From NCBI GenBank assembly GCA_017303715.1, contig JAFLBZ010000004.1, forward strand, positions 130,887 through 194,886: 64,000 nt of DNA, in the 5' to 3' direction. This DNA comes from Rhodothermia bacterium. Its GTDB lineage: Bacteria; Bacteroidota; Rhodothermia; Rhodothermales; UBA2364. Positions within the stretch are counted from its first letter, which is position 1; every line of letters begins with the position of its first letter. Under the pieces are notes generated by a model, which worked only from the letters and a program-made list of their open reading frames with translations, searched no databases and had not been told where the DNA came from. A program made the translations under genes and the position numbers. This document shows positions 1 through 64,000 of this stretch, piece by piece.

Positions 1-724
1 AGGTTTCTGGTTTTGCGCCCATAGCCAAGCCCAAACGACGGATTTCGGCCATGCCCCGCGTCAAAATGGCGGCTTTGGTATTGTCGCCATAACCCACACC
101 ATCACTAATGCCTGCGGCTATGGCCATCACGTTTTTAACTGATCCCGATATTTCCACCCCCAACAAATCTGGATTTACATAAATTCGCAGCTTCTTGCTC
201 ATGAAGGTATGCTGGATTTCTTGGGCAGCCGTGCGTGAACCTGCCGCCGCCACGACCGTTGTAGGCATTCCAAGAATCACTTCCTCTGCATGACTGGGGC
301 CATACAACACCCCGATATGGCTTTTCGGAACCAAGGGAATGAGGACATCCGATAAGACTTGCGAGGTTGTTAGCAATGTTCCGTTTTCGATACCTTTTGC
401 TACGGATACAACGATCAGCTTTTTATGTGCAAAGGGTTTTAAGGAGGTTGCAAGCGCCCGAATAGAATGTGAAGGTGTTGCAATCACCCACATCTCTTTT
501 TCACGGGCGGTATTGCCTAAGTTATGGGTGATATTCAATCCTTCGGGCAGCCGGACATCGGGCAAATAATCTGGATTATGACGATTTTCGCGCATGGCTT
601 TAGCGGCTTCTTGGCGTCTGGCCCACAATGTCACCTCATGCCCTTTCTCCACCAGTCCAATTGCTAATGCCGTTCCCCAACTTCCACTGCCAAAAATGGC
701 AATTCTTTTGGGATGTGTTATCAT
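1..724 (-). CDS. gpsA: Glycerol-3-phosphate dehydrogenase [NAD(P)+], 3' end missing
   Basis: Reduces dihydroxyacetone phosphate to sn-glycerol-3-phosphate for phospholipid synthesis in the cytoplasm. The reverse-strand translation starts [20 protein letters not shown], a Rossmann GxGxxG nucleotide-binding loop at residues 12-17. It continues with segments typical of Gps[12 protein letters not shown], a [11 protein letters not shown] stretch, [12 protein letters not shown], and [20 protein letters not shown] with the conserved catalytic-region lysine. About 241 codons are present; the remaining C-terminal part lies beyond the left edge. The ATG overlaps the purM stop (ATGA), so it is translationally coupled to purM. 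Confidence 0.95.
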
Positions 725-1740
725 ATTTCCTCTTCCATTTTGGCATTTATCACGCTGCCAATCACCAAGGGGGATTCGCCAGTCGTTTTCAGCATGTTCA
801 TAACGGCTTCGACGTTTTTTTGGGCAACCATTGCCACCAAACCGATGCCCAGATTAAAAGTCCGCCTCATGTCCTCTTCAGGAACCTCACCTACCGATTG
901 AATAAGGGCATAAATAGGGGGCCGTTCCCATGCCTGCCAATTCACCTGCAAGTTAAGACCTTCTGGCACAACGCGCATGGTGTTTTCAACCAATCCACCG
1001 CCTGTTACATGCGAAAAGGCGTGTGCCATTTTGGTTTTGCATAACATCTGAATCGGGGAAAGATAGGAACGGTGAATATCTAAGAGTACTTCGCCCACCA
1101 TCCGACCTTCTAGTTCCACCGGTGTATCCATTATGGAAAAACGTTCAAACAAGACTTTTCTTGCTAAAGAGTAGCCATTGGTATGCAGCCCTGTAGAGGG
1201 CAAACCGATCAATACATCCCCAGCAGCTACACGGCTCCCATCCAAAATATCGGCCCGATCTACCATGCCCACAATGGTTCCGGCCAAGTCGTACTCTCCC
1301 TTGGCATACAAGTCTGGCATCTCGGCAGTCTCCCCGCCAATCAATGCACAGCCATTTTCCCGACAAGCCTGCGTAAACCCACGTACCACTTGTTCTGCAA
1401 CATTTGGATCTAACGCACCAGTCGAAAAATAATCCATAAAAAACAAGGGTTTGGCTCCACAAACGGCGATGTCATTGACGCAATGGTTAACAAGGTCTTG
1501 CCCCACCGTATCGTGACGTCCCATCATAAAAGCCACCTTTAGTTTAGTCCCAACACCATCTACCGAAGAGACCAAGACCGGTTCATCATAGGCTGCAAAA
1601 TCAGGTTTAAAAAAAGCCCCAAAGGCACCAATATCCGCCAATACACTGGGCGTAAACGTACTCCGGAGCATTGGTTTAATGCGGTTTACGGTCTCATTTC
1701 CGGCATCTATGTTCACGCCGGCATCTTGATAGGTCGTCAT
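721..1740 (-). CDS. purM: Phosphoribosylformylglycinamidine cyclo-ligase (AIR synthetase)
   Basis: ATP-dependent ring closure of FGAM to aminoimidazole ribonucleotide, step five of purine biosynthesis. The 339-aa length is normal for the family. Recognisable PurM segments are [13 protein letters not shown] at about residues 59-71, the [12 protein letters not shown] segment near 94-105, [11 protein letters not shown] near 135-145, and a glycine-rich HVTGGG loop. The stop overlaps the gpsA start by four bases, so purine synthesis and glycerol-phosphate synthesis genes are co-transcribed here. Another purine gene, purE, is elsewhere in the window, so the pathway genes are scattered. Confidence 0.96.
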
Positions 1741-1850
1741 ATTTGGGATTTTAGGTTATCAAAACAAGAAAATACGATTCGTAATGAGGACGGTGTGAGA
1801 CTCTTCTATAAATACACCTGAATAGACGTTTAATGATAGAGTCCCATCAT

Positions 1851-1885
1851 AAAAAAAGCCTTGATCACAGTTGGAACAAGGCTTT
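1851..1885 (-). terminator. Intrinsic terminator after the T9SS-sorted small protein
   Basis: A nine-base-pair perfect stem (AAAGCCTTG at 1855-1863 with CAAGGCTTT at 1877-1885) separated by a 13-nt loop. Read on the minus strand it is followed by a run of Ts (complement of the A-run 1851-1857). It lies 20 bases past the stop of the gene ending at 1906 and separates it from purM. Confidence 0.8.
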
Positions 1886-1905
1886 GCAATAAACACAAAT
1901 ACACG

Positions 1906-2289
1906 CTATTTCATCAGCAGCATTTGGCGGGTAACCTTCCCTGAGCGGGTCTCAAGGCTGTAAAAATACACGCCACTTGGCAAATCGCCCGCATTAAACT
2001 TCACCTCATGAACGCCGGCATCCAACGTTTCGTCTTTTAGGGTCGAAACGACCTTCCCCAAAATATTGTAAACATTTACCTTCGCATATTGTTTGGTTTT
2101 CAACTCAAAACGGATAACCGTGGAAGGATTAAATGGATTGGGAAAATTTTGATACAATGTAAAGGACTTTGGCTGGTCACTCGTGGCCGCTTGGAGGTCG
2201 TCATAGGATTTATAAGGCAACTTAGCGCCCAGCGCAACAGACGAAGCCATGATTAAGCCAAAAATATAGCCAAGGAATCTTTTTTGCAT
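1906..2289 (-). CDS. Very short secreted protein consisting mainly of a T9SS type A C-terminal sorting domain
   Basis: From the internal Met at 2289 the 127-residue protein begins with a signal peptide (MQKRFLGYIFGLIMASSVAL). After only about 30 residues it enters a canonical Por-type sorting domain: YQNFPNPFNPSTVIRFEL, then VYNILGKVV, LDAGVHEVKFNAGDLPSGVYFY and the terminal KVTRQMLLMK. The longer frame (13 more residues) would bury the signal peptide, so the Met at 2289 is preferred. Family knowledge says such domains target cargo through the type IX secretion system and are cleaved at the surface. Here almost no cargo precedes the domain, so the function is unknown. A terminator follows. 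Confidence 0.85.
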   Translation of the reverse strand: MQKRFLGYIFGLIMASSVALGAKLPYKSYDDLQAATSDQPKSFTLYQNFPNPFNPSTVIRFELKTKQYAKVNVYNILGKVVSTLKDETLDAGVHEVKFNAGDLPSGVYFYSLETRSGKVTRQMLLMK

Positions 2290-2372
2290 AAAATACACCC
2301 TTGAAGGTGGATAAATAGAAAATCTCAAAAAGAAATATAAACAACTTTTAGGCCAAAAACCAATTTTAAACG

Positions 2373-2723
2373 CTACCAGTCAAAACTTTTTCGATCATTG
2401 GTGCTTTTTGGAGAAGAGATCACCAGGTAGCGAACATCCTTCCCCGATTCATTCCGGAATTGATGATAGGTCTTGGGCGGGATTTCGACACCTTCCCCGG
2501 CATGTAACACAAAATCGTCATGCTCGATGGATACCGTCGCTTCCCCTTCTATCACGTAGAGATATTGGCGAGATTGATGGTGCATATGCCGGATTTCCGC
2601 ATTCCCCGGTGGCGCAATTTCTTCCACCACGCTAAGGTGTGGGTTATCTACCAACCACCAACCTTTTGCATTTTCGCCCCATAGGTAAGACTTTGCATTT
2701 TTTTGACTTATGGGCTGTTTCAT
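2373..2723 (-). CDS. Small cupin-domain protein
   Basis: A 116-aa single-domain cupin. Motif 1 is seen as the cluster around EIRHMHHQSRQYLYVIEGEA (about residues 43-62, with His ligands and Glu) and motif 2 as GEGVEIPPKTYHQFRN (about 76-91). Length and single cupin fold suggest a metal-binding small-molecule enzyme, isomerase or sensor domain; the substrate cannot be inferred. It lies 20 bases past the LytTR regulator stop, on the same strand, and could be the last gene of the kinase-regulator operon. No signal peptide, so cytoplasmic. Confidence 0.8.
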   Translation of the reverse strand: MKQPISQKNAKSYLWGENAKGWWLVDNPHLSVVEEIAPPGNAEIRHMHHQSRQYLYVIEGEATVSIEHDDFVLHAGEGVEIPPKTYHQFRNESGKDVRYLVISSPKSTNDRKSFDW

Positions 2724-2742
2724 AACGTATTTCTCCCTTCCC

Positions 2743-3444
2743 TTATAACGTTTTAAGTCTTTTCAGCAATAGGTCTTTATAAGATGCCCCAATAGGAATA
2801 ACCGACCGCTCAATCACAATAGATGAATCCGCAATGTCCACAATTTTATCTATTCGTACAATGTAGGAGCGGTGTACCCGTGAGAAGGCATTAGAAGGTA
2901 ATTTCTCTTCAAAACCTTTAATGGTTCCATGCACCACATAATTTTCTTTCAGCGTATGAATGCGGACATAATCACCTTGCGCTTCGATCCATTGAATATC
3001 TGTCAACGCCAGTTTTACAAGACGTCCTTCTGTTTTTATGAACACGTAGTCTTGATCGGGGTCAGTGGCATCTTTTTGGGGTTTTAGCTTTGATTGTGCG
3101 CGTTGAACGGCTTTTAGGAAGCGGGCATACTTGACGGGCTTCACCATGTAATCCGTAACTTCAACATCAAATGCTTGAACGGCATAATGCTCTTTTGCAC
3201 TAACCAAGATAACCATAGGGCGGGTCTCAAGGCTCTGGATAAATTCTAAACCTGTCATTTCTGGCATCTCGACATCTAAAAAGATCAACTCCACAGGTTG
3301 TTTTTTCAGGACATTGGCGGCCTGAATAGCAGACTCACAACTGGCAACCAATTCGAGGTCTGCGATTTGCGAGATATAATGCTCCATGAGCATTCTGGCC
3401 ATATCGTCGTCGTCAACTAATAAACAGCGCATATGCTTGTCCAA
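2743..3444 (-). CDS. LytTR-family response regulator
   Basis: 233-aa transcriptional regulator. Receiver domain residues 1-120: acidic cluster DDDD at 11-14, phospho-acceptor Asp57 in the FLDVEMPEMTG segment, conserved Ser in ILVSAKEHY and Lys in YMVKPVKYARF. A LytTR DNA-binding domain covers about 135-233 (KTEGRLVKLALTDIQWIEAQGDYVRIHT, then FSRVHRSYIV, typical of the family). The hybrid histidine kinase immediately upstream (83 bases away, same strand) is the probable partner. LytTR proteins usually bind tandem imperfect repeats; I did not identify the target. Met5 is an alternative start. Confidence 0.92.
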   Translation of the reverse strand: MDKHMRCLLVDDDDMARMLMEHYISQIADLELVASCESAIQAANVLKKQPVELIFLDVEMPEMTGLEFIQSLETRPMVILVSAKEHYAVQAFDVEVTDYMVKPVKYARFLKAVQRAQSKLKPQKDATDPDQDYVFIKTEGRLVKLALTDIQWIEAQGDYVRIHTLKENYVVHGTIKGFEEKLPSNAFSRVHRSYIVRIDKIVDIADSSIVIERSVIPIGASYKDLLLKRLKTL

Positions 3445-3527
3445 AAAAAATCGGTAATAAGGAAAACAAGATAGGATTTAAGCCCATCAACATCAAACGA
3501 ATCTCAAAAAAACACGCCACATTTTTT

Positions 3528-6251
3528 CTATTGTGCCAGTTTACTTCTGTGCAGCTTCAACTCGGCCAAGGCTTGATCCACCAAGGAGACAATAAACTGC
3601 ATTCGTCCATCTTGTGGGGACATGGTTTTCCCCTCGGCCAAATCATGTTCTAAGGTATCTAAGGTTTGGGCAAGCGCTTCAATGCCAATCATACGGGCGG
3701 ATGATTTCATTTTATGGGCAATAAACTTAACTTGTCCAAAGTTTCCACGCCGCCAAAACTCGGTTAATTCATGAATTTGCTCTGGCGTCTGCATCAAAAA
3801 AAGGTCTATTACCCGAACCACAAATGCTTTATTTCCTAATGAATGATCCAAAAGTTGTTGGATGTTCACCGAATTTGCAGGGAGCGAATCGCCATTGGGA
3901 ACGGTTGGTTTAATTTCAATTTCCAGTGTTTGAGGAGCTACCAATGGCGCAACGGGCTTTTCTTTGTCCGGTGCTTTATTGGATACAACGGGGGCTTGTG
4001 CAACCGCTTGAGCCATAGAGCGGGACTTGTTGTCGGGTTGGAAACTTGGCGCTTTTGCCCATTGGATGGTTTCCGGAATGGGTTCGATCACCAATTTTTG
4101 AGGGCTTAGCGTTGTTTCTACAGACGAGGGAGAAGGCTGCATTGGCTGCCTATTGGCCTGTGCCTTTTTCCAATGCAAGACCAAAACCTTCCGTAGGTGC
4201 GCAGGTTCAAAAGGCTTTAGGACAAAATCGTTCATGCCTGCCTCAAAGACCTGCGTGCGGTTTTCGGCCAGCATAGAAGCCGTTAGCGCAATAATAGGCA
4301 ACTCGGCAGCAGAACGTTTGAGGGTTTGGCGGATGTATTTGGTTGCATCAATCCCATCCATCCCCGGCATCTGAATGTCCATCAAAACCAAATCAAAAGT
4401 ATTTTCACGGACTTTTTCGATCGCAATAAGCCCACTTTCCGCGACATCAACAGTCGCACCCCATTTGGTCAACATTTGATGTGCTACAAATTGATTCATG
4501 TTATTGTCTTCTACCACAAGAATTCGGACATTCAGTAAACTTTGGTCAATTTCCGTATTTTCATTTTCCGCAGAGGCTGCTACCGTTTGATCCGATACAA
4601 GGAAGGGCAACAACACATTGAAGACCGTTCCTTGGTTCACTTCACTTATAACCTCAATTTCGCCCCCTTGTTGGGAAACCAACTCTTTGACGATGGCAAG
4701 CCCAAGCCCAGTTCCGCCATATTTCCGCGTGGTATCAGAGGCCGCTTGGCTAAAGCTATCAAAAATATGCGATAGTTTTTCGGAAGGGATGCCTATGCCC
4801 GTATCTTCGACGGCAAAGGCCAAGGTCACTTTCCCATCCACCACCGACATTGCCTTAACCTTGAGTTTAACTTCTCCTTTCTCGGTAAATTTAATGGCAT
4901 TTCCAATCAAATTTAACAATATTTGCCTCAACCGAACTTGATCCCCAACCACGCTTTGTGGCAAGTTCTCATCTGGTATGATGTGGAGCTTAAGCCCTTT
5001 ACGTTCTGCCGTAAACCGAAGCATGGCATATAACCCCTTAAACAATTCGTCTAAGCGGAATGGGACTTCCTCAAAGTCAATTTTCCCCGCATCTATTTTC
5101 GCAAAATCCAGAATATCATTAATCAATGCCAGCAAGGATCCGGCGGAAAACTGGATGGCCTCTAAGTACCGCGATTGCTGCCGCGTCAGGCTTGTTTCCT
5201 CAAGCAAATGCGTCAATCCAATAACGGCATTAAGAGGTGTGCGCATCTCATGGCTCATATTCGCCAAGAACCGCTCTTTGGAACGGATGGACTGCTCGGC
5301 AATGTCGTTCACACGGATCAACTCGGCCTCAGACCTTTTTCTTTCCGTAATATCGCGTAGGTAAGCCGTGAACAAATATCGCTCATCGTTCTCGATGGGC
5401 GTAATGGCCAATTCTACAGGAAAAGACGTGCCATTTTTATGCACCGCTTGCATTTCCATATGGCGACCTAAAACAGGCCCTTGCCCTGTTCGTATATAAT
5501 TAAAAATCCCTGCCCTTAACACTTCTCGGTGCTCTGGAATTAACAACTCTTCGGCCAAAGATTGGCCTAAAATCTCGTTTTTGGTGTATCCGAAAGTCCG
5601 CTCGGCTGCCGGATTAAATTCCAAAATCCTTGCAGATTCGTCTATGGTGACAATCGCATCTAATGCAGATTCTAAGATGGCGGATTTCCGCGTCTCACTT
5701 TCCTTTAAGCGCTGCGTGCTGCGTTGGCGATCCTCAAATTCTTGTAACAAAGTACGGTGCGCAAGTGTCCTCTTCACCGATTCGCCAAACTGCGCAACAA
5801 GCGGCGCAAGTTGGTTCAGTTCTCGCGTATAAAAAGGAAGACGACGTTTAGCATCATACAATTTTAAAAATCCCAGATTCTCTAAACGAAAAACAGCAAA
5901 CGCACCTTCGGGGTAATGGATGTCTTCCGTAATCATTTCCTGAAAAGCGGGGTCTTCACTGGAAATACTCCAAAAAGCGGATTCCTGTGTTCGCGTCACC
6001 AATATATGGTCATCTGACAAAACGCCTTTGGTGAGTCGGATTTTAGGCTCGGCATATAAAAGCTCGTAGCGCCTTACGTCTCCCACCTGCTTTTCAATCC
6101 AAACAGAAACGACATCCAGATGTTTGCGCGAAATGAGCTTCTCGACAAAAGCGGAACAATTTGCCTGCACATCCAATGTAGTCCCTACCGAGAGCGATAT
6201 CTCGTAGAGCGTGGCCAAATCTTGTGCGATGTCGAAGCCTGAAAACTGCAT
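3528..6251 (-). CDS. Hybrid sensor histidine kinase (GAF-like, PAS, HisKA, HATPase, REC, HPt)
   Basis: 907-aa soluble phosphorelay kinase with no membrane segment. Order seen: an N-terminal GAF-like sensor (about 1-170); a PAS domain (190-310) ending in the usual YLRDITERKR; HisKA with His334 in FLANMSHEMRTPLN; HATPase_c with N-box QILLNLIGNAIKF, G1 VEDTGIGIP and G2 GGTGLGLAIVKEL; a receiver domain with Asp625 in LVLMDIQMPGMDG; a proline-rich linker (about 700-790); and a C-terminal HPt domain with His846 in FIAHKMKSSARMIG. It therefore contains all His-Asp-His relay steps in one chain, and the LytTR regulator next door supplies the final Asp. Signal unknown. Confidence 0.94.
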   Translation of the reverse strand: MQFSGFDIAQDLATLYEISLSVGTTLDVQANCSAFVEKLISRKHLDVVSVWIEKQVGDVRRYELLYAEPKIRLTKGVLSDDHILVTRTQESAFWSISSEDPAFQEMITEDIHYPEGAFAVFRLENLGFLKLYDAKRRLPFYTRELNQLAPLVAQFGESVKRTLAHRTLLQEFEDRQRSTQRLKESETRKSAILESALDAIVTIDESARILEFNPAAERTFGYTKNEILGQSLAEELLIPEHREVLRAGIFNYIRTGQGPVLGRHMEMQAVHKNGTSFPVELAITPIENDERYLFTAYLRDITERKRSEAELIRVNDIAEQSIRSKERFLANMSHEMRTPLNAVIGLTHLLEETSLTRQQSRYLEAIQFSAGSLLALINDILDFAKIDAGKIDFEEVPFRLDELFKGLYAMLRFTAERKGLKLHIIPDENLPQSVVGDQVRLRQILLNLIGNAIKFTEKGEVKLKVKAMSVVDGKVTLAFAVEDTGIGIPSEKLSHIFDSFSQAASDTTRKYGGTGLGLAIVKELVSQQGGEIEVISEVNQGTVFNVLLPFLVSDQTVAASAENENTEIDQSLLNVRILVVEDNNMNQFVAHQMLTKWGATVDVAESGLIAIEKVRENTFDLVLMDIQMPGMDGIDATKYIRQTLKRSAAELPIIALTASMLAENRTQVFEAGMNDFVLKPFEPAHLRKVLVLHWKKAQANRQPMQPSPSSVETTLSPQKLVIEPIPETIQWAKAPSFQPDNKSRSMAQAVAQAPVVSNKAPDKEKPVAPLVAPQTLEIEIKPTVPNGDSLPANSVNIQQLLDHSLGNKAFVVRVIDLFLMQTPEQIHELTEFWRRGNFGQVKFIAHKMKSSARMIGIEALAQTLDTLEHDLAEGKTMSPQDGRMQFIVSLVDQALAELKLHRSKLAQ

Positions 6252-6714
6252 GTTTGATGATTATGATCCAGAGGATGAAGAGGAAAACCGCCTGAACAAG
6301 CTACTATATATTTATAAGAGGTGCAAACATAATGCCCCTTTTTAGGGAACATCTTTTTTTTGACATTTTTATAGAGCGTTTGGTGTTTACCTTCCAGCTT
6401 CTACAAAAAAATCTCACTTTGAGACAATCCTCTTGTAAAAATTCTTTTGGGGAAAAGCGGCTTTTTTGATACCTTAAAGCAGGTTCATTCTTTATTTGCG
6501 ATGAAAGGTGCCTAAACTGCTCTTTTCTTGGTATGGTTGTTGATACATAATAATGATGAGGGCGTGTTTACCAAAACCTTGCTGCTAAGAATACAGACCT
6601 CAAGTCCGCCAAATAGATTAAAAATCATACATTTAGCGTATTTAAAACTTTTTTAAAGTTAGATTTGAACAATATAAATCTAACCCTAAATTTATATGCC
6701 TATTTGACGCCTAA
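6252..6714 (+). other. Divergent intergenic region without a gene
   Basis: 463 bases between the divergently transcribed kinase gene and the ATP-grasp operon. I see no coding frame. It is AT-rich near the ATP-grasp side and holds the inverted repeat listed at 6658-6684. It must carry promoters for both directions, but I cannot point to a convincing -33/-7 pair. Confidence 0.6.
6658..6684. promoter_or_regulatory. Perfect inverted repeat upstream of the ATP-grasp operon
   Basis: GTTAGATTT (6658-6666) and AAATCTAAC (6676-6684) form a perfect 9-bp inverted repeat with a 9-nt spacer, 30 bases before the ATP-grasp start codon. No T-run follows, so it is more like an operator or 5'-leader hairpin than a terminator. 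The binding factor is unknown. Confidence 0.4.
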
Positions 6715-7749
6715 ATGGATAGAGCGATTAATATATTGATCACTGGTGCCGGAGGTGCTGCTGCCGTTTCCGTATATAAGGCTCTTAACGGGGCTGGTAT
6801 AACGTGTTTTATGGCGGATATAGACCCTTATGCGTCAGGCTTGTATTTAGTTCCGCCAGAGAGACGGATCCTTCTTCCAAGAGGTGATCACAAAGCCTTT
6901 GTCCCAACCCTTTTACATGCCTGTCAGAGCAATGGCATAGACGTACTCATTCCTACTGTAGAAGTTGAGTTCCTACCGATCTCGAAATATCGGAACTTGT
7001 TTGAGTTTGACGGCACACAATTGATGCTTGCTGCACAAGAGACCTTAGATGCTTGTCTGGATAAATGGATTTTATTACAAACGGCCAAAACGATTGTCCC
7101 TACACCAGAAACGGCATTACTTGACCAAACTTTTGACGCATCCAAATGGGTCTTGCCCGTAATTGCAAAACCCCGAAAAGGAAGCGGCTCCAATGGAATC
7201 TACCTGATCCAGACTTGGCAACAGCTGGATACTGTTCCGAAAGACGGTTCATACATCGTGCAAGCATATTTGCCCGGACCTGAGTTTTCGATTGATGTTT
7301 TTGCTACCGCAAAAGGCAAAGTTATGGCCGCAGTCCCGCGCGAACGTCTAAAGGTTGATTCCGGCATTGCCGTTGCTGCACGGGTTCGTAAAGACCCAAT
7401 ACTCGAAAAATGGGCAAAAAAACTTGCCGAACACCTTAAATTGAATTACTGTGCGAACATTCAATTCCGGCTCGATGAAGCCGGAACACCGAAGTTGCTC
7501 GAAATGAACGCGCGCTTCCCCGGAACCCTACCCCTGACCGTAGCTGCTGGGGTTAACATGCCCGCCTTGTGCCTAAAATCGCTGTATGGCGAAACCATCC
7601 ACCCCGATCAATGTACCTATGAAGAAATTGCCGTCATGCGGTATCTCCAAGAGGCCATCATTCCCATTGGCGAACTTGAGGCTCTTGAAAAAGAAAAAGC
7701 ATATATGACACACCCCGACCGTTATAAAGCCGCCCTTTCATCCGCCTAA
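6715..7749 (+). CDS. ATP-grasp enzyme (carbamoyl-phosphate-synthase-like)
   Basis: 344 aa. An N-terminal Rossmann-like preATP-grasp domain begins INILITGAGGAAAVSVYKAL, as in CarB-like and PylC-like ATP-grasp proteins. The central domain shows IAKPRKGSGSNGIYLI (ATP lysine and glycine-rich loop, about 155-170), the hinge IVQAYLPGPEFSIDVF, and the metal-binding end NIQFRLDEAGTPKLLEMNARFPGT (Asp/Glu-x-Asn). ATP-grasp enzymes join a carboxylate to an amine, thiol or similar via an acyl-phosphate; the substrate here is unknown. It is the first gene of a tight operon with a PHP phosphoesterase (20-base gap) and a membrane glycosyltransferase, suggesting a step in modifying a glycan or amino-sugar conjugate. 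Confidence 0.88.
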   Translation: MDRAINILITGAGGAAAVSVYKALNGAGITCFMADIDPYASGLYLVPPERRILLPRGDHKAFVPTLLHACQSNGIDVLIPTVEVEFLPISKYRNLFEFDGTQLMLAAQETLDACLDKWILLQTAKTIVPTPETALLDQTFDASKWVLPVIAKPRKGSGSNGIYLIQTWQQLDTVPKDGSYIVQAYLPGPEFSIDVFATAKGKVMAAVPRERLKVDSGIAVAARVRKDPILEKWAKKLAEHLKLNYCANIQFRLDEAGTPKLLEMNARFPGTLPLTVAAGVNMPALCLKSLYGETIHPDQCTYEEIAVMRYLQEAIIPIGELEALEKEKAYMTHPDRYKAALSSA

Positions 7750-7769
7750 ACCACTTTCCTTTTTTCGTT

Positions 7770-8519
7770 ATGTCTGCACAAAAATTGAACCTAAAGGAAG
7801 ACCTCCACATACATTCCACCTTTTCGGATGGGGCTGATAGCATTGAAGAGAATATCAAAATGGCTATTGGCCGTGGATTGACCCACATCTGTTGCGTAGA
7901 TCATGTTAGGAAAAGCACCAATTGGGTTCCAAACTACGTGGATCAGATACACCAACTCCGCCGAAAATATGAAGGCCAAATCAAGATTGGAATTGGAATC
8001 GAGGCAAAATTCCTGAATGCCTCCGGCGAACTTGATCTCCCAGAAAATATTGAAGGGGTTGAATATATTTTTGCTGCCGATCATCAATTCCCTTATGGTA
8101 ACGATATTTATCACCCAAGACAGATTAAGGAGTTGATAAATGAAGGATTGGTTAAGCAGGAAGTACTTTTCCGTCATCTTATCCGTGCAACTATTGGTGC
8201 GATGTGGAAATATTCGGATGATGCAACGGTTGTAATTGCACACTTATTCAGTATTTTACCTAAAATCGGGCTTTTAGAGCAAGACATCCACCTTGAACTT
8301 AAAGCAGCTTTGGCACGTGCGGCTATAGAAACGGGTTCTCTCATCGAAATCTCGGAACGCTGGCAATGCCCACAGCTCGAATCTGCCCACTTTCTTTGGG
8401 AAATGGGTGTGCAGATGCCCGTAAGTACCGATAGTCACAAAAAAGAAACCATTGGAGAATACCAGTTTGTCCGGACCATTGCTACACAACTTCCTCTTCT
8501 TGCGCTCACGATAGACTGA
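7770..8519 (+). CDS. PHP-domain metal-dependent hydrolase
   Basis: 249 aa covering a complete PHP domain. Metal-ligand motifs in order: HIHSTFSDGAD (residues 10-20), VDHVR (about 43-47), GIGIEAKF (Glu), AADHQFPYG (His), VIAHLF (His), and STDSHKKETIG (Asp and His near the C terminus). PHP proteins are mostly phosphoesterases such as histidinol phosphatase or nucleoside-monophosphate hydrolases. No additional polymerase or helix-hairpin domain is present, so it acts as a free-standing enzyme. Its place between an ATP-grasp ligase and a glycosyltransferase suggests removal of a phosphate from an intermediate, but this is inference. Confidence 0.88.
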   Translation: MSAQKLNLKEDLHIHSTFSDGADSIEENIKMAIGRGLTHICCVDHVRKSTNWVPNYVDQIHQLRRKYEGQIKIGIGIEAKFLNASGELDLPENIEGVEYIFAADHQFPYGNDIYHPRQIKELINEGLVKQEVLFRHLIRATIGAMWKYSDDATVVIAHLFSILPKIGLLEQDIHLELKAALARAAIETGSLIEISERWQCPQLESAHFLWEMGVQMPVSTDSHKKETIGEYQFVRTIATQLPLLALTID

Positions 8520-8581
8520 TCGAAGGAATGTTTGTGCGGGAATAGGATAGCCTTATTTTCTCCAAATCTCATACAAACGCC

Positions 8582-10240
8582 TTGGAGCCTATAATTTTCT
8601 TTTTAAAATGGCTCATGGTTTTCTTTGTTGTTTTAGGAACCATGCCCATTTTCGCCTCTTTTTACCAATTCATCTTAGCGGGCTTTCATCAGTTTAGCGA
8701 CCACTATAATCGTGTACAGAACTACTTCCCGCGTGTAGCGGTGGTTGTTCCGGCATGGAACGAGGGGGCTGTTATCGGTGCAACGATTGACCGCCTCATG
8801 AAAATGGATTACCCTCCCGATCGGCTCAGGGTTTATGTGGTGGATGACGCAAGTACCGACGATACGCCAGGTGTGGTGGTGCAAAAAGCACAAGAATACC
8901 CCGGACGTGCCTTCCACATCCGGCGGGAAAGGGGAGGAGAAGGAAAAGCACATACGCTGAATCATGGGATTCACCAATTGTTGGCGTCCTCTACATCGCA
9001 TCCTGTCGTTTCCACGCAACAAAACACCACCGAGCCAGATTTTACGTCACCGTTAGAGCCGGATACGGAGGTTTTTACTCGCCCTCATTTTGAGCAAATG
9101 GGTAGGTATGTCCCACACTGGAAAGACTTGGACGAATTGGCAATCCTCACAGACGACCAATGGGTGGAAGCCCTCATGATTATTGATGCAGATGTCATCT
9201 TTGAGCCAGATGCTTTACGAAAAATGGCACGCCACCTCTCGGATCCCGAGATTGGCGCAGTAACGGCCTATATCAAAGAAGGCTCGACGCCGGGCAACTA
9301 CATGCAGAAATTTATTGGATACGAATATATAACAGCCCAAGCTGCCTCGCGCCGGGCGCAAAATGTTTTGGGAGCGATGTTCTGTTTGGCAGGTGGCGCT
9401 CAACTTCACTCACGCGAGAATTTGCAATTAATTGGCGGAAAAATAGACACTAGTTCGCTTGCCGAGGACACCTTCACCACGTTTAAAACCCAAATTGAAG
9501 CCGGTAAAAAGGTCGTTTTTGAAGGCAACGCCATTGTTTGGGCGGAGGAACCGGATGATGTAAATGGGCTATGGAAACAACGTTTACGGTGGGCACGCGG
9601 GAATGTCCAACTGACCAAGCACTTCAAAGATTTATGGTTTAACAAAAAATACCACCGTAAACTAGGGGGCTTTTCGTTTGGCTTCATCTGGTTCAATATT
9701 TTCCTGATGCCTATTCTCATGATTTTGTCCTCGATTGGGCTTGTGTCGCTTTATTTCATGGACTTCCCATTTGCATGGCAGGTATTCCAAGCCTTCTGGT
9801 TGTTCCATGCCGTCAATTATTTGTTTGTGACCCTGATGTCCTTTGCAATAGACCCTTATACCGCAAAGCGAACATGGTTAGAAGGTTTTCTCTTTCCCGG
9901 CATCATTTCTTTTTTAGTGATTGTGTATTCGTGTTTTCCGGGACAATTTGAGCGAAACACCATTTCGTGGCTCCTTGGGATTGGGCTTTACCCACCAGAC
10001 TCGGTCATTCAAGGCATGATTCTTTTTGTCTATGCTTGGCAGGCATTGTGTATGGTGGCTGCTTGGGGCGTCCGTGCTATAGACAAAACGCGACTTAGGT
10101 GGCTTTCTCCTGTCTTAATGTATCTTGTGGGCTTGGGGCCCATGCTTTGTGCCATCACGTTCCATTCCTACATTCTGGAAGCCAAAGGAGCCGAGATGAA
10201 GTGGGATAAAACGGTCAAAACGGGTAAAGTCAAGAAATAG
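8582..10240 (+). CDS. Membrane-bound family 2 glycosyltransferase
   Basis: 552 aa if the TTG at 8582 is the start; the ATG at 8615 is the alternative and neither has a clear ribosome-binding site. One N-terminal membrane helix is followed by a cytoplasmic GT-A domain: VAVVVPAWNEGAVIGATIDR, VVDDASTDDT, IDADVIFEPDAL (DxD), LAEDTFTTFK and the acceptor-side LWKQRLRWARGN. About five hydrophobic segments follow (residues 360-535), as in cellulose/hyaluronan synthase-like processive enzymes. Unusually, about 65 residues of low similarity to the fold (about 130-195) sit between GKAHTLNHG and the DxD motif. Probably polymerises or translocates an exopolysaccharide; the product is unknown. Confidence 0.88.
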   Translation: MEPIIFFLKWLMVFFVVLGTMPIFASFYQFILAGFHQFSDHYNRVQNYFPRVAVVVPAWNEGAVIGATIDRLMKMDYPPDRLRVYVVDDASTDDTPGVVVQKAQEYPGRAFHIRRERGGEGKAHTLNHGIHQLLASSTSHPVVSTQQNTTEPDFTSPLEPDTEVFTRPHFEQMGRYVPHWKDLDELAILTDDQWVEALMIIDADVIFEPDALRKMARHLSDPEIGAVTAYIKEGSTPGNYMQKFIGYEYITAQAASRRAQNVLGAMFCLAGGAQLHSRENLQLIGGKIDTSSLAEDTFTTFKTQIEAGKKVVFEGNAIVWAEEPDDVNGLWKQRLRWARGNVQLTKHFKDLWFNKKYHRKLGGFSFGFIWFNIFLMPILMILSSIGLVSLYFMDFPFAWQVFQAFWLFHAVNYLFVTLMSFAIDPYTAKRTWLEGFLFPGIISFLVIVYSCFPGQFERNTISWLLGIGLYPPDSVIQGMILFVYAWQALCMVAAWGVRAIDKTRLRWLSPVLMYLVGLGPMLCAITFHSYILEAKGAEMKWDKTVKTGKVKK

Positions 10241-10399
10241 ACATCTTAGCAGTCCGTTCGGACAATGCGCGTTTGGGGCTCATTAGGCAAGTTTTGTCGA
10301 AGCCTATATACGCCCGATTTTGGGCCTAAAATGCTAAAAAGGATGTCCAAAAAACACGTTTATTGAACAGGTTAACACCCAAAACCCATTAATATGAAA

Positions 10400-11542
10400 C
10401 TACTTTGGGGATTGGAGGAGTTTACGCGGAAGATGTACAGCAAGAATGTAGGGTTGCTCTCCGTCTGTCCAATGACCGTAAGTAACAGACAATACGCGCC
10501 CATCAGGGAAAACCTCAACACCCGGATAGGTTGAGTCCCACGCATTTTTATTGTCCTTGAGTCTCAAACGGAAATCTCCTTTTCCGCCCGTGGCTAAGTC
10601 TTGGTACGTACCTACCCAAGCCACCCAATCGCCTTTGGTGGGGCTACCTTCGCCCATATCACGAAAAGCGATAAACAAACGCCCATCCTTCAAATACTTT
10701 GCGGTATGGCGATCTCCCGTGAGGCTTATCGGTAAGGCACGTGGTTTACTCCATGTTTCACCCTCGTCGGACGAGAAAACGATCTGCGAAGGGGCTTTTC
10801 GACTATTTTCCCGCAGCAATAAAGCGATTTGTCGGCCATCTGGCGAGCGGACAGCACCGGGTTCACAGAGGTGCAACGCATCATCCGAGACCACTTCGGA
10901 GGGTTCAGACCATGTTTCGCCATCATCCTTTGAGAGTGTTTTATAAACGCGGAATCGTCTTTCGCCGCCCCCTTTCTCCCGAATAAATCGTCCATCATCA
11001 TGAAAAAATGCCATCAATTTCCCATCTTTACGCGCCACCAACGAGGCCATCGCCACAATTCCGCCAAACGAGCCAATGGGTTTAAGTGGCGTCCAATGCT
11101 GGCCGTCATCGTCTGATGTGGCGAGCCGGATGGGATAGAGGCCAGAAAACAACAACAGTCGTTTTTCACCTGAACGCTTTGTAATTTGATAGATGGTGGG
11201 GGTTTCAAGAGATGTTTCCCAGTTCAAAGGTGTTGAGAGTCGTTCACTCCATGTTTTCCCGCCGTCCTTGCTTCGTTTAAAAAGAATTGCGCCTTTTCCA
11301 TGACCTTTGGGATAGACCACCAAAACAGTTTTATGATCGTCGAGAAGAACGGTTGTTGGGTGTCCTAAATACTGCCCTGCTTCCCGATCCACAACCACTT
11401 GCCGCTCTTTCTCATGATCTAAGTCGAACTGTGGAATGTCTAAAAATACCTGCGCAGATTCATCCGCAAGCCGATTTATGGGTTTACACGAGGCCAAGAC
11501 ACCGACGAATAACAACTGGAGAAGAACGTAAAATTCTTTCAT
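10400..11542 (-). CDS. Sialidase/BNR-repeat lipoprotein (glycoside hydrolase 33-like)
   Basis: From the Met at 11542 (MKEFYVLLQLLFVGVLASCK) the protein has a lipoprotein signal peptide with lipobox LASC, which decides against the longer frame. The mature part is a beta-propeller with four Asp-box motifs: SKDGGKTWSE, SDDDGQHWTP, SKDDGETWSE and SSDEGETWSK. Family knowledge links this to exo-alpha-sialidases and related secreted hydrolases anchored on the cell surface. The general fold is clear, but active-site arginines and substrate cannot be fixed by eye; some BNR proteins are non-catalytic. It is divergent from the envelope TPR cluster. Confidence 0.85.
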   Translation of the reverse strand: MKEFYVLLQLLFVGVLASCKPINRLADESAQVFLDIPQFDLDHEKERQVVVDREAGQYLGHPTTVLLDDHKTVLVVYPKGHGKGAILFKRSKDGGKTWSERLSTPLNWETSLETPTIYQITKRSGEKRLLLFSGLYPIRLATSDDDGQHWTPLKPIGSFGGIVAMASLVARKDGKLMAFFHDDGRFIREKGGGERRFRVYKTLSKDDGETWSEPSEVVSDDALHLCEPGAVRSPDGRQIALLLRENSRKAPSQIVFSSDEGETWSKPRALPISLTGDRHTAKYLKDGRLFIAFRDMGEGSPTKGDWVAWVGTYQDLATGGKGDFRLRLKDNKNAWDSTYPGVEVFPDGRVLSVTYGHWTDGEQPYILAVHLPRKLLQSPK

Positions 11543-11790
11543 GGGTGTACGATATTTGTGGATGGGAACGTTGTTTATCCAACAGCCGAATGGATTCTGC
11601 AATATAGGGCCTTCTGGTTGCGTGATAAAAACGTTTTGATCACGGATTTTAGCCAAAGGACGGCCTTGTGTGCTTTTGTTTCCGGATCGGAAGTTGCTAT
11701 ATTGTTTTGCTATCTTCCGACTCGTTAATCATTGATTCGATCATCGGTACTTAGTTTATCTTCCATCACCTTCACAAAGACCGCACGTAC

Positions 11791-14700
11791 ATGCGCTTTG
11801 TTCCTCTTTCTTTGGCGCTCAGGTTCTCCTTAAGAAGCGCATTTTTGTTGTTTTTTTTGGGGTCTTTCAGTGGGCTTATTTGGGCACAAACCCCGACCAC
11901 GTCCCCAGCAACCGAATATGCCAATGCGTTGGTACTCTTCCAAACGGGTGTATATCAACGGGCATATGAAGCCTTTCGGGCATTCGAGCAGCAAAATCCA
12001 GATCATCCGAATGCCGCCGAGTCTCATTATTATCAAGCGGAAGCGCTTTTGGCATTGGGAAAAACACAAGAGGCAGCCCCGCTTTATGCATCTTTTGCCA
12101 ACCGCTACCCCAACCATCCCTTTGGCGAAAAAGCCCACATGGTTCTCGGCCAATATTATTTTGAACAAGAGGAATACGCAAAATCACGATCCGCTTTTGG
12201 GGGCGTTTTTCAAAATCAAAAAGACCCAGAATTGGCCGCAGAAGCGTTGTATTGGATGGGCTTAAACAGCTTACGCCTGAATGAAGCCGACATCGCTTTA
12301 GACTATTTCGAGCAAACGTATATCCGTTACCCCAATACCCAAATTGCGCCACAAGCCTTGTATTTGGTTGGAAAAACGGAATTAGAGCGCAAAAACTATG
12401 CGCGAGCCTCCGAGCATTTTGACCTTTTGGCGACACGATACCCCCTCTCCGACTTTACAGGTAAAACGGCTTTAGCCAGTATGGAGGCCAATTTTGAACT
12501 TGGGCGATATGAGCGGGTTCTGGGCGAAGGAGACAAACGTTTGTCCTTTTTTACAGGACGCGATTTGGAACGTGCCTTAATGATCTTGGGAGAATCGGCC
12601 TCGCAACTCAACGACATGGGACGGGCACAGTATTACTTTACCCAACTCAACAACAACTTCCCAAGAAGCCCCTATACCCGATTCGCAAATTTCGGCCTAG
12701 GCTGGACGTATCTACAACAAAAACAATATGGTATAGCAGCCGGTTTATTTCGCGCAAGCCAACAAGACCTGAAAGACAATTTGGCCCACAAAGCTGCCTA
12801 TTACGAGGCCGCAGCCACGCTGCTTTCCGGCGATGAGCGCACGGCACGCGAGGGATTTTCAGACGTTATAGCCCTGTGGCCACAAGGCGAATTTACTGAC
12901 CAAGCCCTTTTCGAGTTGGGTCTTCTAGAGTATAAAGCTCAACGCTGGGACGAAGCCGCCCGCTACCTTAACCAATTGGTTACGGCCTTTCCTGCCTCCA
13001 ACCGCACCGGAGATGCCTATTTGTATCTGGGAGAATCCTTCGCACTTCTGGGAGATACAAACCGAGCAAATGCGGCCTTTGAACAGGCCATGCGCCAAAC
13101 CAACTTAACCGCCTCTGCACGCAATCAACTTAGCTATCGCAAAGGCTGGCTCCTCTATCAAAACAAAAACTTTGCCGAAGCACAAGCCGCCTTTGGAACA
13201 GCCTTTACCACAACGAATGCCGGCGAAGCCTTGTTTTGGCAAGCAGAAAGTTTAGTCCAACAAGGGAAATACAACGAAGCCGAGCGCCTGCTGAACCAAT
13301 ACATCGCTGGTTATAAGCAAGATCCGAATGTGAATAGCGCACACTATGTCTTGGGCTGGATCTATTTTAACTCCCAGCGTTATGAATTGGCCGCACGAAG
13401 TTTTGAGACCTTTCTGAACAACTTCCGCCCTACCGTAAACCAAGAAGCCTATCGTACAGATGCGCAAATGCGACTGGGGGATAGTTATTATGCCATGAAA
13501 CGCTTTGACGATGCGGTGATGGCCTACCGCAAAGTGGGAAATCAAGGAACCGTTTACGCCTTGTTCCAAATAGGTCAGGCGTATATGAATAGTGGGCAAG
13601 ATGCCGATGCCATTAATGCCTTCAGGAGGCTGGTAGGTAATTACCCCAATTCCGAATGGGCACCAGAAGCACAATACTTGGTTGGCTCCGTGCTGTTACA
13701 ACAAGAAAAATACGATCTGGCCATCAACGAATTTTTTAATGCCCTGCGGTTTTATCCTCAAAGTGCCGAGGCTGCAAAAGCACAGTATGGCATTGGTGAC
13801 GCCTATTTTAACCAAGACCGATTTAACGAAGCGATCAATGCCTATAAAGAAGTCGTAAACCGGTATCCACAAAGTCCGGTGGTTCCAGATGCTTTGATGG
13901 GCATCCAACTTTCATACTTAGCCCTTAACCAGCCCGGAAATGCGGAAGCCCTGATTGACCAGTACCTCCGACAAAATCCGGGTACGGATGTAGCAGACCA
14001 AGTGCGGTTTAAACAAGCAGAAATGCAGTTTCAGAATGGCGAAACTCAAAAGGCACTTACCGGTTTTCAGTATTTCCTCCAAGCCAATCGCAACCCCAAT
14101 CTTGCTCCTGCGGCCACCTACTATGTGGGTGCAAGTTATTATCAATTAAGGGATTACCGGAATGCGGAGCAATACCTCCGATTGGTTTTAGACCGCTACC
14201 CTTCCGAGCCTGCCGCTTATGAATCTGCACGGCTTTTAGCCAACCTTTTCTTGGCAACAAACCGCCCAGCCGAGGCACTCAGCCTATACAAACGACTGGA
14301 AGCCAATGCCGATGGAGACATTTCTGAAATTGGTGAAGCCAAAATTGGCCAAGCACAAGCCATGATTGCCTTGAACGATACCGATGGTGCACGTCAACTT
14401 TTGGAACAAGTTTCTACACAATATGCCAATTCCGATGCAGGGAAAACGGCACTTCTACGTTTGGCTGCACTGAATGTTCAACTCAATAACCTAACGGCCG
14501 CCTTAGACCAATACCGCCGTATCGCCCAAACCAATGACGACGCCTTTGCAAGCGAAGCACAGTTCAAGTATGGAAGTTTATTGCTCCAAATGAACCGCGC
14601 CCAAGAAGCGCTTCAGGCATTTACGGCCATCCAGCAACGCTTTCCAGAGGTCATAGACTGGGTCGCCCAAAGCTATCTTGGACAAGCGCGTGCGTACAAG

Positions 14701-14808
14701 GCACTTGGCAACCGAAACAGTGCCCTCCAAGCATATGACCGCGTAATTACAGAATATGGAGACACCCCATACGCCCAAGTTGCACGATCAGAAAAAGCCA
14801 CCCTTTAA
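11791..14808 (+). CDS. Large secreted TPR-repeat protein
   Basis: 1005 aa. A signal peptide (residues about 1-33, ending in SGLIWAQ) is followed by tetratricopeptide repeats along the whole length. Many modules have the pattern of a 34-residue helix pair ending in a periodic RYPxS or FP motif, for example YANALVLFQTGVYQRAYEAF, AALLALGKTQ-like modules, and repeated RYPQSP or NYPNSE ends. This YbgF/CpoB/BamD-like architecture is common in Bacteroidota periplasmic proteins. It starts a cluster with a barrel protein, a SPOR protein and ExbB/ExbD, 32 bases ahead of the barrel gene, so a role as periplasmic scaffold for envelope maintenance or energised transport is likely. Confidence 0.85.
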   Translation: MRFVPLSLALRFSLRSAFLLFFLGSFSGLIWAQTPTTSPATEYANALVLFQTGVYQRAYEAFRAFEQQNPDHPNAAESHYYQAEALLALGKTQEAAPLYASFANRYPNHPFGEKAHMVLGQYYFEQEEYAKSRSAFGGVFQNQKDPELAAEALYWMGLNSLRLNEADIALDYFEQTYIRYPNTQIAPQALYLVGKTELERKNYARASEHFDLLATRYPLSDFTGKTALASMEANFELGRYERVLGEGDKRLSFFTGRDLERALMILGESASQLNDMGRAQYYFTQLNNNFPRSPYTRFANFGLGWTYLQQKQYGIAAGLFRASQQDLKDNLAHKAAYYEAAATLLSGDERTAREGFSDVIALWPQGEFTDQALFELGLLEYKAQRWDEAARYLNQLVTAFPASNRTGDAYLYLGESFALLGDTNRANAAFEQAMRQTNLTASARNQLSYRKGWLLYQNKNFAEAQAAFGTAFTTTNAGEALFWQAESLVQQGKYNEAERLLNQYIAGYKQDPNVNSAHYVLGWIYFNSQRYELAARSFETFLNNFRPTVNQEAYRTDAQMRLGDSYYAMKRFDDAVMAYRKVGNQGTVYALFQIGQAYMNSGQDADAINAFRRLVGNYPNSEWAPEAQYLVGSVLLQQEKYDLAINEFFNALRFYPQSAEAAKAQYGIGDAYFNQDRFNEAINAYKEVVNRYPQSPVVPDALMGIQLSYLALNQPGNAEALIDQYLRQNPGTDVADQVRFKQAEMQFQNGETQKALTGFQYFLQANRNPNLAPAATYYVGASYYQLRDYRNAEQYLRLVLDRYPSEPAAYESARLLANLFLATNRPAEALSLYKRLEANADGDISEIGEAKIGQAQAMIALNDTDGARQLLEQVSTQYANSDAGKTALLRLAALNVQLNNLTAALDQYRRIAQTNDDAFASEAQFKYGSLLLQMNRAQEALQAFTAIQQRFPEVIDWVAQSYLGQARAYKALGNRNSALQAYDRVITEYGDTPYAQVARSEKATL

Positions 14809-14840
14809 CGCCGGAACCGCAGCAAAAACCATTTAGGACT

Positions 14841-16616
14841 ATGAAAAACAATCGTTTTGGGCTCCATGCAACCTTGACCCTCCTTACGATCTTGTTCACG
14901 CAAAGCCTGATCGCACAACCGGTGGTTCCGGATCTTAAGCCCAACGAAGTCGTTATTCGGAGCAAAAAACCGATCGAATTACCCAAGTTAGAACGTCCGG
15001 CCATTACAACCTTGGTCGTGCCACCCAAGCCATTCTCTCCGCCGGATGGCCAAACGCCCTACGTTGGAACGTATAAACAAAACCCAACAGATTTGCCACA
15101 TAAATCTTTGGCAGATGTACCTTTAGGCGAACGCTTCAGTTTATCAACCGCCCAACCCCGACAGCTCTTGGTGAAAGCATCTGCCGGACGATACCTCACG
15201 CGCGAATTACAGGCCATTGCCCATGTACCCCTCCGTGATGGCGTCGCCTTTTTCGGCGATATAGACTATCTGGGCAGCGATGGGCACACCCCTTTTGATG
15301 CAAAACCCGATTTACAAGCCTCGTTTGCAAACCTCAACCTTAAACTTGGCTCCTCGCAAGAATATAAAAAGAGCATCGCTCGGCTCATCCTGAATGGATT
15401 TGCTACCCGAAACAGCCTTTTTGGTGCAGATACCAATGCAGTTGTTCTTGGCCCAAGACTTCTGGCACAGCCCAACCGAAAGGGCAGAGGATTCGGCATT
15501 GGAGGAGATTGGGAGGGATTGGCATCCGCTCGCTTTCCTTTTAACCTCCGAGCAAATTACCAGACCGAGCGCTTTGATACCGACATCCTCGCCATTGCGC
15601 CAGACGTTTATGCCAGAACCGAAAAGCGCATGAACCTTGGCGGCGATGCAAAATTCCCCATCGGTAAGGCGGAGGTCTTCATCAACTCCGATCTAACCCT
15701 TTCCGCCATTGATGCAAAAGCACTAATAGGATCAGATTTGCTCTCCCAATCTCTCAAAGGTGGCGTTATTTGGATGGCCTCCAAAGCCCTTTGTCTTAGT
15801 GCTGGACTTTTTTATGCAGGATTCGAAGCCTCGGAACGCAATATTGGTAGCGCTGCCCTTTCCCAAAACTACGTCTCTCCTTATCTACGTGCAGACTACT
15901 ACTTTCCAAAAGGGCTACATTTATACCTAAAAAATGATCCAAGTCTCCAGCACCAGACGACATCCGGCCTTTTTGCGAAAAACCCTTATCTAATTGACGA
16001 TCCGATCGTAAAACCAACCGTCAACACGGTGGCCATCGAGTCCGGTATCGGACATAGAAAGCAGCCATACCAAGTTGGTTTTAAATTAGGATATACCAAA
16101 AGTCCCGAATATTTGTATTTCCAAAAGACGACAAAACCTCGCTACAACGGGTATGCAAAAGGCGTATTTGAATCTCAATATGGGCGTGCAGATGTCATTT
16201 ATGCACAGGTAGATGCCGGGGTTTCCCTTTTTCAAAAAATCTGGGCTTCCGTTTCTGCAAAGTTACAAGATGGAAGACTGATTGGAAGTAATGGCGCAAA
16301 AGACACCATTATCCCACATGAAGCCCCATTCGAGGCTTCGGGTAGTTTGGCCTATACTTTTTTGAACCAAAAAGCACGCCTTCAGACCGACCTCAACATG
16401 ATTGGCACGAGATATGCAAGTATAAACAAGACAGATGAAGTTTCTCCAATTTTCGATATCGGCTTGTCTGCACGTTATCAGGTATGGAAAGACTACAGCG
16501 CGTATGCACAAATCAAGCATATTTCGGCAAGCCCATATGAACGTTGGGCGGGTTATCCAGAAGCGCGCCTTGTGATCATGTTGGGCGTGGAGGCAGCCTT
16601 AAATGTGTTAAATTAA
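14841..16616 (+). CDS. Putative outer-membrane beta-barrel protein
   Basis: 591 aa. A signal peptide (MKNNRFGLHATLTLLTILFT, cleavage near AQP at about 27) is followed by a proline-rich periplasmic segment (VVPPKPFSPPDG) and then many alternating aromatic/polar strands. There are numerous YxxxxF-type strands and a terminal strand ending ARLVIMLGVEAALNVLN. It looks like a TonB-dependent-receptor-like barrel but I see no plug domain or TonB box, so porin or structural barrel is also possible. It is co-directional with the TPR protein and just upstream of SPOR, ExbB and ExbD genes, suggesting one envelope machine. Confidence 0.7.
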   Translation: MKNNRFGLHATLTLLTILFTQSLIAQPVVPDLKPNEVVIRSKKPIELPKLERPAITTLVVPPKPFSPPDGQTPYVGTYKQNPTDLPHKSLADVPLGERFSLSTAQPRQLLVKASAGRYLTRELQAIAHVPLRDGVAFFGDIDYLGSDGHTPFDAKPDLQASFANLNLKLGSSQEYKKSIARLILNGFATRNSLFGADTNAVVLGPRLLAQPNRKGRGFGIGGDWEGLASARFPFNLRANYQTERFDTDILAIAPDVYARTEKRMNLGGDAKFPIGKAEVFINSDLTLSAIDAKALIGSDLLSQSLKGGVIWMASKALCLSAGLFYAGFEASERNIGSAALSQNYVSPYLRADYYFPKGLHLYLKNDPSLQHQTTSGLFAKNPYLIDDPIVKPTVNTVAIESGIGHRKQPYQVGFKLGYTKSPEYLYFQKTTKPRYNGYAKGVFESQYGRADVIYAQVDAGVSLFQKIWASVSAKLQDGRLIGSNGAKDTIIPHEAPFEASGSLAYTFLNQKARLQTDLNMIGTRYASINKTDEVSPIFDIGLSARYQVWKDYSAYAQIKHISASPYERWAGYPEARLVIMLGVEAALNVLN

Positions 16617-16725
16617 CGGTTTTTTTTTGGTATAAAATATTTACCCATAGGCTTAAAGATGGGTGCGATGTATTATCTTAAGCACACTATCCCGTTTTTG
16701 AACCAATCTTTTGTTTTCTTTTATC

Positions 16726-18816
16726 ATGAACGATCCATTGCCTCGATTTCGACGCGAAGACGTGTTCCAAACAGCACAAATTCCCGAATCAGATATACAG
16801 TCTCCAATTCCGAATCCGGCACAAGCAGCAGCAGCCGTATTGGATGCTTTGTCCTCTGATGCTCCTGAAGAAAAAGTTTTCTTTTCGGAAGAACATACAC
16901 ATTCCGCAACCCTCGCGCAGGACTTGCCTATTTCTGGAAGCTCTGCCGCCGAGACTATTGCAGAGAGTGTTTCTGGTTTTGATGAAACCCTCCATGTGGC
17001 TGCACCCGAAATTACAACAGAGGGCTTCATCGCTGAGATTCCGCATAACACATCAGAAGTACCTGTAGATATTCGTGCGGTGGACGGCATAAACCGATTT
17101 GTATATGATGAAGCCGTAGGCGACCCAATGGATACCGCCTCTTTCGGAACTCCGGTGGTCTTGGCAGGAACGTCCCTCCCTCCTGTTATCGAAAGTGCTG
17201 CCTCGCCTCCCCCCGAAGTCCTGCCCGCACCCTTGCCTGAAGATGCCAAGTCGTCTATGGAACCGAGTCTGGGCATCCCTCCTATAGACATTGACCCAGC
17301 ATTATTAAACTTGGGAAATAGCCTGCCGGATGAATTACAATCCCCTATTATAGATCTCACAAAATCGGTAGCCGATTTACCGGATGATGCACCGAATGCC
17401 GGAATGGACTCACCCCTCATGGTACTTGACGCCGTATCCATCCCAATCCCCTCCGAAGAAGCCTTAAACAACCTTGCCGATTTGCAGGAACTGGCAGAAG
17501 CGCCATCGGAAATATCTGCTGATGCGCCACCCAGCCCACCCAAAATCGGATCAGAACCCGTTGCACCACCACCCAACGATCCTAAACAGGAGATCGCTAT
17601 GATGTTAGAACAAGATGAACCGGCCTTTACCGTAGCTGTACGGTATCTCGAAACCTATCGCCAAGACCCTACGGGAGAATCGGGAGCCGATGCCCTTTTT
17701 TGGGCCGCAGAAAATTATCAAAAAGCGGGACTGCCCGGAAAAGCGCGTGGTTTATTTCAAGACTTTGTTCGACAATTCCCCGAACACCCTAAAGTACGAA
17801 CCGCCCAAGAATATCTTCAATGGATTGATGTCGATACCCCTTCGGAAGAACAGGTAACACGTCCAACCCTAAACACCGCTTTGGCCTCACAAATACCTGT
17901 AGAAGCCAAACAGCCGGCAATGGACGTGTCCTCATATTCCGCACCATTGCCTAATTTCAAGCCCCTTGGTGATCAAACGGCGGCGCAAGGAAGTCCAACA
18001 CCACTACCCAAACCAGCCTCCGAGGAGACCTACCACTACGTCGCGCCGCCCGTGATGGGGCCGGCCATGCGAAATCCTCCGGCGCAACCCATCCCCCAAA
18101 CCCTCCGAATGGCGCCCGCTGTGGCGGAACAAAAGCCCTTGGAACCTGTATCTACGGAAAGTAGCAAAGCAACACCCGTTGCCACAGCCACTCCTGTTCC
18201 GCTTTTGTTACGAGCCAAAAATTTTGTACAATCTAAACCTCCCAAAGTGCGCGGCTTAATTTACATCTTGAGTGGCCTTGCCCTCTTCCTGATTGCCTTG
18301 GTCTTGTTCACGCTAAGTCGCGGACTTTTCTCCAATACAAACGGCCCAACCATCTCCCAAACCGGACAAACAGGTACAACCACCGAAAGTTTGGTACAAC
18401 CTTCGGGTACAGCACCTGCACCGGGGACATCTGGGGGAACAAGCCTTACAGGTACGGGCGACGACAATACTGCAACCGGTGGTAGTACGGGACTTGCCGC
18501 AGGCGGCGGGAATGACAGCACAAATGCCGAAGCGTTCAAAAACCCCATCGAAGTACAAGGCGGTGGCGACCTTAATGTGCCCGCTGGAGGCTGGGGGTGG
18601 TCTCTTAAATTCACCTCGAACCGAGCAGAATTGGAAAAGATGGCTGCAAACCTGAGAAGTCGCGGATACCGCACAGGAATCCTCACCATCAGTTCGCCAC
18701 AACAAGGCTATCGCTTGGTTTTAGGTCAGTTTAAAACGAAGGACGAAGCAAAAGCTGCCAAAGGGAAGTTGCCTTACGATACGCCCAAAGACGCTTGGAC
18801 GGTCGAAATTAAATAA
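16726..18816 (+). CDS. SPOR-domain membrane protein with acidic repeat region and TPR-like segment
   Basis: Start chosen at the ATG at 16726 (MNDPLPRFRREDVFQ); about 696 aa. Layout: a long acidic, proline- and alanine-rich N-terminal cytoplasmic region (about 1-290); a short TPR-like segment (AVRYLETYRQDPTGESGADALFWAAENYQKAG and following, about 300-370); a second proline-rich linker; one transmembrane helix (LIYILSGLALFLIALVLFTL, about 505-525); a glycine/threonine-rich periplasmic linker; and a C-terminal SPOR domain (about 620-695, ending KDAWTVEIK). SPOR domains bind denuded peptidoglycan at the division site. The protein could link cytoplasmic partners to the septal wall. A terminator follows. 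Confidence 0.85.
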   Translation: MNDPLPRFRREDVFQTAQIPESDIQSPIPNPAQAAAAVLDALSSDAPEEKVFFSEEHTHSATLAQDLPISGSSAAETIAESVSGFDETLHVAAPEITTEGFIAEIPHNTSEVPVDIRAVDGINRFVYDEAVGDPMDTASFGTPVVLAGTSLPPVIESAASPPPEVLPAPLPEDAKSSMEPSLGIPPIDIDPALLNLGNSLPDELQSPIIDLTKSVADLPDDAPNAGMDSPLMVLDAVSIPIPSEEALNNLADLQELAEAPSEISADAPPSPPKIGSEPVAPPPNDPKQEIAMMLEQDEPAFTVAVRYLETYRQDPTGESGADALFWAAENYQKAGLPGKARGLFQDFVRQFPEHPKVRTAQEYLQWIDVDTPSEEQVTRPTLNTALASQIPVEAKQPAMDVSSYSAPLPNFKPLGDQTAAQGSPTPLPKPASEETYHYVAPPVMGPAMRNPPAQPIPQTLRMAPAVAEQKPLEPVSTESSKATPVATATPVPLLLRAKNFVQSKPPKVRGLIYILSGLALFLIALVLFTLSRGLFSNTNGPTISQTGQTGTTTESLVQPSGTAPAPGTSGGTSLTGTGDDNTATGGSTGLAAGGGNDSTNAEAFKNPIEVQGGGDLNVPAGGWGWSLKFTSNRAELEKMAANLRSRGYRTGILTISSPQQGYRLVLGQFKTKDEAKAAKGKLPYDTPKDAWTVEIK

Positions 18817-18829
18817 GAACCAGATTCCT

Positions 18830-18868
18830 TTCCTGCGTTTCGATGATTCGGAACGCAGGAATTTTTTT
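18830..18868 (+). terminator. Intrinsic terminator between the SPOR gene and exbB
   Basis: Ten-base-pair perfect stem TTCCTGCGTT (18830-18839) with AACGCAGGAA (18852-18861), 12-nt loop, then a run of seven Ts. It implies that exbB-exbD are at least partly transcribed on their own. Confidence 0.85.
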
Positions 18869-18892
18869 CTACTTTTTTGTTCCGCAAAACCC

Positions 18893-19669
18893 ATGTCATT
18901 GTATAACGGATTGATTTTTGCCTTACAGCAACCTGCCACAACGAATATCACCACCCAGCCTAACCCTGCCGCTTCGCCTTTAACGCAAACAAACAATATG
19001 CTGGACTTGGTTTGGTCTGGTGGGTGGGTCATGATCCCCATTATTATTGCGTCTTTGCTGGCCGTCTATGTATTCATTGAGCGCTTTATCCTCTACCGAA
19101 AAGCTGCGGCACATGAAAATTTCATCGAGTACATCCGCCGTTATTTGCAAGCAGGCGATGTTCGTGGAGCAATCAACTATTGTTCTACGGTCTCGAAACC
19201 CGTTGCACAAGTTGTCAAAAAAGGATTGGACAGAATTGGGCGTCCAATCACCGAGATTCAGGAAATTGTCCTTATCGAAGGACGCGACCAAGCCTACAAA
19301 TTAGAAAAACGCTTGGTATGGTTGGCAACTATAGCAGGCGTTGCCCCTCTCTTAGGATTTTTAGGAACTGTTTTGGGGATGGTCGAAGCATTTCAGTCAA
19401 TACAAAGCATGCAAGGCCAAGTCAATCCAAGCGTGCTTGCTGGTGGTATTTGGACGGCTTTGATCACCACTGTAGGCGGGCTTATTGTTGCGATCCCGAC
19501 CCAAATTGCATATAACGCACTTTTAGAACGCTATCATTATATCGTGAATCAAATGGAGCGCTTCTCCTCCGATTTTATTGATTTGCTTCAGGAGCCAGTG
19601 CCCACACTGGTTATGCCTCAGCAAACCACCCAACAATACCCATACCCCCAACAAAATCCGCCATACTGA
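18893..19669 (+). CDS. exbB: ExbB/TolQ/MotA proton-channel family protein
   Basis: 258 aa inner-membrane proton-channel subunit. Three hydrophobic segments: GGWVMIPIIIASLLAVYVFIERF (about 42-64), LATIAGVAPLLGFLGTVLGMVEAF (about 144-167, the conserved AGVAPLLGFLGTVLGM signature), and ALITTVGGLIVAIPTQIAYN (about 187-206). Together with ExbD it converts proton-motive force into movement of TonB or TolA. The ExbD gene starts one base after its stop. It is exbB rather than motA because of the partner. The proline/glutamine-rich C terminus is not conserved. Confidence 0.92.
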   Translation: MSLYNGLIFALQQPATTNITTQPNPAASPLTQTNNMLDLVWSGGWVMIPIIIASLLAVYVFIERFILYRKAAAHENFIEYIRRYLQAGDVRGAINYCSTVSKPVAQVVKKGLDRIGRPITEIQEIVLIEGRDQAYKLEKRLVWLATIAGVAPLLGFLGTVLGMVEAFQSIQSMQGQVNPSVLAGGIWTALITTVGGLIVAIPTQIAYNALLERYHYIVNQMERFSSDFIDLLQEPVPTLVMPQQTTQQYPYPQQNPPY

Positions 19670-19670
19670 G

Positions 19671-20099
19671 ATGAGCCGTTTTCATTTTTCTACCAATAAA
19701 CTCCGACCAATGGAGTCTTTTAGTCAGGCAGGTATGGCCGACATTACCATGTTGCTGCTCATTTTTTTCTTGTTGACGTCTAACTTCATCATCCAAAACG
19801 GGCTTCCCGTTAATGTACCAAAAGCCGAGGCCGGTACTCCAACGGACAGCGAGCGTTACTTGACGGTGATTGTAACGGAAAACAATGAGATTTATGTGAA
19901 CCAAGTTCAGGTAAAAGAAGAGGATTTGGTGGGCACGCTTAATGCAAACAAAGGAGACCTTCAAAAGGTCGTTATCCGAGCAGATGAAAAAGCAAAACAC
20001 GGGGTTGTAACCGCCGTTATGTCGGCGGCGGCGGCTTTAGATTTGAAGGTAGCGATTGCAACAGAACTACCCGAAGAGGTAACCGATACGGGCAATTAG
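19671..20099 (+). CDS. exbD: ExbD/TolR biopolymer transport protein
   Basis: 142 aa starting MSRFHFSTNKLRPMESFSQA at 19671, one base past the exbB stop, which fixes the start. A single N-terminal transmembrane helix carries the proton-binding aspartate in AGMADITMLLLIFFLLTSNFI, followed by a periplasmic domain with VVIRADEKAKHGVVTAVMSAA, typical of ExbD/TolR. It partners ExbB in a proton-driven envelope motor, probably serving the barrel and SPOR/TPR proteins encoded upstream. A strong terminator closes the unit. Confidence 0.92.
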   Translation: MSRFHFSTNKLRPMESFSQAGMADITMLLLIFFLLTSNFIIQNGLPVNVPKAEAGTPTDSERYLTVIVTENNEIYVNQVQVKEEDLVGTLNANKGDLQKVVIRADEKAKHGVVTAVMSAAAALDLKVAIATELPEEVTDTGN

Positions 20100-20137
20100 G
20101 CCACACCCCGAATATCGTATTTAACTTAAGCCAAACC

Positions 20138-20167
20138 AAGAGACCGGAAAGTTTTCCGGTCTCTTTT
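20138..20167 (+). terminator. Strong intrinsic terminator after exbD
   Basis: Perfect 13-bp stem (20138-20150 with 20153-20165) built on GAGACCGGAAA/TTTCCGGTCTC, with T-run on the plus strand. The convergent lipoprotein gene ends at 20167, so the hairpin probably also limits read-through from the other side. Confidence 0.9.
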
Positions 20168-20685
20168 TATTCAACCAACACATCGCCATAACTAACCATT
20201 TCACCTGTCAAACGATCAAAAATATACAACCTATGTAGGCCCTTGACCGTGGATACCGAGCCAGACGCAGAAAGTAGGCTGATGTCGAAATTGAAGGTGT
20301 ATGAACCCGGAAGGCCCGTCTGTGCAATTTCATCCAAGAGTGTAAAACGTCCTTGGTCGTTATAACCACGCAAAGTAAGGCCATTCGGTAGTTGATCTGT
20401 TGCCGTAACAATGACCGGAAGCGTCACGAAACCGGAAGAAATGGGATTCGGAAAAGCAGGATTAAAACGGACATAGCCCGTATAAAACGGAGCCGTTCGC
20501 CAGTCTGTTTTATCCTCTTCAATGGCAGTACCACTTGCATTTTTGAGCAACCCACCTCCCTTATCGGTTCGGGTAACACCCGCTGGTTTTTGAGATGCCT
20601 CACGGATAAACGTCTCTTGTAACCCCGTATCGCATTGTGTTATAAAAAGGGCCAAAACAAGGAGAACGAACGGTGAACGTTTCAT
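20167..20685 (-). CDS. Hypothetical lipoprotein
   Basis: 172 aa. A signal peptide with lipobox (MKRSPFVLLVLALFITQCD, Cys about residue 18) predicts a lipid anchor. After a polar linker the sequence RFNPAFPNPISSGFVTLPVIV and the later beta-rich region ending HRLYIFDRLTGEMVSYGDVLVE resemble a small immunoglobulin-like or sorting-type beta sandwich. The NPAFPNPIS segment recalls the FPNPFNP start of T9SS sorting domains but the rest does not fit well. Function unknown. It stands alone between the exbD terminator and a gene-poor region. Confidence 0.65.
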   Translation of the reverse strand: MKRSPFVLLVLALFITQCDTGLQETFIREASQKPAGVTRTDKGGGLLKNASGTAIEEDKTDWRTAPFYTGYVRFNPAFPNPISSGFVTLPVIVTATDQLPNGLTLRGYNDQGRFTLLDEIAQTGLPGSYTFNFDISLLSASGSVSTVKGLHRLYIFDRLTGEMVSYGDVLVE

Positions 20686-21073
20686 AGGAGACTGCGGTTA
20701 GATCGGCATTAATGGCCGTTTGCGTGATGGGTTGAAAAAGTCAGAACAATATTGCATAACAACAACTTAAAACTTTGAGCTTGGTCTTAAGTTTCACCCT
20801 TACCCATAATCTATAAACAAATTCCGTCAACTGTTTGTAAAGGGAATATTTCCAACTCATGGATTACAGCATACAAAACTTACTACGGAATATAAAGGTA
20901 CTCAGGTATCTTCCGAATAACCGGCGTTGTTGTATGACTCGGATTGAGAAAGAGGCGAAGCGCTGCACGTTTACTTCAAGGCAGAAAACAGAAACCATGA
21001 CCTATGGCAAATGCACCAATAACAAAGTTGTAACGCAGGATGAATCTGGGAAACTAGCGTCTGCAAACAAAAC
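20686..21073. other. Gene-poor stretch leading to the defence island
   Basis: 388 bases with no convincing gene. A frame from 20859 to 21110 gives an 83-residue peptide rich in Lys, Arg, Thr and Cys with no recognisable domain, probably non-coding. The region follows the lipoprotein promoter and precedes the recombinase remnant; upstream parts of that recombinase may have been here but are no longer readable. Confidence 0.5.
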
Positions 21074-21331
21074 ACGTATGACTCCTATCGTGCAGGCAGT
21101 GTACACATGATTTTGCGGAAAGCCGTTGACAAATCTGGGGTTAAACCTTATACTACTGTACATACGTTAAGACACTCATTTGCCCTACATTTGTTAGCCC
21201 AACGTATGGAATTACGGTATATTACAATCCCACTTAGGTCTTAAGCGAACCTAGACCACCGAGTTCAATACCCATTCACCGAGCGGACTATTGCCCAGTT
21301 TGTAAGCCCCTTGGAGACCTATAGACAATAA
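21074..21331 (+). pseudogene. Decayed tyrosine recombinase (C-terminal catalytic part)
   Basis: In frame from about 21074 the translation reads ...YRAGSVHMILRKAVDKSGV..., then TVHTLRHSFALHLLAQRMEL and RYIT, an obvious match to the XerC/XerD/integrase catalytic block with the HxLR motif. A frameshift near 21234 then gives LGLKRT, a stop, and TTEFNTH, which aligns with the family's LGHKSxxTTExYTH. The second catalytic His and the nucleophilic Tyr are replaced (Leu and Asn). The original frame resumes as SPLETYRQ before TAA at 21331, similar to the SPLD/NPLD tail of integron and Bacteroidetes integrases. Frameshift, internal stop and lost nucleophile mean it is dead. It abuts the cassette-like defence island. 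Confidence 0.75.
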
Positions 21332-21363
21332 GGATATTGCCGCAATATTGTGGCAAAACAGAT

Positions 21364-21373
21364 GTTGGCGGTA
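21364..21373 (+). other. Candidate recombination-site half (R'-like) at the start of the darTG module
   Basis: GTTGGCGGTA, preceded by GGCAAAACAGAT and by an odd palindrome ATATTGC-C-GCAATAT at 21334-21348. TTGGCGGT (21365-21372) is the exact reverse complement of ACCGCCAA at 23146-23153 just past darG. That is the relation expected between the first bases of an integron-type cassette and the R'' half of its own attC. Support is moderate because only eight to eleven bases match and the AAC-GTT core is imperfect. Confidence 0.4.
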
Positions 21374-21460
21374 AGCAGTACGAACCACGCTCCAAACAGA
21401 AATTGACCAAAAGAAAAATACAAAAATCGCCTGAACATAACTCAAACTAAAAAATAACTC

Positions 21461-21468
21461 TAACTTTG
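21461..21468 (+). promoter_or_regulatory. TAnnTTTG promoter box very close to the darT start
   Basis: TAACTTTG matches the Bacteroidota -7 consensus TAnnTTTG and ends four bases before the darT ATG. A transcript starting the usual few bases downstream would begin at or next to the ATG, giving a leaderless or nearly leaderless mRNA. No clear TTTG -33 box is seen upstream. Confidence 0.4.
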
Positions 21469-21472
21469 TGCT

Positions 21473-22096
21473 ATGCCTAAGTTGGACAAAATATATCTAC
21501 TTAGAATGACCCATATTGAAAATATACCTCATATTATTCAGTGTGGCATTACGCATTCTACTTCTACCAACGCAAATCCTAATTTCAAACCAATTGGGGA
21601 CAATAGCTTAATTTCAACACGAAATAATTACACATTAGATAACGGGAAATTATTGGGGGAGTATATTCCGTTTTATTTTGGTGTACGAACACCTATGTTG
21701 TATGTCGTACAAAATGGGTTCAATATGGTTGCCCCGACACGAGCAGAAGATATTGTGTATTGTGTTAGTTCCATTCAAAAAATAATCGACTTGAATTTAG
21801 ACTTCGTTTTTACTGATGGACACGCAGTTGATAGTTTTAGTTCTCAGTACACAAAGGAAGATATCCAAAATATTGATCGTTTAATAGACAAAAATGCCAT
21901 CAACGCCAAATATTGGAAAGACGAAAATGACCTTGATTTAAAGCGTAGAAAAGAGGCAGAGTTTTTGGTCTTAGGAGATATTGCAACTGACGGAGTTTTA
22001 GGTTATGTTACCTACAACGAAAATGCAAAAAAACGGCTCATTGACTTTGGAGCAGATGCTTCCAAAGTAGTTGTTAAACCCGAATATTATTTTTAA
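21473..22096 (+). CDS. darT: DarT-like toxin: DNA thymidine ADP-ribosyltransferase
   Basis: 207 aa, normal DarT (formerly DUF4433) length. Family landmarks: IYLLRMTHIENIPHIIQCGI at the N terminus; an Arg at residue 50 in SLISTRNNY; YIPFYFGVRTPMLYVV (the PFYF block); and the catalytic Glu163 in RRKEAEFLVLGDI near the NAD site. Known DarT enzymes ADP-ribosylate thymidine in single-stranded DNA and block replication; DarTG systems abort phage infection. The antitoxin gene follows after three bases. DNA here is AT-rich compared with flanking housekeeping genes, consistent with acquisition. Confidence 0.93.
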   Translation: MPKLDKIYLLRMTHIENIPHIIQCGITHSTSTNANPNFKPIGDNSLISTRNNYTLDNGKLLGEYIPFYFGVRTPMLYVVQNGFNMVAPTRAEDIVYCVSSIQKIIDLNLDFVFTDGHAVDSFSSQYTKEDIQNIDRLIDKNAINAKYWKDENDLDLKRRKEAEFLVLGDIATDGVLGYVTYNENAKKRLIDFGADASKVVVKPEYYF

Positions 22097-22099
22097 ATT

Positions 22100-23134
22100 A
22101 TGATACATTACAAAATAGGCAACTTATTGGAAAGCGAAGCAGATGCTTTGGTAAATACGGTGAATACCGTTGGGGTAATGGGTAAAGGCATTGCGTTGCA
22201 ATTTAAAAATATGTTTCCCAATAACTTCAAACAATATGCTGATGCTTGCAAAAACAAAGAATTAGCTATTGGACAGTTATTAGTTACAGAAGAAAAATCA
22301 CTGTTATTAGGAAAAAAAATTATTATCAACTTCCCTACTAAAACTAATTGGCGATTGCCCTCTGAATATGAATATATTGAAGTGGGACTCGTGGAACTCG
22401 TAAATATTATCAAAGAAAAAAATATAAAGTCAATAGCCATTCCACCACTTGGTGCAGGAAATGGGGGTTTAAATTGGAACAAAGTGAAACAGATTTTGGA
22501 AAAATATTTGACAGATATTGACTGCGATATCTATATCTACGAGCCAAATATCGCCATACAAGAAGTTATAAAAAAGGAAAGAGTGAAATTAACACCAGCA
22601 AGGGCAATGCTTCTTTCTGTGTTGTATGATTTAGTTCGTAATGGTGAATTTGCATCAGAGTTTGCCTCAGAAAAAATTGCTTATTTCCTACAAAGATTTG
22701 GTGCAAAAGATATTTTTAAATTAGAATTTCAACCAAATTTTTATGGGCCATATTCAGGAAAAGTAAAACATGTTTTGTATTATTTGAATGGAAGCTATAT
22801 AAAGGGGTATAGTTCAAAAGATAAAAAACCTTTTGAAGAATTAGAATTAATTCCTGATGCTGAAATAGAAGTAAACCATTTTTTAAGTAAACCTGAAAAT
22901 GAAAAATATAAAAATATTGTAGAAAAAACCAAATTGTTTTTAGCAGGATTTTATTCATCATTTGCGTTAGAATTAATTTCAACTGTAGATTTTATTATTT
23001 CGGAAAAGAATGCCAATACAGAAGAAAAGATTATCAAAGAATTAGAAAGTTGGAGTGACCGAAAGAAAACATTATTTACCAACCAAAAATATATTAAAAT
23101 AGCATTGAATAACTTAAATTTACATCTAAACTAG
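22100..23134 (+). CDS. darG: DarG-like antitoxin: macro-domain DNA ADP-ribosylglycohydrolase with C-terminal toxin-binding domain
   Basis: 344 aa. The macro domain spans about 1-155: IHYKIGNLLESEADALVNTVNTVGVMGKGIALQFK with the catalytic-site NTVNxxGxMGKGIA pattern, and SIAIPPLGAGNGGLNW for the ribose-binding glycine loop. The C-terminal region (about 165-344, RVKLTPARAMLLSVLYDLV onward) matches the DarG domain known to sequester DarT. The enzyme removes ADP-ribose from DNA thymidines and neutralises the toxin. Three bases separate it from darT, ensuring coupled expression. Composition is strongly AT-rich. Confidence 0.93.
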   Translation: MIHYKIGNLLESEADALVNTVNTVGVMGKGIALQFKNMFPNNFKQYADACKNKELAIGQLLVTEEKSLLLGKKIIINFPTKTNWRLPSEYEYIEVGLVELVNIIKEKNIKSIAIPPLGAGNGGLNWNKVKQILEKYLTDIDCDIYIYEPNIAIQEVIKKERVKLTPARAMLLSVLYDLVRNGEFASEFASEKIAYFLQRFGAKDIFKLEFQPNFYGPYSGKVKHVLYYLNGSYIKGYSSKDKKPFEELELIPDAEIEVNHFLSKPENEKYKNIVEKTKLFLAGFYSSFALELISTVDFIISEKNANTEEKIIKELESWSDRKKTLFTNQKYIKIALNNLNLHLN

Positions 23135-23145
23135 AAAAAGCCCGA

Positions 23146-23222
23146 ACCGCCAATATTGCATTTGTGTAAGTCGGGAAGATGTGCTAAATTAAATATCGGC
23201 AGTACCCAAAACGTTATATACC
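23146..23222 (+). repeat. Putative attC-like recombination site after darG
   Basis: Between darG and the panE-like gene. The left half is AACCGCCAATATTGC; its ACCGCCAA mirrors TTGGCGGT at the start of the darTG block. The right half is CCCAAAACGTTATATACC with the AAC-GTT core at 23210-23215. GTTATATACC (23213-23222) is the near-perfect reverse complement (9 of 10) of GGCATATAAC at the end of the panE-like gene. Internal stem complementarity is weak, so confidence is lower than for the next site. Confidence 0.5.
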
Positions 23223-23251
23223 ACTACAAAACAACTAAAATTTAGAAAAAA

Positions 23252-24181
23252 ATGACAAAAACAAAAATACTAATTGCAGGAATTGGAGGAGTTGGGGGCT
23301 ATTTTGGTGGAGTATTAGCTAAACAATATTTTAACAGTAACGAAATTGAAGTTTGCTTTTTTGCACGTGGACAGCACCTTGACGAAATTCAAAAAAATGG
23401 CTTAAAAATACTTAGCAACAAAGATGAATTTATTGCCAATCCTAAAATAGCGACTGACAATCCAAACGAAATTGGAATTGCTGACTTAATAATAGTTTGC
23501 ACCAAAAGTTATGATATTGAAAATATTATTAAACAGTTAAAGCCTTGCATAAATCAGAAAACATTTATACTTCCTCTACTTAATGGTGTTGACAACAAAG
23601 AAAAAATTCAAATTTTACTTCCAGAAAACACTATCTTAGATGGGTGTGTCTATATAGTTTCTCGTTTGAAAAAGCCGGGAATTGTTGAAAAAATTGGTAA
23701 TATTCAAACTTTGTATTTTGGTAAAGAAAATTTTATTAATGACCAATTAGAATATTTTAGATACATTTTTAACAATGCAAATATCGAAGCGACGCTTTCA
23801 CAGAATATCTCTTCAATAATTTGGGAAAAATTTATTTTTATCTCACCAACAGCAACTGCCACAACCTTTCTTGATAAAAATATCGGAGAAATTGTTTCTG
23901 AAAACCATATTGAAACCATCACAAAATTAATACAGGAAGTTAAACAAATTGCAAAAGCTAAAAATATTGACATTGCAGAGAATATAACGGAAATTACAAT
24001 AAACAAATTGAAGTCATTACCATTTGACGCTACGTCTTCGATGCATACCGACTTTAAAAACAAAGAATCTTTTAACGAATTAAAATCTTTAACAAAATAT
24101 GTAATTGAACAAGGAATAAAATATAATATTGAAACACCAACATATATTAAAGCATATAACAAAATAAAAAGTGGCATATAA
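23252..24181 (+). CDS. Ketopantoate reductase family protein (ApbA/PanE-like)
   Basis: 309 aa NAD(P)H-dependent dehydrogenase. The N-terminal Rossmann loop is ILIAGIGGVGGYFGGVLA (GxGxxG), then FFARGQHLDEIQKNGLKI, DLIIVCTKSYDIE and LPLLNGVDNKEKI (the conserved NGxxN). The C-terminal domain has IIWEKFIFISPTATATTFL and SSMHTDFKNKESFNELKSL, matching the catalytic Lys and the (S)SMxxDxxxxxxxE block of PanE. Family enzymes reduce 2-dehydropantoate for pantothenate/CoA, but many paralogues act on other 2-keto acids. It is very AT-rich and isolated from any pantothenate gene. Its stop codon lies inside the putative attC site, so it looks like cassette cargo. Confidence 0.88.
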   Translation: MTKTKILIAGIGGVGGYFGGVLAKQYFNSNEIEVCFFARGQHLDEIQKNGLKILSNKDEFIANPKIATDNPNEIGIADLIIVCTKSYDIENIIKQLKPCINQKTFILPLLNGVDNKEKIQILLPENTILDGCVYIVSRLKKPGIVEKIGNIQTLYFGKENFINDQLEYFRYIFNNANIEATLSQNISSIIWEKFIFISPTATATTFLDKNIGEIVSENHIETITKLIQEVKQIAKAKNIDIAENITEITINKLKSLPFDATSSMHTDFKNKESFNELKSLTKYVIEQGIKYNIETPTYIKAYNKIKSGI

Positions 24182-24313
24182 CACGGGTTTTGCGTCAGGC
24201 GGGGTGACGTGCAAACTTGGAGCTTTGAGCTTCTATTCAAGTTCAGTGCAGGTTGACAGTTTAGTGCTCCGAAACCTGCCCGAGCGCCAAGCCCCGTAAC
24301 GTTGTGTGCAACC
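24173..24313 (+). repeat. attC-like recombination site of the panE cassette
   Basis: The left end ATATAACACGGGTTTTGCG (from 24176) pairs with the right end CGCCAAGCCCCGTAAC (24285-24300) to make an imperfect long stem. The interior has further pairing (GGCGGG with CCTGCCC, GGAGC with GCTCC). The right end is AAC-GTT-GTGTGC, an R'-like core. The R'' half GGCATATAAC is complementary in 9 of 10 bases to GTTATATACC at the upstream cassette junction, exactly the relation expected for an excised circle. The panE stop codon is inside R''. Length about 130-140 nt, comparable with long attC sites such as Vibrio repeats. Confidence 0.65.
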
Positions 24314-24541
24314 CTAAAAAGGACGACACGAGCGACAGAAAACAAACAAAAAAATGAAAGACAAAATGCCAATGCTTCAGCAAAATCAAAAGAGCAGCAT
24401 CCCCACGCTCAAAACCGACCCAATGCAGCACATTTGCTTTTGCCCCAACGCACCGTGTGACAACAAACTCGGTCTGACAGAAAAAACAGGCATTTAAAAA
24501 ACTAACTTTGATAATTAAAAATTTAGCATAACAGACAACAA
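24314..24541 (+). other. Leader region of the type I restriction operon
   Basis: Non-coding or nearly so. A 47-codon frame (24354-24497) gives a Cys/Lys/Gln-rich peptide with no recognisable domain and no support beyond being open. Near its centre lies GCACATTTGC (24432-24441), a ten-base word that recurs just after hsdR. A promoter-like box is listed separately. Confidence 0.5.
24503..24510 (+). promoter_or_regulatory. TAnnTTTG promoter box for the hsdM operon
   Basis: TAACTTTG fits the Bacteroidota -7 consensus and sits 31 bases before the hsdM ATG, allowing a short leader. No convincing TTTG -33 element is seen about 19 bases upstream. Confidence 0.45.
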
Positions 24542-26143
24542 ATGAGCGATAATTTAGCATTAGAAAAAACCCTTTGGCAAGCAGCCGACAAACTCCGCAA
24601 CAACATGGATGCGGCAGAGTACAAACATGTTGTGTTGGGCTTGATTTTCTTGAAATATATTTCAGATGCTTTTGATGAACTCTATCAACAATTAGACGCA
24701 AACAAAAACGAAACAGGCGCCGACCCGGAAGACAAAGACGAATTCACTGCCGAAAGAGTATTCTACGTGCCACCGCAAGCTCGTTGGAAATGGCTACAAG
24801 GCAGAGCGAAACTACCAACTATCGGCAAGGACATTGACGATGCAATGGATAGTCTTGAACGAGACAATGCGTCTTTAAAAGGCGTTTTGCCAAAAGACTA
24901 CGCCCGGCCTGCACTCGACAAACAACGACTCGGTGAACTCATTGACCTGATTGGCTCAATCACCTTAAGCAAAGGCGGAGACGGGAAAGGCAAAGACGTT
25001 TTGGGATTTGTGTTTGAGTATTTCTTGGGGCAGTTCGCAGATGCTGAAGGCAAAAAAGGCGGACAATTTTATACCCCTGCCAGCATTGTAAAACTCTTGG
25101 TGGAAATGCTTGCCCCCGAAGCCGAAAAACGGGTGTATGACGGCTGTTGCGGAAGTGGTGGCATGTTTGTGCAAAGCGAAAAATTCATAGAACTGCACGA
25201 ACACCGCAAAGGCAAGATTTCCATTTTCGGACAAGAAAGCAATCCGACCACTTACAAGTTGGCAAAAATGAACCTCGCTATCCGTGGCATTGATGCCAAA
25301 ATAGAGTTAGGCGACACTTTAATGAACGACAAGTTCCCTGAACTGAAAGTAGATTACATCATTGCCAATCCGCCTTTCAACATCAGCGATTACAACATCA
25401 ATAAAGCCGAAACCCATAAATGGAAATATGGCGTTCCGCCAACGGGAAACGCCAACTATGCTTGGCTGCAACACTTTGTGAGCAAACTTGCACCTTTCGG
25501 AACGGCAGGAATTGTTTTGGCAAACGGCAGTATGAGTTCTGAAATAGCCACCGAAGGTGAAATCAGAAAAGCCATGATTGAAGCCGACTTGGTGGATTGT
25601 ATGGTGTCGCTGCCTTCGCAGTTGTTTTACAATACCCAAATTCCCGCTTGTTTGTGGTTTTTGGCTCGCAACAAAACCGAAACCACCAAATTCCGAAACC
25701 GAACCAACGAAGTACTTTTTATTGATGCTCGTGAATTTGGCTCAATGATTAGCCGAAAACAAAAGGAACTGAGTGATGAAGACATTGCCAAAATTTCAGA
25801 CACTTACCACCGATGGAGAAAATGTCTGAACCTTGATTCACTTGATAAAAATGATTTAAAAAGGGATAAATCAAGCCAATTATTTAATCAAAAAGATCAT
25901 ATTTCAGACTATTTTGACATTCCCGGCTTCTGCAAATCTGCCACTATCGAAGACATCCGCAAAAACAATTACATCCTGACCCCTGGGCGATACATTGACT
26001 TTAAAGAAGTGGAAGAAGACGGACAAGCATTTGAGGAGAAAATGCAGATGCTCACTTCTACTCTTTCAGAGCAAATGAAAAAAGCAAACGAGTTGGATGA
26101 AGCGATAAAAGTGAATCTTAAAAAAATCGGATTTGAACTATGA
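24542..26143 (+). CDS. hsdM: Type I restriction-modification DNA methyltransferase subunit
   Basis: 533-aa N6-adenine methyltransferase. The N-terminal HsdM helical domain ([20 protein letters not shown] and [18 protein letters not shown]) is followed by the S-adenosylmethionine motif [12 protein letters not shown] (about 197-208), the [20 protein letters not shown] block, and the adenine-methylation motif [13 protein letters not shown] (about 273-285). Methylates the host recognition sequence with HsdS, and forms the restriction complex with HsdR. The C-terminal coiled region (about 470-533) probably contacts HsdS. Its stop overlaps the next ATG by four bases, so it is translationally coupled to the HepT-like gene. 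Confidence 0.95.
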
Positions 26144-26556
26144 GCGAACACGACATCAGGTGGCAGCAACGCTTCGATAATTTCTTAAAAGCCTTTGCCC
26201 TTTTGGAAAAAGCGGTTTTGCAGCACCAAGAAAGCGGGCTTTCGGAGTTGGAAGAACAAGGGCTTATTCAACGCTTTGAATTTACCCACGAACTGGCTTG
26301 GAACGTACTCAAAGATTACTTTGAATATCAGGGCAACACAAATATTACCGGCTCAAGAGATGCCACACGCGAAGCTTTTAACAAAGGGCTTATTGAGGAT
26401 GGCGAAGGCTGGATGGAAATGATAAAAAGCCGCAACAAATCATCACACACCTACAATGAAGACACCGCAAAAGAAGTCGTTCAACATGTCACCGAATGGT
26501 ACTACGATTTGTTTGTGGCGTTTAAAGCGAAAATGACTTCCCTAAAACTTCCATAA
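26140..26556 (+). CDS. HepT-like HEPN protein (nucleotidyltransferase substrate-binding family, HI0074-like)
   Basis: 138 aa, all-helical. Features of the HI0074/HepT group are [19 protein letters not shown] near the N terminus, [20 protein letters not shown], and the HEPN ribonuclease-type motif RNKSSHTY (R-x4-H-x-Y, about 106-113). Family knowledge: HepT is a HEPN RNase toxin silenced when the partner MNT nucleotidyltransferase AMPylates it next to this motif. The partner domain here is the N-terminal part of the next protein, which is fused to HsdS. The ATG overlaps the hsdM stop, so this toxin-like gene is built into the restriction operon. Confidence 0.87.
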
Positions 26557-26559
26557 ACC

Positions 26560-28185
26560 ATGTTCGGACTGCAGCAAAAACATATAGATGCGATCAACGC
26601 CTGCTTTGCCCAATACCCACAAATTGAGCAGGTGATACTTTATGGCTCACGGGCAAAAGGCAATTACAAAAACGGCTCCGACATAGACCTGACCATAGTG
26701 GGGGATTTGGACTACAATAGCTTGCTGAAATTAGAAAATCAATTGGACGACCTGCTCCTGCCCTATAAAATGGATCTCTCGCTAAAACATAAAATTACCA
26801 ACCCGGATTTGTTGAATCATATTGAGCGGGTGGGGAAGGTGTTTTATGAGAAGGCAATCGAAAAGGTGTTAAGCAAGCCTGATGCAGCGTATGGAAAACC
26901 AAGCGAGTGGAAAACATATAAGTTGGGGGAATTGATACACTTAGTTGGGGGTGGGACACCAAAAACTACTGTTCCAGAATATTGGAATGGAGAAATTCCG
27001 TGGCTTTCTGTTGTTGATTTCGGAAAAGGACTTAAAAAAGTTTACCAAACCGAAAAATCCATAACCGAAAAAGGGCTTAATGAAAGCAGCACTAAAATTT
27101 TGAAGGAAGGACAAATCATTATTTCTGCCCGTGGAACTGTTGGAGAATTAGCAGTCTTAGGCAGAGATATGGCATTTAACCAATCGTGTTATGGTATTTA
27201 TGCCAATGAAAAAACAGAGAACAATTTTCTTTACTATCTTCTTAAATACAGCATTGTCAAGATTAAGAAAAACACCCACGGGGCTGTGTTCGATACAATC
27301 ACAAAACAAACTTTTGACAATATAGAAGTTTCAATCCCTGAGAGTAAAGAAACCCAAAACCAAATCGCCGCCATCCTCTCCTCCCTCGACGACAAAATAG
27401 CACTCAACCTACAAATGAACCAAACGTTGGAAGCCATGGCTCAGGCCATTTTCAAGGAGTGGTTTGTCAATCTCAACTTCCCCAAAAGTCTGAACCTTGA
27501 TTCATTTGATTTGCCTGATTTACATGATTTAAAGAATCAGGACAATCAAGAAAACCCCAAAAATCACAGTTCAGACAATGGACTGCCGAAGGGGTGGAGA
27601 ATGGGTCCCATTAGAGAATTAATAGATGTGCAAAATGGTTACGCTTTCAAAAGCGGTGATTTTCTTGAAAAAGGCAATAATGGTGTAATAAAAATTAAAA
27701 ACATTTCTAATAATGTAGTTGACATAGTCAATATGCAATTCGTTTCTGATGAAGTTGCTAAAAGCATCGGCAGTCGCTTCAAGGTCAAAAGTGCCGATTT
27801 ACTTATTGCAATGACTGGTGCAGAAGTTGGTAAAGTTGGCATTGTGCCAAACACTGAAAAGAAACTTTGGTTAAATCAGCGAGTAGGCTCTTTTAAGGAA
27901 AAAATTAATTACGCAAAGTGGTTTGTTTATTTGATACTTTCTACAAAAGAATATCAAAACGTATTACTGAGTTCTGCAAGCGGAAGTGCACAGCCAAATA
28001 TTAGTGCAGCACAAATTGAAAGTGTAGAGACATTAATCCCAACTCACAATTTCATTGAAAATTTCGGAGAAATTGTGAACCCAATATTTGAAAAGATTTT
28101 AGATAATTTCAAACAAAACGAAGTTTTAACCCAACTCCGCGACACCCTTCTCCCCAAGTTAATGAGCGGACAAATTAAACTTTAA
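26560..28185 (+). CDS. hsdS: Fusion of MNT-type nucleotidyltransferase with type I specificity subunit HsdS
   Basis: 541 aa in one uninterrupted frame. Residues 1-100 are a minimal nucleotidyltransferase: VILYGSRAKGNYKNGSDIDL (G-S-x-A-x-G ... S-D-x-D-L, about 25-44). Residues about 115-541 are HsdS: TRD1 (EWKTYKLGELIHLVGGGTPK), a central conserved helix (QIAAILSSLDDKIALNLQMNQ), TRD2 (GWRMGPIRELIDVQNGYAFK) and the distal helix (NEVLTQLRDTLLPKLMSGQI). No Met lies between the end of the MNT domain and the first TRD, so a separate internal HsdS start is unlikely. Combined with the upstream HEPN gene, this puts an MNT/HEPN toxin-antitoxin pair inside the specificity subunit. Confidence 0.9.
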   Translation: MFGLQQKHIDAINACFAQYPQIEQVILYGSRAKGNYKNGSDIDLTIVGDLDYNSLLKLENQLDDLLLPYKMDLSLKHKITNPDLLNHIERVGKVFYEKAIEKVLSKPDAAYGKPSEWKTYKLGELIHLVGGGTPKTTVPEYWNGEIPWLSVVDFGKGLKKVYQTEKSITEKGLNESSTKILKEGQIIISARGTVGELAVLGRDMAFNQSCYGIYANEKTENNFLYYLLKYSIVKIKKNTHGAVFDTITKQTFDNIEVSIPESKETQNQIAAILSSLDDKIALNLQMNQTLEAMAQAIFKEWFVNLNFPKSLNLDSFDLPDLHDLKNQDNQENPKNHSSDNGLPKGWRMGPIRELIDVQNGYAFKSGDFLEKGNNGVIKIKNISNNVVDIVNMQFVSDEVAKSIGSRFKVKSADLLIAMTGAEVGKVGIVPNTEKKLWLNQRVGSFKEKINYAKWFVYLILSTKEYQNVLLSSASGSAQPNISAAQIESVETLIPTHNFIENFGEIVNPIFEKILDNFKQNEVLTQLRDTLLPKLMSGQIKL

Positions 28186-28190
28186 AGGCT

Positions 28191-29141
28191 ATGATAAACA
28201 CCATTGAAATTTTTGAAGCGGACAACCGCCAGATTGAAGTTAGGATGTCGTCGGACACCGTATGGTTGACGCAAGCTCAGATGTCGGCTTTATTTGAGCG
28301 AGACCAGTCCGTCATTTCCCGACACATTCGGAATGTGTTTGCAGAGGGCGAATTGGAAGAAAAAAGCAATATGCAAAATTTGCATATTGCAAATTCCGAC
28401 AAGCCCGTAGCGTTTTACAACCTCGACGTCATCATCTCTGTCGGTTACCGCGTGAAATCGCAGCGCGGCACCCAGTTCCGCCAATGGGCTACGCAGCGGC
28501 TCAAAGACTACTTGGTGCAGGGCTACGCCCTCAACCAAAAACGCCTTGAGGAATTGGGCAAAATGGTGCAGCTCATTGAGCAGTCGGGCGGCAGCGCAAG
28601 CCTCCAACTTGGCGAGGCCAAGGGGTTACTGGAGATTTTGAGCGGCTACACCCGCAGTTTTGTGCTGCTCAATCAGTACGACAGCCATAACCTGCCCTCA
28701 GCGCCTTTTAACCCCAATGTTACCTACGAAATAGCGTACGACGAGGCCAGTACCGCCATTGCCGAACTCAAAAAGCAACTCATCGCCAAAAAAGAAGCCA
28801 CCGAACTGTTCGGCAACGAAAAAGACGACAGTTTTTCAGGCATTTTGGGCAATATTGTACAAACCTTTGGCGGGCAATATCTTTACCCCAGCATAGAGGA
28901 GCAAGCCGCCCATCTGCTCTACTTTGTCATCAAAAACCACCCGTTCACCGACGGCAATAAGCGGATCGGCGCGTTCCTTTTTGTCTGGTTTTTGGAAAAA
29001 AACAAACACGCCCTGAAACCCTCGGGCGAACTTAAAATCAACGACAACGCCCTGACTGCTCTGGCGCTGCTCGTAGCCCAAAGCGATCCCGCCGAAAAAG
29101 AACTGATGATCCGATTAGTCTGCAACCTTATCAATGCGTAA
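28191..29141 (+). CDS. RhuM-Fic fusion protein
   Basis: 316 aa. N-terminal RhuM domain (about 1-115): VWLTQAQMSALFERDQSVIS and KPVAFYNLDVIISVGYRVKS, followed by FRQWATQRLKDYLVQGYALN. C-terminal Fic/Doc domain (about 140-316) with active-site motif HPFTDGNKRIGAFLF, the HPFxxGNxRxG signature in the K-containing Doc-like form. Fic proteins transfer AMP or another nucleotide moiety to proteins, or phosphorylate them in Doc. RhuM-Fic genes often sit inside type I restriction operons. It begins six bases after hsdS and ends immediately before the hsdR ATG. Target unknown. Confidence 0.9.
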   Translation: MINTIEIFEADNRQIEVRMSSDTVWLTQAQMSALFERDQSVISRHIRNVFAEGELEEKSNMQNLHIANSDKPVAFYNLDVIISVGYRVKSQRGTQFRQWATQRLKDYLVQGYALNQKRLEELGKMVQLIEQSGGSASLQLGEAKGLLEILSGYTRSFVLLNQYDSHNLPSAPFNPNVTYEIAYDEASTAIAELKKQLIAKKEATELFGNEKDDSFSGILGNIVQTFGGQYLYPSIEEQAAHLLYFVIKNHPFTDGNKRIGAFLFVWFLEKNKHALKPSGELKINDNALTALALLVAQSDPAEKELMIRLVCNLINA

Positions 29142-32100
29142 ATGAGAAACAGCATCACCGAAAACGAAATAGAAGATATTGCCCTTTCCTACTTGCAGGA
29201 CTTGGGATATTCCGCCCTATTGGGCACGGTGATTTCACCAGATGGTGAGCACCCCGAAAGGCAATACAACGAAGTGGTGTTGCTTACCCGTCTGCGTGAT
29301 GCCATAGACAAACTCAATCCCACCCTTTCGCAAGATGCCAAAGAAGATGCCCTGAAAAAAGTATTGCGTACCGAAAGCCCCAATGCCTTAATCAACAATG
29401 AAAACTTTCACCGCTACCTGACCGATGGCGTAGATGTGGAAGTAAGAACCGATAGCGGCATTCGTGGCGAGAAAATTTATATCGTTGATTTTGAAAATCC
29501 TGAAAACAACGAGTTTTTAGCCATCAACCAGTTTACGGTGGTGGAAGGCAACCAAAACAAACGCCCCGATATTATCCTATTTGTCAACGGCTTGCCTTTG
29601 GTGGTGATAGAACTCAAAAATGCGGTGGACGAAAACGCCAACCTGAAATCGGCATTCAACCAACTGCAAACCTACAAACAAGCCATTCCTTCGCTGTTCA
29701 CTTACAACAGTTTGCTCATCATCAGCGATGGGTGGGATGCCCGTTGTGGCACCGTCACCAGCGATTTCGGTAGGTTCATGACGTGGAAGACTCCGCCCTC
29801 AACCCCAACCCTTCTCCCACGGGGAGAAGGGAGCAGCTATCGTGGAAATCTTAAATATTCAGGGTTAATCGAAGAAGCCCGTGAATTAAGGAAAAAGCAA
29901 ACCAAAGCAGAAGAAATCTTTTGGCAATTGGTACGCAATAGAAAATTCAATAATCTCAAATTCAGAAGACAGCACCAGATTGGAAATTATATTGCGGATT
30001 TTTATTGCGATGAGTATAGGTTAGTGATTGAATTTGATGGTGAAATTCACAATTCAACAGAACAACAAAAACACGATAGTAAAAGAGATAAATTCTTGAG
30101 CAGTTCAGGGTTTAAGGTGATTAGATTTAAGAATGAAGAATTGCTAAACGCTCCAGATTCAGTTTTTGAAAAAATCGATAGGGCAATTTTAGGTAATTCA
30201 CAAAAAGTCAATAGCTCCTCTCCCACTGGGAGAAGCGGGGGTGAGGGATTACTTGAAATGGAAGTGATGTTTCACGGAATGTTGAACAAACACACACTAT
30301 TGGATTTAATCCGTCAGTTTATTGTCTTTGAAAAAACAGGTAGTGATGTTGCATGCAGCGTTTCTAAAAAGATAGCCGCCTATCATCAATATTATGCAGT
30401 AAATAAAGCCGTAGAAAGCACCGTAACCGCCAGCGGGCGCCATGGCGACAGGCGTGGCGGTGTCATCTGGCACACACAGGGCAGCGGCAAAAGTTTGAGT
30501 ATGGTTTTCTTTTCCGGCAAGCTCATCATTGAACCGAGAATGGAAAACCCCACCTTGGTTATCCTGACCGACCGTAACGATTTGGACGAGCAACTGCACG
30601 AAACCTTTACCAATTGCCAGCAACTTTTAAGGCAAGAACCCCAAAAAGCCGAAGACCGAAAAGATTTAAGAAAATTACTGAAAGTGGCATCAGGTGGCAT
30701 TGTGTTTACTACCATCCAGAAGTTTATGCCCGTTAGGGCTGACCTGCATATCAGCCCTGATGACAATGTGCTAAACGAACCGGCAGTAGAATACATCGGT
30801 GCAGATATACAAGCATTGAGCGAACGCAAAAACATTGTAGTTATTGCAGATGAAGCCCACAGAAGCCAATATGATTTCATAGATGGCTTTGCCAAACATT
30901 TGCGCGATGCACTGCCCAATGCCACCTTTATAGGCTTCACGGGTACCCCCATTGAAACCACCGACAAAAACACCCAAGCCGTTTTCGGCAACTATGTCGA
31001 TATTTACGACATACAGCAAGCCGTAGAAGATAAAGCCACCGTTCCGATTTTCTATGAAAGCCGTTTGGCCAAAGTACATTTTGCAGACGAGGAGAAAGTA
31101 ACCATAGATGAGCAGTTTGAAGAACTCACAGAGGGCGAAGAATTAAGCAGCCGCCAACAGATGCGTGCAAAATGGACACGCTTGGAAGCGATTGTGGGCA
31201 ACCCCAACCGGCTACAAAAAATTGCCGAAGATTTGATCTATCACTTCGAGCAGCGAAACGCCGTATTGGAAGGTAAAGCCATGATAGTTTGTATGAGCCG
31301 TAGAATTTGCGTTGAACTCTATGATGCCATTATCCGAATTCGTCCGCTTTGGCATTCAGATGATGACGATAAAGGTACTATCAAAGTAATCATGACGGGC
31401 AGCAGCAGCGACGTCCTGAATATGCAATCCCATATTCGCAACAAACCCAGAAGAAAAGCCATAGGCGACCGTTTGAAAAATCCGAACGACCCATTGAAAT
31501 TGGTCATTGTTCGGGATATGTGGCTTACAGGCTTTGATGCCCCTTGTTTGCATACGCTGTATGTGGACAAGCCCATGCGTGGACACAACCTGATGCAAGC
31601 CATAGCACGGGTAAACCGCGTATTTACCGAAGGCAAAGAAGGCGGTTTGGTCGTGGACTATTTAGGTATAGCACAAGAACTGAAAACAGCCTTAGCCGAC
31701 TACACGGCAAGCGGTGGCGAAGGCAAACCCACACTGGATCAGGAATTGGCAGTTGCCAAAATGTTGGAACTGCACGAAGCAATAGACTACCAGTTAAGGC
31801 ATTTTGATTGGCGTAAATTCTTCACACTTACACCCGAAGAAAAACTGAAATTCATTCCTGTCATCGTGGATTACATTTTCAGTCAGGAAAACGGAGAGCA
31901 GAGTTTCACGGAAAACACCAAAAACCTGTTGAAAGCCTTTGCGATTTCCGTTCCCCACGAACGGGCAATGGCCATCCGTGATGATGTGGCCTTGTTCCAA
32001 GCCATCAAATCACGGTTGGTGAAAATATCCGACAGAAACGAAGGCGGTAAAACGGACGAAGAAATGGAAACCGCCATCAAGCAAATCATTTCAGAAGCCA

Positions 32101-32735
32101 TCACAGCCGACAATGTGATAGACATTTTTGATGCCGCAGGACTGAAAAAGCCCAACATTGAAATTCTTGATGAACGCTTTTTGCAAGAACTAAAAGACTT
32201 ACCCCAAAAGAACTTAGCTGTTGAGTTATTGAAAAAATTACTCAAAGACGAAATCAAAAAGCGGACAAAAATAAACTTGGTAGAAAGCAAGAAGTTTTCC
32301 GAAATGTTAGAAGATGCCATCAAACGCTATCACAACGGAATGATTGACGCGGTAGAGTTTTTGGAAAAAGTGCTTATTCCTTTTGCCGAGCAAATGAAAG
32401 AAGCCGATAAACGTGGTGAGAAATTGGGCTTGGATGACAGAGAATATGCCTTTTATACGGCTTTGGAAGTAAACAACAGTGCCGTAGCTGTATTAGGTGA
32501 CGACATACTCAGACATATTGCACAGGAACTTTTAAAGACCGTCCGCAACAGCACAACCATTGATTGGACAATTAAGGAAAGTGTTCAATCTGCTTTAAGA
32601 CGAAACATCAGACGAATTTTACGACTGCACGGCTATCCGCCCGACTTACAAGAAAAAGCAGTTGATACCGTAATCACCCAAGCAAAAATGTTAGCAGAAG
32701 ATATAGTGATGAATGGAGACAAAACAGAACAATAA
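29142..32735 (+). CDS. hsdR: Type I restriction endonuclease subunit with inserted DUF559 nuclease domain
   Basis: 1197 aa, longer than most HsdR (about 1000-1080) because of an insertion. The N-terminal PD-(D/E)xK nuclease is intact: [10 protein letters not shown] (about 141) and VVIELKNA (about 155). The DEAD-like motor has Walker [12 protein letters not shown] (near 446), DEAH in [12 protein letters not shown] (near 569), and GFTGTPIE. The C-terminal helical domain runs to 1197. At about 218-369, between nuclease and motor, a complete DUF559/Vsr-like nuclease domain is inserted in frame. The subunit translocates DNA and cuts unmodified DNA remote from the site. It is the last gene of the operon; the start ATG follows the RhuM-Fic stop directly. 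Confidence 0.93.
29796..29840 (+). repeat. Left inverted terminal repeat of the DUF559 insertion
   Basis: Starts CCCTCAACCCC and contains the hairpin CTTCTCCCACGGGGAGAAG (29811-29829), then GGAGCAGCTAT. It aligns with the reverse complement of 30211-30247 over most of its length (CCCTCA, CTTCTCCCA, GGGAGA, GGAGC and CTAT blocks shared). Confidence 0.7.
30211..30247 (-). repeat. Right inverted terminal repeat of the DUF559 insertion
   Basis: On the minus strand reads CCCTCACCCCCGCTTCTCCC followed by AGTGGGAGAGGAGCTAT, matching the left repeat with small gaps. It contains its own short palindrome (TCTCCCACTGGGAGA). It codes for the Ser/Gly-rich exit linker in HsdR. Confidence 0.7.
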
Positions 32736-32747
32736 GCCCACTCATTT

Positions 32748-32795
32748 GGTGGCACATTTGCAAAACCATACAAGCCAAGCCGCAAAATAACGTAA
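32748..32795 (+). repeat. Possible degenerate attC-like site after hsdR
   Basis: GGTGGCACA (32748-32756) is complementary, eight of nine bases, to TGTGCAACC at 24305-24313, the bases following the previous cassette junction. It is followed by ATTTGC and ends with GCAAAATAACGTAAACG, giving a short stem and an AACG-T core that departs from AACGTT. If real, the whole restriction operon lies in one 8.5-kb cassette-like unit. Evidence is weaker than at the two upstream sites. Confidence 0.3.
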
Positions 32796-32814
32796 ACGTA
32801 GAAAGAGAAGCGCC

Positions 32815-33267
32815 TTAGCGGTTTTTCTCGTCGTCCATGATGCGTTTTTCCAATTCCAATCCTTGTTTTTTAAGGGCAGCCTCCAATGGACGCAGAACCT
32901 CTTGGATAACGTGCCGTTCCATGTAAGGGATTTTACCTTTGTGTCCCGAAATCAAATATTTTCGATACGCATTGATGTAAATCCGCACAAAGCGTGATTG
33001 AAACATCGTGGCTTCGAGTTGAACCAAGATTTTATAGACCTGAAAGTCGCGGATTTTCTTTTCTTGCGTAACGATCACGCCCTTTGCTGGGCCGTTGGTC
33101 AGTTCCCATCCAGCTTCAAGGAAGGCGGATTTAGCTTTTTCTAATGCTGCCTCACGCGGGGCAGCACGGTAGTCGCGGTAGATGGGCGTTAGGGCTGGGG
33201 TACAGGCACTCCCAAAAAGAATTGGCACAAAGGCAACAAAAAAGCGAATACTTAGGGACATAGACAT
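32815..33267 (-). CDS. Small hypothetical lipoprotein
   Basis: About 150 aa from the Met at 33267 (a second Met two codons on, 33261, is equally good). The signal peptide ends in lipobox FGSAC, so it should be lipid-anchored. The mature part contains REAALEKAKSAFLEAGWELT followed by a beta-rich stretch (GVIVTQEKKIRDFQVYKILV, then RFVRIYINAYRKYL) and a charged C-terminal helix. It resembles small periplasmic lipoproteins of unknown function. It lies on the opposite strand to hsdR and marks the return to core-like genes right of the island. Confidence 0.65.
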   Translation of the reverse strand: MSMSLSIRFFVAFVPILFGSACTPALTPIYRDYRAAPREAALEKAKSAFLEAGWELTNGPAKGVIVTQEKKIRDFQVYKILVQLEATMFQSRFVRIYINAYRKYLISGHKGKIPYMERHVIQEVLRPLEAALKKQGLELEKRIMDDEKNR

Positions 33268-33311
33268 AAGGGTTATAAGCGAATGGCCGCTACATACACA
33301 AAAACCGTCAC

Positions 33312-33352
33312 AAAAAAACGGGTGGTCCACTCACCCATTGGAACCACCCGTT
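33312..33352 (-). terminator. Minus-strand hairpin with T-run, possible end of a small RNA or leader
   Basis: AACGGGTGGT (33317-33326) and ACCACCCGTT (33343-33352) form a perfect 10-bp stem, 16-nt loop, followed on the minus strand by seven Ts (complement of 33312-33318). It is about 195 bases beyond the alpha/beta hydrolase stop and 45 bases before the lipoprotein start. It may terminate the hydrolase transcript, or act as an attenuator or end of an unrecognised small RNA. Confidence 0.65.
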
Positions 33353-33546
33353 CGGCGCTCAGTTGTCTTTGCGCCTGCATTGCACCCTCTTTTGAGCAGT
33401 TGGCAGGAGGTTTAGCCATCCGCTCTTGAATAAAGAAGTATCAAAATCATGCCAAACAAAAAAACGGGCCAGTCTGCCCCCATTTTAGGGTTTTGCAGAA
33501 AAATATGTCTGGTTAATTGGACAACAGTGTATCTAAAGCAAAACGA

Positions 33547-34350
33547 CTAAGCGGCCTCGACCGGACAAACCCTTTTCAGCCAATCCATCAACAGTGCATT
33601 AAATTGTTCTGGATGCTCCATCATGGGGGCATGTCCACATTCTTGTAGAAAATGCAATTCAGCATTGGGTAAACGGGCTTTAAACTCATTCGCAACATCT
33701 GGCGGGGTCAGTTGGTCATTTGCGCCCCAAATAATCAGGTTTGGCATCTCCAATTCGTGCAGAAAATCCCCTACGACATCATGAGCAGAAGAGCGGGCCA
33801 TTGCAATTAGCTTAAGGGCATACTCGCGATTGTTTACAATTTTGCTCACTTCTTCCAGAAAATGATCGTTAAAATGCTTATCCGCATCATAGAATGTGAG
33901 CCGTGCCCGTGAGCGGATAAACTCCAAATCCTTACGGCGGAAAAATTCGCCACGCATAGCCAATTCCCGAATACCGGATGAACCTGCCAGTACTTGTGCA
34001 AAAACATCTGCTTTGTGGTCTCGGATGTAGTGCAAGCCCACTTGCCCGCCCAAGGAATTTCCCACCACAATCATCTTTTCCGGTTTCCCAAGGGCTGCAA
34101 CAAATTGAGCCACATATTTTGCCAATCCGGGCACATGGGTTTGGCGCAAGGGCATTTTATAGCAAGGTAGAAGCGGGACAATGACCCGATAACCAACCTC
34201 GGCAAACGGTGCGACGTTGTTTTTCCAGTTTTCGACATCTCCCAAGATGCCATGCAGGTACAATAAAGCAGGACCATTTGCGGGACCTTCGTCCCAGTAG
34301 GTAAATTCGTCCTTTTGCTTAAACGTAAAAGAATAGGTGGACATAATCAT
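33547..34350 (-). CDS. Alpha/beta hydrolase
   Basis: 267 aa alpha/beta-hydrolase fold enzyme. Oxyanion region LLYLHGILGDVENW (about 29-42), nucleophile elbow VVGNSLGGQVGLHY with the catalytic Ser near residue 98, the acid in IIWGANDQLTPPDVA, and the His in ECGHAPMMEHPEQF. No signal peptide, so cytoplasmic. Family members are esterases, C-C hydrolases and haloperoxidases; the substrate cannot be told. The ATP-grasp gene ends nine bases upstream, so the two are an operon, but I know of no pathway joining them. Met3 is an alternative start. Confidence 0.9.
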   Translation of the reverse strand: MIMSTYSFTFKQKDEFTYWDEGPANGPALLYLHGILGDVENWKNNVAPFAEVGYRVIVPLLPCYKMPLRQTHVPGLAKYVAQFVAALGKPEKMIVVGNSLGGQVGLHYIRDHKADVFAQVLAGSSGIRELAMRGEFFRRKDLEFIRSRARLTFYDADKHFNDHFLEEVSKIVNNREYALKLIAMARSSAHDVVGDFLHELEMPNLIIWGANDQLTPPDVANEFKARLPNAELHFLQECGHAPMMEHPEQFNALLMDWLKRVCPVEAA

Positions 34351-34359
34351 TTTGGTTGT

Positions 34360-35241
34360 TTACGGTCGGGCTAATCGCCGCTGAAGGGCATGGGTAAAGT
34401 TTGCCACAGCGGTTGTAGAGAACCGAAAATACAAGGATGGTTCGATGAGTTCCAATTCCATGACCATAAATTGATTTTTCTCAGGATGTTGGCGCACCCA
34501 ATCTACCCGTGCCTGAAAGGGCAATTCCGGCAATTGTTCTATGATGCGCTGGCTTTGTTGCAATAAGCGATCTGGCGGTTCACATGCAAAAATTTGACCT
34601 CCATGTTCTTCCTGCACCCGAAAATCGCCCGTGCGTGGTTTTTTCAGTATGGCATGGCTGTATTTGCCCTCAAAGAAAAAAAGCGAATATTCCCCTTCAT
34701 GTAGAATTTCAGGGACAAATGGCTGTAGCATAAACGCCCGATCTCGGAAGGTATCGGCTAATATAGGCCATCGTTCAACCACATTTTCGAGAAACAGGCG
34801 GTGGGTATGATCCGCATTGGCCGAGATCACAGGCTTAAGGATGAGTTCGGAAGTATTAAACTCTCGAAATGCTTGAAAAACCTGATCTTGCGTCAAATCA
34901 ACATCCCCCCAAATCGTAGGGACAATGGGGATGCCATGTGCGGCGAGGTCTCGTAAATAGTTTTTGTTGAGATTCCACTTCACCAAAGAGAGGCTATTCA
35001 GGAGCGGGACGCCTGTTTGTTCGATGCCAAGAAGTACCTCAAAAAAAGCTTGTGGCGCCTTCTGATAGTCCCACGTAGAACGAATCACCACCGCATCAAA
35101 AACACGCCAATCTACGCCCGATCTACGCCAAGGAATCATTTTTACCTGCCACCCGTTTTCTTGCAGATTCTGCACCACCAATTCATCGTCACAAACATAG
35201 TTCGTAAGGTCTTCGATTGAAAGAAAAGCAATCCGAGACAT
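34360..35241 (-). CDS. RimK/glutathione-synthetase-like ATP-grasp protein
   Basis: 293 aa. The N-terminal half contains DAVVIRSTWDYQKAPQAFFE, the RSTWDY signature of a subgroup of uncharacterised RimK-like ATP-grasp enzymes (related to cycloserine ligase DcsG). The ATP-binding half shows ELILKPVISANADHTHRL, MLQPFVPEILHEGEYSLFFF and HAILKKPRTGDFRVQEEHGG. MVMELELIEPSLYF near the end provides the Glu/Asn-type metal site (E-L-x-x-P-S-L). Predicted to ligate a carboxylate to an amine with ATP. Operon partner is the alpha/beta hydrolase (nine-base gap). Substrate unknown. Confidence 0.88.
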   Translation of the reverse strand: MSRIAFLSIEDLTNYVCDDELVVQNLQENGWQVKMIPWRRSGVDWRVFDAVVIRSTWDYQKAPQAFFEVLLGIEQTGVPLLNSLSLVKWNLNKNYLRDLAAHGIPIVPTIWGDVDLTQDQVFQAFREFNTSELILKPVISANADHTHRLFLENVVERWPILADTFRDRAFMLQPFVPEILHEGEYSLFFFEGKYSHAILKKPRTGDFRVQEEHGGQIFACEPPDRLLQQSQRIIEQLPELPFQARVDWVRQHPEKNQFMVMELELIEPSLYFRFSTTAVANFTHALQRRLARP

Positions 35242-35433
35242 TTATTTTTTGTTTAGTTAAGGATTCGTTTGGTTAAGGATTCATGCACACACCCAAGATA
35301 AGCCCTAAACACCTTCCCCAAACCGCCCCATCGTTTTTTGGTAGAATCTAAAACTAAACATCGCTCGGCTTTCTGAAAGTTGATTTTATGCCTATCTTTC
35401 GGTTCTTAACCATCAACCATTAACCCCATCAAG

Positions 35434-35970
35434 ATGACCAAAGAAGCCATACAAGTCGCGATGACCAAAGTTTTAGACACTTGGTTGCTCGCTATAGACC
35501 AATACAGTGAAGCGGATTTAATTCGCCAACCAAACGCAGACGACTGGAGCATTGGACAGGTGTATCAGCACCTCATTATCGGAACCCGTGTTTACCACAT
35601 GCGGAACGTTCTTTCCTGCCTTAACCAGCCCCAATACACTGACCGTTCCCCCACCGAAGACGGCTTTAAGATACTCTCGAATGGCGAGTTCCCATCCGTC
35701 AAAATCAAAGTTCCGGCTTCCCCGCAATATACCCCACCGCAACCCGAAAGCCTCGATAAGGTGCGGGAAGACCTCTTAGCGCTCAAGAGTGATCTCTTGG
35801 GCTTGGGCGAACAGGTCTATGACTCCGAGTCGAAAGGTAGAATGGCACACATGCGGTTTGGCTTTCTGAATGCCTCGGAGTGGTATTACTTGATTGAGAT
35901 GCACTTCCGGCATCACCTTCGTCAGAAAGCAAACTTAGACCGCTGGTTAGCCGGAGGAAGTTACGATTAA
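35434..35970 (+). CDS. DinB-family protein
   Basis: 178 aa four-helix bundle of the DinB/YfiT metalloenzyme type. The first histidine is in DWSIGQVYQHLIIGTRVY (about 31-48) and the C-terminal pair in YYLIEMHFRHHLRQKANLDR (His about 157 and 160-161). These match the three-histidine metal site of DinB-like thiol S-transferases. In bacteria that make bacillithiol, as bshA in this window suggests, members of this group act as bacillithiol transferases; that link is inference. Upstream lies a pair of direct repeats (GTTAAGGATTC at 35256 and 35272) of unknown role. Its end overlaps the convergent gene by four bases. Confidence 0.85.
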   Translation: MTKEAIQVAMTKVLDTWLLAIDQYSEADLIRQPNADDWSIGQVYQHLIIGTRVYHMRNVLSCLNQPQYTDRSPTEDGFKILSNGEFPSVKIKVPASPQYTPPQPESLDKVREDLLALKSDLLGLGEQVYDSESKGRMAHMRFGFLNASEWYYLIEMHFRHHLRQKANLDRWLAGGSYD

Positions 35971-36572
35971 TTGCTGCTCTGAGGAGATGAGCGAACCGTA
36001 AAGAGCAAATAGGCGGTAATACCTATCGCTGTGGAAAGAATGCCTATTCGCACCCATGAAGGGCGGTTGCGCACGGGCACTTCTCCTATGGTTTCCGGGA
36101 ATTGTGGGTCTTGAACCCGTTTAAGGTCTTTTAGGGCGATTTGGTCTTCGTGTTTTTGTACGCAGACATCGGTTGCCAAAACTTTCCCGATTGGATCAAC
36201 CACGTCAAAAGTCCATTGCACTGAGACCACACGCTTGGCAGTACCGCGTCGTTTCCCCGAAAAATAGCGCACATTTATATTTTCCCCTTTAAACCTAAAA
36301 CTCGCCGTTCCTTGAGGGGCGTCAGTTTTTGAAAGGAAAACAGGTGTTCCTTGGTTTGTGATGGCGCTCAAAAAAACGTGTTGGAGATAAAGGAAATCTG
36401 ATTTTTCTGGCAGCCATACAATGCCGTTTGGTTGTATAGGAATTTTTGTCCCACACTCGGTTGTAAGGTTCATCAGGAGGGTTTGGTTTGAGGTTTGTGC
36501 AAAGGCGGGAACAAACCACCAAGCTGCAAACATCAATAAAGTTGCAAGTTTGACAAACAACCTCATGGGCAT
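35967..36572 (-). CDS. Hypothetical exported protein with C-terminal membrane anchor
   Basis: 201 aa, no family recognised. N-terminal signal peptide or helix (LFVKLATLLMFAAWWFVPAF, cleavage near AQT about 26), a beta-rich middle (FLSAITNQGTPVFLSK, then SFRFKGENINVRYF), and a C-terminal membrane helix (VRIGILSTAIGITAYLLFTV, about 172-191). Convergent with and overlapping the DinB gene by four bases; divergent from purE, 33 bases away. No operon partner. Confidence 0.6.
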   Translation of the reverse strand: MPMRLFVKLATLLMFAAWWFVPAFAQTSNQTLLMNLTTECGTKIPIQPNGIVWLPEKSDFLYLQHVFLSAITNQGTPVFLSKTDAPQGTASFRFKGENINVRYFSGKRRGTAKRVVSVQWTFDVVDPIGKVLATDVCVQKHEDQIALKDLKRVQDPQFPETIGEVPVRNRPSWVRIGILSTAIGITAYLLFTVRSSPQSSN

Positions 36573-36605
36573 TTTTTTTGATTTGATTTAAAGGAGAACC
36601 CACAT

Positions 36606-37139
36606 ATGTACGGCAAACCACTTGTCAGCATTATCATGGGCAGCGATTCTGACCTTCCGGTGATGCGTGCCGCAGCAGATTTCCTCAAAACCTTTGAAAT
36701 TGGCGTGGAGGTCACCATAGTATCGGCGCATCGAACACCAGAGCGTTTGTTTCAATATGCCCGCACCGCACACGAGCGAGGGATTTCCGTCATTATCGCT
36801 GGTGCGGGTGGGGCTGCACATTTACCCGGTATGGTGGCATCGCTCAGCCCATTGCCTGTCATTGGTGTTCCTATCAAGTCTTCCAACTCCATAGACGGCT
36901 GGGACTCGGTTTTGTCCATCCTTCAAATGCCTTCTGGTGTTCCCGTTGCGACGGTTGCACTAAACGGGGCACAGAATGCGGGCATTTTGGCCACACAGAT
37001 GTTGTCGTTACAAATTCCAGAACTTCGTGACCGCATCTTACAATTTAAGAAGAACTTAGAACGTGGGGTTGAACAAAAGTTTCAAGTCTTAGAAGCCACA
37101 GGCTACGAGGCGTACCTAAATGAAGTGCCAAAAGGCTAA
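36606..37139 (+). CDS. purE: N5-carboxyaminoimidazole ribonucleotide mutase
   Basis: 177 aa class I PurE converting N5-CAIR to CAIR in purine biosynthesis. Motifs: IIMGSDSDLPVMRAA (about 10-24), VSAHRTPERLFQYA (about 40-53) and IAGAGGAAHLPGMVASL (about 62-78). ATG preceded by a good ribosome-binding sequence AAAGGAG about eight bases upstream. A PurK partner is not in the window. The C-terminal extension beyond the core is about 15 residues, slightly long. Confidence 0.96.
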   Translation: MYGKPLVSIIMGSDSDLPVMRAAADFLKTFEIGVEVTIVSAHRTPERLFQYARTAHERGISVIIAGAGGAAHLPGMVASLSPLPVIGVPIKSSNSIDGWDSVLSILQMPSGVPVATVALNGAQNAGILATQMLSLQIPELRDRILQFKKNLERGVEQKFQVLEATGYEAYLNEVPKG

Positions 37140-37150
37140 ACAAGCATTGG

Positions 37151-40100
37151 TTATAAGTGAACTTCTTTCAGAAATTCTTCCAAAAACTGCTCGTCGTGGA
37201 TCAGTACGGCGCGAGCTTTAGAGCCTTCAAATGCACCAACCACACCCGCACGCTCCAACTGATCTACAATCCGAGCGGCTCTGGTATAACCAATCGAAAA
37301 TTTGCGTTGTAGCAACGATACAGAGCCTTGTTGAGCACGAACAATGACCCTAGCGCAATCGTCAAAGAGCGGGTCTTTGCGGTCTGCACTTCCACCCCCA
37401 TTTGTAGAAGCCGCCTCCACCGTTTCCCCACCTTCATCCACAGATGGAAGCAAATAAGGCCCCGGCCCACGTTGATTCGCAATAAATTGGGTCACTTCTT
37501 CCACTTCGTCCACCGAGATAAAAGGCCCTTGTAGGCGAATCATCCGGCTGCCACTCATGTACAACAAATCGCCATTTCCCACCAATTGTTCGGCCCCCAT
37601 CTGGTCTAAAATGGTTCGGGAATCTATCCGAGAAGCCACTTGATAGGCCATCCGAGCCGGAAAATTGGCCTTAATCAATCCAGTGATCACATCCACCGAA
37701 GGACGTTGAGTGGCCAGCACAAGGTGAATTCCTACGGCGCGTGCCATCTGTGCCAATCGCGCAATGGGACCTTCGATTTCTTTTCCAGCCGTCATCATCA
37801 AGTCCGCCAATTCATCCACGATCACAACGATATAGGGCAAATGGCGATGTACCAAGTGCGGGTATTCTTTTAGAGGCGTACCTTCGAGCTTGTTCTTATG
37901 GAGTTTACGATTATAGTCCCGAATACCACGCACCGTTAGATCCGAAAGCAAATCGTAGCGCATCTCCATTTCCTTCTCACAACTTTTTAGAATCCCAAAC
38001 GCTTGGCTATAGTCCGTGATAATCGGGGATTCCGCAGCTTCTGGCATGGCGATGTAATGATTTGCAATGGCTCCATACTGCAAGAGTTCAATTTTCTTTG
38101 GGTCAATCATCACGAACTTTAGGTCATTCGGATGGCAATGGTAGAGCAGACCCGTAATTAAACAGTTCACCCCAACGGACTTCCCCGAACCCGTAGCCCC
38201 AGCGATCAGCAAGTGCGGCATCTTGGTCAGGTCTTCGATATATACCTCCCCTTCAATGGTTTTTCCCATTGCAACGGGCAGGGCATGATCGGCATGACGG
38301 AATTTATCCGCAGCCAATATGCTTCGTACCCGAACGAACTCGCGGTTCTTATTCGGAATTTCTATACCTATTGCTGCCTTACCCGGAATAGGCGCAATAA
38401 TCCGAATTCCCTTGGCGGCCAAAGCCATTGCAAGGTCATCTTCTAAAGATTTGATTTTACTAATCTTAACCCCCGGTGCAGGAGTCAGTTCGAAGAGGGT
38501 AACAGTTGGCCCAACCACCGCTTCTACCCCACGAAGTTCGATATTGTACGTCCGCAGTTTCTCGACCAAGAGTTCCTTTTTATGCTCCAGTTCTAAACCC
38601 GTGTGTGTGGGTACGCGGATGGCCAAAGACGGCGAACCCTCGCGTGGAATGATGGTACAGCGCGTATTGGGCAAATGGGCCAATCCAGAAGCCAGTGCAT
38701 GTAATTGCCCTACTTCCACATCTTGTGACGGAACCAATTCGTACAAAAGCCCAGCTTGAGTTTTGGTTTGGTTCAACGCCGAGATTTGCAAATTCGCATT
38801 GGTAATGGCTTCTATCAATTCATCGTATGCCTCTTCGCTTTGTGTTCTCGTGCGTTGGCTTACTTCTACGGCCAGAGTGGTACTGCTCCAAAGCGGAATT
38901 GTGAGGCGTGCATGGGAAAACTGATGAATAAGTTCTTCTTCTACGCCTTTAAGTGTTGGCGCATCGGGCGTATTGGAGATTCGGATTTTGAAATGTGCAT
39001 GGGTGGTTTCGCGTTGCACCTCGATGGCATCATAAACAACACTCCGACGTTGTAAAACCTCTCGCAGGAACTGCTCAATATGCCCCGCCTCGGCCTCGGC
39101 CACCTTCCTTGCTTCATTTTCACCATCGGTCAACAATTCCAAGGAAGGCATGGAGAAGTCCGCCGCAAAACTGATAAAGGGCAATCCTTTTGGTGTTGTA
39201 ATGGCGGTAATAGGCTCCTCAACCGACGGACGGATGGTTAATGGCAAATCCGTTTCGCCTTTTTCAGGTAAAGGGGCGGGTTCTGGCTTGATAAAGGCGG
39301 GTGGAACCGTTAGGGGTGGTTCAAAGGATGGCGTGGTTGGAATAGGTTGAGTGGGTATTGGCGTAAAGGTACGAACGAGGGGTGGTGCTATGGGTTCTGG
39401 TTCTATTTCGCTTGTTGTCCGTGAAAAAACGCCTTCCTTCTGGGTCGTAAAAGGCAGAATCTTCTCCTTCGTACTCGGTTCTTTCTGTCCCTCTCGCTCG
39501 CGCAACCAATTAGAAAGTCGTTCGCGTAGGTCGAAGAAAAAGTCCTCCGCACGATCCACCGAGGTTTGCACATCCCGATCCATCGTAAGCATCAACCCAA
39601 TCACCACCAACACAAAAAGGATAATAACAGACCCCACGTTCCCAAAAATATCAATCAAAACGCCCGCCAATCCGATCCCTACTGCGCCCGATAACTGTGG
39701 CACAACAGGCTCGCCCTTCTCGGAAAACACCAAATTCATCCAACCTGTAATGGTAGAAAGCATAAGTGCGACGGCCCCCAGCCGGAGTCCGGTATGATAA
39801 AGTGGTTGTTTGGGCTTAATTCTGAAAATATTGTACCCCAACATGACCACAAACGTAAGCGGAAAAACCATGCTAAAATAGCCAAGAAAGGAAGGAGCCA
39901 AGAGGTAGGCAATCAACGCCCCAATGCGACCAAGGGCGTTTTCTGGCGTTTTATCGGAAGGCGTGACATCTGGAATATCCGAGAAAATGGAGGTAATCAA
40001 CGCATCGTCTTTCACACTGAACGACAGAACTGCAATAGCACACAAAATACCCACCACCATCAATACAATGCCCAAGATTTCCTTCTTTCGTTCTTCGGAA

Positions 40101-40180
40101 ATGGGGGGGAGTGATGGCGAGGTATTGCGCTTTTTGCTTTTAGAAGCACTGCGGGGCGGAACTTTTTTTGGTGCGGCCAT
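37151..40180 (-). CDS. ftsK: DNA translocase FtsK/SpoIIIE
   Basis: About 1009 aa from the Met at 40180 (MAAPKKVPPRSASKSKKR); the longer frame to 40267 adds a hydrophobic stretch without support. N-terminal four-helix membrane domain (about 30-200), a proline-rich linker (about 240-330), an alpha/beta region with YELVPSQDVEVGQ, then the RecA motor: LIAGATGSGKSVGVNCLITG (Walker A), FVMIDPKKIELLQY, and VVIVDELADLMM (Walker B). The C-terminal gamma domain (DDCARVIVRAQQGSVSLLQR onward) reads KOPS-type sequences. It clears chromosome ends from the septum during division. The stop lies 12 bases from the convergent purE. Confidence 0.95.
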   Translation of the reverse strand: MAAPKKVPPRSASKSKKRNTSPSLPPISEERKKEILGIVLMVVGILCAIAVLSFSVKDDALITSIFSDIPDVTPSDKTPENALGRIGALIAYLLAPSFLGYFSMVFPLTFVVMLGYNIFRIKPKQPLYHTGLRLGAVALMLSTITGWMNLVFSEKGEPVVPQLSGAVGIGLAGVLIDIFGNVGSVIILFVLVVIGLMLTMDRDVQTSVDRAEDFFFDLRERLSNWLREREGQKEPSTKEKILPFTTQKEGVFSRTTSEIEPEPIAPPLVRTFTPIPTQPIPTTPSFEPPLTVPPAFIKPEPAPLPEKGETDLPLTIRPSVEEPITAITTPKGLPFISFAADFSMPSLELLTDGENEARKVAEAEAGHIEQFLREVLQRRSVVYDAIEVQRETTHAHFKIRISNTPDAPTLKGVEEELIHQFSHARLTIPLWSSTTLAVEVSQRTRTQSEEAYDELIEAITNANLQISALNQTKTQAGLLYELVPSQDVEVGQLHALASGLAHLPNTRCTIIPREGSPSLAIRVPTHTGLELEHKKELLVEKLRTYNIELRGVEAVVGPTVTLFELTPAPGVKISKIKSLEDDLAMALAAKGIRIIAPIPGKAAIGIEIPNKNREFVRVRSILAADKFRHADHALPVAMGKTIEGEVYIEDLTKMPHLLIAGATGSGKSVGVNCLITGLLYHCHPNDLKFVMIDPKKIELLQYGAIANHYIAMPEAAESPIITDYSQAFGILKSCEKEMEMRYDLLSDLTVRGIRDYNRKLHKNKLEGTPLKEYPHLVHRHLPYIVVIVDELADLMMTAGKEIEGPIARLAQMARAVGIHLVLATQRPSVDVITGLIKANFPARMAYQVASRIDSRTILDQMGAEQLVGNGDLLYMSGSRMIRLQGPFISVDEVEEVTQFIANQRGPGPYLLPSVDEGGETVEAASTNGGGSADRKDPLFDDCARVIVRAQQGSVSLLQRKFSIGYTRAARIVDQLERAGVVGAFEGSKARAVLIHDEQFLEEFLKEVHL

Positions 40181-40211
40181 AGCTTTAAAGATACACAATT
40201 TTTCCCAAAAA

Positions 40212-40264
40212 GGAAAAAAGAGAACAGCCATCGCTTCGAGTGTCGGACTGACAGGCGATGGCTG
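40212..40264 (-). terminator. Intrinsic terminator after the comB-like gene
   Basis: CAGCCATCGC (40225-40234) pairs with GCGATGGCTG (40255-40264), ten perfect pairs and a 20-nt loop, followed on the minus strand by TTCTCTTTTTTCC. It lies 24 bases past the stop at 40288 and separates that gene from ftsK. Confidence 0.85.
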
Positions 40265-40287
40265 CACTTATACCGAAGAATGCCCAA

Positions 40288-41025
40288 TCAAGATGCGTTG
40301 ATCGAAAGATTGCTTGGGTTAAAAACAGGGAGGATGTTTGAATAGTCAACTTGGCAACTATATGCAACATCCTGATCAAGACCAGCAGCACTGAGTGCCT
40401 TTCCTTGTACCCCATCTTTCAGACATGAAACAAGTTGTTCTTTGTTTTGCAAATAGGTACTAAATGCAATAACAGCCGCATCAGAAAGCGAAATATTGGC
40501 CTTGTGTACATTCAACAGCAAATCCACCATTTGCCCGACACACATGGCATCTCCCAAAGCAGCACTATTTTTATGTCCACCACAAACCACCAATACATCT
40601 TGTTTGGACTGAAGAACAAAATTAGTCAAGCGGGTGATGTTCAAGAAACAGCCCACGACCAATGCTGCCGCACCCCGTGCGACAGAAATAGCCCCGGTAA
40701 GGTTCGAGGTGTGCATAATCACCGTTCTATTCGATACCGCCTCCGACGTGTATTCTAACGGCGAATTGCCCAGATGGTATCCGTTGATGGGTTGCCCATT
40801 TTTTTCGCCCCCTAAAACAAAAACTTTGGGGTCTAAATTGGCAGCCATCCGAGCAGCATCCCCCAATGTAGGGGCAGGGACAACCGTTTTTGCACCGTTA
40901 TGCAAAGCAGTGACGATGGAAGTGCCCGTCCTTAGTACTTCGAGTACGATAACAGCTTTGTCACGTACTTCGGCTTCTGTTAACCCTGCTGGATTAAATA
41001 AAACATCTAAATGCATATTATACAA
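40288..41025 (-). CDS. comB: 2-phosphosulfolactate phosphatase family protein (ComB-like)
   Basis: 245 aa. Typical ComB segments: AVIVLEVLRTGTSIVTAL near the N terminus (the D/EVxRxxTS substrate loop, here with Glu in place of the usual Asp), GGEKNGQPINGYHLGNSPLEY, VIMHTSNLTGAISVARGA (TTNGT-type loop varied) and VVCGGHKNSAALGDAMCVG. The archaeal enzyme dephosphorylates phosphosulfolactate on the way to coenzyme M; many bacteria carry homologues of uncertain role. Met4 is an alternative start. It has its own terminator; gcvT lies 33 bases upstream on the same strand. Confidence 0.82.
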   Translation of the reverse strand: MYNMHLDVLFNPAGLTEAEVRDKAVIVLEVLRTGTSIVTALHNGAKTVVPAPTLGDAARMAANLDPKVFVLGGEKNGQPINGYHLGNSPLEYTSEAVSNRTVIMHTSNLTGAISVARGAAALVVGCFLNITRLTNFVLQSKQDVLVVCGGHKNSAALGDAMCVGQMVDLLLNVHKANISLSDAAVIAFSTYLQNKEQLVSCLKDGVQGKALSAAGLDQDVAYSCQVDYSNILPVFNPSNLSINAS

Positions 41026-41058
41026 GTCTTCGTATAAGTGGTGGTTGGTCTGTGTGAA

Positions 41059-42177
41059 TTAGGACAATTTATGTAGAGGAGCTTTTTTGACCCGTGCGGC
41101 TAACCTACGCCCACGCACGTCTATCCAAATTTGCGATTCTGGCGCATGGAGGCCAGATACACAATCTACGTATCCCATTCCAATACCTCTCCCCAAGATC
41201 GGGGATTGCGTTCCGCTGGTGACTTGTCCGATGATTGCCCCCTCTTGGCTAACCAGTGGGTAACCAGCCCTTGGAATTCCACGCTCCTCTAAAATAAATG
41301 ACACAAGTTTTCGTTGAATCCCCTGCTCTTTGACCTTCAACAAAGCTTCTTTACCTATAAAAGAATCTTTTTGCAACTTTGTGACCCAACCAAGACCAGC
41401 TTCAAGTGGATTGGTTGTAAGGTCTATATCGTTACCATATAAGCAGTAACCGGCTTCCATTCGGAGCGTATCACGTGCGCCCAAGCCACAAGGCTCAAGA
41501 CCATGCGGTTTTCCTGCTGCAACGAGCGCATCCCAAATCTCGGTTGCACGCTCATTTTCGCAGTAAATTTCCACTCCTGCTTCACCTGTGTAGCCGGTAT
41601 GCGAGATCAAAGCTTGTTTACATCCAAAAAATGTACCAATTTTAGGCTGCATTACATGATAATACGGTAGGGACTGGGCATCGAGTGGCATAAATTGGCT
41701 AAGAATTTCAAACGCCCTTGGGCCTTGTAAAGCAAGCAAAGCCATTTGATCGGAAAGATTTTCCAGCACAGCGCCCATCGGGTTATGGTCGTTCATCCAC
41801 GCAAAATCTTTTTCCATGTTCGAAGCATTGACCACCAAAAGGTATGACGCTTCGCTTAGGCGATAAACCAACAAATCATCAATGATACCGCCATCAGGCT
41901 GACACATCACCGCATACATAACCCTGCCATCGTAGAGTTTGGCAACATCGTTCGAGACCAAGTTTTGGATGAACGAAGAGGCTTGTGGCCCCGATACCCG
42001 CACTTCGCCCATGTGGCTCACGTCAAACAATCCGGCAGCCTCGCGAACCGCTTTATGCTCTTCAATAATCCCTTTATAAAAAACTGGCATTTCAAATCCA
42101 GCAAAAGGAACCATCTTCGCACCAAGTGCTACATGTGTATGATAAAGTGGTGTACGCTGCAAGACCGACTCAGACAT
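41059..42177 (-). CDS. gcvT: Glycine cleavage system T protein (aminomethyltransferase)
   Basis: 372 aa from the Met at 42177 (MSESVLQRTPLYHTHVALGA), which matches the family's usual N terminus; the open frame extends 58 codons further without support. Segments: VPFAGFEMPVFYKGIIEEHK, AGLFDVSHMGEVRVSG, LGARDTLRMEAGYCLYGND and the C-terminal barrel with VTSGTQSPILGRGIGMGYV. Transfers the methylene group from the aminomethyl-lipoyl H protein to tetrahydrofolate. Other gcv genes are not adjacent. Confidence 0.95.
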   Translation of the reverse strand: MSESVLQRTPLYHTHVALGAKMVPFAGFEMPVFYKGIIEEHKAVREAAGLFDVSHMGEVRVSGPQASSFIQNLVSNDVAKLYDGRVMYAVMCQPDGGIIDDLLVYRLSEASYLLVVNASNMEKDFAWMNDHNPMGAVLENLSDQMALLALQGPRAFEILSQFMPLDAQSLPYYHVMQPKIGTFFGCKQALISHTGYTGEAGVEIYCENERATEIWDALVAAGKPHGLEPCGLGARDTLRMEAGYCLYGNDIDLTTNPLEAGLGWVTKLQKDSFIGKEALLKVKEQGIQRKLVSFILEERGIPRAGYPLVSQEGAIIGQVTSGTQSPILGRGIGMGYVDCVSGLHAPESQIWIDVRGRRLAARVKKAPLHKLS

Positions 42178-42598
42178 AATACTTCGTGAACAATTAAAGA
42201 AGCCACATGTTTGAAAAGCAGGGGGAAGGTGAAAGCGGCTTTTCAGTATTGGCTTTGTGTCATAAAAAGATGATTGCAAGTTACGATCCCAATACCCCAG
42301 TTTCAAACATAAATTGGGAATTTTTGACCATTGTAGCCGCATATTTTGCAACTCAAACCCTGTGCAAGCCCTTCCACAAGCCCTTCTTTTTTAATCTATT
42401 GCCTTGATCATCAAGACCACTTAGATGCAACCGTCTTACATTCGTTGTCTCGTTAAATAAAGTTTAACAAGATTGCTTTTGCCCGTCTAACATGCCCTAC
42501 GATTTAAGGTTACGCTTGACTTGGAAAAAAATCAGACCTACTTTACTATTTCTTCTACATGCCCTATTCTTCTACATGCCCTACAACGAACAAATTTC
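42178..42598. other. Divergent intergenic region with a 17-bp tandem duplication
   Basis: 421 bases between gcvT and the first amidohydrolase, no gene recognised. It carries promoters for both directions and ends with the tandem repeat listed next. A third, shorter copy of its core (ACATGCCCTA) is at 42490-42499. Confidence 0.55.
42550..42583 (+). repeat. Perfect tandem repeat, two 17-bp units
   Basis: TTCTTCTACATGCCCTA occurs at 42550-42566 and again at 42567-42583, ending 15 bases before the amidohydrolase ATG. Could be an operator or simple slippage; each unit contains an ATG that is not in a useful frame. Confidence 0.75.
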
Positions 42599-43909
42599 AT
42601 GAAACAACTTTTGGTCATTTGCATGGCGCTCCTCATGGGCTATGCCAAGGCACAAGAAACCCCTATTGCCTTTACAGGTGGAACGATTTTACCCGTCTCT
42701 GGGCCGCCCATAGAGAAGGGCATCCTTTTGGTTCAGCATGGCAAAATCCAAGCCGTAGGACGCGCTGCCACCGTTCGCCTATCTTCCGAGGTGACGCAGA
42801 TAGATGTATCAGGAAAAGTACTAATGCCCGGCTTGGTGGATACCCATTCACACGTCGGAGAAGCAGCAGGCGGAGACGGTTCTGCCGCGTTACAACCCGA
42901 TGTGCGCGTATTAGATGCGTTGAATGTATGGAGTCCTTCCCTCGGACGAGCACGCGCTGGCGGCATTACCACCGTAAATGTGATGCCGGGGTCTGGGCAT
43001 TTACTCTCTGGTCAAACGGCGTACCTAAAGTTGCGCAAAGGCAATTCTATCCAAGAACTCCTTCTTTGTAAAGACCTTCTGAACGAGGTTTGCGGCGGAA
43101 TGAAGATGGCGAACGGAACCAATCCCATGCGTGACAACGGAACCTTCCCCGGTACGCGGTCGCGATCGGCGGCCATGGCGCGACAACTATTCATCAAAGC
43201 GCAAGCGTATCAACGCAAAATTAAGGAAGCCGCTGGCGATGCGGCTAAAATGCCTGAACGAGACCTACAATTGGAAGCCTTGGTACAGGTGTTGGAAGGC
43301 AAGCGTACCGTCCATTTCCATACCCACCGTGCCGATGACATCCTCACGGCCATCAGAATTGGGCAAGAATTTGGGTTTAAACCTGTACTTCAGCATGTGA
43401 GCGAAGGCTGGAAGGTGGCCAAAGAAATTGCGGCATCTGGGTTTCCGGCGTCGGTTATTGTCATTGATTCGCCCGGCGGCAAGTTAGAAGCGATGGAAAT
43501 GCGTTTCGAGACTGGAGCCGCCTTGGTAAAAGAAGGCGCTTTGATGGGCTATCATACCGATGATTACATTACCGATTCTCGCTTATTCCTGCGATCCGCT
43601 GCATTGGGGATGCGTGCTGGGCTAAACCGTGAAAAAGCCCTCGAAAGCGTAACCATCGCTGGGGCTAAAATGTTAGACTTAGGCCACCGACTGGGAACCC
43701 TTGAGTCCGGCAAAGATGCGGATTTCATCATCCTCTCCGGCGATCCAATGAGCGTTTATACCCGTATTGAACAAACGTGGATTGAAGGTATAAAGGTCTT
43801 TGACTTGAGCAATCCCGAAGACCGCAAATATGCGACCGGAGCCTACGGCGTTTTGGTGGGCGATGCGGTACACACCCATCACGGTGACGACGAAGATGGC
43901 CATCGTTAA
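42599..43909 (+). CDS. Secreted amidohydrolase (imidazolonepropionase/dihydroorotase-like)
   Basis: 436 aa from the Met at 42599 (signal peptide MKQLLVICMALLMGYAKAQE). Amidohydrolase-superfamily metal site looks complete: LMPGLVDTHSHVGEA (HxH), later VHFHTHRADDI (His), PVLQHVSEGWKV (His) and the Asp-bearing GYHTDDYITD. It ends with the family's TIAGAKMLDLGHRLGTLESG and KDADFIILSGDP. Predicted periplasmic or outer-membrane metal-dependent hydrolase of a cyclic amide, imide or peptide-like substrate. A paralogous gene follows after 47 bases, so it forms a two-gene operon. Confidence 0.87.
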   Translation: MKQLLVICMALLMGYAKAQETPIAFTGGTILPVSGPPIEKGILLVQHGKIQAVGRAATVRLSSEVTQIDVSGKVLMPGLVDTHSHVGEAAGGDGSAALQPDVRVLDALNVWSPSLGRARAGGITTVNVMPGSGHLLSGQTAYLKLRKGNSIQELLLCKDLLNEVCGGMKMANGTNPMRDNGTFPGTRSRSAAMARQLFIKAQAYQRKIKEAAGDAAKMPERDLQLEALVQVLEGKRTVHFHTHRADDILTAIRIGQEFGFKPVLQHVSEGWKVAKEIAASGFPASVIVIDSPGGKLEAMEMRFETGAALVKEGALMGYHTDDYITDSRLFLRSAALGMRAGLNREKALESVTIAGAKMLDLGHRLGTLESGKDADFIILSGDPMSVYTRIEQTWIEGIKVFDLSNPEDRKYATGAYGVLVGDAVHTHHGDDEDGHR

Positions 43910-43956
43910 CTCACCTCGCAATCCTTTTTTCTTTACATGATGTAATCACTAATTTT

Positions 43957-45171
43957 ATGATAAAGCATTTATTTTTATTGTGTACAGTATTGGGGTTGCC
44001 CAGTGTGCTATCTGCACAAAAATATGCCCTCAAAGCAGATGTTGTACACACCGTTTCAGGACCTTCTATCCAAAACGGGTTGCTCTTGGTTAAAGACGGT
44101 AAAATAGAGTGGGTGGGTGCTGCGAAAGACAAAGCCATCCCAAAAGACTACAAAACCTATACCGCTAAAACAATAACGCCCGGCTTGGTGGATGGTCATT
44201 CGGTGGTAGGGCTTGCTGGTGCACTCAACCAACCACACGATCAAGACCAACTGGAAACCTCAGGCGCACCCATTGCGCCGGAACTTCGTGCCTTAGACGC
44301 CTACAATCCACGAGAAATATTGGTGACGTATCTTCGGGAAATGGGTGTGACAACAATTCATACGGGGCATGGGCCGGGGGCGCTCATCTCTGGGCAAACC
44401 TTAGTGGCCAAAACCATCGGCAATTCCATTAAAGAAGCCGTTGTAGATTCTGCTTCTATGTTAGCAATTACCTTGGGAAGTGGGATTAGCAGCGCGTTTA
44501 AATCTCCCGCAACCCGTTCCAAAGCCTTGGCCATGTTGCGCCAAGAGTTGCTTAAGGCGCAAAGTTATCTCAGAAAGATGGAACAATCGGAGGCCAGCAA
44601 ACGCCCCGAACGAGACTTGAAATTAGAAACACTTGCCCAACTTCTGAAAGGGGAGCTAAAAGCACTTGTTACAGTAGATCGTGCGCATGACATCCAAGCC
44701 GCCATCCGCTTGGCCAAGGAGTTCAATCTAAAATTGGTGCTCGATAGCGCCTCCGAAGCGTATTTAGTGGTTGACGAGATCAAGTCATCAGGTATCGAGG
44801 TTATTCTACACCCCACCATGAAGCGTGCTGCGGGAGAAAGCGAGAACCTCACGTTCGAGACGGCCAAGATATTGAATGAGGCCGGAATTTCCTTCTCGTT
44901 ACAAAGTGGCTTTGAAGGCTACGTACCCAAAACCCGTGTTGTTCTCTTCGAAGCAGCAATAGCCGCCGCTTACGGCCTGCCATTCGACAAAGCTCTTGCC
45001 GCTATCACCATAAACCCCGCCAAGATTTTGGGCATTTCCCATCGTGTTGGTTCACTCGAAATAGGCAAAGACGCCGATGTGGTTTTGTTTAACGGCGACC
45101 CCTTTGAATATACCACGCATGTTTGTACAGTTTTCGTGAATGGTAAAGTCGTTAGTGAAACCTGCCGTTAA
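43957..45171 (+). CDS. Secreted amidohydrolase paralogue lacking metal ligands
   Basis: 404 aa, signal peptide MIKHLFLLCTVLGLPSVLSA. Alignable by eye with the preceding gene throughout, including IKEAVVDSASMLAITLGSGI, the KMEQSEASKRPERDLKLETLAQ helix and the closing INPAKILGISHRVGSLEIG. The metal-binding residues are gone: LVDGHSVVGLAG has Val in place of the second His; VTVDRAHDIQ replaces the neighbour's FHTHRADDI; LVLDSASEA replaces LQHVSEG; and the GYHTDD block has become FSLQSGFEG. Probably a non-catalytic partner subunit. It is intact and uninterrupted, so not a decayed pseudogene. Confidence 0.85.
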   Translation: MIKHLFLLCTVLGLPSVLSAQKYALKADVVHTVSGPSIQNGLLLVKDGKIEWVGAAKDKAIPKDYKTYTAKTITPGLVDGHSVVGLAGALNQPHDQDQLETSGAPIAPELRALDAYNPREILVTYLREMGVTTIHTGHGPGALISGQTLVAKTIGNSIKEAVVDSASMLAITLGSGISSAFKSPATRSKALAMLRQELLKAQSYLRKMEQSEASKRPERDLKLETLAQLLKGELKALVTVDRAHDIQAAIRLAKEFNLKLVLDSASEAYLVVDEIKSSGIEVILHPTMKRAAGESENLTFETAKILNEAGISFSLQSGFEGYVPKTRVVLFEAAIAAAYGLPFDKALAAITINPAKILGISHRVGSLEIGKDADVVLFNGDPFEYTTHVCTVFVNGKVVSETCR

Positions 45172-45194
45172 GCCACTCCTTTTTAAAAGGCATT

Positions 45195-45289
45195 ATCTTA
45201 CACGGCATAAGGCATTGTTTTTACTGGCAATCTCTACGTCAATCGTTTGAACATTAGAGATCTTACACGGCATAAGGCATTGTTTTTAC
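45195..45289. repeat. Pair of identical 30-bp direct repeats, 35 bp apart
   Basis: The same 30 bases (starting ATCTTACACGG, ending TTGTTTTTAC) occur at 45195-45224 and 45260-45289. The separating 35 bases are unrelated. They lie between the amidohydrolase operon and nadC. Only two copies and no cas gene in the window. Confidence 0.85.
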
Positions 45290-45378
45290 CCACATTGCAC
45301 CCCACTTTAAAGACCAAAACCCAAGGCCATCCAAACAGCACTGCTTTCATTCTTACCAATATTTAGTACAGAATCAAG

Positions 45379-46269
45379 ATGTTTCCACCATATGTTTCCC
45401 TTGCTGCACTCGATCAAAAGATACACGAAGCCCTTTCGGAAGATGTAGGCTTGGGGGATATTTCAACACAAGCCACCATCTCCCCCGATACACAGGCCAC
45501 CGCACGCTTTTTGGCAAAATCGGACGGTATTTTGGCCGGAAAACGGGTTGCTGAACGGGTCTTCAACCTCGTAGATGCAACATTAGAAGTTGTCTGGACG
45601 GCAGAAGACGGCGATCCGCTAACTAAAGGGACGTATTTTGGAACGGTCAAAGGTTTAGCAAGATCGGTTTTAGTGGCAGAGCGGTTAGCCCTGAATTTCT
45701 TGCAACGCATGTCCGGAATCGCAACCGCAACCCATCGAATGGTTGAGGCCGTCAAACCGCATCCCGTTCATATTTTAGACACCCGCAAAACCGTACCCGG
45801 ACTTCGGCTGCTGGACAAGTGGGCGGTCTTGCTGGGCGGAGGAAAAAACCATCGGATTGGTCTCTTTGACATGATGATGATTAAAGACAATCACATCACC
45901 GCAGCAGGTGGCATCCGAAAAGCCTTAGAAGCGGCACGAGAATACCGAGAAAAACAAAATTTGGATGTGGAAATTGAAATCGAAACACGGACGCTTGATG
46001 AGGTGCAAGAGGTTCTCTCGGCGGGCGGAGCAGACCGGATCATGCTCGACAACATGACCACGAAAATGCAAAATGGATGTTTGGATGTGAGTATGTTGAC
46101 TGAGGCCGTCCGATTGATTGGGAAAAGGTATAAAACCGAGGCTTCGGGCAATGTAACCCTTGATACCATTCCGCAGATTGCAGCAACAGGAGTGGACTTT
46201 ATCTCTTCTGGATCTCTCACACACTCCGTTGTTGCCTTGGATATTTCACTTAAAATACAGTTGACGTAA
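45379..46269 (+). CDS. nadC: Nicotinate-nucleotide pyrophosphorylase (carboxylating)
   Basis: 296 aa quinolinate phosphoribosyltransferase of de novo NAD synthesis, producing nicotinate mononucleotide and CO2 from quinolinate and PRPP. Signature segments: HEALSEDVGLGDISTQAT at the N terminus, LAERLALNFLQRMSGIAT-type helix, LDTRKTVPGLRLLDKWAVL followed by GGGKNHRIGLFDMMMIKDNH (the key Arg, Lys, His residues), and EASGNVTLDTIPQIAATGVD. Standard length. nadA and nadB are not in the window. Preceded by the pair of 30-bp repeats. Confidence 0.96.
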   Translation: MFPPYVSLAALDQKIHEALSEDVGLGDISTQATISPDTQATARFLAKSDGILAGKRVAERVFNLVDATLEVVWTAEDGDPLTKGTYFGTVKGLARSVLVAERLALNFLQRMSGIATATHRMVEAVKPHPVHILDTRKTVPGLRLLDKWAVLLGGGKNHRIGLFDMMMIKDNHITAAGGIRKALEAAREYREKQNLDVEIEIETRTLDEVQEVLSAGGADRIMLDNMTTKMQNGCLDVSMLTEAVRLIGKRYKTEASGNVTLDTIPQIAATGVDFISSGSLTHSVVALDISLKIQLT

Positions 46270-46544
46270 CCTTCCTTCAGGTATTTATTTGTGTTTGCAA
46301 CGCCCACCAATTCGGTTTTAGCCATGACCGATCGAGACCAAACCCTATAGGGATGATATCTTAAGATAGAGAGATATAACTGAGAATATATATCCACAAC
46401 TCGGTGGCGGAGCGTAGTCAAAGCACCAAGCGTGGTAAAAATCGGTTTTTTTACGAATGTCGAAACTTAGAATAGAGATTTAGCCCAATCATTTTTAAGT
46501 TGCCAATTCGTTTTGGAACAACCACTTAACACCCAAATTACTCG

Positions 46545-47141
46545 CTAAAGCAAAGGTTTCATCCAGAAGTACAAATTTTTTGACGAAGGCGCATCCTCAT
46601 CTACGTCTTGCCATTCAATGACACAAGTCATACCGATGGCCCGTTGGAAGCCTCTTTTTTGCCAGAAACCATCCAATGGAACATAATCTTTCGGGCGTCT
46701 GGGATGATCTCCGGAGCGAACAACGCCGCAAAAGGCCAGCCAAAGAAATCCACCAACTTCCTTTGCCCATTTTTCCCGCTCAGCCATAAAATGTAGTCCT
46801 GCCCCCATGCCGCGATAGGGTTGTAATAACACCGATTCACTAAAATAGAACACCTCATTTACCGGAAAATCTCTTTCTTCAAATGGTTTTCGGATATTAT
46901 CGGTTTCTTGTGCTAATGGTATGCCCGTAGAAGCCCCAACAATGGTATCGCCGTCTAAAGCCAGCACCAAAATCGCATTCTCCGCTTCAGCAAACGTGGT
47001 TAAATAACGCTTTTCATACGCCAAATCCCCATCGTATAAATATGGAAATTCTCGAAAAACCGTAATTCTTAATCTCGCCAAATCATCCAAATAGGACAGC
47101 ATCTCACGCCCAGTACATGACATATAGGTTAAAGACATCAT
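46545..47141 (-). CDS. GNAT-family N-acetyltransferase
   Basis: 198 aa. Acetyl-CoA fold with the binding-loop signature SVLLQPYRGMGAGLHFMAER (Q-x-x-R/x-G-x-G, about 104-123) preceded by ILVLALDGDTIVGASTGIPL, and a Trp/Phe-rich C-terminal half (PLDGFWQKRGFQRAIGMTCV). Typical single-domain length. The acceptor is unknown. It stands alone; the upstream gap to nadC (275 bases) shows no gene. Confidence 0.85.
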   Translation of the reverse strand: MMSLTYMSCTGREMLSYLDDLARLRITVFREFPYLYDGDLAYEKRYLTTFAEAENAILVLALDGDTIVGASTGIPLAQETDNIRKPFEERDFPVNEVFYFSESVLLQPYRGMGAGLHFMAEREKWAKEVGGFLWLAFCGVVRSGDHPRRPKDYVPLDGFWQKRGFQRAIGMTCVIEWQDVDEDAPSSKNLYFWMKPLL

Positions 47142-47208
47142 CGCAACAAACCTCGTTCGTAATTAAATGATGGGTAAAATTTTTTGGGTTCTCGTATTTA
47201 TATGGCCT

Positions 47209-47685
47209 TTATCCTTTAAAAAGTGGCGCAACCTGATAAAGCAGTATATAAACCAAAACGCCAGTGACGGCTACAAAAAGCCATATGGGGAAGGTTAAAC
47301 GCGCCATCCGACGATGCCTTGCCGTATAGGGACTTCCACCCTTTTGCTGTGTTTTAAGTCCTCTGTAAAAGGTGATGAGTACAAAGGGCAAGACCACTAT
47401 AGCCAAAACCACATGTGGCAATAAAATACCATAATAAATAAACCTTAACCAATCTGGTGCATAATCTGGAAAAACAGTGTGTCCAATACCGCTATCCATT
47501 TGTCGCAAGGTGTGGTAGGTGAGATAGGAGGTAAGAAAAATCGCAGATGAGACAATGGCCGACAACATCATCTGACGATGGCGCAAGATGTCTTTCTGGC
47601 GGATTAAAATGTACCCCCGCAACAATAGGAGGGTAGAGATAAAGTTAAGCAGGGCATTTAATGCTGGTAAGTCATGATAGGTCAT
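47209..47685 (-). CDS. DUF420 membrane protein
   Basis: 158 aa with four hydrophobic segments (LPALNALLNFISTLLLLRGY, MMLSAIVSSAIFLTSYLTYH, YYGILLPHVVLAIVVLPFVL, LTFPIWLFVAVTGVLVYILL). DUF420 proteins are small integral membrane proteins often encoded with cytochrome oxidase and haem-copper maturation genes (CtaM-like). Here it ends a minus-strand cluster ctaA, cyoE, ABC ATPase, ABC permease, DUF420, supporting a role in cytochrome oxidase assembly. Histidines in the helices could bind haem or copper; that is inference. Confidence 0.85.
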   Translation of the reverse strand: MTYHDLPALNALLNFISTLLLLRGYILIRQKDILRHRQMMLSAIVSSAIFLTSYLTYHTLRQMDSGIGHTVFPDYAPDWLRFIYYGILLPHVVLAIVVLPFVLITFYRGLKTQQKGGSPYTARHRRMARLTFPIWLFVAVTGVLVYILLYQVAPLFKG

Positions 47686-47707
47686 TTTAACATGTTTTTA
47701 AGGCCAT

Positions 47708-48487
47708 TCATTTCGAATGGTCAATGGTGGTTTTAAGAACAACTTGCCGGGCAACGACCAAGGAAATACACGCAAAAAGGAAAAGAACCCCAAAAGAAGG
47801 TCCAAAACCCAAGAGGGTCTGAACAGGCGGTTGCCCAAATCCATACAAGGCCACCCGAAGCGCATCTAAACCATACGTGACGGGATTCAGCCAGACCACC
47901 CAGCGGACTGCTTCGGGGATGCCAGAAACCGGAAAAAACGCGCCGGAAAGCATCCAAAGTGGCATCAAGAAAAAATTCATGAGGGCTAAAAACCCACGGG
48001 TGGACTGTACCCGCCACGCCATTACAAATCCCAAACTTCCAAACGTTAATCCAAGGATTGCACAAATCAAGAGTGCAGTAGCGATGCCCAAAAGGCTAAA
48101 AGGAATCCCTACAAACGGCATAATCACTAAAAAAAGCAAGGATTGGATCACCCCAAGAGTGGTTCCTCCGGCCACATTACCCAAGACCAACCACCATCGA
48201 GAGATGGGAGCGACCAGTGCCGCCTGAAAGAAACCACTTCGTTTTTCCTCTACAATCGAAACGGTGGAGAAAATCGCAGTAAACACCACAACCAGCAGCA
48301 GCATACCCGGAAAAAGAAAGGTTAGGAAAGACAGTTCTCTGTTTTCTGGCAACCGAAAACTCCCTTGAAATCCCAGCCCAAGTAACAGCCAAAACAAAAG
48401 CGGCTGTGCTAAGGCTCCGCCCATCCGTCCTCTATCAAACAGAAACTTGATCACCTCCCGCTTCCAAAGTGCCCAAAATGCCATCAT
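47708..48487 (-). CDS. ABC-2 type transporter permease
   Basis: 259 aa with about six membrane segments (PLLFWLLLGLGFQGSF, FLFPGMLLLVVVFTAIFSTV, LFLVIMPFVGIPFSLLGIA, ALLICAILGLTFGSLGFVMA, FFLMPLWMLSGAFFPVSGIP, and the last near the C terminus). The SGAFFPVSGIPEAVRWVVWLNP block is typical of ABC-2 permeases. It overlaps its ATPase by four bases. Located with haem A synthesis genes, it may export a haem- or copper-related factor, but the substrate is not evident. Confidence 0.9.
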   Translation of the reverse strand: MMAFWALWKREVIKFLFDRGRMGGALAQPLLFWLLLGLGFQGSFRLPENRELSFLTFLFPGMLLLVVVFTAIFSTVSIVEEKRSGFFQAALVAPISRWWLVLGNVAGGTTLGVIQSLLFLVIMPFVGIPFSLLGIATALLICAILGLTFGSLGFVMAWRVQSTRGFLALMNFFLMPLWMLSGAFFPVSGIPEAVRWVVWLNPVTYGLDALRVALYGFGQPPVQTLLGFGPSFGVLFLFACISLVVARQVVLKTTIDHSK

Positions 48488-49413
48488 GTCGCCATAGGGT
48501 CTAAGTGAAAGTAATTTCCGGTATGGGTTAAAAAAACATCTTCGAGCGTGGGTTTACGGATTGCAGCTGCACGGATCAGGTGTCCAAAATCTCGGTAAAG
48601 AGTGTCGAACAACTCTTGGGGCCGTTCGTGATATACACAAATTTCCACCCCAAATTGCACCACTTGCCAAGCCAATTCGCGAAGTGCGGCAGCCAATCGT
48701 TCCGGCTCATCCGAAGTAACCCAAAGTGTATCGTTCCCCAAAGACGATTTAAGGGCATTTGGAGTACCTTGACACACAGCTTTTCCTTTATTCATAATCA
48801 CCAATTCATCGCACTTTTCGGCTTCTTCCATCAAATGGGTCGCCACCAAAATCGTAATCTTTTGTTGCTTTTGCAAGTCTTTGAGCAAATTCCAAAAGGC
48901 ACGACGTGCAACAGGGTCTAAGCCATTTGTTGGCTCATCCAAAAGCAATAACTTTGGGTGATGCAAAATACTCCGCGCCAAGTCCACCCGCCGCAGTAAG
49001 CCACCACTTAGGTTCCGACACCGATCTTGTGCGCGATCAGAAAGACCCAACAATTCTAAATTTTGTGCCACACGCGCCTCTAAAGTATTGCCTTTTAGTC
49101 CATAAAGAGCGCCATGTAACACCAAATTGTCCCGTACCGACAATGCCAAATCTAATGCTGGTTGCTGGAAAACCACGCCCAATTGGTGCCGTACCAAATC
49201 AGGTCGTTCAGCAACATTGGTGCCGGCTATCATACAAGTGCCAGATTGCAGTTTTAGACGTGTAGAGGCAATGCCAAAAAAAGTGCTTTTACCGGAACCA
49301 TTCGGGCCTAATAGACCGAAAAGTGCTTGTTCTGGAATTGAAAATTGCAAGCCATCCAACGCTTTGGTGGCTCCGTATTGATACACAATATCCGTAGCAA
49401 TCAACATCTCCAA
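48484..49413 (-). CDS. ABC transporter ATP-binding protein
   Basis: 309 aa. Walker A GLLGPNGSGKSTFFGIAS (about 34-51), Q-loop VFQQPALDL, signature LSGGLLRRVDLARSIL, Walker B KLLLLDEPTNGLDPVA and switch His in VATHLMEEAEKCD. A C-terminal extension of about 80 residues resembles the regulatory tails of drug-export or CcmA-like ABC ATPases. Partner is the downstream permease (four-base overlap), and cyoE lies 12 bases upstream, in one operon. Confidence 0.93.
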   Translation of the reverse strand: MEMLIATDIVYQYGATKALDGLQFSIPEQALFGLLGPNGSGKSTFFGIASTRLKLQSGTCMIAGTNVAERPDLVRHQLGVVFQQPALDLALSVRDNLVLHGALYGLKGNTLEARVAQNLELLGLSDRAQDRCRNLSGGLLRRVDLARSILHHPKLLLLDEPTNGLDPVARRAFWNLLKDLQKQQKITILVATHLMEEAEKCDELVIMNKGKAVCQGTPNALKSSLGNDTLWVTSDEPERLAAALRELAWQVVQFGVEICVYHERPQELFDTLYRDFGHLIRAAAIRKPTLEDVFLTHTGNYFHLDPMAT

Positions 49414-49425
49414 CTCAAGGACAGG

Positions 49426-50388
49426 TTATAAAAGACGGTCTAAGGCGAGACACAATAAAAGTGCAGGGATATAAAGCACCGAGGCCAAGAGTACCTTTCG
49501 GGCATTCCGATGGGTCATTTCCACATAAAAACGTAGGGCCGTCATTAAAAAATAACTGCCCAATAAAATTGCACCCGAAATATAAAAAGCCCCCACTAAT
49601 CCGGTTTGTAGCAAGGCAAGGCTTAGACCAACGGTTAATGCCGTAAAAAACACTGTTTGCATGGTGGTTGAGCGACCCGAAGGCTCAACAACACTTAGCA
49701 TCTTAAAACCGCCACGTTCGTAATCTTTCCGATACATCCATGCAACGGCCAAAAAATGCGGCATTTGCCAAGCGAGCAAAATCCCAAACATCAACCAACC
49801 ACCCAAATCAAATGAGCCAGTGGCGGCAGTCCATCCGCCCAAAGCAGGCAAGGCACCGGGGATTGTTCCAATAAGGGTATTGTAATGTGTGATTCTCTTA
49901 AGTGGCGTATAAACAGCAACATAAAGCACCACCGTTGCGACGGCTAAAAAGGTCGTTAGGGTATTAACCGTAAAGTACGTATAACCCACGCCCAAGGCAG
50001 CAAGGCATAACCCCAGAAGGAGAATTGGTGTAGGGGAGAGTCTTCCTGCGGGTAATGGCCTTCGTGCAGTTCTGTGCATGAGGGCATCGTAATCTCTTTC
50101 AATAAAATGGTTCAAAATTGCCCCACCCGCCGATGTAAAGCAAACGCCTAAGACGGTATGGAGCAGTTTTACCCAGTCGAAGCCCACTTTACTTCCCAAA
50201 ATAAAACCCGCCACCGCCGAGATGGCCACCAAAAACGAGATTTCAGGCTTGGTCAGTTCCCAAAGATCCGTCCAAAGTGTGGGGTCTTTTTGTTTATCCC
50301 GACGAATCATTACGCGGCTTTCCTCTTCGTCTAAAGGTAGCAGCGAAGTGGGTTGTTCTGAGGGTTGAGGGCGCTTGTTACGCAACAT
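49426..50388 (-). CDS. cyoE: Protoheme IX farnesyltransferase (haem O synthase)
   Basis: About 320 aa from the Met at 50388, overlapping the end of ctaA by 11 bases; Mets at 50433 and 50310 are alternatives and none has a good ribosome-binding site. The UbiA-type prenyltransferase core shows LTKPEISFLVAISAVAGF, then the metal/diphosphate motif NHFIERDYDALMHRTARRPL (NxxxDxxxD-like), the second acidic region YRKDYERGGFKML, and about eight hydrophobic helices. It farnesylates haem B to haem O, the substrate for CtaA. Operon: ctaA, cyoE, ABC ATPase, permease, DUF420. Confidence 0.92.
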   Translation of the reverse strand: MLRNKRPQPSEQPTSLLPLDEEESRVMIRRDKQKDPTLWTDLWELTKPEISFLVAISAVAGFILGSKVGFDWVKLLHTVLGVCFTSAGGAILNHFIERDYDALMHRTARRPLPAGRLSPTPILLLGLCLAALGVGYTYFTVNTLTTFLAVATVVLYVAVYTPLKRITHYNTLIGTIPGALPALGGWTAATGSFDLGGWLMFGILLAWQMPHFLAVAWMYRKDYERGGFKMLSVVEPSGRSTTMQTVFFTALTVGLSLALLQTGLVGAFYISGAILLGSYFLMTALRFYVEMTHRNARKVLLASVLYIPALLLCLALDRLL

Positions 50389-51373
50389 GGTTTCGGTGCG
50401 CAGCGACTTTTCGAGGGGTAAGTTTGATTGCATATAAAAATAAAGTAAACTGTCCTCCAAACATGAAACAGGCCAATAACAGATGAAGAGGTTGCGCCAT
50501 GGCCAAGACGTCATTTCCAGCCAAAACCAAGCCAGATGACACCGAAACCAAAATACTGCCCATCACAACCAACATCCAGCGGCGCATACCTATTGGCGAA
50601 GCATTCTCCGTAAAAATCAGGTGCATTAACCAACCATTAATCAAGAATGTGAGCAAGGCCAGTAAACGGTGAATCCCAAACGAAAAGCCCAATTTAGCAA
50701 TAATTTCGCTCCGCTCTACCTGATCTAAAAGCACATCTACTTCTTCACGCACTTGTGTCCCAACCAAGACTTGAACCAACGAAAGGATTAAGGCGACCAA
50801 CAGTGCAGTACGTATGATGGTTGGATAACCCGAATGAGGCTTTAAATCTCGGTTTTGAATTCGGAAAAGCAAGAGCGCACCTACCGCCAAAATCACCAAT
50901 GCCATAACCATATGTGTGGTAATTTTGACTGGGGAAAGGGCCGAACTTACCACCACAGCACCTAACCAAGCCTGAAAACCAATACCAATTAAGTTAAAAA
51001 ACGAAAGCCCCACAAACCATTTGTCGGTCTTATAAAGAGGAAGTGCAAAAATAAGTTGCACCAAAATAGAAAGCCCTAAAGCCGCACCAAATAGACGATT
51101 GATGTACTCGGTCCATGTTTTGGTGGCATTAAACTCCTCAACCGCATCATGTTCTTCTGCATAAATCTCCTTATAGTTTGGAGGAAGTTGCGAAACATCT
51201 GTGGGTGGAATCAAACGGCCAAAACACTTGGGCCAATCTGGACAACCCATACCCGCACCACTAGCACGAACGACAGAACCCGCCAAAATCACGAGATAAA
51301 CCAAGACCAACGTGATGGTACCGATGGTTGCCAATCGGCTATATACTTTTTCTGGAGCTTCTAGAGTACGCAT
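50378..51373 (-). CDS. ctaA: Haem A synthase (COX15/CtaA)
   Basis: 331 aa membrane enzyme that oxidises haem O to haem A for cytochrome aa3-type oxidases. Seen: VYLVILAGSVVRASGAGMGC (the conserved GxGxxC start), CPDWPKCFGRLIPP with paired cysteines, WTEYINRLFGAALGLSILVQ (haem-ligand region ExxxR/H), ITTHMVMALVILAVGALLLF, IHRLLALLTFLINGWLMHLI and HLLLACFMFGGQFTLF, giving the expected four conserved histidines in eight helices. First gene of the oxidase-maturation operon. Confidence 0.93.
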   Translation of the reverse strand: MRTLEAPEKVYSRLATIGTITLVLVYLVILAGSVVRASGAGMGCPDWPKCFGRLIPPTDVSQLPPNYKEIYAEEHDAVEEFNATKTWTEYINRLFGAALGLSILVQLIFALPLYKTDKWFVGLSFFNLIGIGFQAWLGAVVVSSALSPVKITTHMVMALVILAVGALLLFRIQNRDLKPHSGYPTIIRTALLVALILSLVQVLVGTQVREEVDVLLDQVERSEIIAKLGFSFGIHRLLALLTFLINGWLMHLIFTENASPIGMRRWMLVVMGSILVSVSSGLVLAGNDVLAMAQPLHLLLACFMFGGQFTLFLYAIKLTPRKVAAHRNHVA

Positions 51374-51614
51374 AAGACGAAAGATGCCGTGAGTTTTTTA
51401 GGGAACGTGTAAATGAAGATACGCCACGAAGCCCCTTCTAAGATTTGCTTACAAGGTTAATTCTTGTAGAATGGCCTTATATTCCGACCAAAAGCACCTA
51501 ACTTTCGTCTTTGTTCGTCCTATTTTCAAATCCAAAAAAAAAAACGCACAAAAACAAGATGCACATCCCTACACGGGTTTTTTACTTGCTCATCAACCTA
51601 AATCAATAGTTAAC

Positions 51615-53006
51615 ATGCCTTTAATGGTTTCAATATCCGGTATTCGTGGGATTTTTGGAAATGGTTTAGATGCAATGGTTCTCGTGAAATACGCTTCTGC
51701 CTATGGTGTATGGATACGGAACCGTGCCACTGAAATTGGCCGAAAACCACTGATTGCCGTTGGACGCGACGCCCGCGTTACTGGGGAACTCTGCCAAAAC
51801 ATTGTGATGCAAACCTTACGATCGGTGGGTTGCGATGTGCTGGACGTGGGCTTGGCCACAACGCCTACCGTAGAAATGGCGGTTTTGGGCGCAAATGCCG
51901 TGGGCGGCATCATTCTCTCGGCCTCTCACAACCCAGCCGAATGGAATGCCTTAAAACTCTTGAATGAATTGGGGGAATTTCTCACGCCAGATCAAGGAAG
52001 CGAGGTTTTGTCCCTTGCTGAATCAGGCTCCATCACTGCTGTATCCTATGATAAAATTGGTGCATATGAGGCAAAAGACTATCTGCCGTACCATATCGAA
52101 AAAATCATTAACTTACCTTATATCCATCCCGACGAAATTGCAGCAAAAAGATTTAAAATTGTGGTAGATGGCGTAAACTCGGTTGGTGGTGTGGCGATTC
52201 CAGCGCTCTTGGAAGCACTTGGGCTTGGCGAAGAACAAATTATTTGCCTGCACTGCGAACCAACAGGAAGGTTTGCTCACAATCCAGAACCACTGCCCGA
52301 ACACCTCGCCGAAATTATGGAGGCGGTAAAAATACATGGAGCCGATTTAGGCATTGTGGTGGATCCAGATGCCGATCGCCTTGCTTTTGTGGCTAACGAT
52401 GGTACATTCTATGGAGAGGAACTTACACAAGTTACTGCAGCCGACTTCCTACTGAAGATCAAAGCTGGACCGTTTGCCACAAACCTTTCCTCCAGCCGTG
52501 CCGCCGATGACGTGGTGGCCCTTCATGGTCAAAAATCCTACCGCGCTGCAGTCGGTGAAATTAATGTGGTCATGAAGATGAAAGAAGTAGGTGCGGTAAT
52601 CGGTGGCGAAGGGAATGGCGGAGTCATTCTTCCCGATCTGCACTATGGAAGAGATGCTCTGGTTGGAACTGCAATCGTATTGCAACATTTGGTCAACACT
52701 GGCAAAACCCTTGCCGAACTGAAAGCCCAATATCCGTCTTACTGCATCTCAAAAAACAAAATCACTTTAGAAAATGTGGACGCAGATGCCGTTTTAAAAG
52801 CCATCGCTGAACGTTATAAATACGAACGAATATCCACGATAGACGGTGTAAAAATTGATTTTTCCGAAGGATGGGTACACCTTCGCAAGTCCAATACGGA
52901 ACCCATTATCCGGATTTACGCAGAAGGTCGTACCATGAATGACGCCACCGGATATGCCCGTCGCTTTATGGACGAATTAACCGGAATTGCCCAGAGCAAA
53001 TCGTAA
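51615..53006 (+). CDS. glmM: Phosphoglucosamine mutase / phosphohexomutase
   Basis: 463 aa starting at the Met at 51615 (MPLMVSISGIRGIFGNGLDA). The open frame extends 48 codons upstream through a Lys-rich stretch without support. Phosphohexomutase motifs: GIRG near the start, catalytic serine in IILSASHNPAEWNALK (about 101-116), metal-binding DPDADRLAFV (about 241-250), the sugar loop GGEGNGGVILP, and the phosphate loop RKSNTEPIIRIYAEG. Bacteroidota homologues of this type are usually GlmM, converting GlcN-6-P to GlcN-1-P for UDP-GlcNAc, but phosphomannomutase cannot be excluded. A terminator-like hairpin follows. Confidence 0.85.
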   Translation: MPLMVSISGIRGIFGNGLDAMVLVKYASAYGVWIRNRATEIGRKPLIAVGRDARVTGELCQNIVMQTLRSVGCDVLDVGLATTPTVEMAVLGANAVGGIILSASHNPAEWNALKLLNELGEFLTPDQGSEVLSLAESGSITAVSYDKIGAYEAKDYLPYHIEKIINLPYIHPDEIAAKRFKIVVDGVNSVGGVAIPALLEALGLGEEQIICLHCEPTGRFAHNPEPLPEHLAEIMEAVKIHGADLGIVVDPDADRLAFVANDGTFYGEELTQVTAADFLLKIKAGPFATNLSSSRAADDVVALHGQKSYRAAVGEINVVMKMKEVGAVIGGEGNGGVILPDLHYGRDALVGTAIVLQHLVNTGKTLAELKAQYPSYCISKNKITLENVDADAVLKAIAERYKYERISTIDGVKIDFSEGWVHLRKSNTEPIIRIYAEGRTMNDATGYARRFMDELTGIAQSKS

Positions 53007-53016
53007 CGACAAAATT

Positions 53017-53048
53017 TAAGGCAGTCTGGAAAAGTTTAGACTGCCTTA
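53017..53048 (+). terminator. Hairpin after glmM
   Basis: An 11-bp perfect stem TAAGGCAGTCT (53017-53027) with AGACTGCCTTA (53038-53048), 10-nt loop. There is no long T-run, so termination is likely but not certain. It lies between the convergent glmM and pfkA genes. Confidence 0.6.
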
Positions 53049-53139
53049 GATGATCATAAGAAAGACAAATGTTTCATCGAAAAGCGCAACAACGCAAACT
53101 TGTGCCTTGATCTATAAAGCGGGACACTTAGCTCGTGGT

Positions 53140-54204
53140 CTAAACACCAAAACTGGTTCCGATGGCCTGCGCCGCACGCAGAACGGGATTTCCCATGGGT
53201 ACGGTGCGTGTTTTGTGGGCCACTTGGCCTAACGGAATGGTGGTAAAGTCATTATTTTGCAAAGCGACCATCACCCCAAACGTTTTATTGGAGACCAATT
53301 CGGCGGCATACGTTCCAAAAACCGTGGAGAGTACCCGGTCGGCAGGCGTAGGCGTACCACCACGTTGAATATGCCCCAAAATAGTGGTTCGGATCTCACT
53401 TTCGATTTCATTCTTAAGTCGAGCGGCCAAATAATTAGCAACGCCACCAAGCCGAATAGGGTCTGGGCTATCGCTAATCGTTTCTCGGACAATCAGCCCT
53501 TTATCTTGTTCAACAGCACCTTCAGCAACTGCAATAACGGTAAACCGACGTCCATCCCGTTCACGCATCTGACAACGTTCTACTATGGCTTGGATGTTAT
53601 AAGGGATTTCTGGAATCAGAATAATATCAGATCCACTGGCTACACCCGCATACAGGGTAATCCATCCGGCATATCGTCCCATTAATTCAACAATCAAAAC
53701 CCGATGGTGGCTTTGGGCAGTAGTATGAATCCGATCAAGGGCTTCTGTGGCAATAGAAACAGCAGTGTCAAACCCGAATGTCTGATCCGTTCCCATTAAG
53801 TCGTTGTCAATTGTTTTGGGAATGCCGAGAATGTTTATTCCTTTACGGTATAGTCCTTCTGCGATCGTCATAGAGCCATCACCTCCCAAGACAACAACGG
53901 CATCTAACCCCAAATCTTGGTAATAGGCCAAGACTTCATCGGAGACATCAGTATTATTTCGCCTAAAGTACTTAAAAGGATTTGCTTTGTTGCTGGTTCC
54001 TAAAATGGTTCCACCTTCGTCTTGAATCCCAGCTACTGCCCGCAAAGTGAGTGGAATGGTTCGACGCTCGATCATGCCTTCAAAACCATCTTCAAATCCG
54101 ATGATTTCGGCATCATGTTGTAAAATAAGGGATTTACAAACGGCGCGTAATACGGCATTGAGTCCCGGACAATCGCCGCCACCGGTTAAGATTCCAACTT
54201 TCAT
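53140..54204 (-). CDS. pfkA: 6-phosphofructokinase
   Basis: 354 aa. MKVGILTGGGDCPGLNAVLR at the N terminus, then VVLGGDGSMTIAEGL (about 102-116), ILGIPKTIDNDLMGTDQTF (about 127-145) with the catalytic TIDND, VELMGRYAGWITLYAG and LGHIQRGGTPTPADR. The position that decides ATP versus pyrophosphate carries Gly (GGDGS), as in ATP enzymes, while the neighbouring position is Lys (PKTIDND), as in pyrophosphate enzymes. This is the mixed group-III pattern known from actinobacterial ATP-dependent PFKs. So ATP use is more likely than PPi use. Stands alone, convergent with glmM. Confidence 0.94.
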   Translation of the reverse strand: MKVGILTGGGDCPGLNAVLRAVCKSLILQHDAEIIGFEDGFEGMIERRTIPLTLRAVAGIQDEGGTILGTSNKANPFKYFRRNNTDVSDEVLAYYQDLGLDAVVVLGGDGSMTIAEGLYRKGINILGIPKTIDNDLMGTDQTFGFDTAVSIATEALDRIHTTAQSHHRVLIVELMGRYAGWITLYAGVASGSDIILIPEIPYNIQAIVERCQMRERDGRRFTVIAVAEGAVEQDKGLIVRETISDSPDPIRLGGVANYLAARLKNEIESEIRTTILGHIQRGGTPTPADRVLSTVFGTYAAELVSNKTFGVMVALQNNDFTTIPLGQVAHKTRTVPMGNPVLRAAQAIGTSFGV

Positions 54205-54314
54205 GAACTGTGTAAACTGATATATGAAAAGAAGGGGTAAAGAAAATCGAAAATAGGGTAATTAAGAACATACTGCAATGATTGCAACCAAGCCATGAGC
54301 GTGTTTCGCAAAAA

Positions 54315-55460
54315 TCAGACAACCGATGATTCGGTAAACCGGCTCAATACGGATTCGTAGTAGGCTTCATAATGCGGTACGATATTATCTATTTGGAAAA
54401 AAGCCGCGCGGTTAAGTGCATTTTGCGCAAACCGCTCATGGTGTTCGGGGTCTAAAATGGTTTTTACCGCTTCCTTCATACCTTCAATATCCCCAAGATC
54501 GCATAAAAAGCCCGTCTCGCCATGGATATTAAGTTCGGGCAGGCCACCAATATTGCTGGAAACAACGGGAACTCCACATGCCATCGCCTCTAAGGCAGCA
54601 AGACCAAAGGTTTCGGAACCACTGGGCATCAAAAAAACATCGGCAATAGAGAGAATTTCCTCAACTGGCTCTTGTTTTCCCAAAAAGCGCACATCACCAA
54701 ACACACCCAATTCACGCGCACGTGCCTCCGTTGGCAAGCGATCTGGCCCATCTCCCACCAACAACAACTTTAAACAATGTCCTTCACGGCGCAGCCTCGA
54801 AAACACTTCCACAACATCCGAAGCGCGTTTCACCTGCCGGAAGTTCGAAATATGCACCATCAATTTTTCGCCATTCGGGCAAATCGCCTTTTTAAAATGG
54901 TCTTTATTTTGCCGCCGAAACCGTTTTAAATCTACAAAATTGGGGATGACGGCAATTTCTTTTTGTACATCGAAGTTCCGAAATGTCTCTTGGCGCAAAT
55001 ATTCGGAAACCACCGTAATTCCGTCAGATTGATTGATCGAATACGTGACTACTGGCTCGAAGGATGGATCTTGCCCTACAATGGTGGCATCCGTACCATG
55101 CAATGTGGTGATAACAGGAATCGAAATACCTTGTGTGGCTAAAATTTGTCGAGCCAACACTGCACTTGTCGCATGAGGGATCGCATAATGCACATGCAGC
55201 AGGTCTAGCTGTTCAAACTGGACAACGTTGACCATCTTACTGGTCAGGGTAAGCGCATAAGAAGGATCTTCAAAAAGCGGATAAGAGAACCCATTAACCT
55301 CATGGAAATAAATGCGTTCAGCAAAATGATCTAATCGGAAAGGAGGAGCATACGAAATAAAATGGATTTCGTGACCTCTTGAAGCAAGGGATTTCCCCAA
55401 TTCGGTCGCAACAACGCCACTGCCGCCATAAGTAGGGTAACAAGTAATACCAATTTTCAT
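54315..55460 (-). CDS. bshA: N-acetyl-alpha-D-glucosaminyl L-malate synthase (bacillithiol synthesis)
   Basis: 381 aa GT4 glycosyltransferase. The start MKIGITCYPTYGGSGVVATE, the segment HEIHFISYAPPFRLDHFAER, and HVHYAIPHATSAVLARQI are highly typical of BshA; the C-terminal half has FLMPSGSETFGLAALEAMAC for UDP-GlcNAc binding (E-x7-E type). It joins GlcNAc to L-malate, the first step of bacillithiol, a low-molecular-weight thiol of Bacteroidota and Firmicutes. bshB and bshC are not in the window. The DinB-family protein at 35434 might be a bacillithiol transferase. Confidence 0.94.
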   Translation of the reverse strand: MKIGITCYPTYGGSGVVATELGKSLASRGHEIHFISYAPPFRLDHFAERIYFHEVNGFSYPLFEDPSYALTLTSKMVNVVQFEQLDLLHVHYAIPHATSAVLARQILATQGISIPVITTLHGTDATIVGQDPSFEPVVTYSINQSDGITVVSEYLRQETFRNFDVQKEIAVIPNFVDLKRFRRQNKDHFKKAICPNGEKLMVHISNFRQVKRASDVVEVFSRLRREGHCLKLLLVGDGPDRLPTEARARELGVFGDVRFLGKQEPVEEILSIADVFLMPSGSETFGLAALEAMACGVPVVSSNIGGLPELNIHGETGFLCDLGDIEGMKEAVKTILDPEHHERFAQNALNRAAFFQIDNIVPHYEAYYESVLSRFTESSVV

Positions 55461-55743
55461 GTTTAAAAGGCTTCACGGTGAGTATAACGGGCATTACACC
55501 AACAACATCGGTTAAAGTTGCGGATCGGAGCAAGTTGTTGCGCCAAAACGACGGACATTCTAATTGAAGACCGAATTTTAAGAGCCTTAAACAAGTCAAA
55601 AAGGCGCATCTCCCGCAAATTTTCGCCGAAACAAATCCAAAAAAGACGTAATATAATTGCTTATAATATTTGCCCTCTCGCGAAAGTACGCTATGAGGGT
55701 GTTTTTTTTAGCGTTTTAGGTTCATCGTTCACCCAGAAATAGC

Positions 55744-57207
55744 ATGAGTACCCCAATTAATGTTTTTGAACACATCATTTCCCTGAGCAAAAGAAGAGGG
55801 TTTATTTTCCAATCTTCAGAAATATATGGCGGTCTCGCCGCTACCTATGATTACGGACCATTAGGGGTGGAGCTAAAAAGAAACGTGATGAACCGCTGGT
55901 GGAGTGCGATGGTTCGGCAACACGATAACATTGAAGGGATTGATGCCGCTATCTTGATGCACGCAACCGTATGGAAAGCCTCTGGCCACGTTGACGCTTT
56001 TAACGACCCCTTGATTGACGATAAAGCATCGAAACGTCGTTATCGCGCAGATCAGTTGATCGAGAATCACATGGTCAAACTACAAAAGGACGGGAAGAAT
56101 GACCGTGCGGAAGCCGTTAATGAACGGTTTATCGCCGCATTAAATGCCCCTTCGGATGATGCCGTCTGTAAAGGACTATACGATATTATTCTAGAAGAAC
56201 AAATCAAAGCACCAGATTCAGGCGCATTTGATTGGACGGAGGTCAGGCAGTTCAACCTGATGTTCTCTACTCATGCAGGGCCTGTGGCGGATGCAGACTC
56301 AAAAATTTATTTGCGACCAGAAACCGCACAAGGGATTTTCGTGAACTTCCACAATGTCCGTGAAACCGCTCGCCAACAAATTCCCTTTGGTATTGCGCAG
56401 ATCGGGAAAGCATTCCGAAATGAAATTGTAGCGCGGCAGTTCATCTTTCGTATGCGCGAATTTGAACAAATGGAGATGCAGTATTTCCTCAAGCCCGGTG
56501 CGCAATTGGAAGCATACGAAGAATGGCGGTCAAAACGCTTGAAATGGCATCTGGATAACGGGATCCGACCGGAAAAATTACGCTGGCACGTCCATGAAAA
56601 ATTGGCGCACTATGCAGATGCCGCCGTAGATATCCAATACGAATTCCCCTTTGGGTGGAGTGAAGTGGAAGGGATTCATTCCCGTACTGACTACGACCTC
56701 CGACGCCATCAGGAGTTTTCCGGCAAAAATATGCACTACTCCGATCCTCAATCAGGCGAAAAATACATCCCTTATGTCGTAGAAACCTCTACTGGTCTCG
56801 ACCGAAATGTACTCATGCTGTTGTGTGAGGCGTACCGATCTGAAAAATTGGAAAACGGTGAAACCAGAGATGTACTCAAATTCCATCCGCGCATCGCGCC
56901 CATTACTGTTGCCATTTTACCTTTGGTCAAAAAAGATGGAATGCCAGAAGCCGCACACACCATAGAGGCAGAGTTACGGGATTTTTTCAATGTTTTCTAT
57001 GACGAAAAAGGGGCTATCGGTCGGCGCTATCGCAGAATGGACGAAGTAGGAACACCTTATTGCTTAACGGTGGATGGCCAAACCTTAGAAGACGGAACGG
57101 TGACCATTCGCGATCGAGATTCAATGCAGCAAGACAGAATCCACAAGGATAATATCTTACAGTACATCAAAGATAAAATTCAAAACTGGGCAAACACCAG
57201 TGCTTGA
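55744..57207 (+). CDS. glyQS: Glycyl-tRNA synthetase (single-chain type)
   Basis: 487 aa class II synthetase of the dimeric alpha2 type found in Bacteroidota, archaea and eukaryotes. KRRGFIFQSSEIYGGLAATY followed by DYGPLGVELKRN is the family's N terminus. Motif 2 lies in FGIAQIGKAFRNEI, with FRMREFEQMEMQYF; then YVVETSTGLDRNVLMLLCEA (motif 3), and a C-terminal anticodon-binding domain (PRIAPITVAILPLVKKDGM). Length is normal. A tRNA-Ala gene with its own promoter follows 94 bases later. Confidence 0.95.
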   Translation: MSTPINVFEHIISLSKRRGFIFQSSEIYGGLAATYDYGPLGVELKRNVMNRWWSAMVRQHDNIEGIDAAILMHATVWKASGHVDAFNDPLIDDKASKRRYRADQLIENHMVKLQKDGKNDRAEAVNERFIAALNAPSDDAVCKGLYDIILEEQIKAPDSGAFDWTEVRQFNLMFSTHAGPVADADSKIYLRPETAQGIFVNFHNVRETARQQIPFGIAQIGKAFRNEIVARQFIFRMREFEQMEMQYFLKPGAQLEAYEEWRSKRLKWHLDNGIRPEKLRWHVHEKLAHYADAAVDIQYEFPFGWSEVEGIHSRTDYDLRRHQEFSGKNMHYSDPQSGEKYIPYVVETSTGLDRNVLMLLCEAYRSEKLENGETRDVLKFHPRIAPITVAILPLVKKDGMPEAAHTIEAELRDFFNVFYDEKGAIGRRYRRMDEVGTPYCLTVDGQTLEDGTVTIRDRDSMQQDRIHKDNILQYIKDKIQNWANTSA

Positions 57208-57252
57208 GCAAAAGAAAATCTCGGTCAACTTTCTTTGAAGAGGAATTATCAC

Positions 57253-57282
57253 TTGACATCAGCCTTAGATAGCCATTATATT
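57253..57282 (+). promoter_or_regulatory. Sigma-70-like promoter for tRNA-Ala
   Basis: TTGACA at 57253-57258 and TATATT at 57277-57282, 18-base spacing; the expected start is a few bases before the tRNA at 57301. Confidence 0.55.
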
Positions 57283-57300
57283 GGTTTTCTAATTCTGGAT

Positions 57301-57373
57301 GGGGGTATAGCTCAGTTGGTAGAGCGCTACAATGGCATTGTAGAGGCCATCGGTTCGAATCCGTTTACCTCCA
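57301..57373 (+). tRNA. tRNA-Ala (anticodon GGC)
   Basis: 73 nt from GGGGGTA to the discriminator A (the CCA end is not encoded). Cloverleaf: acceptor GGGGGTA/TACCTCC, D arm GCTC-AGTTGGTA-GAGC, anticodon arm CTACA-ATGGCAT-TGTAG with anticodon GGC, T arm around GGTTCGAATCC with one mismatch. The acceptor has the G3-U70 wobble pair that identifies alanine tRNAs. Confidence 0.95.
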
Positions 57374-57378
57374 CGCAC

Positions 57379-57410
57379 AAAAGGGTCTGAAATTTCAGAC
57401 CCTTTTTTAT
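57379..57410 (+). terminator. Terminator after tRNA-Ala
   Basis: Self-complementary AAAAGGGTCTGAAA (57379-57392) with TTTCAGACCCTTTT (57393-57406), then more Ts. The fold gives a stem of about 11-12 bp with a short loop; strong intrinsic terminator six bases past the tRNA. Confidence 0.9.
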
Positions 57411-57526
57411 TTTATTCTGCAGATCAGCTTTAATTTTACAAAGGGGCGTTTTTTTAAAGCAAAAAAATACACATCTGACAATACGCTGTCACCCTATTTA
57501 CATATAGGATACACATATATTATCTT

Positions 57527-58594
57527 ATGGTCGTACCAGACAGCAAAAGAATGATCGAAGACAACAAAACAACAGCACCCCAAAAACGATGGGCCAATGT
57601 ACGCTTAGACGATGTTTTTAGCCCAACCTATGTTTATGCCTTTGTCAGTGGGATAAAGGGCATTTTCTTTGCTTGGGAGTTCACAGGCGGTGAAAGTGGG
57701 CATTTTTGGAGCATCGTCATCCAATTAGTAATGATCGAGCAATCATTAATCTTGGCCATTTTACGTGCAAAAAAATCGGATGACCTTACCCAAAAACGTG
57801 CATACATGCTTGTTTGGACTCTTATGGCGCTTTTTGTGGGCTTTGGGTGGTTCTATCAAGTGCAATACTTGGTTCAACAAACCACCGGAATGGAGATACC
57901 AGAGCGTTTTATCCAATTTTACCTTTCTACCCTCTCGGTTTTTGCTGCGATTTTGGGGTATATCCTTTTGGAAGGAATCAAGGTATTTGGAAATGCGGGG
58001 CAACGCGAACGATGGAAACGCGACATGTTCGCCCACCGAGCGGCGACAGTGCGGGCTGAAACAGAATGGCAAAGGGCAAATGCGGCCTTTCGGATCACCA
58101 AAGCGGAAATGTTTGCGGGTCGTATCGCAGGATTTTGGCTTTTGATCTGGATTTTTAGCAGAATGTTTGGTAACGAACAACGCCGTGCCTTGAGAAAAGG
58201 TGTTCAAAAATCGTATAAAGTAGCCTTTGGGCAATTACATGAAACCTTAGATTCCCCCAAAACCACTCATGAAAATACGCCGCCAGCCATCGGTGGGGAT
58301 AGCATCAGCAATGTAGCTTTGGCAGAACCTGAAGTTGCCATAACGCCCATAAAACACTTTTGTTTAAATCCTGATTGCACAAACGAAGTACCGCATCCAG
58401 ATAAACTTACCTGCAAGGGAGATGGGTACAGAAGATGCGAATCGGTGGTAAATCGGGCAATTAAGCGGGTTGCCATCGGGAATGGTTCTGGTCATGACTG
58501 GGATCTGTATGAAAAAGCGTGTGAACGAAACGAGGCACGGGTTAGGACTTTGACCGAAAAAGAAACCCATAAAATTATTCTGAGCAAACCATAA
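57527..58594 (+). CDS. Multi-pass membrane protein with C-terminal four-cysteine zinc-ribbon-like tail
   Basis: 355 aa, family not recognised. About four or five hydrophobic segments: FWSIVIQLVMIEQSLILAIL (about 65-84), AYMLVWTLMALFVGFGWFYQ (about 92-111), FYLSTLSVFAAILGYILLEG (about 130-149), and AGRIAGFWLLIWIFSRMF (about 196-213), with a positively charged region between (RERWKRDMFAHRAA). The C-terminal soluble tail holds FCLNPDCTNEV and LTCKGDGYRRCESV, a plausible zinc site (C-x4-C and C-x7-C). The next gene, an FtsK-like ATPase, follows after 12 bases. It sits directly downstream of a tRNA gene, a frequent integration locus. Confidence 0.75.
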   Translation: MVVPDSKRMIEDNKTTAPQKRWANVRLDDVFSPTYVYAFVSGIKGIFFAWEFTGGESGHFWSIVIQLVMIEQSLILAILRAKKSDDLTQKRAYMLVWTLMALFVGFGWFYQVQYLVQQTTGMEIPERFIQFYLSTLSVFAAILGYILLEGIKVFGNAGQRERWKRDMFAHRAATVRAETEWQRANAAFRITKAEMFAGRIAGFWLLIWIFSRMFGNEQRRALRKGVQKSYKVAFGQLHETLDSPKTTHENTPPAIGGDSISNVALAEPEVAITPIKHFCLNPDCTNEVPHPDKLTCKGDGYRRCESVVNRAIKRVAIGNGSGHDWDLYEKACERNEARVRTLTEKETHKIILSKP

Positions 58595-58606
58595 AGGAGG
58601 TTCTAT

Positions 58607-59812
58607 ATGCGACTCTCGATCCTATCCAGCGGTGCATTTTTAATTGTATCCATGATTTCCACCACCATCACTTCGATTATTACGGAATTTTGGTGGATAC
58701 CGGGCATGGTCGGTGGGGGCTTGTACCTTTGGTTATTCATTCGCAAACGGAATCCGAACGAAACTTCACCTTGGTTTGATGTGGGGCAGGATATTGGGGA
58801 TGTTTTGGATGAGCAAGACGTACACTATAACCACATTTTGGTGGATGAAGACAATCCAAATATGATTCGATTCCTGATCCAATGTCCGACGAATGGCGGA
58901 GCAAACTTTGAAACAGAGGTACTCTCCCTTTTATCTGCCTTTAGAATGCGGTTAGGCAATGCCAAGATCGAACTTAAACCAGACTATGATAACCGTGCAA
59001 TGGTGCTTCTGCTCCCACGTCCCGAAGGCCAACGAAAGAAAGTAAACCTCGAAGATGCACTTGAAGCAGTAAAAAAAGCAAAAGCCAAACTTCCGGTTTC
59101 ACTTGGGCTAACTAACGGTGGTAAGTATCCCGTATTAGACCTCGCTGAAATGCCTCATTTGTTGATTGCTGGCACTACTGGATCTGGGAAATCTGTGTTT
59201 TTATTGAACGTCTTGGTTTCGTGGCTAAGGTTCAGAAAACCACAACTCATTTTAATTAGCCCCAAACCAACCACATTTGCAGCTTTTAAATCGGTTGCAA
59301 CTGTTATTTCGGATGCAAATGAAGCAGTTCAGGCACTCCAAGCAATGGTAATTGAAATGCACCGACGCTACACCGTGCCAGGTTTACACCCTCCGATTGT
59401 CATCATGATAGATGAACTTGCACAACTAATGGTCGCTTCGGAGAAACCATTGCGATCTGCCACGGAACTTTGCTTGGTGCAACTGGCACAAATGGCGCGT
59501 GAAGCCTCCATACATTTGGTTCTGGCAACTCAAAGACCGAGTTCCGAAGTTATTACGGGGCTGATTCGGGACAATATTCCGGGTAGGATTTGTTTAAGGG
59601 TAGCGACGCCCTCCGCCAGTCGGATGATTTTGGGCGACCAACATGGCGACGGGTATAAATTAAGAGGCAACGGGCATGGCTATTATTTGCAAGGTGAGAA
59701 ATTGCTCGAATTTCAAGCCCCGATGGTCAGCGAGGAAGACGTAAACAAAGCCATTGCGACACCGCCCACCATTACTTCTATTCGATCTCGCAGTTATACA
59801 CAAGCGGCCTGA
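58607..59812 (+). CDS. Short FtsK/HerA-type ATPase with N-terminal membrane segment
   Basis: 401 aa, far shorter than the window's real FtsK. It starts with about two hydrophobic segments (LIVSMISTTITSIITEFWWI, then GMVGGGLYLWLFI), a small alpha/beta region, then a RecA motor: PHLLIAGTTGSGKSVFLLNV (Walker A, about 188-200), PPIVIMIDELAQLMV (Walker B, about 265-279) and HLVLATQRPSSEVITGLIRD (FtsK-type sensor block). It lacks the C-terminal gamma winged helix, and the usual VDPK motif is changed to ISPKPTTF. A very strong ribosome-binding site AAAGGAGG lies six bases before the ATG. Could be a DNA pump of a conjugative or defence module; unresolved. Confidence 0.8.
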   Translation: MRLSILSSGAFLIVSMISTTITSIITEFWWIPGMVGGGLYLWLFIRKRNPNETSPWFDVGQDIGDVLDEQDVHYNHILVDEDNPNMIRFLIQCPTNGGANFETEVLSLLSAFRMRLGNAKIELKPDYDNRAMVLLLPRPEGQRKKVNLEDALEAVKKAKAKLPVSLGLTNGGKYPVLDLAEMPHLLIAGTTGSGKSVFLLNVLVSWLRFRKPQLILISPKPTTFAAFKSVATVISDANEAVQALQAMVIEMHRRYTVPGLHPPIVIMIDELAQLMVASEKPLRSATELCLVQLAQMAREASIHLVLATQRPSSEVITGLIRDNIPGRICLRVATPSASRMILGDQHGDGYKLRGNGHGYYLQGEKLLEFQAPMVSEEDVNKAIATPPTITSIRSRSYTQAA

Positions 59813-59814
59813 AT

Positions 59815-61299
59815 TTAGTGTGCCCAAGTTGGAATTTTACCAAATTCAATTCCAAAAACCCACGTAATAATGGTATATGCAAACATTGATACCAAAAACG
59901 CAAAGAAAATATTCAGCCAGATGCCGGCCCGAATCATTTCCGTTACTTTAATATAGCCTGTACCATAAACAATGGCATTCGGTGGCGTTCCGACCGGCAT
60001 CATAAATCCCGTACTTGCGGCTATGGTTGCTGGAATGAGCAATAACAAGGGGTTTTCGCCCATTTGCATAGCAACAGGGCCTAACACCGGCAATAAGGTG
60101 GCTGCTAAAGCGGTATTACTTGTAAATTCAGTTAATACAATAGTAAGTACAACAATGGTAAAGAGCAATAAGAACATAGGTAGGACATTCAATGCGCCGA
60201 GGCTTGCCCCAATCCACTTCGCTAGGCCGGAAGTCCCAATCGCTTCTGCAAGGCTTAGACCGCCACCAAACAACAAAATCAATTCCCAAGGCAATTTTGT
60301 AGCAGATGGCCAATCCATCACAAACACACCTTTTTTCAAGTTCAGCGGTATTAAGAAGAGCAATACGCAGCCTGTTATTCCAATGCCAGCATCAGAAAGA
60401 AAGGGGGTTTTAATCCCTAACAATGGTTCAGACAAGGACTTAAACACCCACAAAAACGCTACCAAGAAAAAGGCAAGCCCAACCCATTTTTCTGCTGTGG
60501 TCATTTTGCCTAAACCCTTTTTTTCTCTCACCACCATCTCCTTTGCCCCTTCTATCTCTTTCATCTTTATGGGGAATACAATTCTCGTAAGGATCAATGT
60601 TACTATCGGAATTGAAACGACTACCATTGGCAAAACGGCTAACATCCATTGAACAAAACTTATTTGTATGCCATAGGTTTTGTTCATAAAACCTGCAAAA
60701 AACATATTTGGTGCAGTTCCGATGAGCGTTCCCAAACCGCCAATCGTCGAGGCATGTGCAATGGCCAACATCAAAACGATAACAAAATTCCGCTGATTTG
60801 GGTTTTCGCCCTCTTCGTACAACAGGCGCACTACCGATAATGCAATCGGAAGCATCATCATAGTAGTAGCGGTATTATTGATCCACATACTGATAAAAGC
60901 AGAGGAAATCATAAAACCGAAAATGAGCCTTTCCGGACTTGTCCCCACTGCTTGAATGATGGATAGTGCGATACGTTTATGCAAATTCCACTTTTCCATT
61001 GCCAAAGCAATAATAAATCCACCCATAAACATATAAACCACTGGATCGGCGTATGGTGCGGTTGCCTCATCTATTTTCAACACACCCATAAGCGGAAAAA
61101 GCACAATCGGCAAGAGTGAGGTTATGGGAATTGGAATGGCCTCCGTAATCCACCATGTTGCCATGAGAACGGCGGCAGATGCTGTATTCCACGCCGCTAC
61201 CGACATTCCTTCTGGCGCGGGTAATAACTGCATTATCATCATCAACATTGGCCCCAAAACCAATCCGACGAGTTGCCTTTTCTCAAATTTTGTTTCCAT
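59815..61299 (-). CDS. SLC13/DASS-family sodium:dicarboxylate symporter
   Basis: 494 aa, about twelve membrane segments. Both hallmark hairpin motifs of the divalent-anion:Na+ symporters are present: SMWINNTATTMMMLPIALSV (first SNT-type, here INNT, about 140-160) and FTSNTALAATLLPVLGPVAM (second SNTA, near 405). Also MPVGTPPNAIVYGTGYIKVT near the C terminus and GFIIALAMEKWNLHKRIALS. Imports C4-dicarboxylates, citrate or sulfate with sodium; substrate not decided. Ends two bases from the convergent short FtsK gene. Confidence 0.9.
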   Translation of the reverse strand: METKFEKRQLVGLVLGPMLMMIMQLLPAPEGMSVAAWNTASAAVLMATWWITEAIPIPITSLLPIVLFPLMGVLKIDEATAPYADPVVYMFMGGFIIALAMEKWNLHKRIALSIIQAVGTSPERLIFGFMISSAFISMWINNTATTMMMLPIALSVVRLLYEEGENPNQRNFVIVLMLAIAHASTIGGLGTLIGTAPNMFFAGFMNKTYGIQISFVQWMLAVLPMVVVSIPIVTLILTRIVFPIKMKEIEGAKEMVVREKKGLGKMTTAEKWVGLAFFLVAFLWVFKSLSEPLLGIKTPFLSDAGIGITGCVLLFLIPLNLKKGVFVMDWPSATKLPWELILLFGGGLSLAEAIGTSGLAKWIGASLGALNVLPMFLLLFTIVVLTIVLTEFTSNTALAATLLPVLGPVAMQMGENPLLLLIPATIAASTGFMMPVGTPPNAIVYGTGYIKVTEMIRAGIWLNIFFAFLVSMFAYTIITWVFGIEFGKIPTWAH

Positions 61300-61486
61300 A
61301 GTCTTATTGTTTTGAATTTAAATTCAATATACAGTTTCCCCGCCTACTTTCATTGGGAACAATCCTTTAATGGAAACTTTTAAGAGATGGTTTTTCTATA
61401 CCCACTAAATATCCATCAATTATAAGGGCCATCAACCTTATTTTAGTTAATTGTATCATTCATTTTGTCACAATCCATCATTCGTT

Positions 61487-63466
61487 ATGATGCTCCAAAA
61501 AAAATCTACCCTTTCATTCCTTGTTTTGTCCTTAGTCATCGCGGGCTGTTCCGCTACTAAAACCACAACCTCAAATCAAGGCCCGGTAGTTGCTACCTAT
61601 GGAAAGTCTAAGGTTACATTCGACGAATTGATTACTCAACTAAAGAAAACTTCAAATCCAGATACTACATCACAATTAGGTTTTCAAGATTTTCTGCGGC
61701 GATATGTGCATTTTCGCCTTAAGGTTGCCGAGGCCGAACGGCTTGGTTTAGACAAAGATTCGGCACAAGTTGCCGAACTTTTGGCGTATCAAGCACAATT
61801 AGGACGCCCCTACCTCATTGAAAACGAGGTTATCCGGCCGCTAGCAAAAACCCTCTTCGAACGCCAAAAAGAAGTTATTAAGGTTCAACACATTTTAATC
61901 CGCGTAAATGGTCGGGATACACTGGTTGCCTACAATAAAATAAAGGCTGTACGCGACTCTTTGCTCAATGGCGCTGATTTTGGCGCATTAGCCGTTCGTC
62001 ACTCCGAAGACCCCAGTGTAAAAAACAACAAAGGCGTTTTACCGCCCATCGTTGCTGGCCGTTTCGTAGAAGCCTTTGAAAACATCGCTTGGAATACGCC
62101 CGTCGGCAAGGTTTCCAACATTTCCCGTAGTCCCGAATGGGGATACCACCTTTTGCAAGTTTTGGAACGTAAACCTGCCCCGCCAGCCGTCCGTACTTCG
62201 CAACTTTTCATCCGTCCACAAGGCAATACAAAGGCAGATTCGCTTGCCGCGCTCGAAAAAATGAACAGCCTCATCGCCAGAATCAAGTCCGGTGAGTCGT
62301 TTGGTGCAATTACTCGCCAATACTCGGATGACCCCTACCTCAAAGAAAATGATGGCGATATTGGCTTTCGAGAAACGGGGGAATTAATTGAGCCGTTAAA
62401 TACCAAAATTTTTGAATTAAAAAACATTGGTGACCTCTCTCAGCCCTTAAAGACCCAGTTTGGCTATCATGTTTTCCTCCTGACGGGCAGAAAAGAAACA
62501 GCTTCTTTTGAAGATCAGTATCAACAATTAAAGGAGTTTTTGGCAGATAAGCCCATTCTTCAGCGCCACCAAAAAGCCTATGCTCACCGTTTACGCAAGA
62601 CCATGAAGGTGGATTTTGACGTTCGTGCATTCCAAAACATGGTTCACTCTGTTCATCAAGATTCGTTGTTCTCGAATTTCTTGCCAGCAACTCCTCTACG
62701 CAACCAATTTGAAAACAAGTACTTAGCAACGATTGATAGTGACTATATCATACGTGTCTCGGACTTTATGGATGTCGCCATGCGAGAGCGACCAACGCTT
62801 GGGACTTATCCACAGGAAGAGGCTCTGCGGATTGCAAACGAAGTGATTGACGACAAGGCCGTAGATGCGTACATACGCAAAATGAACCTCGTAGATCAAC
62901 GATTTGATGCCTTGCTCCGCGAATATCGTGATGGCATATTACTGTTCAAAATCTCTGAAGACTCCCTTTGGAATCCCGCTTCTAAGGATACCTTGGCCCT
63001 AAAACGGTTTTTTGAAGCCCATAATGAGCAGTACAAATTTGGCGAACGGTTGCGTTTGCACACGTTCCAAACCGCCAATGACTCGCTCTTAAACCTCATT
63101 TCTACCCGTCTTAAATTGGGTGCTAATGCAAACGACATTGCCGAGTCTTTAAAAGCAGACCGCTCTGTTCGTCACGAACTAATGCTCTTAGCAGACTCCA
63201 CCAATACCATCTATGATCGTGGTTTTGCAATGAAAAAAGGGGAATACACCGAACCTTTACCATACCTTCGCACCAAAGTTATCCTCATATCGGATGGGAT
63301 GGAGCCTTCCAGATCAAAAACATTTGATGAGGCGCGTGCAGAAGTGACCAATGAGTACCAACGGCTGTTGGAAGAGCGTTGGATGAACCGTCTTTATTCC
63401 CGCTACAAAGTCCGTTTCTATCCCGAAAAATTAGACGAAGCTTTGGCAGCAAAAAAGCAGAAATAG
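61487..63466 (+). CDS. SurA/PrsA-like peptidyl-prolyl isomerase lipoprotein
   Basis: 659 aa from the Met at 61487 (an adjacent Met at 61490). Signal peptide with lipobox VIAGCS predicts lipid attachment. The N-terminal SurA_N-like chaperone segment (VATYGKSKVTFDELITQLKK) is followed by two parvulin domains: IKVQHILIRVNGRDTLVAYN ... ADFGALAVRHSEDPS, and RTSQLFIRPQ ... GESFGAITRQYSDDPY. A long C-terminal helical region follows. Such proteins fold outer-membrane proteins in the periplasm. The next gene, four bases on, is another lipoprotein of the same type, so together they form an operon for envelope protein folding. Confidence 0.9.
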   Translation: MMLQKKSTLSFLVLSLVIAGCSATKTTTSNQGPVVATYGKSKVTFDELITQLKKTSNPDTTSQLGFQDFLRRYVHFRLKVAEAERLGLDKDSAQVAELLAYQAQLGRPYLIENEVIRPLAKTLFERQKEVIKVQHILIRVNGRDTLVAYNKIKAVRDSLLNGADFGALAVRHSEDPSVKNNKGVLPPIVAGRFVEAFENIAWNTPVGKVSNISRSPEWGYHLLQVLERKPAPPAVRTSQLFIRPQGNTKADSLAALEKMNSLIARIKSGESFGAITRQYSDDPYLKENDGDIGFRETGELIEPLNTKIFELKNIGDLSQPLKTQFGYHVFLLTGRKETASFEDQYQQLKEFLADKPILQRHQKAYAHRLRKTMKVDFDVRAFQNMVHSVHQDSLFSNFLPATPLRNQFENKYLATIDSDYIIRVSDFMDVAMRERPTLGTYPQEEALRIANEVIDDKAVDAYIRKMNLVDQRFDALLREYRDGILLFKISEDSLWNPASKDTLALKRFFEAHNEQYKFGERLRLHTFQTANDSLLNLISTRLKLGANANDIAESLKADRSVRHELMLLADSTNTIYDRGFAMKKGEYTEPLPYLRTKVILISDGMEPSRSKTFDEARAEVTNEYQRLLEERWMNRLYSRYKVRFYPEKLDEALAAKKQK

Positions 63467-63470
63467 CACC

Positions 63471-64000
63471 ATGAAACTAATATCGGGAAGTGTACTTGTG
63501 GCCATTCTGGTATTTAGCTTCATTTTCTGGGGCTGTGCTGGAGACGATCAAGAGGATTTTGTAGCACGTGTTGGCGATCGTTATCTCAGCCAATCTGCGC
63601 TTCAGGAGGCGATATCTACCCTTCCCAAAGGAATGGACGGTGAAGAGGCTAAAAAACAAGTAATCGAAAATTGGATTTCAAGTGCGCTATTGGCACAAGA
63701 AGCCCAAAACAAGAATTTAGCCGAAGATCCTGCTGTAAAAACACAGATAGAGGAAAGCACGCGCTCCGTTTTGATCGGGGCATTGCTTGATAAAGTCAAT
63801 GCCGAGACTTTACCGGAGCCGACTGCAACAGAAATTGCCACGTATTTTCAACAACATATGGCCAATTTGCCTCTTCGTGAAGACTATGTTCGAATTTGGT
63901 ACATCCGTTCACAAGATCAAAACAAAGCCATTACTGCCCGAAACGAAATGCTCAGCGCCTTGAAAAGTGATGGCAAAAGTGCCGAGAAATTATGGAGCAA
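63471..64000 (+). CDS. SurA-like chaperone lipoprotein, truncated at the right edge
   Basis: Starts MKLISGSVLVAILVFSFIFW with lipobox FWGC, four bases after the previous stop. The mature N-terminal segment FVARVGDRYLSQSALQEAIS and the helices that follow (KKQVIENWISSALLAQEAQN) are SurA_N-like, with no parvulin domain yet visible because the window ends. About 176 codons are visible. Operon partner of the preceding two-parvulin isomerase. Confidence 0.82.
   Translation, partial: MKLISGSVLVAILVFSFIFWGCAGDDQEDFVARVGDRYLSQSALQEAISTLPKGMDGEEAKKQVIENWISSALLAQEAQNKNLAEDPAVKTQIEESTRSVLIGALLDKVNAETLPEPTATEIATYFQQHMANLPLREDYVRIWYIRSQDQNKAITARNEMLSALKSDGKSAEKLWS

Follow-up and report, generated by a model that had tools for sequence, protein, structure and literature searches.

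The locus analysed here raises the question of whether a panE-like gene in a Rhodothermia bacterium can be the cargo of an integron and, if so, what would move it. A preliminary description of the surrounding 64,000-nucleotide stretch of DNA (the window), made from the sequence alone, had claimed that the gene is a single-gene integron-type cassette with its own attC site, that its product is a metabolic reductase, and that the window holds no intact integrase. The features needed to assess these claims are the following, in window coordinates and all on the forward strand:

21077..21316 (+), remnant of the 3' portion of an integrase gene of a kind that lacks the IntI-specific I2 domain (tblastn and blastn against the intact C24 copy in the same genome)
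21317..21366 (+), attI, GACCTATAGACAATAAGGATATTGCCGCAATATTGTGGCAAAACAGATG^TT, with the crossover between 21364 and 21365
21365..23213 (+), likely cassette 1, carrying the toxin-antitoxin pair DarT (21473-22096) and DarG (22100-23134), by NCBIfam
23142..23222 (+), degenerate, partly deleted attC of cassette 1 (18.8 bits against our covariance model R1)
23214..24301 (+), likely cassette 2, 1088 bp, holding the panE-like gene (junctions read directly)
23252..24181 (+), intact panE/apbA-like reductase gene, 309 aa (Pfam, TIGR00745)
24170..24310 (+), attC-like site of the panE cassette (R1 129.5 bits; member of the R1 seed alignment)
24302..32735 (+), possible cassette 3, a type I restriction-modification operon (by gene content)

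The panE cassette runs from a G^TT junction at 23213/23214 to a second at 24301/24302. The sequence at its upstream junction, GTTATATACC (23213-23222), is complementary at 9/10 bases to the R'' of the 3' site, GGCATATAAC (24173-24182); the stop codon TAA (24179-24181) lies inside the R'' half; and the 3' hairpin terminates as AAC-GTTGTGTGC (24297-24309), R' being GTTGTGTGC at 24301-24309. Junction, complement, stop codon position, hairpin end and the length of 1088 bp had all been given in the preliminary description, and all held exactly. The identity of the cargo held as well: both Pfam domains, ApbA and ApbA_C, are matched, and the TIGR00745 score of 210 bits exceeds the cut-off of 141, so that the product meets the criteria for a ketopantoate reductase and belongs to the PanE/ApbA family, its substrate specificity being inferred only. 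A search of its own genome at E<=0.001 returned the gene itself alone, and no relative was found in the viral contigs searched. The nearest homologue (73% identity, L038) has no attC. Its contig is binned as Limnohabitans and its neighbouring proteins are Bacteroidota-like; a binning error is possible.

Taken by itself, the 3' hairpin barely beats shuffled sequence (folding energy z = -1.72 for the top strand and -0.97 for the bottom strand), and a single hairpin is therefore unconvincing; the case has to be built from its relatives. We constructed a covariance model, R1, from 22 sites, against which the panE 3' site scores 129.5 bits (E 1e-28). As this site is among the 22, its own score is biased, and the unbiased evidence consists of independent sites in other genera and of boundary pairing over 60 cassettes. 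The preliminary description had proposed two checks: an attC covariance model, whose failure to match, together with unconserved ends, would have refuted the reading, and a search for panE with the same ends in other contexts. R1, a model of our own making, matches, and by it the reading is not refuted; the second check failed, with panE not seen between the same ends in another context.

DNA searches place the panE 3' element, whole or in part, at eight places in its own genome, and find it in the two genus mates as well, with a spacing of about 1 kb in places. The sites sit at gene ends and form arrays. One array in the same genome (G000:C34) carries a BsuBI/PstI-type restriction endonuclease with its methyltransferase, a second methyltransferase and other genes, and an array in another genome (G375) has 19 sites; together with the two cassettes in the window, these satisfy the integron criterion of tandem, co-oriented cassettes split by attC sites. 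R1 counts are 33 in the own genome and 26 and 22 in the other two genomes of the genus, and 186/389 sampled Bacteroidota genomes carry sites at E<=0.001. The only negative control for R1 is the 203 Bacteroidota genomes without a site, none of them from another phylum. Rfam returned no match, and occurrences of the pattern TAACGTTRTRNGC in the own genome were uninformative, since its reversed control was as frequent.

That these sites conserve a structure is shown by covariation among 86 sites from other genera. The proportion of cells paired is 91.7%, against 64.2% after shuffling, double-sided changes number 237 against 78, and the covariation score of 0.674 falls to between 0.02 and 0.11 in controls in which the partners are slid by 1-3 columns, the signal being lost. 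The alignment of these sites was fitted to R1 and hence leans towards the structure. The attC criterion of an imperfect hairpin whose structure is conserved above its sequence is met. When folded under DNA parameters with the three outer pairs forced to form, 77/98 sites are more stable as the bottom strand; a 1x1 mismatch and a one-sided bulge of 4 nt are the features seen most often in the predicted folds across the 98, and bulges of a single base are less frequent. Classical IntI docks extrahelical bases through I2 (PMC7790495); fewer such bases would suit an enzyme without I2, an inference from predicted folds only.

A referee might object that the hairpins are no recombination sites, only repeats (REP, MITE or terminator) scattered over the ends of genes, and that the geometry around panE is incidental; the sites are indeed repetitive, palindromic and found at gene ends. 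Boundary pairing distinguishes the two readings. In an integron the bases that follow GTT belong to the next cassette and are expected to pair with that cassette's own R'', whereas the ends of a repeat, terminator or transposon would pair with themselves. Over 60 consecutive pairs, start bases matched the R'' of the same cassette at a mean of 5.15/6 positions (67% perfect), compared with 2.55 for a site with its own R'', 2.58 when one site was skipped, 2.56 for the previous site and 2.51 for all pairs; none of 5000 permutations reached the observed mean. The panE cassette itself scores 5/6 in this test. The criterion that the 5' end of a cassette complement the R'' of its own attC is thus met over 60 cassettes. 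R' finds its partner in the R'' of the following site, not in its own, and the attI described below has the same G^TT junction, which together leave the repeat reading very unlikely. The boundaries of the cassettes are shown by these data; that the panE-like gene is a single-gene cassette with its own attC-like site, excisable in the manner of an integron cassette, is the likely reading, with excision and recombination inferred and neither observed. The cassette claim of the preliminary description is accordingly supported, by recurrence of the site in its own and related genomes, by covariation and by next-cassette pairing.

The claim that no intact integrase lies in the window also held, yet a decayed integrase with an attI (21077-21366), about 2 kb upstream of the panE cassette, had been missed, as had the DarT-DarG cassette ahead of panE and a partner recombinase without the IntI-specific domain. 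The relic is 65% identical to the intact C24 copy over residues 284-363 of the latter, and its frame is broken. In cassette 1, DarT and DarG score above the cut-offs of NF048013 and NF048014, and the 5' end, GTTGGCGGT, pairs at 8/9 bases with the R'' ACCGCCAAT (23146-23154). Its degenerate attC reaches E 4e-4 in an R1 search over 3.8 kb, unfiltered, and E 0.045 over 383 kb; the R' of this site (GTTATATACC) doubles as the start of the panE cassette. Downstream of panE, the type I restriction operon comprises HsdM (24542), HsdS (26560), Fic/RhuM (28191) and HsdR (29142-32735). R1 found no supported attC after it, at 32600-33100, so its status as a third cassette is left open; a stretch at 32770-32800 that by eye resembles the 3' end of an attC was considered and set aside as unsupported. 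Two peculiarities of the operon may be recorded separately: in HsdR, a DUF559 domain (residues 244-348, 122.7 bits) separates the N-terminal HSDR_N domain from the motor domain, and at 26140-28185 HsdS carries a nucleotidyltransferase domain as an N-terminal fusion and follows a nucleotidyltransferase substrate-binding partner. In all, two cassettes of an integron-type platform probably lie in the window; the integrase gene of this platform is dead, and any activity of the platform is a matter of inference.

The attI was recognised by comparison within the genome. Seven platforms agree as far as ACAGATGTT (ACGGATGTT in a single case) and then diverge at once, at ACAGATG^TT, the spacer being shorter in two of the seven; on this sequence evidence we read the shared end, 21317-21366 in the window, as attI. 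In DNA searches, integrase sequence accompanies attI at eight platforms, and just the attI end is present at three more. At the own platforms C2, C6, C24 and C32 the first cassette fits its junction; at the C19 platform the first R1 match fails to fit the junction. In several other genera, too, the sequence after the integrase enters a common junction like TATAAACGAGTTRGC, so that the criterion of an attI beside the integrase gene, with a G^TT crossover, is met both at own platforms and in other genera. One internal deletion is common to three integrase copies (G000 C2, C6 and C19; L067-L069), and the roughly 1 kb upstream of the three attI-only copies recurs in front of the intact integrase. 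From these shared features the platforms appear to have dispersed as partly deleted copies. The shared upstream 1 kb holds tandem repeats of roughly 53 bp (G000 C9 and C13; L159-L161).

The intact copy at G000:C24 (L066 5605-6711) is an open frame of 369 residues. The recombinase is of the tyrosine type, its domains being Phage_int_SAM_4 and Phage_integrase. Against the NCBIfam integron integrase model TIGR02249 the scores are 190 and 210 bits, below the curated cut-off of 265, so that this criterion for an IntI is unmet; the XerA model gives 196 bits, also below its cut-off (220). From KDR to HxLRH the span is 71-72 residues in 11/11 relatives, as against 113 in four true IntI, and the IntI insertion is unmatched in an alignment with IntI4 (2a3v). 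The I2 domain is absent from the array-linked recombinase, a result that rests on sequence alignment. A C-terminal SPLD/SPFD motif is shared with IntI. Three further observations concern individual enzymes. The C24 copy, the only intact integrase of its type in the genome, has LLGD where relatives have LLGH, at a catalytic-pentad position; the enzyme may be impaired, or the sequence may be in error there. Integrases of a second type, 567-590 residues long (G030:C65, L065 10275-12044; G127:C98, L064), appear to carry a short N-terminal domain in three repeats ahead of the core, with only a weak DUF5710 match below cut-off. At G007:C2:1943240-1950513 (L146), an I2-less integrase without the N-terminal domain and its array are divergently oriented, the arrangement of classical integrons.

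Is this recombinase tied to the sites, or is it a bystander? I2-less integrases occur in 116/389 genomes, and R1 sites in 99 of those 116 compared with 87 of the 273 others (OR 12.45, Fisher p 3e-23), although the genomes are phylogenetically dependent and the p value overstates the evidence. For linkage, the site list comprised the best-scoring part of the 389-genome R1 search and sites from a further search. Within 16 kb on one contig, the nearest site was downstream and co-oriented in 23 cases, divergent in 4 and otherwise arranged in none, the array reading away from the I2-less integrase in 27/27 close cases. Linkage and co-occurrence are thus shown. In the 87 site-bearing genomes without an I2-less match at E 1e-45, other recombinases or decay have to be allowed for.

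The rival explanation is that a classical IntI, in other strains or species, moves what are ordinary cassettes. In its favour, a true IntI above the TIGR02249 cut-off is present in 104/389 of the Bacteroidota genomes, and archaeal attC sites recombine with IntI1 (PMC9668308), so that IntI might use these sites. (The figure of 104/389 far exceeds what the complete-genome survey of PMC9024848 would lead one to expect.) Against it, only 41/186 site-bearing genomes have an IntI match and 145/186 have none, sites being slightly depleted in IntI genomes (OR 0.60, p 0.03) and strongly enriched where the I2-less enzyme occurs; no IntI exceeds the cut-off in any of the three genus genomes; and attI adjoins the 3' end of the I2-less gene. 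We regard this explanation as unlikely. On boundary pairing, the lack of association with IntI and the co-occurrence with the I2-less enzyme, both the repeat or terminator reading and the classical-IntI reading were rejected.

The explanation that we favour, and consider likely, is a Bacteroidota-wide integron variant in which the I2-less recombinase, a relative of IntI, does the moving, recombination being inferred and not observed. The array in the window would be ordered attI, DarT-DarG, panE and, possibly, the type I restriction system. By analogy with integrons, the attC hairpin on which a tyrosine recombinase acts would be that of the folded bottom strand; the enzyme would link R' with attI at G^TT and, by the same reaction, release the cassette as a circle. 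The intact C24 homologue may act in trans on the platform in the window and on about ten other attI platforms. The system is widespread in Bacteroidota, with the integrase gene mostly reading towards attI and the array. The role of the recombinase, the single-stranded substrate, action in trans and present-day activity in this strain are all inferences from sequence alone. As the platform meets the testable integron criteria set out above while the recombinase family tied to it fails the IntI test, we file it as an integron variant, its activity inferred.

Set beside the sedentary chromosomal IntI integrons of the Vibrio and Xanthomonas type, this variant shares an integrase gene with an adjacent attI and G^TT, co-oriented arrays, structure-conserved attC hairpins, R'/R'' pairing per cassette and toxin-antitoxin cargo. 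It differs from them in an integrase without I2 whose gene mostly reads towards the array, in having about eleven attI platforms in one genome, and in a predicted attC outer stem with a 4-nt one-sided bulge and a 1x1 mismatch, in which single extrahelical bases are rarer. Treponema integrons (PMC3607928) likewise have the integrase transcribed towards attI, in the cassette direction, but their integrase is reported as an IntI, whereas the present one lacks I2. XerA, XerC and XerD also lack I2; unlike them, the present family is linked to attC arrays and attI, and most of its members have an extra N-terminal region. For the 'Integron-like' subgroup of tyrosine recombinases (PMC8138268), the relevant sections tie no I2-less members to attC arrays. 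Integron surveys (PMC2426708, PMC8352920, PMC9668308) select integrases by I2, so that an I2-less system would be missed or reported as attC clusters without an integrase; the one complete integron that IntegronFinder 2.0 listed for Bacteroidetes proper was from Salinibacter (PMC9024848). We found no I2-less integron described in the open-access literature searched, but preprints and most subscription papers were outside its scope and a prior description is possible.

How the I2-less recombinases arose is a separate matter, compatible with the integron variant either way. I2 is taken as the defining domain of all integron integrases, and has been described as an innovation that enabled single-strand cassette recombination and is absent from other proteins, Xer being the closest relatives of IntI (PMC7790495). 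In our tree IntI forms one clade (100/100); outside this clade the I2-less sequences make up a grade that lies closer to IntI than do the two Xer outgroups. One origin would be from IntI by secondary loss of I2, for which the shared integron lifestyle and SPLD/SPFD motif speak; the placement of the I2-less rows as a grade between Xer and IntI speaks against it, and we lean slightly away from it. The tree is rooted on those two long-branched Xer outgroups alone, and the program warns of long branches meeting; with outgroups so few and long, ancestral absence and loss of I2 remain undecided. The bolder reading, towards which the balance tips by a small margin, is that of a second kind of integron, with sites in about half of the sampled Bacteroidota and an integrase without I2, that may descend from a lineage predating I2 and so show a pre-I2 integron at work. 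If true, a natural integron without I2 would make both the claim that I2 is necessary and the origin of integrons directly testable, and the cassette-based exchange of genes, including defence, toxin-antitoxin and metabolic genes, would extend to a large phylum.

Follow-up and report, generated by a model that had tools for sequence, protein, structure and literature searches.

A candidate HEPN toxin gene and a nucleotidyltransferase (MNT) are found here inside a type I restriction operon, and the MNT is part of the specificity subunit itself, forming the N-terminal domain of HsdS. We analyzed a stretch of 64,000 nucleotides from a Rhodothermia bacterium, called the window in what follows. The gene order is hsdM, HEPN, MNT+HsdS, RhuM/Fic, hsdR (Table 1). 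HsdM, an HsdS with two TRDs and HsdR are encoded in one operon on the same strand with gaps of at most 5 bases, as judged with Pfam and PADLOC. By gene content the restriction-modification operon is complete, and DNA methylation and ATP-driven cleavage are predicted. The RhuM-Fic protein matches the PADLOC candidate PDC-S23 (2.5e-132). As a side observation, the DUF559 insert in hsdR is bracketed by inverted repeats (29811-29827 and 30219-30235) and is missing from the HsdR of the two relatives compared (loci L010 and L103).

Table 1. Features of the restriction operon, in positions of the window
Feature	Position	Strand	Basis
hsdM, type I DNA methyltransferase, 533 aa	24542..26143	+	N6_Mtase 1.2e-106, HsdM_N 3.6e-27
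HEPN toxin candidate, HI0074/PF08780 family, 138 aa	26140..26556	+	PF08780, TIGR01987, 8xdj_A
MNT nucleotidyltransferase (antitoxin) domain, residues 1-99 of fused protein	26560..26856	+	Polbeta, 8xeh_E, 8xeo_A
Hinge MNT/HsdS, residues 100-114 of fused protein	26857..26901	+	pLDDT and alignment to free HsdS
HsdS specificity subunit, two TRDs	26902..28185	+	two Methylase_S stretches; Foldseek; model helices
Accessory gene for a RhuM-Fic protein of 316 aa, following hsdS and preceding hsdR	28191..29141	+	Virulence_RhuM 1.5e-22, Fic 8.5e-13
hsdR, 1197 aa	29142..32735	+	HSDR_N, SWI2_SNF2, T1RH-like_C
DUF559 domain, in-frame insert in hsdR	29811..30235	+	DUF559 8.1e-36; inverted repeats on both sides

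The fused protein and the HEPN gene

The frame at 26560-28185 runs through 541 codons without a stop and encodes MNT and HsdS together. Polbeta matches residues 12-99 (4.9e-16; NTP_transf_2, PF01909, 1.2e-09), and Methylase_S matches in two stretches (2.8e-45, best 114-291). An earlier note, made from the letters alone, had described an MNT in the first 100 or so residues followed by a two-TRD HsdS in a single frame, and this description is borne out. The note had also stated that no Met separates the two parts. Between M71 and the HsdS body this is correct, but there is one in-frame GTG, at codon 103 (26866-26868). The join coincides with the initiator Met of HsdS, as P114 of the fusion aligns to Met1 of the HsdS of genome G132. 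The HsdS structures 1yf2_A and 7vru_C come first among the Foldseek matches, and the long helices of the model lie at residues 263-303 and 496-536. The MNT is predicted as a separate domain (pLDDT blocks of 74-91) on a low-confidence hinge with pLDDT <50 at residues 100-110; to judge from the model, this hinge is probably flexible. The genome of the window holds one copy of the fusion (1 match).

The HEPN gene starts at 26140 and shares the four bases ATGA with the end of hsdM at 26143. Its product carries RNKSSHTY, that is R98, H103 and Y105 of an RX4HXY motif. Overlap and motif had both been given in the earlier note and stand. The protein belongs to PF08780 (9.5e-46) and TIGR01987/HI0074 (1e-28), and its nearest solved relative is the HEPN toxin 8xdj_A (1.9e-51). 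The MNT domain matches the solved MNT 8xeh_E at 2.6e-30, and its predicted structure matches 8xeo_A with a TMt of 0.91 and 56% identity. The nearest solved relatives of both are a toxin and its antitoxin, by title an AMPylating pair from Legionella. A pseudo-chain model of HEPN and MNT (pLDDT 87.3, pTM 0.61) gives two good domains whose mutual arrangement is forced by the two-residue link.

The window pair is closest in kind to lpg2920/lpg2921 of L. pneumophila, a type VII class I system of the PF08780 type. Both have the same HEPN and MNT families with the HEPN first, and the catalytic, acceptor and key contact residues are kept. Unlike the free antitoxin of about 108 aa in L. pneumophila, the MNT of the window forms the N-terminus of an HsdS of 541 aa, and the pair belongs to a type I operon. 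The pair HI0074/HI0073 is more distant kin. Class I has been defined by a HEPN of PF08780 or PF01934 that neighbors an MNT of the PF01909 type (PMC7641770). In the window a PF08780 HEPN with RX4HXY adjoins a PF01909-type MNT with GSX10DXD (G29-S30...D41-D43); the antitoxin is, however, not the small separate protein of class I but residues 1-99 of the 541-codon frame. HepT/MntA of S. oneidensis likewise combines an RX4HXY toxin with a GSX10DXD adenylyltransferase antitoxin (PMC7641770). Unlike MntA, the MNT of the window has no room for the long C-terminal alpha4 helix and is fused to HsdS, and the NCBIfam models HepT_toxin and MntA_antitoxin score far below their cut-offs on the window pair (17.2 and 41.0 bits vs 60 each).

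Q44, E47, R73 and Y105 are retained in HEPN and GSX10DXD in MNT; a Legionella study links these to the RNase activity, to the binding of MNT and to the acceptance and transfer of AMP (PMC11586414). At the level of the alignment, the HEPN retains the residues known to matter in this relative. Q44, E47, R73, R98, H103 and Y105 are unchanged in all nine aligned HEPN rows, and G29, S30, D41 and D43 in all ten aligned MNT rows, each set including three fused loci. The RX4HXY motif, whose absence from relatives would have counted against the earlier note, is present in every aligned row. In the closest characterized HEPN, the RNase activity depends on Q44 and E47 and hardly at all on R98 and H103 of the motif (PMC11586414).

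The name of the HI0074 family, nucleotidyltransferase substrate-binding subunit, recalls the first proposal for such pairs. The HEPN could accordingly be no toxin but a substrate-binding partner through which MNT-HsdS AMPylates, for example, HsdM or HsdR and so regulates restriction. In fusions of HEPN with MNT, the HEPN domain usually lacks the catalytic residues and is in all likelihood inactive (PMC3710099), which would fit. The HEPN of the window, however, is a separate protein and retains the RNase and AMP-acceptor residues, and its closest solved structure is that of a HEPN for which toxicity as an RNase was reported (PMC11586414). We therefore hold such a regulatory role to be very improbable.

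Recurrence and origins of the fusion

The same fusion is found behind hsdM and HEPN in two further genomes, in G001 (L047:3451-4917, 488 aa) and in HKST-UBA117 (L010:6001-7659, 552 aa). That two genes were joined by an assembly error or a frameshift is thereby ruled out; the earlier note had listed a frameshift or sequencing error among what would refute its reading. The note had also asked whether a HEPN gene always precedes the fusion; it does in all three cases. The HEPN of G001 carries Ala at position 64. In Legionella, the exchange Q64A turns the HEPN dimeric and only the tetramer binds MNT (PMC11586414), therefore complex formation may differ in G001. The TRDs differ among the three fused loci. 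Between the window and HKST-UBA117 we find for the MNT a dN of 0.075 and a dS of 1.65 (NG86), or 0.073 and 0.76 (YN00). These substitution rates show that the MNT domain of the fusion is under purifying selection.

The three fused loci never form one group in 200 bootstrap trees (0%), be it for HEPN, MNT, HEPN+MNT or HsdM. In the AU test a single clade is rejected for HEPN+MNT (p 0.0018), HsdM (6e-76) and MNT (0.030); for HEPN alone it is not rejected (p 0.081). Because the trees of HsdM, MNT and HEPN+MNT reject a single clade, capture of the pair and fusion of MNT to HsdS apparently happened twice independently. Of our sample of three fused loci at most two are independent.

We compared 394 genomes, with at most three hsdM candidates scored per genome, the 19 best hsdM places fetched and most MNT places inspected with up to 1.5 kb per side. 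By eye, among the places listed, an MNT match lies beside an hsdM match only in G000 and G001, and both are fused. All three HEPN-MNT pairs found inside an hsd operon are fused, and an unfused pair in such an operon was not seen among the listed places of the 394 genomes. Outside hsd operons none of the 48 MNT loci examined is fused to its neighbor, and the frames there measure 65-126 aa. In relatives, the gap between hsdM and hsdS is an accessory slot holding Fic, RhuM, PIN, YhcG, KilA-N and Schlafen-like genes.

A slot that gathers unrelated defence and toxin-like genes invites a simple explanation. A self-sufficient HEPN/MNT pair could have entered it and lost the stop of MNT; the fusion would then couple nothing, and the pair would stabilize the operon like any neighboring pair. 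The join is indeed the simplest possible one, MNT tail to HsdS Met1, and the model shows little order in the hinge. Moreover, since an in-frame Met lies close to the join in G001 (M104) and HKST-UBA117 (M100) and a GTG in the window, a free HsdS might also be made from internal starts in all three loci. Against an incidental fusion speak the apparently two independent events, the lack of unfused pairs in hsd operons among the places listed and the lack of fusions at the 48 other MNT loci. Also, the window and HKST-UBA117 kept the fusion while their TRDs changed. We regard the incidental fusion as rather unlikely.

A possible guard on the restriction complex

We suggest instead that a type VII toxin-antitoxin system was captured as a second line and that its silencing is tied to MNT-HsdS, which would act as a guard or addiction device; we consider this an even proposition. 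A class I pair of the PF08780 type would have entered the slot between hsdM and hsdS, and the MNT antitoxin would have become the N-terminal domain of HsdS. The HEPN is translated directly after HsdM and is probably coupled to it. The MNT domain of MNT-HsdS would move AMP onto Tyr105 of each new HEPN and block its RNase action; both AMPylation and toxicity are expected by analogy to the Legionella pair. Two HsdM subunits hold HsdS, so that the supply of active antitoxin might track that of the methyltransferase. If MNT-HsdS were lost, degraded, unassembled or blocked, newly made HEPN would stay unmodified, cut RNA and arrest the cell. Such an arrest would protect the operon and may serve as a second-line defence. 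Dependence of the antitoxin on HsdM, coupling to the integrity of the complex, the trigger and the release of toxin when the complex fails are the parts that we infer.

AMPylation is covalent. Old AMPylated HEPN would therefore stay silent, and release would need new synthesis or a de-AMPylating enzyme. Classical post-segregational killing is weakened as a model because loss of the whole operon also stops HEPN synthesis. The earlier note had proposed that the antitoxin is tied to the specificity subunit as a guard or addiction device, so that loss or inactivation of the restriction complex would free the HEPN RNase. This proposal is partly supported. In favor are the conserved pair, the covalent join of MNT and HsdS, the complete type I operon, purifying selection and apparently two origins; the silence of HEPN once AMPylated would confine the release to newly made toxin.

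A precedent for an RNase as second line in a type I operon is PrrC of the EcoprrI type IC operon, a HEPN-superfamily RNase that becomes active upon inhibition of the enzyme by T4 Stp (PMC12707154, PMC3710099). By this model HEPN or HEPN-MNT could sit on M2S, with the fusion as the sensor, and phage anti-restriction proteins binding HsdM or HsdS would trigger the RNase. The Legionella crystal has one MNT per HEPN tetramer (PMC11586414). Such a 1 MNT : 4 HEPN complex would go well with the single HsdS of M2S, and several candidate second-line genes are found in the accessory slot. PrrC, however, carries an ABC NTPase domain, lacks an MNT and is kept inactive by the enzyme complex instead of by AMPylation. 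Pfam finds no such NTPase domain in the 138-aa HEPN, only PF08780 and a weak HepT-like match, and an AMPylated HEPN could not switch on quickly without a de-AMPylating enzyme. A trigger of the PrrC kind thus appears improbable to us.

Two further systems bear likeness to the guard that we favor. The RptR-RMS-DarTG2-M48 island of enteropathogenic E. coli has a toxin-antitoxin pair inside a type I operon, and its site has been called a potential hotspot where defence systems recombine (PMC12255303). There, unlike in the window, the pair is flanked by hsdS and hsdR, and the part of the report drawn on here describes no fusion to an Hsd subunit (PMC12255303). HEPN RNases, some fused to MNT, are backup effectors beside DNA-modification defence in BREX and related loci, but there the MNT is joined to HEPN and not to a specificity subunit, and BREX takes the place of type I (PMC12839542).

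In the literature searched we found no report of an MNT-HsdS fusion. If true, our proposal means that a type VII antitoxin is linked directly and physically to the specificity subunit of a restriction-modification system, and that this arrangement apparently arose on two occasions. Only tentatively would we go further and suggest that assembly of the type I methyltransferase licenses silencing of the RNase, an integrity check by which growth arrest would follow from anti-restriction or from the loss of HsdM/HsdS, with the antitoxin built in repeatedly. The old question of what protects restriction systems from loss and from anti-restriction becomes testable in one operon with point mutants, in the form of the dependence of toxin AMPylation on HsdM and HsdS. 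The gap between hsdM and hsdS is a slot worth mining for second-line genes.

Rejected frames and pairs on mobile elements

Three candidates were dismissed. The 433-aa frame of genome G160 is not a fusion, as the MNT stops at TGA and an unrelated 317-aa protein follows in the same phase. The 389-aa open frame of G020 belongs to a GC-rich genome and is a free MNT, by eye followed by a HEPN-like gene, and no HsdS is present. The free MNT of locus L011 has a tail like the L010 hinge and was considered as a fusion that lost HsdS; this was dropped since the tail of a further free MNT (L031) is similar. Phage and viral sources comprise one phage record and one viral contig, and the latter (L123) has HEPN and MNT and no hsd match. 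Plasmid records number 87, of which 81 are from Piscirickettsia. The one plasmid record inspected, from Parabacteroides, carries a free pair.

The fused gene and its operon

The earlier note's reading frames and coordinates for the HEPN and MNT-HsdS genes proved correct on checking. The 541-aa protein starts with a nucleotidyltransferase domain (Pfam Polbeta, residues 12-99, 4.9e-16), and the rest is a complete HsdS (Methylase_S in two stretches, 2.8e-45). A RhuM-Fic gene and then hsdR follow, the whole set being on the plus strand with gaps of at most five bases. RhuM-like matches were found also within the hsd operons of G132, G159 and G255. Upstream of hsdM, at a distance of about 1.4 kb, there is a DarT/DarG toxin-antitoxin pair, and a ketopantoate-reductase-like gene sits between the two. 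In enteropathogenic E. coli, DarTG2 is reported as embedded inside a type I operon (PMC12255303).

Coordinates of features in the window and, where an L number is given, in the fetched loci
Feature	Position	Strand	Remark
DarT + DarG	21473-23134		PF14487, 2e-41; PADLOC, 2.5e-121
hsdM	24542-26143	+	ATGA overlap with HEPN
HEPN	26140-26556	+	same phase as next frame, TAA ACC between
MNT-HsdS	26560-28185	+	541 aa
RhuM-Fic	28191-29141	+	between hsdS and hsdR; matches PADLOC candidate PDC-S23, 2.5e-132
DUF559 in hsdR	29811-30235; L047:6883-7414; L110:5477-6059; L114:8717-9215		
HsdS C-terminus copy, G001	L047:5392-5475		between hsdS and hsdR; 28 residues, 86% identical
HsdS C-terminus copy, G159	L114:6665-6727		21 residues, 81%
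Slot proteins, 153-158 aa	L115:7891-8364; L118:3166-3636; L113:6096-6554		

The HEPN protein belongs to PF08780/TIGR01987 (HI0074 family) and is not the NCBIfam HepT equivalog (17.2 bits against a cut-off of 60); likewise, the MNT domain stays under the MntA cut-off (41.0 of 60 bits). PF08780/PF01909 pairs are assigned to class I of HEPN/MNT (PMC7641770). The nearest solved structures by sequence are the HEPN toxin 8xdj (1.9e-51) and, for MNT, 8xeh_E (2.6e-30); judging by entry titles and dates, they presumably belong to the Legionella pneumophila structures of PMC11586414. There, HEPN is described as a toxic RNase that requires Q44 and E47 and contacts MNT chiefly through R73; MNT attaches three or four AMPs to its Y105, a modification lost in GSX10DXD mutants of MNT (PMC11586414). 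Since the phmmer alignment of the window HEPN with 8xdj is gapless over residues 2-136, the Legionella numbering applies. Q44, E47, R73, R98, H103 and Y105 are all present and invariant in nine aligned rows including the three fused loci, as are MNT residues G29, S30, D41, D43 and D72 in ten rows.

In an AlphaFold2 model of the fused protein (14 alignment rows, mean pLDDT 77.0, pTM 0.62), MNT is predicted as a separate domain (10-residue blocks at pLDDT 74-91). Residues 100-110 form a hinge (block mean 43), beyond which HsdS shows its two TRDs and a pair of long helices; the prediction is poor over much of TRD1 (134-177). Foldseek retrieves HsdS structures and, for MNT, 8xeo_A over about 99 columns (TMt 0.91, 56% identity).

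Recurrence and origin of the fusion

The fusion architecture is secure, and it is rare in the genomes searched, with its key residues conserved. The MNT part (112 aa) was used to query overlapping genome sets. Counting the window's own genome, it matched in 7/60 genomes (E <= 1e-3), 67/394 of the phylum (1e-8) and 24/244 of the class (1e-12); two further sets gave 31/98 (1e-15) and 17/323 (1e-20). Among the MNT places listed, a long HsdS frame occurs only in the window's genome (G000) and G001, whose gene order is hsdM, HEPN, MNT-HsdS (488 aa), PD-(D/E)XK, IS200-like transposase, hsdR. A contig scan by exact short patterns gave eight loci, one of them fused: L010, from a MAG of Bacteroidetes bacterium HKST-UBA117, with hsdM, HEPN, MNT-HsdS (552 aa), PD-(D/E)XK and hsdR. 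We found no report of an MNT-HsdS fusion in the one open-access library searched.

The 56 loci L010-L065 make up about 47 places by count, because L046-L065 include nine extended versions of L018-L045. Among them, hsd genes are seen only at L010 and L047 (G001); the flanks viewed were mostly about 5 kb each side, some shorter, for L010-L017 and L046-L065, and about 1.5 kb or less for L018-L045. None were found around 12 further loci, four of which repeat earlier places. By eye among the matches listed (at most three hsdM candidates scored per genome, E <= 1e-120), MNT adjoins hsdM in G000 and G001 alone. Both are fused, so that the in-operon pairs seen are fused in 2/2 cases of that sample and in 3/3 counting L010. 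At 48 loci outside hsd operons, counted after removal of identical proteins and including a few that are cut or broken, MNT frames have 65 to 126 aa. Because some MNT loci have no co-directional gene behind them, this contrast can be taken as suggestive but not as a clean test.

The fusion is apparently convergent. The fused loci require two changes on the HEPN (39 rows), MNT (50), HEPN+MNT (37; long-branched L046 removed by hand, L016 without full MNT) and HsdM (22) trees, and they form a single group in 0/200 bootstrap trees. One clade is rejected by HEPN+MNT (p 0.0018, 40 log units), HsdM (6e-76) and MNT (0.030), and not by HEPN alone (p 0.081, 29 log units worse). A single ancient fusion with many losses is still conceivable; counting changes, it needs more events than two origins. 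Near the window and L010 stands the free pair L011, joined in the HEPN tree by L016. Near G001 stand the free pairs L067 and L068, in the HEPN tree only (89/80, under the starred level), and the MNT tree leaves G001 unplaced. The HEPN of L126, a locus outside the trees, shares 67% identity with the G001 HEPN, and there is no hsd match near L126. The G001 hsdM falls in a group of seven (100/99), and the slot of the other six holds other genes.

In G132, the nearest operon without the HEPN-MNT pair, HsdM shares 446/510 aligned residues with the window, HsdR is 81-88% and HsdS 58% identical. Its HsdS begins MSEWKKYKLGEI, where the window has KPSEWKTYKLGEL. MNT with its tail is thus joined onto the start of HsdS, because window P114 aligns with Met1 of G132 and G001 retains the HsdS Met (M104, SMREWKE against MSEWKE in G327). 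The TRDs, in turn, have been swapped around a constant MNT. Between the window and L010, 86/100 MNT residues are common and the TRDs are about 18-35% identical in most 40-residue stretches. Compared with G132, the window is 80-90% identical in the second TRD but not in the first; compared with G327, G001 is 63-85% identical in the first TRD but not in the second. For window against L010, dN and dS are 0.075 and 1.65 (NG86) or 0.073 and 0.76 (YN00) for MNT, and 0.094 and 1.00 (NG86) for HsdM; HEPN has dN 0.105 with dS saturated. The short HsdS C-terminus copies in G001 and G159 are perhaps recombination traces.

A possible mechanism

By analogy with the Legionella relative, the MNT domain would AMPylate HEPN while attached to HsdS. 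If HsdS needs HsdM to stay soluble and can be extended at its N-terminus, the supply of antitoxin would track methyltransferase assembly. Toxin release is the weak point. Because HEPN, once AMPylated, should remain inactive, the device would have to act via newly made HEPN or via a putative phosphodiesterase, an enzyme suggested for HEPN/MNT pairs (PMC7641770; PMC11586414). The one MNT reported per HEPN tetramer in Legionella (PMC11586414) would fit one HsdS per M2S; G001 may differ in this, since its aligned HEPN has Ala at position 64 and Q64A turns Legionella HEPN dimeric (PMC11586414). A guard or addiction function, which we infer, is in our view the best single reading, and an incidental fusion of MNT to HsdS is its serious rival.

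The hsdM-hsdS slot and HsdR

The hsdM-hsdS gap is an accessory slot, since varied genes occupy it across the 19 best-scoring hsdM loci after G000 and G001 (68/394 genomes matched hsdM). It holds DUF1828/DUF1829 (G132), ORF6N with one unknown and PIN (G296), DUF1016_N/YhcG (G134, G181), YhcG (G275), Fic with one unknown (G369), KilA-N with ASCH (G159), unknown proteins of 157-158 aa (G075, G318), Bro-N (G327), Schlafen AlbA_2/HATPase (G044) and RhuM (G255). The other seven have an empty gap or lack a clear gene there, and HEPN or MNT occurs at 0/19. The hsdS-hsdR gap, home of DarTG2, has been named a potential hotspot for defence systems (PMC12255303). The 153-158 aa slot proteins of three genomes look alike by eye and have no Pfam match at 0.001.

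A DUF559 domain lies in frame within HsdR at four of the 17 loci with both HsdR halves seen (window, G001, G181, G159), and not in HsdR of the near relatives L010 and L103. The insertions occupy two different HsdR positions, every one flanked by inverted repeats, self-complementary by eye, and look like an in-frame mobile cassette.

Follow-up and report, generated by a model that had tools for sequence, protein, structure and literature searches.

An in-frame DUF559 nuclease insert in the hsdR gene of a Rhodothermia bacterium as a probable member of a widespread family of homing-like elements

How did a gene for a type I restriction subunit come to hold a second, complete nuclease domain in its middle and still remain readable from end to end? 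The question is raised by an hsdR gene of a Rhodothermia bacterium (GCA_017303715.1), located in the stretch of 64,000 nucleotides of contig JAFLBZ010000004.1 that was analysed here as a whole and is referred to below as the window. The gene (29142..32735, plus strand; 1197 aa) belongs to a type I restriction-modification operon, is open across all of its 1197 codons and matches TIGR00348 (hsdR) with E 5e-185. Pfam assigned HSDR_N to aa 5-209, SWI2_SNF2 to aa 415-670 and, furthermore, T1RH-like_C; between the first two lies PF04480 (DUF559) at aa 244-348 (E 8e-36), complete and in frame, which is the order that the preliminary description of this locus had claimed. The DUF559 match covers positions 5-107 of the 109 of the profile and scored 122.7 bits against a curated cut-off of 20.6. 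The nuclease domain, supported by hmmsearch, conservation, AlphaFold2 and fold match, occupies 29868..30176 on the plus strand (HsdR aa 243-345). Both host segments are intact: the upstream one (29142..29791, plus strand) encodes the HSDR_N nuclease domain, whose RPD and E.K residues are invariant across 29 HsdRs, and the downstream one (30256..32735, plus strand) encodes the motor and C-terminal domains, with the Walker A motif HTQGSGKS and DEAH preserved.

The open frame is accompanied by an absence of any sign of splicing, in agreement with the earlier proposal of an in-frame element that is neither intron nor intein. No Rfam match was obtained at E<=1 in 29000-31000, neither the window HsdR nor the other hosts scanned with Pfam contained an intein/Hint family, and the ends of the insert, PPSTPT.. 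and ..GEGLLE, lack on inspection by eye the usual intein junction residues. An assembly artefact was also considered and dropped, as many independent genomes show the pattern.

The extent of the insert was defined by alignment with insert-free relatives, 80 HsdR relatives having been found by a genome scan. In the nearest of them (L033, L034, L059, L064 and L052, approximately 85-90% identical at the DNA level) the site is empty and is taken by a linker of 13 aa from 38 nt, KDGQTTADHLQPQ or nearly so; this HsdR subfamily thus does not carry DUF559 as a fixed component. These relatives aligned in blastn to nt 1-650 and 1115-3591 of the window hsdR with 38 nt between, which sets the junctions at 29792..30255 (plus strand), where 464 nt stand in place of the 38 nt of host linker with the frame preserved. 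The flanking HsdR had been described as uninterrupted, and this is correct for the open frame and the intact host domains and incorrect for the linker, which was replaced. No target-site duplication was seen against the empty-site hsdRs, the comparison being of a single event at this site in which 38 nt were replaced. It should be added that in a HsdR of Cloacimonetes (L086) the window's site holds a repetitive Gly/Ser-rich insert without DUF559.

The insert is bordered by a pair of inverted palindromic arms. The best inverted match was between 29796-29834 and 30214-30247, with a score of 34, whereas 2000 dinucleotide shuffles of the flanks gave at most 27 (p<0.0005). The 5' terminal arm (29796..29834, plus strand) is composed of a C-rich tail and the hairpin CCCTTCTCCC-acg-GGGAGAAGGG at 29809-29831, and the 3' terminal arm (30214..30247, plus strand) of the hairpin CTCTCCCACTGGGAGAAG at 30218-30235 and the tail CGGGGGTGAGGG. 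The 3' arm is inverted relative to the 5' arm and both tails are directed outward, reading on their outward strands GGGGTTGAGGG (5' arm, minus strand) and GGGGGTGAGGG (3' arm, plus strand); in translation the arms yield peptides of 12 and 11 residues, correspondingly. The inverted repeats of about 37-45 bp reported at first are therefore real, with corrected lengths of 39 and 34 nt and an imperfect match. In its own genome the window palindrome has no further copies, there is one clear DUF559 copy, and RAYT (NF047646) has no match at E<=1e-10, on account of which the window hsdR probably arrived already with its insert, or the insert arrived once; a RAYT could have been left behind during horizontal transfer. 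As both the palindrome and DUF559 are single in this genome, the evidence on mobility comes from other genomes.

Among the HsdR relatives, L045 is 93-94% identical to the window protein and is empty at the window's site. It carries, at a second site immediately upstream of Walker A and with other palindromes, a different DUF559, 41% identical to that of the window, and on sequence comparison the two inserts represent independent events in near-identical hsdR alleles. At this second site L124 carries an insert that is 79% identical to the window's, the HsdR hosts being only 50-61% identical; the insert likewise exceeds the host in similarity between L045 and L166 (83% versus 61-64%) and in the L014-L045 pair. 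Since insert identity is above host identity, HsdR inserts and their hosts have separate histories, and the simplest reading of these sequences is that the inserts move between hosts. The window's site (site 1) was seen with DUF559 in the window only, and a copy of one HsdR-site-2 lineage appears to have moved here, to an hsdR site new to it, directly behind the conserved ..GRFMTWK. It should also be added that the same-genus hsdR of L014 (G001:C74), a locus including unread stretches shown as X, has, apart from its DUF559 at site 2, a solo palindrome-like peptide STGGVVEDRGG further downstream.

DUF559 is found far beyond hsdR, in 162 of the 394 genomes of the phylum. The 132 unique loci that we collected comprise best-scoring matches and HsdR relatives and do not constitute a random sample; 52 of them are in ORFs of at least 297 aa, most with host-gene sequence on both sides. 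Within the proteins scanned, Pfam confirmed as hosts MetH, LeuRS (at two sites), RecG, two UvrD-like helicases, an MM-CoA-type mutase with MeaB, HisF, HemF, HemD, HsdM, Eco57I/type ISP (type IIG) enzymes, RNase H, an M23 peptidase and N-formylglutamate amidohydrolase. In HisF, HemF, RNase H, HemD and the amidohydrolase the domain is terminal, and such cases may be simple fusions, the internal cases being the strong ones. Mapped onto solved structures, the insert of LeuRS site 1 lies between residues 236 and 237 of Thermus thermophilus LeuRS (1h3n), and that of MetH in the linker 752-771 of 9ssp, before the B12 domain. Internal sites tend to adjoin strongly conserved motifs, according to sequences read by eye: FTTRPDT in LeuRS, TVKGDVHDIGKN in MetH, HTQGSGKS in HsdR and DEQHRFGV/MTATPIPRT in RecG; inteins likewise sit beside strongly conserved motifs. 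In other groups 13 of the 33 genomes reached through HsdR loci contained DUF559, with inserts in HsdS from three phyla, namely in Binatia, Nitrospira and Chlorobiota, and in HsdM of Nitrospira.

Two observations on LeuRS may be given here. The beta-turn of site 1 also holds in relatives other short in-frame inserts, e.g. IASETKQSH in L284, and so may admit small repeat elements in general. At site 2, L266 and L293 have a solo palindrome-coded peptide, EEFENSSPSGRLGG, and L153, L157 and L162 have DUF559, so that one and the same site occurs empty, with a solo palindrome and loaded.

The arms recur together with the nuclease. To measure them, the 250 nt flanking the domain on each side were searched for the best inverted match between them, scores of at least 30 being taken as strong. 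Strong inverted arms were present at 57.6% of 125 DUF559 loci versus 5.1% of mismatched pairs (Wilcoxon p 2e-18), approximately 40% of the loci having no strong inverted pair by this measure, and in the other groups the values were 62% versus 8% of controls. The terminal repeats are therefore not peculiar to the window: the architecture predicted for other DUF559 loci is there, with a repeat sequence that differs from one to another. Direct matches between the flanks were likewise frequent, because the units are themselves palindromic; of 42 loci with a tailed hairpin that could be oriented on both sides, 31 had inverted pairs. On the genome-wide scale the pattern CCCCTCCN0-8GGAGGGG, picked after the arms were known, had a mean of 6.18 per DUF559-positive genome against 0.64 in others (within-family permutation p=0.0005), in counts that include the arms of the DUF559 copies, and the reversed control pattern gave 0.10 and 0.09, correspondingly. 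Genomes G331 and G068 have 85 and 58 palindromes, far beyond what three or four DUF559 copies could supply.

Such numbers bring up an alternative in which the palindrome pair is a REPIN or MITE moved by RAYT (TnpA-REP) or another transposase, DUF559 is passive cargo and the in-frame copies are survivors of random insertion. The arms do resemble REP hairpins, and REP/RAYT systems consist of dispersed hairpin units that, as DUF559 arms, often form inverted pairs (PMC8266576). Genome G331 has five RAYT matches next to three DUF559 copies, and many of its palindromes are paired about 100 bp apart in a hairpin-tail...tail-hairpin layout, as in some DUF559 arms. REP/RAYT systems are, however, tied to TnpA-REP (PMC8266576), whereas for the palindromes studied here DUF559 is the stronger genome-wide correlate, their mean being 3.69 in genomes with DUF559 and without RAYT and 0.80 in those with RAYT and without DUF559; co-occurrence of RAYT with DUF559 is weak (OR 2.6). 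Tags at the hairpin foot, counted in arms of many loci, were at chance level both for GTAG (3/140, expected 2.7) and for CGTC (10/140, expected 8.8). Moreover, random insertion does not predict lineages fixed to one position of MetH, LeuRS, RecG or HsdR (see below), and the window's own genome is without a RAYT match. We consider this explanation unlikely for the cassettes; RAYT may be the mover of the solo palindromes. The latter are not claimed to be generally intragenic, as none of the 16 examined in G331 was inside a gene by the criterion applied; intragenic solo copies are present at LeuRS site 2.

The distribution of inserts over hosts is more readily understood as homing-like behaviour. 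In a tree of 129 DUF559 domains, calculated like the other domain trees from approximately 103 columns and with many open forks, the domain sorts by host site, with 26 label changes versus 52 in shuffled data and none of 200 shuffles as low. The site groups are those of MetH (eight, plus one M23), RecG, LeuRS site 1 and LeuRS site 2 with the mutase, and two separate HsdR lineages; both of the latter occupy the same region before Walker A, and the window copy belongs to one of them and is at a different site. The carriers are, furthermore, scattered over the host lineages. In one genus 27 of 29 readable MetH alleles have a linker of 20-21 aa and two have DUF559. On the tree of 57 MetH hosts, composed of the genus alleles, of loci partly picked for long frames and of neighbours, the strong branches require seven changes or more, and a single clade of carriers is rejected (p=0.0002), with the carrier L328 falling among the empties L222-L224 on very short branches. 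In LeuRS site 1, where the empty state is a turn of 15 aa, nine carriers require eight changes and one clade is rejected with p=2e-11. These p values should be read with regard to the host trees, which were quick and have some long branches, and to the carrier groups, which were named after a first look. Earlier, both a homing-like and a transposon-like element had been envisaged; a homing-like one is favoured because DUF559 sorts by host site and scattered host lineages are occupied at the same site.

The same data bear on a further alternative, namely one ancient insertion per host site followed by vertical inheritance and many losses, with little or no mobility today. In pairs from MetH, LeuRS, RecG and the mutase, insert identity follows host identity and in most cases does not exceed it, and in the vertical-looking pairs of the mutase, LeuRS site 2 and RecG the insert is less similar; these identities fit vertical descent over short distances, the MetH insert tree roughly matches the two main host groups, and no clear signal of co-conversion tracts was found near MetH inserts. 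This explanation has nevertheless to face the rejection of a single clade for both MetH and LeuRS and the cross-host movement in the hsdR data. In addition, the MetH empties have in common a conserved linker end that is missing in carriers, which favours gains over precise losses, such a reversion being hard without recombination with an empty allele; that recombination would also restore the linker end. We therefore hold the ancient-insertion explanation for distinctly improbable, and host-gene transfer and loss via recombination with empty alleles may contribute to the scatter.

The nuclease itself is well conserved. Over 129 DUF559 domains the residues E257, D286, E297, D299, H303 and D312 are 98-100% conserved, and the conserved residues of the window domain include in addition W261, Q277 and R315; the match of catalytic-type residues to the EDxHD/Vsr-like class is one of presence, rather than of residue-level alignment to I-Bth0305I. 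DUF559 is under purifying selection, with median dN/dS, for pairs with estimable dS, of 0.14 for in-frame and 0.10 for stand-alone domains. The AlphaFold2 model of the window domain (pLDDT 87.6) was compared with 3hrl, an uncharacterised DUF559-type protein (Z 15.8), with the I-Bth0305I catalytic domain 3r3p (Z 11.8 over 95 residues) and with Vsr 1cw0 (Z 9.8); the predicted fold is thus of the I-Bth0305I/Vsr type, a common fold not being proof of function. The predicted structure of full-length HsdR was poor over the insert, where alignment rows are few. The nuclease unit has approximately 105 aa and short extensions, with no separate DNA-binding domain apparent. That DUF559 is a useful accessory domain kept by function, e.g. 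as an extra restriction nuclease, and is not selfish would agree with the strong purifying selection, with its frequency in restriction-modification proteins and with the cellular role proposed for a Vsr-like DUF559 protein (PMC12907096), but is very improbable given that inserts of this type also occur in enzymes of metabolism and tRNA charging, where a nuclease is of no obvious use, and given the patchy presence within one genus, the terminal inverted arms and two separate lineages at the same HsdR site.

We therefore regard it as probable that the window insert is one representative of a family of homing-like elements that is widespread and that spares its hosts by in-frame insertion into tolerant loops. 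The element would comprise the DUF559 nuclease ORF and two inverted REP-like arms, each a hairpin plus G-tail, with the frame open from arm to arm. It would enter a surface loop or interdomain linker, often beside a highly conserved catalytic motif, and, being translated together with the host protein as an additional domain, would need no splicing, with the host protein presumably still working. We infer that the nuclease drives the movement: it would cleave the uninserted allele, into which repair would copy the cassette, with the arms as putative sites of recognition or recombination. The solo palindromes may be non-autonomous relatives of these elements. More tentatively, and with somewhat less than even confidence, we suggest that DUF559 cassettes represent a third lifestyle of homing endonucleases beside introns and inteins, that of in-frame passenger domains whose arms double as protein linkers and as sites of recombination or cleavage and whose non-autonomous offspring are the untagged REP-like palindromes.

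Parts of this scheme have known parallels. A DUF559 gene has already been placed in the EDxHD family (PMC9403480), and EDxHD/Vsr-like homing endonucleases such as I-Bth0305I have in common with DUF559 the catalytic fold, the kind of invariant residues (E, D, ExD, H, D) and the tendency to occupy, time and again, a fixed site in conserved genes. I-Bth0305I belongs to a group I intron and has additional DNA-binding parts (PMC3943268), whereas the DUF559 nuclease forms one domain within its host protein, with no intron or intein and with inverted palindromes at the borders. The nearest working analogues are WHO elements of yeasts and the intragenic REPs and Rickettsia palindromic elements. WHO elements home into FBA1 without splicing, with cleavage shown experimentally; their backbone is associated with FBA1, and transpositions have taken them to other loci (PMC7282813). 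They thus resemble DUF559 cassettes in homing to a protein gene without splicing and with the host gene kept, cleavage being presumed for DUF559; they differ in replacing the 3' end of FBA1 and in their intein-like family, whereas the DUF559 insertion is internal and in frame and the nuclease unrelated. Intragenic REPs and Rickettsia palindromic elements are short in-frame palindromes in many unrelated genes, including those of DNA repair (PMC3733652). The intragenic REPs described there are GTAG- or CGTC-tagged, with no nuclease described and the tagged CGTC class reported without an enzyme (PMC3733652), whereas DUF559 arms show no excess of tags and bracket a nuclease ORF. In the open-access literature, as judged mostly by title and abstract, no description of DUF559 in-frame elements was found, and none of the open-access papers naming DUF559 also contained the term 'inverted repeat'.

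According to a review of 2014, the link to self-splicing sequences frees homing endonucleases to invade conserved genes (PMC3943268). The DUF559 family appears to invade conserved, essential genes, such as those of leucyl-tRNA synthetase and methionine synthase, without splicing and across several phyla. It would, moreover, give the untagged REP-like palindromes a candidate enzyme and account for the puzzling presence of nuclease domains within LeuRS, MetH and RecG. The inserts would also serve as natural examples of protein positions that tolerate a whole extra domain.

It should finally be added that the genes preceding hsdR in the window have features of their own. A small ORF at 26140-26556 resembles by eye the HI0074-type partner of a minimal nucleotidyltransferase, and the first approximately 100 aa of the following ORF (26560-28185) resemble such a nucleotidyltransferase fused to HsdS, the specificity-subunit matches in this ORF beginning at aa 115. 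Between hsdS and hsdR, at 28191-29141, lies a gene matching the PADLOC candidate PDC-S23 with E 2e-132.
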